From: a virus
Virus record (IMG/VR): IMGVR_UViG_3300009082_000057
Span: 1-25,396 of that record
DNA: 25,396 bases
Reading direction: 5' to 3' (one strand)
Below are positions 1 through 25,396 of the stretch, piece by piece. Below the pieces are notes generated by a model. The model had not been told where the DNA came from, did no database searches, and was given only the letters and a program-made list of their open reading frames with translations. The first letter of the stretch is position 1. Each line of letters starts with the position of its first letter. The translations under genes and the position numbers were made by a program.

Positions 1-592
1 ATCATTACCGATGCACAAAGAGGGTTACATCGACTGTTTCAACAACCCATTATTGACATCGTTTTCAGCACCGATGCACAAAGAGGGTTACATCAACTGT
101 TCCAACAACCCATTATTGACATCTTGGATTGAGGGACATTATCAAAAAACAAGCTATGACATCTATTTCTCTGGTGTATTATCAGACGGAAGAGTTATGT
201 TCGATTACATACCTTGCAGCGTGAAGAGTAAGAGAGAGAAAAACGGTATTACAATATACAGAACTGATAATGAAAAACTGAAATATGTTGTATTCGATGG
301 CGAATATTATTCACATGGTAACACTCTCAAAGAGGCAAAAGACGACTTGATATATAAAAATTCAAACCGAGATACTACTCCATACGAATACTGGAGACAA
401 GAGACAGGAAAAATCAAAACCTCTGAACTAATACAGGGTTATAGAGCAATTACTGGGGCGTGTCAGACAGGCACTAAGTATTTTATTAGCTCTTTGTCAA
501 AAAAAAAGAAAGCATATACTATTAAAGAGTTGATTATATTAACAAAAAATCAATATGGCAATGAATTATTTGTGAAATTTCTAAAAAACTAA
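1..592 (+). CDS. Leucine-rich-repeat phage protein, 5' end outside window
   Basis: The frame is open to the window's left edge (codons for S-L-P precede the first ATG at 11), so I treat this as the 3' part of a longer gene. The visible N-terminal part is two 21-residue units with the core NNPLLTS. Each has the look of an LRR unit (L-T-S-x-P ... I-x-C-x-N-N-P-L-L-T-S), and they are encoded by a 63-nt tandem DNA repeat. The remaining ~150 residues are a non-repeat C-terminal domain with the patterns DGEYYSHGNTLKEA, NRDTTPYEYW, YRAITGACQTGT and YTIKELI, which I recall from LRR-type proteins of gut bacteria and their phages; its function is unknown to me. The role is unassigned; protein binding is the usual LRR job. 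The gene sits upstream of a train of small unknown genes. Confidence 0.6.
   Translation, partial: SLPMHKEGYIDCFNNPLLTSFSAPMHKEGYINCSNNPLLTSWIEGHYQKTSYDIYFSGVLSDGRVMFDYIPCSVKSKREKNGITIYRTDNEKLKYVVFDGEYYSHGNTLKEAKDDLIYKNSNRDTTPYEYWRQETGKIKTSELIQGYRAITGACQTGTKYFISSLSKKKKAYTIKELIILTKNQYGNELFVKFLKN
11..136 (+). repeat. 63-nt tandem repeat, two copies
   Basis: Copies begin at 11 and 74, both reading ATGCACAAAGAGGG and continuing almost identically through the NNPLLTS codons; the second diverges at its 3' end (TGGATTGAG). Only a few bases differ, so the duplication is recent or maintained. It encodes the LRR units of the leading gene. More copies may lie left of the window because the bases just before 11 also end in the ACCG that precedes copy two. 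Confidence 0.8.
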
Positions 593-662
593 TTACGGTT
601 ATGCTGTTAGCGTGTTAGCCGAAATAGTTTTAATTATTGAAATTTATAACTAAGGGGTTGTT

Positions 663-815
663 ATGTTATGGATTATTATAATTGTAGTTGGTGTTATGCT
701 TGGCATAATAAGGTATTATTTTACCGGACATAGTGAATTTAAACTTATATGTATTTCAATAGCTATTTGTTTGGTTGTTGTAGTATTTGTGTTTACTATG
801 GCTTTTTTATTTTAA
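663..815 (+). CDS. Small two-TM membrane protein, 50 aa
   Basis: ATG at 663 follows AAGGGG with normal spacing. The 50-residue product starts MLWIIIIVVGVML, has a short polar linker (RYYFTGHSEFK) and a second hydrophobic stretch (LICISIAICLVVVVFVF). It is therefore almost wholly two transmembrane helices with a hairpin topology. No family is recognised. Its position in the early small-gene train does not suggest a holin role. Holin-like geometry is possible, but there is no lysin next to it. Confidence 0.6.
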   Translation: MLWIIIIVVGVMLGIIRYYFTGHSEFKLICISIAICLVVVVFVFTMAFLF

Positions 816-840
816 AAAGCAGAGCTTGAAAGGAGTAAAT

Positions 841-1227
841 ATGAAAAAAATTTATTACTGCGAAGATGAAAGAGAATTTTACACTATGTCTATTATTAAA
901 AACAACATTGTTATCGATTGGATTAAAAATGATAATTTTGGTGAGCAGTTGGACCAAAATGTAAAATGGGTTGACAGTTTGCCTTTCAAAATAAATTTGA
1001 ATAGGAATAGTAAGCACTGTATAAAACATGTTGAAGATGATGAAATATTATTATATCCATTTCAAGCAGGTGAGCCATTTTACCTAAGACTTGCTACAAT
1101 TGATGATATAAAAAGAGAAATAGAAGATTGCAAAAAATGGTCTGTATCTTCGCAGTATTATGAAAAAATATTGTCACACATCACACAACAGCCGTTATCT
1201 AACATTGAAACTATAACAAGGAGTTAA
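841..1227 (+). CDS. Hypothetical early protein, 128 aa
   Basis: The frame is open further upstream, but AAAGGAG at 829-835 sets the start at ATG 841 (MKKIYYCEDERE). The product is soluble and mixed alpha/beta, with no TM segment and no recognised motif. Aromatic and acidic residues are frequent (DWIKNDNF, DDEILLYPFQAGEPFYLRL). The first gene of the following small-gene string begins 2 nt downstream, so the genes are probably cotranscribed. Function unknown. Confidence 0.75.
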   Translation: MKKIYYCEDEREFYTMSIIKNNIVIDWIKNDNFGEQLDQNVKWVDSLPFKINLNRNSKHCIKHVEDDEILLYPFQAGEPFYLRLATIDDIKREIEDCKKWSVSSQYYEKILSHITQQPLSNIETITRS

Positions 1228-1229
1228 AA

Positions 1230-1391
1230 ATGAGTTTAAGTAAAAAATTTTATAAAGATTTGACTGTTATTCATAAAACATTATTTGACTTTAAGAAAAA
1301 ATATAAATTAGAAGATGTAAGTTTATGTTTTGAAATAGAAAACGAAAATAATTATAATATTAAAATAAATGATAACATAAGACAGTTTTAA
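1230..1391 (+). CDS. Hypothetical small protein, 53 aa
   Basis: ATG 1230 is preceded by AAGGAG 7 nt upstream, a strong ribosome binding site lying over the end of the previous gene. The product is MSLSKKFYKDLTVIHK..., lysine- and asparagine-rich and probably helical in its first half. The stop at 1389-1391 is followed at once by the TAGGAG of the next gene. No family recognised. Confidence 0.6.
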   Translation: MSLSKKFYKDLTVIHKTLFDFKKKYKLEDVSLCFEIENENNYNIKINDNIRQF

Positions 1392-1404
1392 ATAGGAGTT
1401 AAAG

Positions 1405-1665
1405 ATGGATAAAGAAGAAAATATAAATGAAAATAAAAGGAAAATAAAAATATTAAAAAATTTAGGGTTTGAATTAACATATCCTGATTGGTATGATTTA
1501 ATTATAGATGTTGATGTTGGTAAATATTCAAAAACAAAAATTGACTTATCAGGTGTTGACGAAAAATTATATCTTGAATATATAATAAAACAGGCATATA
1601 AAGAGGGGTATTATGATGGTAGAATTGACTTGCAAAGAGACATAAAAGAACTATTAAATAATTAA
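1405..1665 (+). CDS. Hypothetical early protein, 86 aa
   Basis: TAGGAG precedes ATG 1405. The product is acidic to neutral with a helical N-terminal basic stretch (ENKRKIKILKNLGFEL) and a C-terminal helix (YIIKQAYKEGYYDGRIDLQRDIKELL). The pattern AYKEGYYDG resembles a short helix-loop found in many small phage proteins, but I assign no function. It is spaced 10 nt from the next gene. Confidence 0.7.
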   Translation: MDKEENINENKRKIKILKNLGFELTYPDWYDLIIDVDVGKYSKTKIDLSGVDEKLYLEYIIKQAYKEGYYDGRIDLQRDIKELLNN

Positions 1666-1675
1666 GGGGTTAAAT

Positions 1676-2056
1676 ATGTTTAATAAAGAATTTTGGACAG
1701 AGATAAAAGAAAAAAATCCACTTGCATTTGAAGAGTTTTTAGGGAAGAATAATTTCTTATATATTGAAAAAATGGAGTTTGGATTAGCAAAAAAATCAGA
1801 GTTTGAGCATAAAGACGGTACTATACTGGTACTTCCTGAAAAGGTTTGTTTTTGTGAACTTGTTTATTATTTTGATAGCTTGGGGATAATAATAGTAACA
1901 GACTATCAGACTGACGCTGTTGGATTGATACATTATTGTTTTAAAATTAATGATGTTTATTATTTACAATCTATTTTGGATAGACAATTGGCTGAACTTG
2001 AAGCAGTTAAAAGAGCATTTGATATAAGAGAAAAACAGTTAAAAGGCGGTGAATAA
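1676..2056 (+). CDS. Paralogue A of a duplicated phage protein, 126 aa
   Basis: The start at 1676 follows AAGGGG. The protein opens MFNKEFWTEIKEKNPLAFEE and ends with ELEAVKRAFDIREKQLKGGE. The next gene has the same first 21 residues and a closely related C-terminus, with a diverged centre. The central part contains a YYFDSLGIII segment also seen, as RYFDGLGIII, in the neighbour. The last codons (AAA GGC GGT) provide a Shine-Dalgarno-like sequence for the next gene. Function unknown; the aromatic N-terminal helix is probably an interaction or fold-nucleating element. Confidence 0.8.
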   Translation: MFNKEFWTEIKEKNPLAFEEFLGKNNFLYIEKMEFGLAKKSEFEHKDGTILVLPEKVCFCELVYYFDSLGIIIVTDYQTDAVGLIHYCFKINDVYYLQSILDRQLAELEAVKRAFDIREKQLKGGE

Positions 2057-2057
2057 T

Positions 2058-2477
2058 ATGTTTAATAAAGAATTTTGGACAGAGATAAAAGAAAAAAATC
2101 CGCTTGCATTTGAAGAGTTTAAAAATAAAATTCAAATGAGATGTGTTTCAGAAGACTATCTTAGTTTGACATTTTGTTTATTTGAAAATTTATATTTTAA
2201 TCTAAATCATAAAGAGGGATATGAGATTATTCCTATACCTGATATATTTATATTTGCATTACTACATCGTTATTTTGACGGGCTGGGTATAATAATAAAT
2301 TTTAGTAAAACTGAAAATTGTTTTAATTTTACATGGATGTATCATATTAGAATAGAAATTGATTTTACGGATTTTTTTGAAAGCGATTATGAATTTAATT
2401 CCCGTGATGAAGCCGAACTTGCCGCCGTCAAAAAAGTATTTGAAATAAGAGAAAATCAGTTAAAAGGCGGTAAATAA
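2058..2477 (+). CDS. Paralogue B of the duplicated phage protein, 139 aa
   Basis: An in-frame ATG lies 9 nt upstream at 2049, but alignment with the preceding paralogue (identical MFNKEFWTEIKEK) and the AAAGGCGG at the right distance favour 2058. The centre is diverged (LTFCLFENLYFNL ... FTWMYHIRIEIDFTDFFESD) and the C-terminus returns to the shared ELAAVKKVFEIRENQLKGG pattern. The TAA stop shares its last A with the ATG of the next gene, so translation is coupled. No function recognised. Confidence 0.8.
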   Translation: MFNKEFWTEIKEKNPLAFEEFKNKIQMRCVSEDYLSLTFCLFENLYFNLNHKEGYEIIPIPDIFIFALLHRYFDGLGIIINFSKTENCFNFTWMYHIRIEIDFTDFFESDYEFNSRDEAELAAVKKVFEIRENQLKGGK

Positions 2478-3139
2478 TGAGAATAGATAACATTTGTGTT
2501 TACGGAATGTTTCCGGCAATACTGGGTATAAGAAATTCTTATAAGAGCAAAGAAAAGTCTGACAGTATGTGTATTAGGTTATATGATAGAAGTTCAAGCG
2601 AGGGCTATATATCATATAATCATTGTGTTTTGGGCAAAGAGGACGAGAGGTTGATAAGAAAACTTCTTAAATCAAAAAACAACCCTCACTATGAAGCACA
2701 GGAAAGAAAGTTTTTGAGACAAATAGATGTAGGAATGGACATAACAGGAACAATAAAGTTTTGGGCTCAAATGGACACTTTCAAAGTAGGGACAGTAAGG
2801 AACTCTGAAAGTACTATGCACTCTATAACTAAAGGTGAAATTACTCAAAAGGACTTTGAGATAGAAGTCAATGACGGGCAGCTTTCATTTATAAATAGAT
2901 GTATCAAAAAGCATAACACCTGTGAAGACGCTAAATTAAAAGAGAGCATTTTCAATATAATAGACGCCAATCTTCCTGCCGGTTATGTTTTGGAGTCATA
3001 CTGGACAGGTAACTATGAAGTGTTACGAAATATTTATCATGGCAGAAAAAATCATAAGATGTATTGGTGGAAAGAGTTTTGTGATGTCATAAAGAAGTTG
3101 CCTTATGCAGATTTGTTGATAATTGGAGAAAAAGAATGA
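2477..3139 (+). CDS. Phage-conserved protein, possibly ThyX-like, 220 aa
   Basis: ATG overlaps the upstream stop by one base, with AAAGGCGG as ribosome binding site. Two motif-like blocks stand out: FWAQMDTFKVGTVRNSESTMHSI (residues ~94-116) and YEVLRNIYHGRKNHKMYWW near the C-terminus, followed by FCDVIKKLPY. I recall similar blocks from uncharacterised proteins of Firmicute phages. The R-N-S-x-S-T-M-H and R-x-x-H arrangement is reminiscent of flavin-dependent thymidylate synthase (ThyX), but the canonical ThyX motif RHRxxSxNxxSxR is not present, so catalysis is doubtful. It could be a ThyX-fold relative with another role. Confidence 0.7.
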   Translation: MRIDNICVYGMFPAILGIRNSYKSKEKSDSMCIRLYDRSSSEGYISYNHCVLGKEDERLIRKLLKSKNNPHYEAQERKFLRQIDVGMDITGTIKFWAQMDTFKVGTVRNSESTMHSITKGEITQKDFEIEVNDGQLSFINRCIKKHNTCEDAKLKESIFNIIDANLPAGYVLESYWTGNYEVLRNIYHGRKNHKMYWWKEFCDVIKKLPYADLLIIGEKE

Positions 3140-3462
3140 AAGTTAAAATAATTAGTTGTAGAGAGCCTAATCTTTGGTATTATAATTATATCAATGCTAT
3201 CTTTGATGTCAAGAAACATAGCCAAGAACTATATATCATCATAAGCCCAGATAAAAGGTTTAATAATCTTATTATTTCAAGGTCTGATGTCGAGCTATCC
3301 TCGGAGCCAAAAGAAATAAAAGGATATTCAAAAATGATAGATAAAGTAAATACCGTTCATAGAGATATTAAAGCTCTGGGCGTTTCCGTGGATAGTGAAA
3401 TTCTTCAGATCATAAATAAGATTAACTTAGAAAAGAAAAACAAATTAAAGGAATTGATATGA
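3136..3462 (+). CDS. Hypothetical early protein, 108 aa
   Basis: ATG overlaps the preceding TGA (ATGA), with GGAG upstream. The product is MKVKIISCREPNLWYYNYINAIF..., containing ELYIIISPDKRFNNLIIS and a C-terminal helix ILQIINKINLEKKNKLKELI. It looks like a small alpha/beta protein with no TM and no recognisable catalytic motif. Coupling to the ThyX-like gene suggests shared expression. Function unknown. Confidence 0.7.
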   Translation: MKVKIISCREPNLWYYNYINAIFDVKKHSQELYIIISPDKRFNNLIISRSDVELSSEPKEIKGYSKMIDKVNTVHRDIKALGVSVDSEILQIINKINLEKKNKLKELI

Positions 3463-3623
3463 AAATAGAAAATAACGAATATTATAAAAAAGCCTTAGTA
3501 GAAGTTGAAGAGCTGATTGATGATAATCCTAAAAAGAATTCAAGGGATTATAAAAAAATGGGAATACTGTTAAAAGAAATATCTGATTATGAAAGTAAAA
3601 ATTATAAGATAGGGGATGAATAA
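3459..3623 (+). CDS. Helical protein resembling the N-terminus of HigA-type antitoxins, 54 aa
   Basis: ATGA overlap with the upstream stop, with AAAGG upstream. The product reads NEYYKKALVEVEELIDDNP ... YKKMGILLKEISDYESKNYKI. This is the two-helix pattern (EYxxALxxIExL ... LLxLIxxYExKHYPI) that precedes the HTH in HigA-like antitoxins and some phage regulators. Here it stands alone and the HTH is absent. The family link is my recollection of the pattern, not a search result. No toxin gene is visible beside it. Confidence 0.6.
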   Translation: MKIENNEYYKKALVEVEELIDDNPKKNSRDYKKMGILLKEISDYESKNYKIGDE

Positions 3624-3624
3624 T

Positions 3625-3834
3625 ATGTCATATTATAACGAATGTCAAAGATTACAAGAAGAAATAAGTAACGATTTATTACAATCCTTGTCAATTGGTA
3701 TTAAAGGGATAGAGAAATCATTGAACATATATTATTTATCTGATTATTTAGAACAAGAAAAAATTGAAGAGCTTAACGAAATGAAAGAGAGATTAGAATG
3801 TATATTAAATAAATATTTTGGTAATAAGAGATAG
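3625..3834 (+). CDS. Hypothetical helical protein, 69 aa
   Basis: An in-frame ATG lies 9 nt upstream, but AGGGGAT at 3611-3617 is best spaced for 3625 (MSYYNECQRLQEEI). The sequence is rich in E, L, K and I with heptad-like spacing, so a helical bundle or short coiled coil is likely. It has no Cys pairs or TM. Its stop at 3832-3834 is followed by a 109-nt gap, so it probably ends this small operon segment. Confidence 0.65.
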   Translation: MSYYNECQRLQEEISNDLLQSLSIGIKGIEKSLNIYYLSDYLEQEKIEELNEMKERLECILNKYFGNKR

Positions 3835-3879
3835 TTATAATGAAAAATTGTTATTATTTCGTTATGATTATAATTATAT

Positions 3880-3928
3880 GTCGAGAATATCTAATTATTT
3901 CGACTTAAAAAAGTAACCTTAAAGTTAC
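3880..3928. promoter_or_regulatory. Two inverted repeats in the 3835-3943 gap
   Basis: GTCGA (3880-3884) pairs with TCGAC (3900-3904), extended by a G·U and an A-U pair. A second repeat, GTAAC-CTTAAA-GTTAC, spans 3913-3928 and is flanked by six A on each side. On the minus strand the latter would read as a weak terminator (5-bp stem plus T6); on the plus strand it lacks a T run. The pair could be operator sites or an mRNA leader structure for the peptidase genes. No good -35/-10 pair is evident in the gap. Confidence 0.3.
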
Positions 3929-3943
3929 AAAAAAGGGGATAAA

Positions 3944-4054
3944 ATGCAAATAGAATTTAAAGAAAAAGATTTACTGCCTAAAATATCTTTATACAACCAA
4001 TTCATTATTGATTACAGGGAGGCGGCGGAATATGTCAATAAAAACAGGCTTTAA
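3944..4054 (+). CDS. Micro-ORF overlapping the metallopeptidase start, 36 aa
   Basis: ATG 3944 lies a few bases after AGGGGAT. The product is MQIEFKEKDLLPKISLYNQF followed by a short helix ending VNKNRL. Its REAA codons (AGG GAG GCG GCG) contain the Shine-Dalgarno of the next gene, and its last 23 nt overlap that gene in another frame. This suggests translational coupling. It is real only if expressed; the good ribosome binding site is the main support. Confidence 0.45.
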   Translation: MQIEFKEKDLLPKISLYNQFIIDYREAAEYVNKNRL

Positions 4055-4346
4055 GATACCAAAAAGTTTTTATATCTTTAATCATAAAATCAATGTAGAG
4101 ATATGCGATAAAATACTTGACGAAAGAGACCGAGTTGGTGAAGCGGATTTTAGACAAAATAAAATAAGGTTAGTAAATAAACAAAAACATAATATACCGG
4201 ACAGTCAACAAGCACAAACTTTTTTCCATGAGTTACTACATCATTGCTTTAATCAGCTTAACGAAGAAGAATTAAACAGTAACGAAAAACTAATTGACAA
4301 TATGGCTGGGGTTTTAGCACAAGCCTTTGAAACAATGGAGTATTAA
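4032..4346 (+). CDS. Small phage zinc metallopeptidase-like protein (HELLHH), 104 aa
   Basis: The GGGAGG at 4017-4022 favours ATG 4032 (MSIKTGFKIPKSF) over an in-frame ATG at 4008. Residues 66-71 are HELLHH, the HExxH zinc site in a helix (TFFHELLHHCF). A downstream acidic residue in NEKLIDNMAG (E85 or D89) is a possible third ligand. This arrangement is typical of short ImmA/SprT-like peptidases found in phage early regions. ImmA-type enzymes cleave repressors in some elements, but no repressor is visible here, so the substrate is unknown. Confidence 0.75.
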   Translation: MSIKTGFKIPKSFYIFNHKINVEICDKILDERDRVGEADFRQNKIRLVNKQKHNIPDSQQAQTFFHELLHHCFNQLNEEELNSNEKLIDNMAGVLAQAFETMEY

Positions 4347-4448
4347 ATGAATTGTATAACAATAGACGATATTACTATTATATGGAACGGTGAAAAAACA
4401 AAAAGAGAAATATTAGAGATAATAAAAAAAGAGTTAAGTAAGAAATAA
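4347..4448 (+). CDS. Micro-ORF, 33 aa
   Basis: ATG starts immediately after the TAA of the metallopeptidase gene, with GGAG 6 nt upstream. It encodes MNCITIDDITIIWNGEKTKR followed by a basic helix EILEIIKKELSKK. It is tightly packed between two genes with good ribosome binding sites. No family recognised. Confidence 0.45.
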   Translation: MNCITIDDITIIWNGEKTKREILEIIKKELSKK

Positions 4449-4460
4449 AGGAGATAAAAA

Positions 4461-4535
4461 ATGATTGATCCTAATATAAAAATTAAATGCCCCGATTGTA
4501 AAAAACAAATAACAATCAATGTAAAAACAATATAA
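4461..4535 (+). CDS. Micro-ORF with CPDC knuckle, 24 aa
   Basis: A near-ideal AAGGAG sits 7 nt before ATG 4461. The product is MIDPNIKIKCPDCKKQITIN plus VKTI. It holds a single CxxC knuckle, half of a zinc ribbon, as if truncated or meant to pair in trans or as a dimer. The strong ribosome binding site argues for translation despite the length. Confidence 0.4.
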   Translation: MIDPNIKIKCPDCKKQITINVKTI

Positions 4536-4563
4536 TGTATTAGAAGAAATATTTAAAAATCTC

Positions 4564-4592
4564 TTGCAATAATACAAAATATATGTTATATA
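4564..4592 (+). promoter_or_regulatory. Promoter P1 for nuclease/helicase operon
   Basis: -35-like TTGCAA (4564-4569), 17-bp spacer, extended -10 TG-T-TATATA (TG at 4584-4585, TATATA 4587-4592). Bases 4567-4591 match 8577-8601 in 24 of 25 positions, so this is a shared element. The predicted start is about 20 nt before ATG 4612. Sigma70-type recognition is inferred. Confidence 0.65.
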
Positions 4593-4611
4593 ACAACAAC
4601 AGGGGGTAATA

Positions 4612-4839
4612 ATGACAACAGGCCAAGAAATATACGATCAAATAATCAAAGAGCTTGATAAACAAAAAATCAAGCGTAAAGACGCTGCGTATAAAGTAGC
4701 AAAAAGTGAGTCCGGTTACAGTATTGATATGCATAGAATGAGGCTGTACAACCAGACCACATTGAAGACGCTTATATCTTTCGCAAACTCAATTAATAAA
4801 GAGTTGTTAGTAACTTTCGTTGATAGGGAACAAGAATGA
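4612..4839 (+). CDS. Small HTH-like early protein, 75 aa
   Basis: ATG 4612 follows GGGGG and is the first gene after promoter P1. The sequence has a helical N-terminus (TGQEIYDQIIKELDKQKIKR), a basic centre (RKDAAYKVAKSES) and a C-terminal pattern TLKTLISFANSINKELLVTF. That last pattern resembles the end of XRE-type HTH antitoxins/regulators (TLxxLxxxAxALxxxLxIxF). A DNA-binding or regulatory role is plausible but not proven. The gene overlaps the next by ATGA (4836). Confidence 0.6.
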   Translation: MTTGQEIYDQIIKELDKQKIKRKDAAYKVAKSESGYSIDMHRMRLYNQTTLKTLISFANSINKELLVTFVDREQE

Positions 4840-5204
4840 AAGAAGAAGCGTACATTCAATATCAAGTAGTTAATGTTCTTTCGTTATATGCATCAAGAAT
4901 GAACTTCGTTTTCTTCAGCGTGCCTAACGAGGGCACACTAATGGCGTCGGCAGGAAAAGACTTATACAAAGTTATAAACCATTTGAAAAAACTCGGAATG
5001 ACTCCGGGGGTATCTGATCTGATTATAATCAAAGATGGTAAAACTCACTGCTTAGAGATTAAATCAAAGACAGGGTCATTATCAGAAAATCAAAGTATTT
5101 TTGCCTCTAATGCTGTTGCTGCGGGAGCGTTATATAATTACTGTAACTCATTTCTTGAAGTGATGGAGATACTTAAAAAATGGGGGATTATACCATGCAA
5201 CTAA
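4836..5204 (+). CDS. VRR-NUC domain nuclease
   Basis: 122 residues, the usual size of stand-alone phage VRR-NUC proteins. The catalytic PD-(D/E)xK core is visible: G58-V-S-D61-LIII, then E74-I-K76 in THCLEIKSKTG, then Q86 in SLSENQ. N-terminal QYQVVNVLSLYA and PNEG are also typical. The family comprises structure-specific nucleases (flap or Holliday-type junctions). It lies directly upstream of the helicase and overlaps it by 10 nt, as often seen in phage replication modules. Confidence 0.9.
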   Translation: MKEEAYIQYQVVNVLSLYASRMNFVFFSVPNEGTLMASAGKDLYKVINHLKKLGMTPGVSDLIIIKDGKTHCLEIKSKTGSLSENQSIFASNAVAAGALYNYCNSFLEVMEILKKWGIIPCN

Positions 5205-7564
5205 GAGAATATCAGAATGAAGCAAGGTTTCAACTTAACACTCTAATTAACGCAAAACGACATCCAGTATTCGTATGTCCAACCGGTGGCGGTAAAACAA
5301 AGACCGCAACTGTCATAATAGAGGATCAAATCAAATTAAAAAAACGAATATGGGTGTTGACTCCGCAAGATGAAATATTCCGACAATTCCTGAAAGAATT
5401 AAACGAATATGGATTAAACGCCGGATACATCAATCAAGAGGGCATAAAAGGCAAGAATAGGGGCGTTTATGTTTGTATGCCTCTTACAGTTGTTAATATG
5501 CTGCATTTGATACCAGAGAGCCTATATCCTGACATTATCATTACTGATGAATGTTTACATGAAGATACAATGATAAGCACTCCGTTCGGACTAAAGAAAC
5601 TAAAACATTTAGAAATAGGAGATGTGGTTTTAACTCCATCGGGAACAGCTAAAATAAAAAATAAATGGACAACACGGAAAGAGGCTTTTATTTTTGGTAC
5701 GCTCAAGGGCAATCTTGTATCTTCTAATAATCATTTAATTCAGAGTAATGGAATTGTTAATGAAATTAAAAATTGTGAAAATATTGATTTATCAGATACT
5801 CATGATTATAAACAAAAAGAAAATGACATAGAAGATAATATTTATGGGTGGTATTTAGCCGATGGAACTTTTGACAACGGCAATCTCAAGTTTGCTTTTA
5901 GAAAAAAGGAAAAGATTGATTATTTTCTAACGCTTGAGAACAAAGGATTTTTTAAGCATTTTGTAAACAAAAGAGGCGACTGGGTTTTTAGTTTTAAAGA
6001 CCGACAATATAAAAATGAATTTATTAAGAAATATAATATTGTTAAAGAAAAAACAATCAATGAGGATGTTTATAAATCTTGCAGTATTTCTTTTATTCGT
6101 GGTTTTTTAAGCGGTGATGGATGGCGAACTGACCGGAGGATATGTATAGATCAAGCACATTATCATTTTGTATTACTTGTTAGAAATATGCTGAATTATT
6201 ACGGCATACACCCTAATATTGACAGGCACACCCCTAAAAACACAAAACATTCCAAAAAGCATAGAATGTCTATTTATGGAGAAGATGTCAATATTTATAA
6301 TAATATTATAGGATGGGATATTGATTTAAAAAACATTGAACATAAAAAAGCAACTCTAAAAAGAAAATCTACAAACATAACAGATACTACCTTTTATGAT
6401 GTATGTAATTTGATTGACATAGAATTAGACGACAACGATAAATTATTTTTTGCTAATGGTTTTATTGTACATAATTGTCATCACTCCGCTGCTAATTCAT
6501 GGGAAACTATTTATAATTTCTTCCCGGGTACTGTAAGAATGGGACTTACTGCAACCCCAAAAAGAACTGATAACAAAGGACTTGATCATATTTACACCGA
6601 TATTGTACAGACGACAACAACAAAAGAGCTAATTGACAGAGACTTCCTTTCAAAACCGATGGTGATAGTACCGGAGCAGTATAATCTTGAAGTTAAAATC
6701 AATAACGGTGATTATGATGTTAAGGCCCAAGCTGACCAATTAGGAGATATAAGAATAATCGGAGATGTAATCAAAAATTACGAAACGGTATTCTCCGGCA
6801 TGCCGTGCTTAGTTGCTTGCAGCACATTTGAACACGCTGCAATGATGACTGAAGAGTTCAGAAACGCCGGTTGGCAATGGGATCATATACATTCTAATCT
6901 TCATTACAAGGAACGAAAAAGAATGTTAAGGCAAATAGCAAACAGAGAGTTAAACGGACTTTGTACTGTCGGTATCGGTATTGAGGGGCTTGACATCGGA
7001 GGACTACACGGTTTGATTTGGTTACGGCGTACATTATCCCTTACGATTTATTTACAGTTTATCGGCAGGGTATTAAGAAAAGCAGAGGGCAAAGAATACG
7101 GAATTATTCTTGATCCTGTCGGCAACACATTTATTCACGGCTTTCCTGAATTAAGTAGGAAATGGACATTGAAAGGGAGTGATCTGAAAGACAATGATAA
7201 TGAAGAGTTTGAAGATCTGAAAATGAAACAATGCGGATCATGCGGAGTAATGAACAATCTTGAGAATATTGTTTGTTATTTCTGTGGAAGTGATCTGACT
7301 TCATCTGCAATAGGAAAGGTTCGTAGGTTTCCGTCAATTGTTGACGGTAAATTAGTTGTTGTTACTAATGATGGACAGGTTGATGAAATACAAAGCTATA
7401 CGGATAACTTGAAGAAACAGCAGGAAGTTAAAATCGAAGAGAAGAAAAAGAAAGATGAAGAGTTATTAGTGTTATCTGATAATAGCAAGATGAACATTAT
7501 CAAGGACAATTTATTTAATAATAAGAGAAAAATGTTTACCGAAACAATAAGGGGGTTTATGTGA
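5195..7564 (+). CDS. SF2 DNA helicase with intein in the DECH box
   Basis: GGGGGA at 5182-5187 points to ATG 5195 (MQLREYQNEA) rather than ATG 5180. The spliced extein would be ~481 residues. Motif I is PTGGGKT (residues 29-35). Motif II is split as TDE-[intein]-CHH, giving DECHH after splicing. Motif III is GLTATP, and motif VI is QFIGRVLRKAEGK. A C-terminal zinc knuckle pair, CGSCG ... CYFCG, is followed by a charged tail. This fits the phage SF2/ResIII-like helicases found beside VRR-NUC genes. Unspliced protein would lack a contiguous ATPase site, so activity should depend on splicing. The role is unwinding or annealing in phage replication/recombination. Confidence 0.92.
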   Translation: MQLREYQNEARFQLNTLINAKRHPVFVCPTGGGKTKTATVIIEDQIKLKKRIWVLTPQDEIFRQFLKELNEYGLNAGYINQEGIKGKNRGVYVCMPLTVVNMLHLIPESLYPDIIITDECLHEDTMISTPFGLKKLKHLEIGDVVLTPSGTAKIKNKWTTRKEAFIFGTLKGNLVSSNNHLIQSNGIVNEIKNCENIDLSDTHDYKQKENDIEDNIYGWYLADGTFDNGNLKFAFRKKEKIDYFLTLENKGFFKHFVNKRGDWVFSFKDRQYKNEFIKKYNIVKEKTINEDVYKSCSISFIRGFLSGDGWRTDRRICIDQAHYHFVLLVRNMLNYYGIHPNIDRHTPKNTKHSKKHRMSIYGEDVNIYNNIIGWDIDLKNIEHKKATLKRKSTNITDTTFYDVCNLIDIELDDNDKLFFANGFIVHNCHHSAANSWETIYNFFPGTVRMGLTATPKRTDNKGLDHIYTDIVQTTTTKELIDRDFLSKPMVIVPEQYNLEVKINNGDYDVKAQADQLGDIRIIGDVIKNYETVFSGMPCLVACSTFEHAAMMTEEFRNAGWQWDHIHSNLHYKERKRMLRQIANRELNGLCTVGIGIEGLDIGGLHGLIWLRRTLSLTIYLQFIGRVLRKAEGKEYGIILDPVGNTFIHGFPELSRKWTLKGSDLKDNDNEEFEDLKMKQCGSCGVMNNLENIVCYFCGSDLTSSAIGKVRRFPSIVDGKLVVVTNDGQVDEIQSYTDNLKKQQEVKIEEKKKKDEELLVLSDNSKMNIIKDNLFNNKRKMFTETIRGFM
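5552..6475 (+). mobile_element. Intein with LAGLIDADG homing endonuclease, 308 aa
   Basis: In-frame insertion between GAA (E of DE) and TGT (C of CHH). Block A begins Cys1 with CLHEDTMISTPFG and IGDVVLT. Block B is LVSSNNHLI, with Ser58 and His61 in place of TxxH. LAGLIDADG motifs are GWYLADG (about residue 99-105) and IRGFLSGDG (182-190), giving two DG acidic residues. Block F is FYDV ... DNDKLFFANGF, and block G ends VHN with +1 Cys. All splicing residues are present, so the intein should be active. The homing domain also looks intact. The segment appears more AT-rich than the flanking helicase, consistent with a separate origin. Confidence 0.93.
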
Positions 7565-7812
7565 TTTGGATATTAATATCTATATCAATTATTTGTTCTA
7601 TTTGGTATGGATTTTGGTTATATGTTTTTTATGGTAATAATTTACATAAAAGTAATAATAGCCTTAAATGCAAGATGTGTGGCAATTTAATAAACGATAG
7701 AGAAAAGGCCTTTATTTCTATTGGGTATTGTTTTAAATGCATTCATAACTTATGCGAAAAATACAGTATTGAATGTGAACAACATAATAACAATTATGAC
7801 GATTGTAAATAA
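7561..7812 (+). CDS. Membrane-anchored protein with zinc-knuckle pairs, 83 aa
   Basis: GTG start at 7561 overlaps the helicase TGA and is served by AAGGGGG. The product starts with a hydrophobic helix (IWILISISIICSIWYGFWLYVFY), then CKMCGN and CFKC, a likely treble-clef or zinc-ribbon pair, with further Cys near the end. It is a single-pass membrane protein with a small metal-binding domain. No family recognised. Its place between helicase and SSB implies co-expression, not necessarily shared function. Confidence 0.6.
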   Translation: MIWILISISIICSIWYGFWLYVFYGNNLHKSNNSLKCKMCGNLINDREKAFISIGYCFKCIHNLCEKYSIECEQHNNNYDDCK

Positions 7813-7827
7813 AAAAAGGAGGAATGG

Positions 7828-8325
7828 ATGAGTAAAGATTTAAATCAAGTTAGTCTCATTGGCAGGCTAACAAAAGACCCAGAATTGCGATACACAGCAA
7901 CCGGTTATGCAATCTGCGGTTTCTCTATTGCCAATAACGACTGTTATAAGAAAGACAACGAAGTCAAAGAAGAGGTGAGTTTCTTTGATATAACAGCATG
8001 GGGAGCAATGGGAGAGAATTGTAACAAATATCTGAAAAAAGGCAGTATGGTTGCAATTACAGGCAAGCTCAAACAACAAAGATGGAATGACAAGGACACA
8101 AACGAGACAAGGTCAAAAATCGGAGTTGTTGCCGATCAAGTGCAGTTTCTATCAAGAAGCGAATCAACCGGAGACGGTGAAGCGAACAGTACGCCTGCAC
8201 CTAAAAACCATACAAGGCCCGAAGTGTATAATCAAGGCAATAGGGTTCCTGATCCATGGGAAAATCAAAGCCCGAAAGATCAAGACAGTATGCCGGATAA
8301 CACAAACGATGACATACCGTTCTAA
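7828..8325 (+). CDS. ssb: Single-stranded DNA-binding protein
   Basis: AAGGAGG precedes ATG 7828. OB-fold SSB signatures are present: NQVSLIGRLTKDPELRYT, FSIANND, FFDITAWGAMGENCNKYLKKG and ITGKLKQQRW, ending in VADQVQFL by residue ~110. A disordered linker follows, ending in the acidic tip DDIPF, the conserved partner-binding tail of bacterial SSBs. The length of 165 aa is normal. It coats ssDNA during phage replication and recombination and can recruit host or phage enzymes through its tail. Confidence 0.97.
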   Translation: MSKDLNQVSLIGRLTKDPELRYTATGYAICGFSIANNDCYKKDNEVKEEVSFFDITAWGAMGENCNKYLKKGSMVAITGKLKQQRWNDKDTNETRSKIGVVADQVQFLSRSESTGDGEANSTPAPKNHTRPEVYNQGNRVPDPWENQSPKDQDSMPDNTNDDIPF

Positions 8326-8341
8326 ACAAAGGAGTTAAGAA

Positions 8342-8566
8342 ATGTCGGGGAATAAAATACTTGCAAAAGTCGGAAAAAATCAAGATATATTCATTGCATT
8401 ATCACAATTCAATTCAAAAAAATATCTTGATATTAGGAAATACTATGACAACAAAGGCGAAATGTGTCCCACATCAAAAGGCATTACGCTTGATAGTAGT
8501 ACAGTTGACCAGATTAGACAGGTTTTAAATGATAACTTTGAAGAAATTGAAAAATATCTTGAATAA
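8342..8566 (+). CDS. PC4/YdbC-like ssDNA-binding protein, 74 aa
   Basis: AAGGAG precedes ATG 8342. The pattern IFIALSQFNSKKYLDIRKYY, then CPTSKGITL and DQIRQVLNDNFEEIEKYL, matches the PC4 (p15) fold. This is a curved four-stranded sheet plus helix that binds ssDNA as a dimer. Stand-alone prokaryotic and phage members are ~70-80 aa, as here. It is adjacent to SSB, so the phage encodes two ssDNA-binding proteins. It ends the P1-driven segment; a promoter follows. Confidence 0.8.
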   Translation: MSGNKILAKVGKNQDIFIALSQFNSKKYLDIRKYYDNKGEMCPTSKGITLDSSTVDQIRQVLNDNFEEIEKYLE

Positions 8567-8572
8567 TTTGTA

Positions 8573-8602
8573 TTGACAATAATACAAAATAAATGTTATA
8601 TT
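8573..8602 (+). promoter_or_regulatory. Promoter P2 for exonuclease/annealase genes
   Basis: Consensus TTGACA (8573-8578), then an extended -10 with TG at 8594-8595 and TATATT (8597-8602); the spacer is 18 bp, or 17 bp if the -10 is read as TTATAT (8596-8601). It shares a 25-bp segment with P1 with one mismatch. A leader of roughly 70 nt to ATG 8681 follows, containing only a weak TGTTG/CAACA pairing. Confidence 0.75.
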
Positions 8603-8680
8603 GTCTTTGTGGTTAATAACTGTTGTTTCGGGGTGTCAACATAAAAAAACGCCTCATATTGTTACATCAGGGGGGAATAA

Positions 8681-9838
8681 ATGGTAAATTATTGGTTCAT
8701 TGACGGAGACTTCTACAAAGAGCGTTCTAAAAGAATCGGGGCTTCAGATGTTCCAGCGTTAATATCTGATCCTGAAAATCCAACAGAGTCGCTGTCCGGT
8801 TATGGCAGAACGCCAATTACAGTATGGCTTGAAAAGACAGGTAAGAAAGACAGGGAGGCGGCGGGATTGCCTGCTGAAATCGGTCATCACATGGAGAATA
8901 AAGCTCTTGAAATATTCATCAGAGGCGTTTTTGATGTTGCTGTCTCAAAAGAATTCATAAGAAACAAAATACTATATGAATGTCTTAACGATACAGAAAG
9001 ATCGCCTGTTATTGAATTCCAGCACAAACTAATCAAGCATAACACTCAATATTACGATGATGTTAGAATATGTCATCCTGACGCTGTGTATGTCGGCGGC
9101 ATGAGCGGTAAGAAAAGGGCATTTGGACTTAACATCGATTTATCAAAACCTTTCCTTATTGAAGCCAAGAGTGCAACTCTATGGAGCGCAAAAAGACCCG
9201 CAGGAAGTATGGTGAAAGGCTATGATTTCGATCTTAAGACATGGCAAGGGATACCGTTAAAGCATTACATGCAGATACAATATCAGCTTGACTTATTTCA
9301 AATCGACACTTGTTATTTGCCTCTTCTTTGTAATACGAGCGAATTCTATGTCTGGGAAATCAAAGCAAACAAAAAACATCAAGAGAAAATACGAGATATT
9401 GTCTATGAAGTTTCGGATTGTATTAACAGTAACACGCCGCCTAAAGACCTTGCAATATGTCTTAATGACATCAAGAGCTTATATCCTGAAATCAAAGACG
9501 ACTACACAATAATAAGCGGAGAGGAAAAGTCTCATGCTCTTGAAATAGCAAAGACATACAAAGAAGCTGAAAGGCAAGAAAAGAAGTGGAAAGCAAAAAA
9601 GGAAGAAGCTCTTGATAGTATGTCTGTTATCTTGAAAGATAACAAAGAGATACGAGACGATACAGAGAAAATCGCAAGCTGGATCACACGGAAAGGCAGT
9701 GAGAGAGTATTAGGCTTGAAAGAACTAAAGGAAAGAGATGATAAGGCGTATTCTTATCTGAAAAGGAAAGGGCTAATAACACAATCGGACGATAGTCGGT
9801 TTGTTAAAATATATTATAATGAGGAGGAATGTGTATGA
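8681..9838 (+). CDS. YqaJ-type viral exonuclease
   Basis: AGGGGGG precedes ATG 8681. Hallmarks of the lambda-exonuclease-like YqaJ family: RIGASDVPALI near residue 20, GHHMENKALEIF with E72, HPDAVY with D134, LIEAK with E161 and K163 (the D...ExK site), and YMQIQYQLDLF near 200. At 385 aa it is longer than minimal YqaJ; the last ~110 residues are a charged helical region of unknown role. It would resect dsDNA 5' to 3' and hand ssDNA to the adjoining RecT protein. It overlaps that gene by ATGA. Confidence 0.93.
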   Translation: MVNYWFIDGDFYKERSKRIGASDVPALISDPENPTESLSGYGRTPITVWLEKTGKKDREAAGLPAEIGHHMENKALEIFIRGVFDVAVSKEFIRNKILYECLNDTERSPVIEFQHKLIKHNTQYYDDVRICHPDAVYVGGMSGKKRAFGLNIDLSKPFLIEAKSATLWSAKRPAGSMVKGYDFDLKTWQGIPLKHYMQIQYQLDLFQIDTCYLPLLCNTSEFYVWEIKANKKHQEKIRDIVYEVSDCINSNTPPKDLAICLNDIKSLYPEIKDDYTIISGEEKSHALEIAKTYKEAERQEKKWKAKKEEALDSMSVILKDNKEIRDDTEKIASWITRKGSERVLGLKELKERDDKAYSYLKRKGLITQSDDSRFVKIYYNEEECV

Positions 9839-11001
9839 AATGTTGTAATAAAGAGGTAAAACAACAAAAGAGAGCTAATAACGGCAACATTTGTATTTGG
9901 TGCGAAGTCTGCGGCAATAACGGAGAGGGCAAAACATTGCAAGAGGCGGAGAGTGTTTTCCGTAATAACAGTATGTCGAAAGGCAAACAGATTGTTTCTG
10001 CGCCGAAAACACCGGAAGAATTGCAGCCATACATCAACAGCAACATTAACGGCATAATGAGAATTGCAGCACCATTTGTAACTAAGGATAAGCCGGCGTT
10101 TCAAAGAATGATTACAAAAAACATCAACTATGTACTGTCTTTGAAAGACGATGCATACAGGAAGATTTGGGACAGCAAAGAGGGTCAAGAGTCAATGGTT
10201 GAAGCTCTGCAAGAAGCGTTTGAGTTGGGGGCGACATTGCCAGAGATGGGATCAATTGTTCCTTTTGGTAACTGCGCAGAGTTCATACCTGCAATTGAGG
10301 CGTATGAGTTCGCGTTAACAACCGGGCAAGATGCACCTTTTCAATGGATTAACATTGAGCCTATTTTTGAAAACGATAAGTACAAAATCAAAACAGTTAA
10401 CGGTGAGTTCAATATCGAAGTCGAGCCGGTTAATCCAAGAGATCGGGTTATAATGGTCGCTGTCTATGGCAAGAACAGGAAAATGAACCGTATTGTCGGT
10501 GAAACATACGACACTAACAGATTGATTGAAAAAGCCGAAAATCACTCAAAGAGCTATCAATATTATTTACAGGATGTAAGAGCATTCGATGTTGCAAGAA
10601 GCGAAGGCAAGGTGAAAATCAAAAACGGCAGGGAGTACATCAATAAAACATATTACAAGAAAGACCGTACAACATACGAAAAAGAGCTGTATTTCGATGA
10701 AATAACTAATCCTTATGTTAACTCTGATCATCCTGAGATGTTAAGGAAATCGGCCGGTAAGAGTTTCTTAAGGAAATATGTAAAAGTGAGAAACTCCGAA
10801 GCGGCAATAAAAGATTTTCAAAAAGACCCTGATATTACTGATAACGACATTGAGAGCGTAGTAATGGCAACTCTTGATAAGACAATGGAAGCATTGAAAA
10901 GAGAGACAGATAACACCGAAGATGTTGTCATTGTTAATGAAGAAAAAGACGATGTTAAGACAGATAACACGGCGGATAAGCCGGATGGTAATTTCATTTA
11001 G
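9835..11001 (+). CDS. RecT-family annealase with N-terminal Lar-like zinc segment
   Basis: AGGAGG (9822-9827) is well spaced for ATG 9835, which overlaps the upstream TGA; an ATG at 9829 is too close. From residue 47 on it is a RecT protein: RIAAPFVTKDKPAFQRMITKN is cut short here for length, followed by SMVEALQEAFELG, PFGNCAEFIPAIEAYEFAL, VYGKNRKMNRIVGETY and an acidic C-tail. Residues 1-46 (MKCCNKEV ... WCEVCGNNGEGKTLQEA ... FRNN) resemble a Lar-type zinc finger: CxxC-like, then C-x-x-C-G, then T-x-x-E-A and a final N. No ribosome binding site precedes the internal ATG 9973, so the fusion is probably the translated form. Function: ssDNA annealing/strand exchange with the YqaJ exonuclease. 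Confidence 0.92.
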   Translation: MKCCNKEVKQQKRANNGNICIWCEVCGNNGEGKTLQEAESVFRNNSMSKGKQIVSAPKTPEELQPYINSNINGIMRIAAPFVTKDKPAFQRMITKNINYVLSLKDDAYRKIWDSKEGQESMVEALQEAFELGATLPEMGSIVPFGNCAEFIPAIEAYEFALTTGQDAPFQWINIEPIFENDKYKIKTVNGEFNIEVEPVNPRDRVIMVAVYGKNRKMNRIVGETYDTNRLIEKAENHSKSYQYYLQDVRAFDVARSEGKVKIKNGREYINKTYYKKDRTTYEKELYFDEITNPYVNSDHPEMLRKSAGKSFLRKYVKVRNSEAAIKDFQKDPDITDNDIESVVMATLDKTMEALKRETDNTEDVVIVNEEKDDVKTDNTADKPDGNFI

Positions 11002-11010
11002 GGAGGAAAA

Positions 11011-11035
11011 GGGGCAGTAAACTGCCTCTTTTTTT
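11011..11035 (+). terminator. Rho-independent terminator of the early block
   Basis: GGGGCAG (11011-11017), loop TAAA, CTGCCTC (11022-11028), then seven T (11029-11035). The stem is 7 bp with one G·U pair. It lies 10 nt after the RecT stop, so it ends the + strand transcription unit. Confidence 0.88.
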
Positions 11036-11039
11036 ATGT

Positions 11040-11066
11040 AAAAAATGCCGGTTGGTTAGACCGGCA
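11040..11066 (-). terminator. Rho-independent terminator of the late block
   Basis: Read on the minus strand: TGCCGGT, a 7-nt loop, ACCGGCA (a perfect 7-bp stem at 11046-11066), followed by six T (11045-11040). It lies ~40 nt past the last minus-strand gene and just 5 nt from the + strand terminator, forming a back-to-back pair that insulates the convergent blocks. Confidence 0.88.
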
Positions 11067-11107
11067 CGGAGTTAATATATGACAAATCGGGCTGTAACCG
11101 ATGTTGT

Positions 11108-11293
11108 TTAACTAAGAGCTTTGAAGTATTTGTAAAGAACGAATACCGCCAACGCACTAACGATACATGAGACAGTTAATACAACATTTACGACCTTGAA
11201 ACCGCTTGCAATATAATTAATTATAAAGAAAGCCAATACCGAAAGAAATAAGACCACAATAAAAACGAAAAACAATATTTTTTTTATATTCAT
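11108..11293 (-). CDS. Small two-TM membrane protein, holin candidate
   Basis: A near-perfect TAAGGAGGTGA precedes the ATG at 11293. The 61 residues have two hydrophobic helices (ILFFVFIVVLFLSVLAFFI and VVNVVLTVSCIVSALAVFVL) separated by a short linker, with basic residues at both ends. The size and hairpin topology fit a class II holin, but several other small membrane proteins lie in the same cassette, so assignment among them is a guess. It is the last gene before the terminator. Confidence 0.65.
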   Translation of the reverse strand: MNIKKILFFVFIVVLFLSVLAFFIINYIASGFKVVNVVLTVSCIVSALAVFVLYKYFKALS

Positions 11294-11299
11294 AAAAGT

Positions 11300-11698
11300 T
11301 CACCTCCTTAAATCAATATAGTTACATTTATAAAAAACCTGATTCAACAATCCGTAAATGTATAAATCAGATTTAATTTTGTATTTTGTAAAATCCGTTT
11401 CATTTTTGTATTCAGCAGTATAGATAATAATAGGTATGTTGTCGTAACTCGCTTTTTTGTTAAAAAAAACCGGATCAAACTTATATTTGTTGTAATCTTT
11501 TTCATTGTAATTTAATAGAAAATTTTCAAAGTCTTTCTGCAACTTCAATGCGTTTTGAGTCTCTTTCATGTAGTCATTGAATTTATACTCTTTTTTCAAC
11601 GATCCTGCAATGTACTGACCTTGAATAATATTTGTCATTACTGAAAATGTGAATAATACAAATAAAACGGCAATAATAATAATTAATACTCTATTCAT
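11300..11698 (-). CDS. Signal-anchored protein, 132 aa
   Basis: The ATG at 11698 lies in the end of the upstream gene, and GGGAGGT in that gene is its ribosome binding site. An N-terminal hydrophobic helix (VLIIIIAVLFVLFTFSVM) anchors a ~105-residue polar domain, probably extracytoplasmic, with YNEKDYNKYKF and IPIIIYTAEYKN. There is no lipobox. An anchored periplasmic or outer-face protein next to lysis candidates could be an i-spanin-like or lysis-regulatory protein, but no motif proves this. Confidence 0.65.
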   Translation of the reverse strand: MNRVLIIIIAVLFVLFTFSVMTNIIQGQYIAGSLKKEYKFNDYMKETQNALKLQKDFENFLLNYNEKDYNKYKFDPVFFNKKASYDNIPIIIYTAEYKNETDFTKYKIKSDLYIYGLLNQVFYKCNYIDLRR

Positions 11699-12053
11699 TT
11701 TTACCTCCCGATAATTTGTGAATAATGAAGTTTTTCAACACATCGATAATGTTGACAGTAAAGCAGCTCATTGCAAAGTTCCCGATAACATTAAGGAAAT
11801 ATATTGAAAGCATGAAACTTAATATTTTGTAATTCACAAATATTGAGTAATTCACAAACACAATAATAAAATTCATAACAAGGCTTAAAGCTAATGTTAC
11901 AAGGCTTTTACTCTGCTTTGTCATGTTTTTTGAATAAATATTATGTTTAAGGTAATCAATTATTAGGATAGTGAATATAAACGGAAAATAAAAAACTCCC
12001 GACTTCATTATCTCAAAAAGAAACAAGAATGTGTTTTTTGCAATGTCTAACAT
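11691..12053 (-). CDS. Polytopic membrane protein, holin-like, 120 aa
   Basis: AAGGAGGT precedes the ATG at 12053. Three hydrophobic stretches are visible: FYFPFIFTILIIDYL; LVTLALSLVMNFIIVFV; ILSFMLSIYFLNVIGNFAM. They are separated by short polar loops, with a polar C-tail. Size and topology fit a three-TM holin. Its position immediately downstream of the cysteine-peptidase/endolysin candidate supports this. No family signature is recognised, so the name is provisional. Confidence 0.65.
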   Translation of the reverse strand: MLDIAKNTFLFLFEIMKSGVFYFPFIFTILIIDYLKHNIYSKNMTKQSKSLVTLALSLVMNFIIVFVNYSIFVNYKILSFMLSIYFLNVIGNFAMSCFTVNIIDVLKNFIIHKLSGGKNE

Positions 12054-12062
12054 AGTACCTCC

Positions 12063-12605
12063 TTAAAACTCGAAACTGTATAGATTTAAAATGTTTTTTC
12101 CGGCTTTGATTTTTCCGTCATAACTATCAAGATAATCAAGATGGTTATTGACTACCATAGAGTAATGACCTGTTTCATTAAACAGCGTCCTTACACCATA
12201 AAACACATTCTCTATTGTTATATCAATAGGATATTTTACATTTAAATGCTCCGTTCGTTTTATCCCCAGTATCCTGTTTATAACTTCCGGCAATACAAAG
12301 GACTCTTCGCCTAAGCATTTCTTTTTAACCTTTTCAATATCACCGTTGTAAAAATCCATCCAGTATAGATACGCATAACCTTTTTCAGCTTTAATTTTAT
12401 CATTAAGCTGCTTAATAGTCATGTAATCTTTACCTTTATTATAAAGGTTATACATATTGAGTTTCATAACTAAGTTACAACCGAACTCGTAAATGTAGTC
12501 TGGGTCATCCTTTCCGTTACTGTGCTTCTGGTAAACAGGATTAGTCATAATTTCATCTTTGAATTCATTCAATTGATACTGCATTTCAACATCGTTTAAT
12601 TTCAT
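12063..12605 (-). CDS. C39-like cysteine peptidase, endolysin candidate, 180 aa
   Basis: TAAGGAG precedes the ATG at 12605. The protein has the layout of papain-like C39-type peptidases: N-terminal MQYQLNEF, Cys43 in EFGCNLVMKLNMYN starting a helix, His147 in ETGHYSMVV, and an acidic residue in YLDSYDG (D160 or D163). C39-like folds serve as peptidoglycan-cutting endolysins in some phages. Other readings are a maturation peptidase or an inactive relative. The typical Q before the nucleophile may be Q9 or Q11. It sits between holin-like and membrane genes, which favours a lysis role. Confidence 0.6.
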   Translation of the reverse strand: MKLNDVEMQYQLNEFKDEIMTNPVYQKHSNGKDDPDYIYEFGCNLVMKLNMYNLYNKGKDYMTIKQLNDKIKAEKGYAYLYWMDFYNGDIEKVKKKCLGEESFVLPEVINRILGIKRTEHLNVKYPIDITIENVFYGVRTLFNETGHYSMVVNNHLDYLDSYDGKIKAGKNILNLYSFEF

Positions 12606-12624
12606 AAATAACTCCTTAATTTAT

Positions 12625-12789
12625 TTATATTTTTCCGTTTAGTTTCAAATATGCCCATAATATAAAGCAAGTTAAAACAACCGGAATAAAAACAAATATA
12701 AACCCCATGAAAACCCTGTCATGTAAAAAGAAAAAGATACTTGCTAAAGCGCAAATAAGATAAAAAAGAAACAATAGTATTTTTTCCAC
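12625..12789 (-). CDS. Small two-TM membrane protein with GTG start, 54 aa
   Basis: AAGGAG, formed by the last codons of the upstream gene, precedes GTG at 12789. The product, MEKILLFLFYLICALASIFF then FLHDRVF and a second helix (FIFVFIPVVLTCFILWAYL), ends KLNGKI. It fills what would otherwise be a 185-nt hole in a densely packed block. Two-TM topology; another holin or antiholin candidate. No ATG start is available in this frame. Confidence 0.65.
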   Translation of the reverse strand: MEKILLFLFYLICALASIFFFLHDRVFMGFIFVFIPVVLTCFILWAYLKLNGKI

Positions 12790-12790
12790 T

Positions 12791-13045
12791 TTAATCTCCT
12801 TGAAAGTATTTCTTTTGTATATGATCTTCTATTCTTTCGATCTCTTCTTCAGTAATCCTCTCTTTTGTTAAGAAGCTCTCATACACACCGTTTATATAAT
12901 TCCATCTCCATAGTTTTCTTGTTTCATATGGAAAGTATTTTAAATGCACCTCGCTTGCATTGTTCAGACAGCATTTCACAGACTCAATCTCGTTGTTATC
13001 GTTTATAATACCCAAAATCTGAATGTTTATAAACCTGTCTTTCAT
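12791..13045 (-). CDS. Hypothetical protein, 84 aa
   Basis: The product starts MKDRFINIQILGIINDNNEI, continues through KCCLNNASEVHLKYFPYETRKLW and WNYINGVYESFL, and ends in a charged helix (TEEEIERIEDHIQKKYFQGD). There is no TM segment. The final F-Q-G-D codons supply the ribosome binding site for the next gene. Function unknown; it is 5 nt from the upstream anchored protein. Confidence 0.7.
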   Translation of the reverse strand: MKDRFINIQILGIINDNNEIESVKCCLNNASEVHLKYFPYETRKLWRWNYINGVYESFLTKERITEEEIERIEDHIQKKYFQGD

Positions 13046-13050
13046 AAATA

Positions 13051-13929
13051 TTATAGTCCTTCATTTATTTTATCTATTAAGTCTTTAATCTCTTGATTTA
13101 ATTTCTTTTCAATCAAATTGTACTTCAACAACACCTCAATAGCATTCCTGAAAACATCTCTTAACACATTGTATATCTCACCGTCTTGCTTGAAAGCCGG
13201 CTCTATGCTCTCCCAGCCCTCACGCCTCTCGATTATATCCATTTCAGACTCTTCAAAGTCTTTTAAAAGTTTTCTAAGTAATTCAATATCATTTGTTTGA
13301 ATGTTCTCTTTTACTCTTCTCCAAAACAAACGGCTTGCTATTATGTAATTGTCTTCATCTATCCATTTTTCACGGATTGAATTCCTTGTTGAAGTTATGA
13401 GAAAGTCAATTTTCCTTTTTGTGTATTTCTCATATTCAACCCTGATGAAGTCGTAATTACATAATTCGTTTTCTTTTACCTTGAATGAATTGTTAATCTC
13501 AATGAACATGTTTCTTAAGTCGATACACACATCTTTTATCATAGAGTTTATAAGCTCTTTTAGCACTTTTAGCTGCGGATGGTTTTCTACATCGTTTTTA
13601 GATACACCTTTTGCATTGAGTTTATGCCTATACACTCTTGCAACAAACTCTTGAAACTCTATTGACTTATCGTCAACAAAGGACATCTGATCTTTGATTA
13701 GACAAATGTTGTTGTTATAGGCAATCTTCATTATTACCCTGTTTTGTTCTTCAAATAGAATAGGCAAAGCACTTAACACTTTTTTACCGCCTGTTATACT
13801 GAACCACTTTGAAGTGATGTTTTTATTCTTTAATAGAGCAACAATTATAACGATTAGTAGTAGTATAGTGAAGAAAAATACAGACTCTGTTTTGTTGTTA
13901 TTGAAGAAATCAGTTAATATCTTTATCAC
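13051..13929 (-). CDS. Membrane-anchored cytoplasmic helical protein, 292 aa
   Basis: GTG start at 13929 overlaps the previous TGA (GTGA). One TM helix near the N-terminus (SVFFFTILLLIVIIVALL, residues ~16-33) follows a short polar segment. The remaining ~255 residues are highly charged and mostly helical (VLKELINSMIKDVCIDLRNM, IEVLLKYNLIEKKLNQEI). The topology suggests a membrane-tethered cytoplasmic or tail-facing domain. No enzyme motif is recognised. It is translationally coupled to the HEYGH membrane protein, so a two-protein membrane unit is likely. Confidence 0.75.
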   Translation of the reverse strand: MIKILTDFFNNNKTESVFFFTILLLIVIIVALLKNKNITSKWFSITGGKKVLSALPILFEEQNRVIMKIAYNNNICLIKDQMSFVDDKSIEFQEFVARVYRHKLNAKGVSKNDVENHPQLKVLKELINSMIKDVCIDLRNMFIEINNSFKVKENELCNYDFIRVEYEKYTKRKIDFLITSTRNSIREKWIDEDNYIIASRLFWRRVKENIQTNDIELLRKLLKDFEESEMDIIERREGWESIEPAFKQDGEIYNVLRDVFRNAIEVLLKYNLIEKKLNQEIKDLIDKINEGL

Positions 13930-14390
13930 CTTACTACTCCACCTAATTTATCCGCCCAATTTTCTGGGAAATGACTATAATATTCTATTTCAGATTTACA
14001 AAATCCCTTTTGACTTCTAATAATTGACGGTATGCCTACAATAATCAAATATAACCAACCAAGTATTAACGATTGCCAAGTATGCCCATATTCGTGCTTT
14101 TTTACCGTTTCCGTAAATATCCAATCAGAAATAAAAACAAACCGCCCAAGTGATATACCTGTAAATCTCTTGTCATTAACCATTACAAGCCAGTAGGAAT
14201 TTTCAAATTTAACTCTTGACCTGCCAAGAAAAATTAAGGCAAGTATTAAGCTCCCGATTGTCTGCGGAAGCTCCCAAGTAATTGCAGATAATAGTAATAG
14301 TATTTTAATAATAATAGGCTTGCAAATATCAAATAATACTATGCACCGCCAAATAAGCCATAACCAAAAATATTTAAATCTTTCTATCAT
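13926..14390 (-). CDS. Membrane metalloprotease-like protein (HEYGHTWQS), 154 aa
   Basis: ATG at 14390 overlaps the upstream TGA, with GGAG 9 nt before. Hydrophobic helices lie at residues ~7-36 and ~44-56, and a third after the motif (LILGWLYLIIVGIP). H99-E100-x-x-H103 in VKKHEYGHTWQS is a zinc-site signature, and NWADKLGG near the end (E143, D147) may supply the third ligand. I recall the HEYGH-xxQS...PENWADxLGG pattern from small uncharacterised bacterial membrane proteins. The substrate is unknown. It immediately follows the tailspike gene. Confidence 0.75.
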   Translation of the reverse strand: MIERFKYFWLWLIWRCIVLFDICKPIIIKILLLLSAITWELPQTIGSLILALIFLGRSRVKFENSYWLVMVNDKRFTGISLGRFVFISDWIFTETVKKHEYGHTWQSLILGWLYLIIVGIPSIIRSQKGFCKSEIEYYSHFPENWADKLGGVVR

Positions 14391-16567
14391 ATTCTAAACT
14401 CCGCACTAAGATAATATGTAGTGTTTGCAATAGGGTCAGCGTTGTTATATAATCTGTAATTGATTGTTGTACCGGCATTAACCTTTCCATACATTTGAGC
14501 GCCATCACTTTCACGCCAACCGACTGCACCTGTACGAGTAGAGCTAATCGTTCCAAAAGGTTGAGTTAGTGATAATAATACGCTTCCTGTCCCTTTATCT
14601 GATATAACACCGACAACATCAACAGATCCAGTTAATCCTCTCATACAAAATTTCGCGCTTGTAATTGAATAGGTTGTTATAGTTCCTGTCGTTGACGCTA
14701 ATATCGGAGTATAATCAAACCAATGCTTGAAACCGTATGGGTCTGCACCCACGCTGTAATAAAAACTTGCAATTGCCGAGCTTTGTACTGCCTCACCGAC
14801 TAAAGTAATTGTAGTATTTGGAGAGGAATAAACAGCACTTATAACATAAGCTTGATATTCAGTAGAGCCGTGATACCATCTTAATTTCATACCTTTTGAT
14901 AATACGCCTGATAGGTTTTGAGCCGTTGTAATTGTAGTTGCCGAGCCGTATGTGAAAGTACCGGATATTTGTGTCCAACCGTCTTTATACATCAATCCTA
15001 CATCTTTAACAATAGTACTAATATATTCTTGTCTGAAAGCCGCCTCGCTCTCACTATATATTATCATTTTGTCATCGTTTACTACAATAGGGTCAGTAAT
15101 TAGTACAACTTCACCGAGCGCACCTTGCACAAAGTTAGCAACTGTAATTCTATTTGCCGCCCCACCATCCGTATTTCTCATTATCACTTGTCTACCATCT
15201 ATGCTCGTTGTTAGTGTTGCATTACCGAAAGCAGCATCCAAAAACTCCGAGTCAGAAATAAACTGATTAACGCCCGTTGCAGTATCTCTAATCACAAGCT
15301 GTTTGTCTGTCATTGTTGTTTGTGAAGTCGGTTGAGTTCTGAATAATGTATTGCCCGACTCGGTTACGCTGTCAAGTGTAATTTCGCTATCTTGCTCATC
15401 GAAAGCAGTACCGCAATCTTGAATAGTACTATTTGAAAAATTCATTTTTACACTTCGTAACTTCCAGCCGTAATTTGTAATAGTGTCAACCGTTCCGCCT
15501 CTAACATCTATTGTAGAAGCCCAAACATCAAAACCATAGTCGCAATCATGAATATTACAAGTTGCAAGGTCTAATGTACTTGCTCTTATTCTGCCGGCGT
15601 TTAATGCCCCGTCAACCTCTAATCTTTGCATAACTCCAAAGCAGCTTAAAAAAATCAGCGTAAAATTTGAAGCAGTACATCCCGTAACTATCATGTCTAC
15701 AATATCTAATTCACAACCTAAGAATTTTACACATGAATTATCACCCGATGCAGTTAATCCAGTTACAGTTGCACCAACGAGTCTTAATTCACAATTTTCA
15801 AATACTGCATCTGTTAGAGTTGTTAATACAAAGCCGGTTGACATTATTCTACACCCGTAAAATCCAATTGACGGCGAGCTTGTAATAGTTGGCTTGCCCT
15901 GTATATTGCAATTAAACAAAAAACCAGCGATTAATGTGCAAGCAGTTAATGTAATGCCTTCCCAGTCAATATCACAAAGAAAAGCAGATATTGCATTGTC
16001 TTTACAGTTTTTAATTGTTACATTTCGCAAAAACAAATATCCGCCGTTTGCAATGTTTATTCCAGTTCCAAAGCCGTCGCTTGAAGTTTTTCCGATAAAA
16101 AAAGGGTCTGTACTGTCTGTAATAACATCAAAAGAACCGGCGCTATAAATAGCGTTATAAGTCAAGCCACCACCGAGAATATAACCGCCGTAAATATATA
16201 GTTGATTGCTCTCACCTACAAAAGCGTTTATACCAGAAGCCGTGTAATTATAACCGTTTAAATCAATTCTAACGCGCTTGTCAAAGTTCCAGTATATACT
16301 CGATGTTGCTGTTATGTTTGCCGTTGCTTTTAGAGTGATTATTACGCCTTTCTCAATTAGCGTTATTTTCAAATCCTCAATTAACGCTTGAAACTCTGCA
16401 AATGTAGCAAACTCATAGGTAGTATCTGTTACTATGTGAATACTTGCGTTTATGTTCTCAAAATCAATATACTTATCTTTGTTTGCGTCCTCACTATCAA
16501 TAATATGTAACTTATCCGCCGCAACTAAAGCCGTTGTCTTTTTAGGTCTTGTAATAAACTGTGCCAT
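14387..16567 (-). CDS. Beta-helix tailspike / tail fibre, 726 aa
   Basis: AAGGAG and a secondary GGAT precede the ATG at 16567. The N-terminal ~60 residues (MAQFITRPKKTTALVAADKL) form a head-like adaptor. Next comes a long stretch of short beta-rich coils (YIYGGYILGGG, FLRNVTIKNC, IDVRGGTVDTI, MNFSNSTIQDC), typical of right-handed parallel beta-helix proteins such as pectate-lyase-like tailspikes. A separate C-terminal domain follows (~residues 500-726, with TVTLVGEAVQ-like strands and a WRESDGAQMYG segment). It is expected to bind, and perhaps depolymerise, a surface polysaccharide. No catalytic residue can be named by eye. Confidence 0.85.
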   Translation of the reverse strand: MAQFITRPKKTTALVAADKLHIIDSEDANKDKYIDFENINASIHIVTDTTYEFATFAEFQALIEDLKITLIEKGVIITLKATANITATSSIYWNFDKRVRIDLNGYNYTASGINAFVGESNQLYIYGGYILGGGLTYNAIYSAGSFDVITDSTDPFFIGKTSSDGFGTGINIANGGYLFLRNVTIKNCKDNAISAFLCDIDWEGITLTACTLIAGFLFNCNIQGKPTITSSPSIGFYGCRIMSTGFVLTTLTDAVFENCELRLVGATVTGLTASGDNSCVKFLGCELDIVDMIVTGCTASNFTLIFLSCFGVMQRLEVDGALNAGRIRASTLDLATCNIHDCDYGFDVWASTIDVRGGTVDTITNYGWKLRSVKMNFSNSTIQDCGTAFDEQDSEITLDSVTESGNTLFRTQPTSQTTMTDKQLVIRDTATGVNQFISDSEFLDAAFGNATLTTSIDGRQVIMRNTDGGAANRITVANFVQGALGEVVLITDPIVVNDDKMIIYSESEAAFRQEYISTIVKDVGLMYKDGWTQISGTFTYGSATTITTAQNLSGVLSKGMKLRWYHGSTEYQAYVISAVYSSPNTTITLVGEAVQSSAIASFYYSVGADPYGFKHWFDYTPILASTTGTITTYSITSAKFCMRGLTGSVDVVGVISDKGTGSVLLSLTQPFGTISSTRTGAVGWRESDGAQMYGKVNAGTTINYRLYNNADPIANTTYYLSAEFRI

Positions 16568-16579
16568 ATCCTTAACTCC

Positions 16580-17722
16580 TTAATCCATGTATTCTATAAT
16601 CAAAAACCCTGATCCGCCTGTACCCGTACTTGCAGCACCGCCCCCGCCACCTGCTCCTGAATTAGCAGCAGCAGAACCTCCAGCAGCAGCACCGTTACCG
16701 TTATAACCCGCAGCACCACCGCCGCCAGATGTTGCGCCTGAGCCACCGCCTGCACCACCTGTGAAGTCTCCGAATAACCCTGAAGCACTCTCTCCTGCCG
16801 CCTCATCCGCGCCACCTAATTTCCCTTGTAAAGAAAACAAATTGCTCTCAGCACCTGCTCTTGTACTTGCAGTAGTTTTCCCGCCTATCGCAACAAGCCT
16901 TGTACTCCCGAAAGTTGTATTGCCTCCGTCTGTTCCTATTGCTCCGCCTGCACCAATAGCAACGGCAATAGTCTCTCCTCCAACAACTGTAATAGGTACT
17001 CGATATTTTAATTGACCTGCACCGCCACCGTTATAAGGTGCAACCGCTTTGCCACCTCCACCGCCACCACAGGCAGTAACTAAAACGCCTGTTACATTTG
17101 CAGGGCATACCCAACTACCTGAAGTCAAGAATTTAACGCTCTTACTACATTTCATAGCGAAAAGAGTATCGACATAATTCTTGTTTGTAAGGTCATCACT
17201 ATCTGCCGGAGGAATACCACAAACAGGTATAACATCATTGAACTCTGCACCTCCATTGAATTGAGCCAAGCCATCAACACCAATACTGTCTCCAAAGTCA
17301 ACGCTATTATTGAAATCCACTAAACTATTAAATGCTGCCGTATTCTCAAATAACACCTCTCCATTATGAACAACATCTCCGTCAAAATCCGCCCCTCTGT
17401 TGAAAGTTGGTTTACCTGTTTCGCTCGAAATATGAAAAAGAGTGCTGCCTAATTCCTTAATAACAATACCGTCATCAAAGGTTTTTACGCCTGTGAAAGT
17501 AAAAACACCCTCTATGACAGTATTAACAATCCATGTCATATATTGCCAGACAAGATTTTTCCAGTAATTCATCCAGTTAACCGGAGGAAAGTCGCCGTAT
17601 CTCTCGCCTGTATCTTTAACATAAGTCGCCGGCTCGATTTTATTAGCCTGTGCTGTTATCGGGTCAATATCGTCCAGCTCTGCCGTTTTCAATTTATCTA
17701 CATCAATTGTAGGTTTTGACAT
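16580..17722 (-). CDS. Tail fibre with glycine-rich receptor-binding tip, 380 aa
   Basis: TAGGAG precedes the ATG at 17722. Residues ~1-80 are a baseplate-attachment-like segment (VNWMNYWKNLVWQYMTWIV). About residues 100-175 carry a beta pseudo-repeat (AFNSLVDFNNSVDFGDS, AQFNGGAEFND), likely a trimeric shaft. The C-terminal ~180 residues begin GSWVCPANVTGVLVTACGGG and are dominated by GGAGGG/GAAG runs. This glycine-rich domain is common at phage adhesin tips and often binds host surface molecules. The glycine run also raises local GC, which is unlike the AT-rich neighbours. Confidence 0.85.
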   Translation of the reverse strand: MSKPTIDVDKLKTAELDDIDPITAQANKIEPATYVKDTGERYGDFPPVNWMNYWKNLVWQYMTWIVNTVIEGVFTFTGVKTFDDGIVIKELGSTLFHISSETGKPTFNRGADFDGDVVHNGEVLFENTAAFNSLVDFNNSVDFGDSIGVDGLAQFNGGAEFNDVIPVCGIPPADSDDLTNKNYVDTLFAMKCSKSVKFLTSGSWVCPANVTGVLVTACGGGGGGKAVAPYNGGGAGQLKYRVPITVVGGETIAVAIGAGGAIGTDGGNTTFGSTRLVAIGGKTTASTRAGAESNLFSLQGKLGGADEAAGESASGLFGDFTGGAGGGSGATSGGGGAAGYNGNGAAAGGSAAANSGAGGGGGAASTGTGGSGFLIIEYMD

Positions 17723-17752
17723 TTTTATCTCCTATATTATTTATTATTATTT

Positions 17753-18433
17753 TCACCCATATACCAAGAACCCCGTCCATTTCCCTGTTGTGCTGTCTCC
17801 GCCGGTTGTTTCAGTATCAAGTTCTTTCATTGTGACAGACTCACCGTCATCAAAAGTTGCAGATACACCGTCGTCAAAAGTCATTTCGTATTCAATCTCT
17901 CCAACCTTACCCCAGCCGCCACCAATAACGGCACCCTCGTAAGCAAACGGAACATCGGGAGTAACAATGACTTGAAGCCTTACACCAAGAGGCTTAGGAA
18001 ACAGATTCTCATAATAGAGAGTTTTTGCAAAATCAATATCCGGTACTATGTATGTTGCCGACATATCAAAGTTGTCTTCAAGTTTGATACTCTCTCCGAA
18101 GTACGCCGCCAGCATATCATCAACGCTTTTCAAGCTGTGAGAGCTGAAATTCTTCAATATCTTGAACTTAATGTACTTTCTATAATCAGTATCACTCATT
18201 TCTGTTGTAGTCGTGCCATCGGATAACTGCCTATCAATACCTACATACTTGCCTAATACATCAAGCTGTTTACCGACTGCTGTATCAAGATTGTAACCGT
18301 TCTTGACACTCTGTATCAATTCAAATATCATTAATTGCTTGACATAAGCCCGAACATGAGCCTCCGGCTTATCTCTCTTGTATTGCAGTATTATAAGATT
18401 AACATAATATTCAATCAATTCTTCATCTGTCAT
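17753..18433 (-). CDS. DUF2612-like baseplate wedge protein, 226 aa
   Basis: ATG at 18433 overlaps the TGA of the J-like gene. Typical opening: LIEYYVNLIILQYKRDKPEA, then LDVLGKYVGIDR and DYRKYIKFKILKN, with a C-terminal beta region rich in D and G. I place it in the DUF2612 / P2 gpI-like group that follows the J-like protein and connects the baseplate to fibres. The next gene downstream is a fibre, which fits that role. Confidence 0.8.
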   Translation of the reverse strand: MTDEELIEYYVNLIILQYKRDKPEAHVRAYVKQLMIFELIQSVKNGYNLDTAVGKQLDVLGKYVGIDRQLSDGTTTTEMSDTDYRKYIKFKILKNFSSHSLKSVDDMLAAYFGESIKLEDNFDMSATYIVPDIDFAKTLYYENLFPKPLGVRLQVIVTPDVPFAYEGAVIGGGWGKVGEIEYEMTFDDGVSATFDDGESVTMKELDTETTGGDSTTGKWTGFLVYG

Positions 18434-19614
18434 AATATAGTAATCCTGTCTGTGCTGTTGATAAATCTATCATTCAAACTGCCAATACTAACAGTTTCGC
18501 TCCATGACACACCGTCTAAAGACAACTCGCAATCAGTTATAACATATCTTGAATTCAAGCTCTTCAAATATGCTATAACTGTGCTACTATCTGCATTATA
18601 CCCTATCTCCCAAAACAACTCAGAGACAATGTTATCCTTAATTGTACTCTCAACATACGGAGCCCCAGATAACGAAAATCGAATATAAATATCCTGTTGT
18701 ACAGGAATATCATACTTAATAACCATAGACCGAGAGTATGTCCTCTCTATTATCACCTCTTGATCACCCATCATTCTGCATCCGAAACTTCGTTTAGCGT
18801 ATATAACCGCTGCAATCTCATCGGGATCACCGCCCTCAACTATTGCTCTCATGCTGTGCGGTAACAATCCGTCAGCATCGGTTACATCTGTGTCGTTCTC
18901 ATATACCTTAGCGACAGTAACGCCGGCTAAGTTCAGTAATGCGGCCTCCATGGCGTCAAGATTACCAACCGCATTTAAAGAAGTTGATATTTTCGCCCTT
19001 AGTTTCAATTGTGAGTCTGTTTCCTCATCTCTCCCGATACTGCTTGCTGCGCTCGGGTTATTAACCGCGGTAACTCCGGCAACAACAGTAACTATTGTTG
19101 TGATAGTATTGCTTATAACTTCAACCTTGCCTATCTGTGCCGCTCTGAATGCGCAAGTGTAAGTTCCTGCACCTGTAAAGGCTTGAGTTTGAAGAAGATA
19201 AAACAGATTTCCCTCGCCGTCTCTTACCGTGAAAAGCCCCTGCGGTAAATCGTCCTCATCTATTGTAAGGGCCTCATCATCAAGGCCGACAAGCCCTAAT
19301 GCCCTGTCTATTGTTATCTCTATGTCTTGATAAGTGAATGTTCCGGCGTTCCTTGTTAATCCAATAAGAGCGACTCTCTGATCTAATACAGCCCCTTCCG
19401 CCTGATCTATATCGAATCCGGCATTAACTGAAGATAATAATTCTCTTAAGTCTGCACCCTCTTGACTGACAATATTGATCTGTTGTCCATCCGGTGAATC
19501 GGAGGCAATACTTATATCGTCTCCGTATATATCTTTCATGTCATCTTCTATCTCTTCGGTTATTTCAGAAAGTGTTTTAATCGTTAATCCGTCTTCATCA
19601 AATACATCTGGCAT
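18430..19614 (-). CDS. Baseplate J-like protein
   Basis: AGAGGT precedes the ATG at 19614. Classic pattern: LSEITEEIEDDMKDIYGDDI, then SPDGQQINIVSQEGADL, VNAGFDIDQAEGAVLDQRVALIGL, and later SIGRDEETDSQLKLRAKIS and VYENDTD. This is the P2 gpJ / T4 gp6-like wedge protein. The length of 394 aa is normal. It forms the ring of the contractile baseplate and is the strongest proof of a myovirus-type tail. Confidence 0.95.
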   Translation of the reverse strand: MPDVFDEDGLTIKTLSEITEEIEDDMKDIYGDDISIASDSPDGQQINIVSQEGADLRELLSSVNAGFDIDQAEGAVLDQRVALIGLTRNAGTFTYQDIEITIDRALGLVGLDDEALTIDEDDLPQGLFTVRDGEGNLFYLLQTQAFTGAGTYTCAFRAAQIGKVEVISNTITTIVTVVAGVTAVNNPSAASSIGRDEETDSQLKLRAKISTSLNAVGNLDAMEAALLNLAGVTVAKVYENDTDVTDADGLLPHSMRAIVEGGDPDEIAAVIYAKRSFGCRMMGDQEVIIERTYSRSMVIKYDIPVQQDIYIRFSLSGAPYVESTIKDNIVSELFWEIGYNADSSTVIAYLKSLNSRYVITDCELSLDGVSWSETVSIGSLNDRFINSTDRITIL

Positions 19615-19630
19615 TTTATACCTCTTTTTC

Positions 19631-19966
19631 CTATAATATTACTGCTGTATTACCATATATAGTTACGACATTTGCCGTAATGCTTATTGCTCTGTCTGTC
19701 ATCTCGGACTCATAACTATCTATTCTTATGACTCCGTCTGTTTGTAGTATAACTCTTCTTATATCAATGTCAAGATAATTCTTCATGCCTATATCGAAGT
19801 AATTAGTCCAATCAACACCGTCATTTTTAGCGAAAAAACAGTTGCCTTTCCATGATTTTATCCGTGTTGCGATATTCTGTTTTATTGCCTCTATATCACT
19901 CTTATAATTGGACTTTCCTTTCCCGAACGACCAATTATTTGAAACATCGATGGATCTGACTCTCAT
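19631..19966 (-). CDS. gp25-like / baseplate wedge protein, 111 aa
   Basis: GGGGGTG at the end of the upstream gene is its ribosome binding site. The product has IKQNIATRIKSWKGNCFFAKNDGVDW, then ILQTDGVIRIDSYE, where position and size match the GPW/gp25 or phage gp46 group located directly upstream of J-like genes. Family sequences are divergent, so the assignment rests on gene order plus the conserved I-x-T-x-x-G-V pattern. It would link the wedge to the sheath. Confidence 0.7.
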   Translation of the reverse strand: MRVRSIDVSNNWSFGKGKSNYKSDIEAIKQNIATRIKSWKGNCFFAKNDGVDWTNYFDIGMKNYLDIDIRRVILQTDGVIRIDSYESEMTDRAISITANVVTIYGNTAVIL

Positions 19967-19967
19967 A

Positions 19968-20675
19968 TTACACCCCCTTGATTTGTGTACTCTTCCAGTT
20001 CTCTAATAACGCCACGAGTGTGGTCGCTGCTGATTGAACACCTGCCAAGTCTCCCCTTGTTAATGGAGTTGCTGCCGGAGACACAACTAAAGCGGCTAAA
20101 GCTGCAATAACCGGTTGCAATGTTGATACTACATAATTGCCTTTTAAATAACTTTCAGTACCGCTGTTGAAAGTGATGTTGCCGTTACTTGCAATTTCTA
20201 TTTTACCCAAGAGAGTTACTATTTCAAGAGGATAGTTCCCTGAATTGATTTTTATTTTATTGCCGTCTAAAGTCAAAGACTTAGTTAATGGGTTTAATCC
20301 CACGATAGCAATGCCGTCAGACAGATTGTGCTTTCTCTTGCTTGCAGGGATCATGCTGTTGCCTGTTTGATACCAGTTGTCAATATCTCTGTCATTGAAA
20401 AGAACAATACAGTTGTCCCCTGATGTTATAGGCATTTCAATATAAGCCCCACCGCCTTGAAGAGAGAATACAGGGCAGTCAAGCAACATCGGATAGTCTT
20501 TTATTTCAGTATCACTCACTTTGACTTTCACTAATAGCTCTATTTCTGCCGTCTGTTTTGTCTTATCAAAAGAGCTTATTTTCCCGATCTTCACGCAGTT
20601 CATGTTTTGGAATATATCGTCTTTCAGTCTTTGAAAATTAGTGTATAAGTCCGGCTCTATTACTGTTTTATCCAA
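19968..20675 (-). CDS. gp138-like membrane-puncturing spike protein
   Basis: I choose TTG at 20675 because GAGGGG sits ~8 nt before it. A GTG at 20693 would also work but has no ribosome binding site and a longer overlap with the hub gene. The chosen start gives 235 aa. An OB-like N-terminal half (CVKIGKISSFDKTKQTAEIE, GDNCIVLFNDRDIDNWY) and a C-terminal beta region (KSLTLDGNKIKINSGNYPL, IEIASNGNITFNSGTESYL) are typical of gp138/gpV-type spikes. It would cap the hub at the end of the tube. Confidence 0.82.
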   Translation of the reverse strand: MDKTVIEPDLYTNFQRLKDDIFQNMNCVKIGKISSFDKTKQTAEIELLVKVKVSDTEIKDYPMLLDCPVFSLQGGGAYIEMPITSGDNCIVLFNDRDIDNWYQTGNSMIPASKRKHNLSDGIAIVGLNPLTKSLTLDGNKIKINSGNYPLEIVTLLGKIEIASNGNITFNSGTESYLKGNYVVSTLQPVIAALAALVVSPAATPLTRGDLAGVQSAATTLVALLENWKSTQIKGV

Positions 20676-21606
20676 CTTTAAGCCCCTCTGCACCGTAATA
20701 TAGTGCTAATGTTGTTGTTGACTCTCCGCAATCTGCTCCCGAAATATTGATATTATGAGTAATGCCCATTATTTTGTATTGTCCATACATCAATCTTCTA
20801 TATGGATCACCTGCTAACGGGAAAGTTCCTATATCGTTTACCGAATACAATTGACATATTTTCCCTACTTCAGCCTCTGGAAAAAACATACAGTCGCAAT
20901 CAAGAAAAGTCTCTCGCCTTTTCGGAGTTGTCTTAAGCCTTGATTTATCAAGCAGTATCACATCTGTCGAAATCACCTCGTTATCATTCAAGATGTTGAT
21001 TTTCTCGTTATCAACAAACCAGTTGTTGTTAGTCTCTTGACTCATTATCTCGCTTGATTGACCGAATAACACTTTACCTCTTTGAGCGCTACCTGTGAAT
21101 GAACTTCCGATTATTCCGGTTAATATGTACGGCATATCGTTTATAACGCCTGTAAGCATTGTCTTTAAGTCCGTTCCGGCCGTGAATGACTGCGCTGTTA
21201 CTCCGTTCTGAATACCGAAGCCACCATCGAAACAGTCGAAAGTAGTTTCCCAGTTGTTGCCGTTTTTCTGACTGTAACACTCATAAATATTACCTTGAAA
21301 TACAAGAGGCAATAGAAACTGTTTACGAGCATTGAAGCCGTAATGTATATATCCGCCTGTATATCCTGCCCTTATTATTATCTGCCAGTATTGAGTTAGA
21401 GCGTACCGGTCTTTGTATAACTGCGCTCTTGTCTCCGGCGATAAGTTGTATATTGTTAGACTGCATTTATTCGCACTTGCAAGAGTATTTCTTGTTATTT
21501 GTGCATTCATTGAGAAAGGCGGTTTAATATTGAACAACTGCCCTGTTGGACTTAGTATCTGAATATCATAATCACGATCAAATCTCTCTTTTGTCCTATC
21601 TCTCAC
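20668..21606 (-). CDS. Baseplate hub protein, 312 aa
   Basis: GTG start overlaps the upstream TGA (GTGA). The N-terminal DYDIQILSPTGQLFNIKPPF and ITRNTLASANKCSLTIYNLS are typical of phage hub proteins that couple tube to spike. The central part has GFNARKQFLLPLVFQGNIYE, and the C-terminal part includes CQLYSVNDIGTFPLAGDPYR and YKIMGITHNINISGADCG. Its order between plug and spike fits. Ends at TAA 20668 within the start region of the spike gene. Confidence 0.8.
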   Translation of the reverse strand: MRDRTKERFDRDYDIQILSPTGQLFNIKPPFSMNAQITRNTLASANKCSLTIYNLSPETRAQLYKDRYALTQYWQIIIRAGYTGGYIHYGFNARKQFLLPLVFQGNIYECYSQKNGNNWETTFDCFDGGFGIQNGVTAQSFTAGTDLKTMLTGVINDMPYILTGIIGSSFTGSAQRGKVLFGQSSEIMSQETNNNWFVDNEKINILNDNEVISTDVILLDKSRLKTTPKRRETFLDCDCMFFPEAEVGKICQLYSVNDIGTFPLAGDPYRRLMYGQYKIMGITHNINISGADCGESTTTLALYYGAEGLKVG

Positions 21607-21959
21607 TGTATTGACCTCTGATATGCGTATTCTTCTTCAAGATATACTAAATCTTCTTGAGATAATAAGTACAATATAGCTCTGCCTGTTGAGAAGTCAT
21701 CGATTAAAAAAGGATCGGTTTTGTTTCCATCTCTTACAAATACAGACAGCCCGAAAGGTAATACTTTTTTCCAACTATTCAATAGATTGATGTTAGCGCA
21801 GACTCTTAATCCGTTTATTGTCTTAGTGTTGTACTGAATGTCAATGAACCACATTTGAACAGCCGGACGATAGTACAGTTTGAAGAAAATCGTACCACCG
21901 GATATGGAGTGATTGAATGTTTGAATAGGAGTCGCCTGTAATCCCTGTAATTCTGTCAT
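21603..21959 (-). CDS. Baseplate plug-like protein (DUF6983 type), 118 aa
   Basis: The ribosome binding site TTGAGGTAGG is the end of the upstream gene. The 118-residue all-beta protein has FNHSISGGTIFFKLYYRPAV, WFIDIQYN, INGLRVCANINLL and GLSVFVRDG. This matches the small protein found between Dit-like and hub genes in many contractile-tail phages (DUF6983/baseplate plug). It probably fills the centre of the hub. The assignment is from pattern and order. Confidence 0.72.
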   Translation of the reverse strand: MTELQGLQATPIQTFNHSISGGTIFFKLYYRPAVQMWFIDIQYNTKTINGLRVCANINLLNSWKKVLPFGLSVFVRDGNKTDPFLIDDFSTGRAILYLLSQEDLVYLEEEYAYQRSIQ

Positions 21960-21964
21960 GTTAC

Positions 21965-22801
21965 CTACCTCAATCCATAAGCAGCAGCCGCAGTACTGAT
22001 AAGTCTGCCTGTTCCGCGGATATTACCTAACGCTTTCTCTGAACTCTTCATCATTTCGTTTCTAACATCGAATAACTGTCCGTCAAAGTTAGTCACTCCG
22101 AGGCTTGCAAACCTCATTTCTTTTAATGTTACTGTTATATCTGAATAATCTGTACTGTCCTCACCTTGCACCATAGTTATTTTCTGTATCTTCATGTTTT
22201 CGAATATAGCAAACGGAGTTTGAACCGTTAACAAATCGTTACTCAAAAACAATGCGTATAAATCCTCATAAGCCCTTTGTTGCGCTGTTAGAAACGCACC
22301 AGCACCGCTGAACTGCTTAATCATGTTCTTTGTTTTGTTAATTGCCTGATTAACAGTGTTTGCATAGCTCTTTGTTTGGCTTATAACAGTTTGCATAATC
22401 TGTAATGCCTGCGGACTGTAATCACCTAAATACGCATTAACCTGCGATAATGTGTTCGCCATGAACTGCAATATCGCCTCTATCATTTCCGGCTTTCTAC
22501 CGACTAACTCTCCTATATATCCCGATAATTGTATCACTCTCGGTTTTCTTACTATATGATCATTAACAAAAGAGTTATACTCCATGTAATGATCCGTAAT
22601 ATCGGCATCAATATCAAGCTGTTCTGTTTTCTTTACATCGAATAACCAGCCCTGAATGCCCTCAACTGATGGCGGATATATGAGCGATCCTACTGTATTA
22701 TTAAGAAAGCCCGCAGCATCACTAACAGCATTTGCCGACTGACCTGCTATATTGCTAACTGTTTGATTTACTGTGTTTACTGTGCCTAAAACATCAATCA
22801 T
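21965..22801 (-). CDS. Dit-like distal tail/baseplate protein, 278 aa
   Basis: ATG overlaps the tape-measure TGA (ATGA). Characteristic central block: GWLFDVKKTEQLDIDADITD, then FVNDHIVRKPRVIQLSGYIGEL, resembling Dit-like N-terminal domains in Bacillus/Mu-type tails. The middle is a long helical stretch (ILQFMANTLSQVNAYLG, TVNQAINKTKNMIKQF). The end contains ITMVQGEDSTDYSDITVTLK. It likely forms the ring joining the tube to the hub. Confidence 0.8.
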   Translation of the reverse strand: MIDVLGTVNTVNQTVSNIAGQSANAVSDAAGFLNNTVGSLIYPPSVEGIQGWLFDVKKTEQLDIDADITDHYMEYNSFVNDHIVRKPRVIQLSGYIGELVGRKPEMIEAILQFMANTLSQVNAYLGDYSPQALQIMQTVISQTKSYANTVNQAINKTKNMIKQFSGAGAFLTAQQRAYEDLYALFLSNDLLTVQTPFAIFENMKIQKITMVQGEDSTDYSDITVTLKEMRFASLGVTNFDGQLFDVRNEMMKSSEKALGNIRGTGRLISTAAAAYGLR

Positions 22802-24315
22802 TCTCTGTACCCCATTTGAGCGTCGATATTTTTATTCGCTTCTTTCAGTCCGTCTTTTACGCCGTTTTTCACATCGCTTGCGTTTGCATTGCCCTCTATA
22901 ATGACATTGACATTGTTGTTTATATTCGTTGTCTTTGAGCTGTCCTTAGGATTGTTTATTGCCTTGTTTTTCTTATTATCACTCATTGCTTGGAACATTC
23001 CAAACAAACCTGTTTCTCCGCCTTGTTTCAGATATTCTTTGAATATACCCCAATTACCGTCTTCCTCTCCTGCCGTAGCTAATTTGCTTTTGCTTTCATA
23101 ATACTTCTTACCCTGTTGAGTTTTGCTGAATAGCTCGTAATTCCCTGTAAGGATAGAAAATGCAGCAGTAATCAAATCAAGAGTCTTCGCAACGCCTTTT
23201 AATACTTCTCCCCAGACTCCCCACTTCTCAATCATTTCATCAAACTTAGACATATCACCGGAGAAAAAAGCCCCCATTGCCTTAGATATTTCTTTCAATG
23301 TGTCAAAAAGCTCTTTCAACTTCGGATTGTTATCTAATATATGACCGAATAGACTTACCCCCCCTTGAGAGTACACATATAAATCGTCTATAACTGCAAT
23401 AAGCAATATAATAGCCGCTGTAAACAATCCTATCGGACTCAATAACAACGAGGCGTTCATTACTGCAATGATACCTAACAATATCTTGAACGCATTACCC
23501 CATCCAATAGTGCCTTTAATCACATTGTTAATAACGGTTGCCGTATGGACAATAGCCTGAATGAACTTAGAAGTCCAAAAGAAAGCCGTTTTTATGCCCT
23601 TTACAAGGCCCTCTTGATTGTTCTTAATCCACTTCATTATGAATTCATTGACTTTTATAATGCTCGGCGCAAGCCCTGCCGTAATCATTGCTTTAAGATA
23701 TTTCACCGCATTTGTTAGATTTGTAGCAGATCCCCTCGCCTTATCAATAATCATTACTGCGGACTCCGGTATTATGAAAGCGTTCCTTGACATACTATCA
23801 AACTCAACCTTAGATAATTCCAACACTTGCAGTAATTCTTTATTAACGCCTATCTGCTCCATTACATTTTTCTTCATCGCTTGACTTAAACCTTGAGTTT
23901 TAGTCCTTAGCTGTTCCAAAATAGCAAAAGGGTCTTGATTAGGATTTATTCCAAGAAGCTGATAGCCGGATATATTGCCTTGACCGAGTTTTATTTTTTC
24001 CTGATTAGAAGTAATTGCTTTTATGCTGTCTGCAACGGCTTGACCTGATCCCGATACTTCGTCTGCAACAGTTGACCACCGCTGTAACTCTTCCATACTT
24101 GCACCAGTCTCAACTTTGAATTGTTTTAACGCTAAAGCCGTTTTCATTGATTCATCTGTGAGTTTCTTTAATGTAACTATGAATGCACCAACTGCAACCG
24201 CAGTAACTCCAAGGCCTATTTTAATATTCTGTATGGATTTTCCGAAATCTTCGGCTTTTTTAGTATCTGCTTTCAGTCCGATTGTTGCAAAAAGCTCTAA
24301 TATATTCAACTCCAT
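22798..24315 (-). CDS. Tail tape-measure protein, 505 aa
   Basis: TAGGAGGT precedes the ATG at 24315. The N-terminal coiled/helical region (ATIGLKADTKKAEDFGKSIQ) is typical of Mu/lambda tape measures, followed by a hydrophobic segment near residues 32-51. A second hydrophobic region (KILLGIIAVMNASLLLSPIG, then AAIILLIAVI) lies near 280-315. It is downstream of the assembly chaperone and upstream of the Dit-like gene, the expected place. At roughly 1.5 Å per residue, 505 aa would set a short tail of about 75 nm. Confidence 0.88.
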   Translation of the reverse strand: MELNILELFATIGLKADTKKAEDFGKSIQNIKIGLGVTAVAVGAFIVTLKKLTDESMKTALALKQFKVETGASMEELQRWSTVADEVSGSGQAVADSIKAITSNQEKIKLGQGNISGYQLLGINPNQDPFAILEQLRTKTQGLSQAMKKNVMEQIGVNKELLQVLELSKVEFDSMSRNAFIIPESAVMIIDKARGSATNLTNAVKYLKAMITAGLAPSIIKVNEFIMKWIKNNQEGLVKGIKTAFFWTSKFIQAIVHTATVINNVIKGTIGWGNAFKILLGIIAVMNASLLLSPIGLFTAAIILLIAVIDDLYVYSQGGVSLFGHILDNNPKLKELFDTLKEISKAMGAFFSGDMSKFDEMIEKWGVWGEVLKGVAKTLDLITAAFSILTGNYELFSKTQQGKKYYESKSKLATAGEEDGNWGIFKEYLKQGGETGLFGMFQAMSDNKKNKAINNPKDSSKTTNINNNVNVIIEGNANASDVKNGVKDGLKEANKNIDAQMGYRE

Positions 24316-24323
24316 ACCTCCTA

Positions 24324-24955
24324 TTATTTCTCAGCCTTATTAAGTTCATAATAAGTCTCTTCGTACTCATTTATGAACCGGTCATAATCAAGAGCCGCAA
24401 TTACAAGATCGACTCTTGATTTTAAAACCTTTTCAGGGTCTCCCTCAAAATACCCCGACTTAGCAAGTTTAACCGCAAAAAATATCTTGTCGCTTGACGT
24501 TATTTCCGTTTTAGGAAGTTTTTTACCACTCCTGCCATGTCGGTAGTTAGTAATCTTGAAAAGAGACCCTTGAAAAAAGGGGAGATATTCACCTTCATTA
24601 TCTCGAACATAATTTCATAGTAATACTCCCTGTTTCCAACTTTCTCAAAGAAATCTTTGTTTATTTTCTCTGTACCGACAACGGCTCTCTCTGCACACAC
24701 AAAAAGACAATTTCTTACTTTCTTAGACATATCTACTGACAATAATGTTTTCACAAAACTTGTTACTGTCTCATTGCTAACCGAAGATAGGGGCCCTTTG
24801 TCCTCTCCATCCTCACCGTCCGACACATCTTTAATCGAAGATAGATCAAGATTCAAATTGCCTTTGTTTATTGCCTCTTCAACAGCATCTTTCAAGTCTA
24901 TCGCCTCGTCAAATGTTGAGGGCGTAATCCTTAACTCGTTATTACCAATTTTCAT
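24324..24955 (-). CDS. Tail assembly chaperone, long (gpGT-like) form by -1 frameshift, ~210 aa
   Basis: If ribosomes slip -1 at AAAAAAC (24524-24518), translation runs on through KLPKTEITSSDKIFFAVKLA, GYFEGDPEKVLKSRVDLV and YDRFINEYEETYYELNKAEK to TAA at 24326-24324. That adds about 64 residues, and the tape-measure gene begins 9 nt later. The arithmetic closes (632 nt plus one reread base = 211 codons). There is no start codon or ribosome binding site for the extension alone, so it is best read as the frameshifted T domain. Confidence 0.85.
24500..24955 (-). CDS. Tail assembly chaperone, short (gpG-like) form, 151 aa
   Basis: AAGGAG precedes the ATG at 24955. The N-terminal MKIGNNELRITPSTFDEAID is followed by an acidic linker (VSDGEDGEDKGPLSS), then a helical region. 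The frame ends at TAA 24502-24500, eight codons after AAAAAAC. Between the tube gene and the tape measure, this is the place of the gpG/gpGT-type chaperone that coats the tape measure during assembly. The short form is the product without frameshift. Confidence 0.88.
   Translation of the reverse strand: MKIGNNELRITPSTFDEAIDLKDAVEEAINKGNLNLDLSSIKDVSDGEDGEDKGPLSSVSNETVTSFVKTLLSVDMSKKVRNCLFVCAERAVVGTEKINKDFFEKVGNREYYYEIMFEIMKVNISPFFKGLFSRLLTTDMAGVVKNFLKRK
24518..24524 (-). promoter_or_regulatory. -1 ribosomal frameshift slippery heptamer AAAAAAC
   Basis: Zero-frame codons are GTA AAA AAC, so A AAA AAC fits X XXY YYZ. A purine-rich AGGAG lies 4 nt upstream. A weak 4-bp hairpin (TTCC-TAAAAC-GGAA) begins directly after it. 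The stimulator is uncertain. Confidence 0.85.
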
Positions 24956-24982
24956 ATAAAATTAACTCCTTTTTACAACCAA

Positions 24983-25396
24983 TTATGCAATAATCCTATC
25001 AACTCTTGAGAACACAAGAGTGTAAACAGAGACCGATTGTTCAGTATCTCCGTCCATATTCTCTTTTGTTGCCGGATATTTCTGTACAACACCGTTATTG
25101 AAAGAATAAATGATGTTAGAGATGTTCCCTAATCCGTCCCCTACTCTTTTAATGAATTCTCCGGTTAATAATATATAACCGGCTCTATTGCTCTTATACG
25201 ATGTTATTTCTGAATTCAATAACTTGTCATCCGGTGAACCAGAAATCAATCTTAATGTTGCATTGACAACCTGACCGCTTGCATTAAATGCAATTATAGC
25301 ATTGTTGTCTTTTCCGCTTTTCATTTCAACAAGATTGTTAGGAATGTCAATCATTACACAATCCCCATCGGCGAAATCTTTCATTATCCTGTCTTG
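24983..25396 (-). CDS. Tail tube protein (DUF3277/XkdM-like), 5' end outside window
   Basis: The frame is open to the right edge: residues Q-D-R-I precede the first Met, whose ATG at 25384 has no convincing ribosome binding site, so the true start is probably outside. The seen part, DFADGDCVMIDI, then FNASGQVVNATLRLISGSPD, IIYSFNNGVVQKYPATKE and VSVYTLVFSRVDRII, follows the FADGD ... LSGSPxDxLLN ... layout of small tail-tube proteins. It lies immediately upstream of the assembly chaperone, as expected. Likely forms the inner tube of the tail. Confidence 0.75.
   Translation of the reverse strand, partial: QDRIMKDFADGDCVMIDIPNNLVEMKSGKDNNAIIAFNASGQVVNATLRLISGSPDDKLLNSEITSYKSNRAGYILLTGEFIKRVGDGLGNISNIIYSFNNGVVQKYPATKENMDGDTEQSVSVYTLVFSRVDRIIA

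What the first reader, a model, noticed from the sequence alone, without database searches (positions are those of the whole stretch)
5552..6475. LAGLIDADG intein exactly inside the helicase DECH (Walker B) box
The insertion lies between E and C of DECH, so the ATPase centre is assembled only after splicing; the helicase cysteine is also the +1 nucleophile of the intein. All terminal residues (Cys1, penultimate His, Asn, +1 Cys) are present, but block B reads SxxH instead of TxxH. Both LAGLIDADG motifs keep the acidic residue. Inteins in conserved catalytic motifs are known, and this one may act as a switch delaying helicase activity.
Basis: partly seen in the sequence, partly recalled or inferred. 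Interest (0 to 1): 0.6.

Follow-up and report, generated by a model that had tools for sequence, protein, structure and literature searches.

The report
Self-splicing intein splitting phage helicase motif
A phage DNA helicase carries an ordinary self-removing, self-spreading protein insert (an intein with a LAGLIDADG DNA-cutting domain) exactly in its ATP-burning motif; inserts at this very point are already known in other phages, but the relatives found at this one site are unusually varied and may show how split inteins arise.

Summary
Homologues confirm the site: 82 align straight across it, and a 51%-identical syntenic one reads DECHH. The element has Cys1, block B S58-N-N-H61, both LAGLIDADG acids (D104, D189), His-Asn and a native +1 Cys.

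It is not new in kind: inteins at this exact point are already annotated in Bacillus phages. No sequence evidence supports a regulatory switch; the simplest reading is a homing intein lodged where imprecise loss would kill the helicase.

The extra result lies in relatives. This one site holds five states: empty; mini-intein (Lb338-1); in-frame endonuclease (window, Bacillus phages, Lbab1); a contiguous intein with a LAGLIDADG gene nested out of frame (FoX3, and L098, a syntenic relative of the window); and split inteins with a related gene between the halves (AN_ECEAS, Abuela, L111), always in the same relative frame. This suggests, but does not prove, a route from nested gene to split intein.

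The parts
5195..5551 (+). N-extein of the SF2 helicase (119 aa, ends ...IITDE)
   Evidence: PF04851 ResIII 7e-18; alignment to inteinless homologues
5282..5299 (+). Walker A motif TGGGKT of the helicase, uninterrupted
   Evidence: read from the sequence; invariant positions in alignment A1
5552..6475 (+). intein, 308 aa, Cys1 to Asn308
5723..5734 (+). block B S58-N-N-H61 (SxxH for TxxH)
   Evidence: sequence position; alignment with same-site inteins
5843..5866 (+). first LAGLIDADG motif YGWYLADG with D104
6092..6121 (+). second LAGLIDADG motif FIRGFLSGDG with D189
   Evidence: PF14528 match at residues 178-254
6410..6475 (+). blocks F and G, LIDIELDDNDKLFFANGFIVHN; K297 in place of the block-F His; H307-N308
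   Evidence: TIGR01443; alignment
6476..7564 (+). C-extein with stop; +1 Cys codon 6476-6478 completes DECHH; motif VI (IGRVLR) and a four-Cys zinc-ribbon-like tail
   Evidence: PF00271 Helicase_C 2.7e-9; homologue alignments
4836..5204 (+). neighbour: VRR-NUC-like nuclease (4e-4, just below the Pfam cut-off); upstream in the same order in L006
7828..8325 (+). neighbour: single-strand DNA-binding protein
   Evidence: PF00436 4.5e-31
8681..9838 (+). neighbour: RecE/YqaJ-like exonuclease, also present in L006 and L098
   Evidence: phrog_434 4.7e-27

Best explanation
The 308-aa segment is a class-1-type intein with an in-frame LAGLIDADG homing endonuclease, sitting between E and C of motif II of a phage RadD-like SF2 helicase. 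The precursor is translated whole; Cys1 starts an N-S acyl shift, the helicase's own Cys (+1) takes over the chain, Asn308 cyclises with help from His307, and the joined 481-aa helicase with a complete DECHH motif is released. The freed intein's endonuclease is predicted to cut intein-free alleles at the same sequence in co-infecting phages, so the element spreads by homing; a catalytic motif is a site where the target is conserved and imprecise loss is lethal to the gene. Shown here: the exact boundaries, an uninterrupted frame, empty alleles in relatives, splicing and endonuclease motifs, recurrent inteins at the same point in unrelated phages. Inferred: that it splices, that the endonuclease cuts, that the precursor lacks ATPase activity.
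For: Exact in-frame insert with intein termini; LAGLIDADG_3 and intein C-terminal profiles above cut-off; gp41-1 intein similarity at both ends; 82 homologues without the insert, and the nearest clade (L006, L121, L122, L125, L129) with native DEC at the site; same-point inteins in FoX3, BSP15, Lbab1, Lb338-1, L098 and split ones in AN_ECEAS, Abuela, L111; FoX2 is an exact empty-site version of FoX3, 13 base differences in 1425, which shows this site gains or loses inteins cleanly; helicase parts keep Walker A and motif VI, so the extein looks functional.
Against: No splicing data. The whole-Hint Pfam model PF14890 does not reach E 0.001 and Hint_2 is below its cut-off. Block-F His is replaced by Lys with one extra residue nearby. 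No close relative of the intein was found, so selection on it could not be measured. The lower G+C of the intein (28.8% against 37%) is weak evidence of recent arrival, since 11.6% of equal-length stretches of the window are as low.
Confidence: 0.9

Rival explanations
1. The intein is a regulatory switch: splicing is conditional and delays helicase activity until some cue in infection.
For: It interrupts the ATPase centre; K297 and Ser58 could make splicing slow; conditional splicing is documented for the M. smegmatis DnaB intein (PMC6195587).
Against: No sequence feature points to a cue; close relatives of the helicase function without an intein; distribution over phages is patchy as expected of a homing element.
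Confidence: 0.08
2. The element has decayed: it no longer splices (or splices poorly) and the helicase is being lost in this phage.
For: Missing block-F His, PF14890 not reached.
Against: All chemically central residues and the long open frame are intact; both endonuclease acids kept; helicase motifs intact.
Confidence: 0.05
3. It is a non-splicing insertion with a hidden out-of-frame endonuclease, like the ShiLan element, or carries a nested gene like FoX3 and L098.
For: L098, a syntenic relative of this phage, has a nested gene at the same point; ShiLan precedent (PMC11855218).
Against: In the window the longest other-frame open stretch in the insert is 59 codons; the endonuclease is in frame and splicing termini are present.
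Confidence: 0.01

Closest known systems
Same-site intein of Bacillus phage helicases (BSP15, phiNIT1, SIOphi and others; already annotated 'intein containing DNA helicase' in some)
   Same: Exact insertion point DE|C...HN|CHH, in-frame LAGLIDADG_3 endonuclease, Ser in block B
   Different: Only about 22% identical; helicase belongs to another subfamily; BSP15 has a second intein in Walker A; block-F His present
Same-site intein of Xanthomonas phage FoX3 and of L098
   Same: Same point in related helicases; L098 shares gene order with the window phage
   Different: Their LAGLIDADG_2 endonuclease is a separate ORF nested out of frame
gp41-1 intein (PDB 6QAZ, 6RIZ)
   Same: Similar N-terminal and C-terminal splicing blocks (4.7e-5)
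   Different: gp41-1 as solved has no endonuclease domain; has the block-F His; different host protein
TerL1-e intein of mycobacteriophage terminases
   Same: Intein in a Walker B motif of a phage ATPase (PMC5050341)
   Different: Terminase, not helicase; not compared by sequence here
ShiLan element (PMC11855218)
   Same: Precedent for an out-of-frame endonuclease with the host frame kept open (relevant to FoX3 and L098, not to the window)
   Different: HNH type and no splicing domain; the window's endonuclease is in frame

Membership tests
Intein (Hint-type protein-splicing element, class 1) | In-frame insert absent from homologues, at a precise point | tested here: met
Intein (Hint-type protein-splicing element, class 1) | Nucleophile at position 1 and C/S/T at +1 | tested here: met
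   C1 and +1 C, the latter native in relatives
Intein (Hint-type protein-splicing element, class 1) | Block B TxxH | tested here: met
   S58-N-N-H61; the His is kept, Thr is Ser as in BSP15 and Lbab1
Intein (Hint-type protein-splicing element, class 1) | Block F Asp and His | tested here: inconclusive
   D289 present, His replaced by K297; common but, from general knowledge, not an absolute requirement
Intein (Hint-type protein-splicing element, class 1) | Penultimate His and terminal Asn | tested here: met
   H307-N308; TIGR01443 18.2 bits, cut-off 15.6, in the precursor
Intein (Hint-type protein-splicing element, class 1) | Whole splicing-domain profile (PF14890) | tested here: inconclusive
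   not reached in the window, though reached by the same-site inteins of BSP15, FoX3 and L098
Intein (Hint-type protein-splicing element, class 1) | Splices | not testable with these tools
   needs expression
LAGLIDADG homing endonuclease | Domain profile and two acidic LAGLIDADG motifs | tested here: met
   PF14528 38.7 bits, cut-off 22.5; D104 and D189
LAGLIDADG homing endonuclease | Cuts the intein-free allele | not testable with these tools
   needs a cleavage assay
SF2 helicase, RadD-like (extein) | Walker A, motif II, motif VI and both helicase domains | tested here: met
   ResIII, Helicase_C, best NCBIfam model RadD but far below its equivalog cut-off, phrog_16 1.7e-71
Intein with an endonuclease gene nested out of frame (as FoX3, L098) | Long ORF in another frame inside the intein | tested here: not met
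   longest other-frame stretch 59 codons

The most novel reading that the evidence does not exclude
The motif II site of phage SF2 helicases records a path to split inteins: an intein's LAGLIDADG gene came to lie out of frame inside a still contiguous intein (FoX3, L098), and in other lineages the now unused intein frame acquired stops, leaving a trans-splicing split intein with the endonuclease gene between and overlapping the two halves (AN_ECEAS, Pectobacterium phages, L111). The window carries the conventional in-frame state at the same site.
Probability: 0.4. Interest if true: 0.65.

Novelty: new member of a known kind. Interest (0 to 1): 0.42.

Why it matters
By itself the window adds one more homing intein in a catalytic ATPase motif. 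Its value is the site: five states (empty, mini, in-frame endonuclease, out-of-frame nested endonuclease, split) occur at one codon junction in phage helicases. That would let the question of how bifunctional, mini and split inteins turn into each other be tested on natural alleles, and the split pairs may add natural trans-splicing inteins for protein engineering.

Tried and rejected
Single-sequence AlphaFold model of the intein: pLDDT 33, not used. Searches for close relatives of the intein in viral contigs, phages and plasmids: none close. Whole-window megablast against phages: no match. First genome-contig scan: nothing; the second gave only distant helicases, no host assignment. G+C as evidence of recent acquisition: rejected as weak, because accessory genes of the window are equally AT-rich. 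Nested out-of-frame gene in the window intein: looked for, absent. KLEP7 RNA-ligase intein checked as a possible nested case: its LAGLIDADG is in frame. Dassa 2009 'Fractured genes' and the 2025 preprint on actinobacteriophage inteins with non-canonical architecture are not held, so priority for the nested arrangement could not be judged.

Full report
OBSERVATION. The window is an IMG/VR viral contig. ORF 5195-7564 encodes a 789-aa precursor. Residues 120-427 form an insert (5552-6475, 308 aa) that begins with Cys after ...IITDE and ends with His-Asn before CHHSAANSW. Joining the flanks gives a 481-aa SF2 helicase with Walker A TGGGKT, motif II DECHH and motif VI IGRVLR.

WHY THE SITE IS REAL. 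The nearest homologue, L006, is 51% identical over its whole length, has the same neighbours (VRR-NUC upstream, RecE/YqaJ-like exonuclease downstream) and reads ITDECHHSAA with nothing between E and C. In the first homologue set 82 helicases align across the point without an insert; the residue after DE is Ala in 62 and Cys in 15 (the 18 Cys tallied by the script include three intein-bearing loci). In the window's own clade it is Cys in L006, L121, L122, L123, L125, L129, but Ala, Met or Thr in L119, L124, L126, L127, L128, L131. So the +1 Cys is a native residue of this clade, the intein needs it, and the helicase itself does not strictly need Cys there.

THE INTEIN. Profiles: LAGLIDADG_3 1.2e-9 above cut-off; Hint_2 0.003 below cut-off; TIGR01443 intein C-terminus above cut-off in the precursor; gp41-1 intein chain 4.7e-5 with matches at both ends. 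Residues: C1; block B S58-N-N-H61; LAGLIDADG acids D104 and D189; block F D289; K297 where all 8 inteins compared have His; H307, N308; +1 Cys. The block-F His loss was not noticed and is the more unusual departure. The Hint parts of the window intein are equally far (24-31% identity) from every other same-site intein, so it is a separate deep branch.

HOW IT WORKS. Class-1 splicing is the most likely mechanism, followed by homing of the free intein's endonuclease into empty alleles. Steps shown: frame, boundaries, motifs, empty alleles, recurrence at the site. Steps inferred: splicing, cleavage, inactivity of the precursor. A switch role is possible for any intein in a catalytic motif and conditional splicing is documented for the M. 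smegmatis DnaB intein (PMC6195587), but nothing in this sequence supports it.

RECURRENCE AT ONE SITE. The same junction DE|C...HN|C carries: (a) in-frame LAGLIDADG_3 inteins in the window, in 18 Bacillus phage records and in Lactobacillus phage Lbab1, some annotated 'intein containing DNA helicase'; BSP15 has a second intein in Walker A (GGK|T); (b) a mini-intein of 144 aa in Lactobacillus phage Lb338-1; (c) contiguous inteins whose middle, read in frame, is meaningless, while a LAGLIDADG ORF lies out of frame inside: Xanthomonas phage FoX3 (L001 intein 3349-4290, nested ORF 3417-4214) and L098 (intein 4801-6015, nested ORF 5004-6011, PF03161 1.7e-21). The two nested proteins are related (38.7% identity, 2e-27) and the intein frames reach PF14890's cut-off. 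The intein frame across the nested gene is open more than expected: 0.6% of synonymous shuffles for FoX3, none of 20,000 for L098. (d) Split arrangements: N-half ORF, related LAGLIDADG ORF overlapping both ends, C-half ORF, in Escherichia phage AN_ECEAS (L106), Pectobacterium phage Abuela (L142, with four close sister phages found by the same endonuclease) and L111. In all five loci inspected the endonuclease is in the same frame relative to the halves. (e) Empty: most homologues, including FoX2, which matches FoX3 minus the intein at all but 13 of 1425 bases, one of them two bases after the site.

READING OF THE SERIES. A common origin of (c) and (d) is plausible: same site, same endonuclease family, same relative frame. 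In (c) the splicing frame must stay open to make the helicase; in (d) it has stops and the C-half starts anew. Whether (c) gave rise to (d), or the reverse, is not settled. Precedents: Dassa et al. 2009 ('Fractured genes', known here by title and citation only) for split inteins with an endonuclease gene between; [quoted passage not shown] That paper cites a 2025 preprint on actinobacteriophage inteins with 'non-canonical architecture', which was not readable here and may already describe nested cases.

VERDICT. The finding is correct and ordinary in kind: a new, divergent member of a known class at an already occupied site. It earns moderate interest because of what the site shows across phages.

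Noticed in passing
L098 4801-6015 (IMGVR_UViG_3300025122_006649): Close syntenic relative of the window phage; same-site contiguous intein of 405 aa with a 336-codon LAGLIDADG_2 ORF (5004-6011) nested out of frame; intein frame open in 0 of 20,000 synonymous shuffles.
   Followed up: partly
L001 3349-4290 (Xanthomonas phage FoX3, MT161383): Same-site intein of 314 aa with a related LAGLIDADG ORF (3417-4214) nested in the same relative frame; FoX2 (L107) is its exact empty allele.
   Followed up: partly
L106 2273-5425 (AN_ECEAS), L142 1776-4991 (Pectobacterium phage Abuela), L111 2123-5323: Helicase split at the same motif II junction into N-half and C-half ORFs with intein termini, with a LAGLIDADG ORF overlapping both; looks like unannotated natural split inteins.
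   Followed up: partly
L144 1508-3688 (Lactobacillus phage Lb338-1): Mini-intein of 144 aa without endonuclease at the same helicase junction.
   Followed up: yes
L003 709-4884 (Bacillus phage BSP15): One helicase with two inteins, one in Walker A (GGK|T) and one in motif II, both with in-frame LAGLIDADG.
   Followed up: partly
L143 1757-3880 (Pseudaeromonas phage KLEP7): RNA-ligase intein with an in-frame endonuclease related to the nested FoX3 one, suggesting that this endonuclease family moves between in-frame and out-of-frame states.
   Followed up: partly
L108 1944-4177 (Bacteroides phage PhiCrAssBcn18): Replicative DNA helicase annotated in two pieces around a LAGLIDADG-like ORF; intron or split intein not determined.
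   Followed up: no
1676-2056 and 2049-2477: Two adjacent ORFs in the window share the start MFNKEFWTEIKEKNPLAFEEF, probably a tandem duplication of a small gene of unknown function.
   Followed up: no
NC_055837 (RefSeq copy of FoX3): The intein-bearing helicase region is labelled 'head morphogenesis' in this record, unlike the GenBank copy; likely an annotation slip.
   Followed up: no
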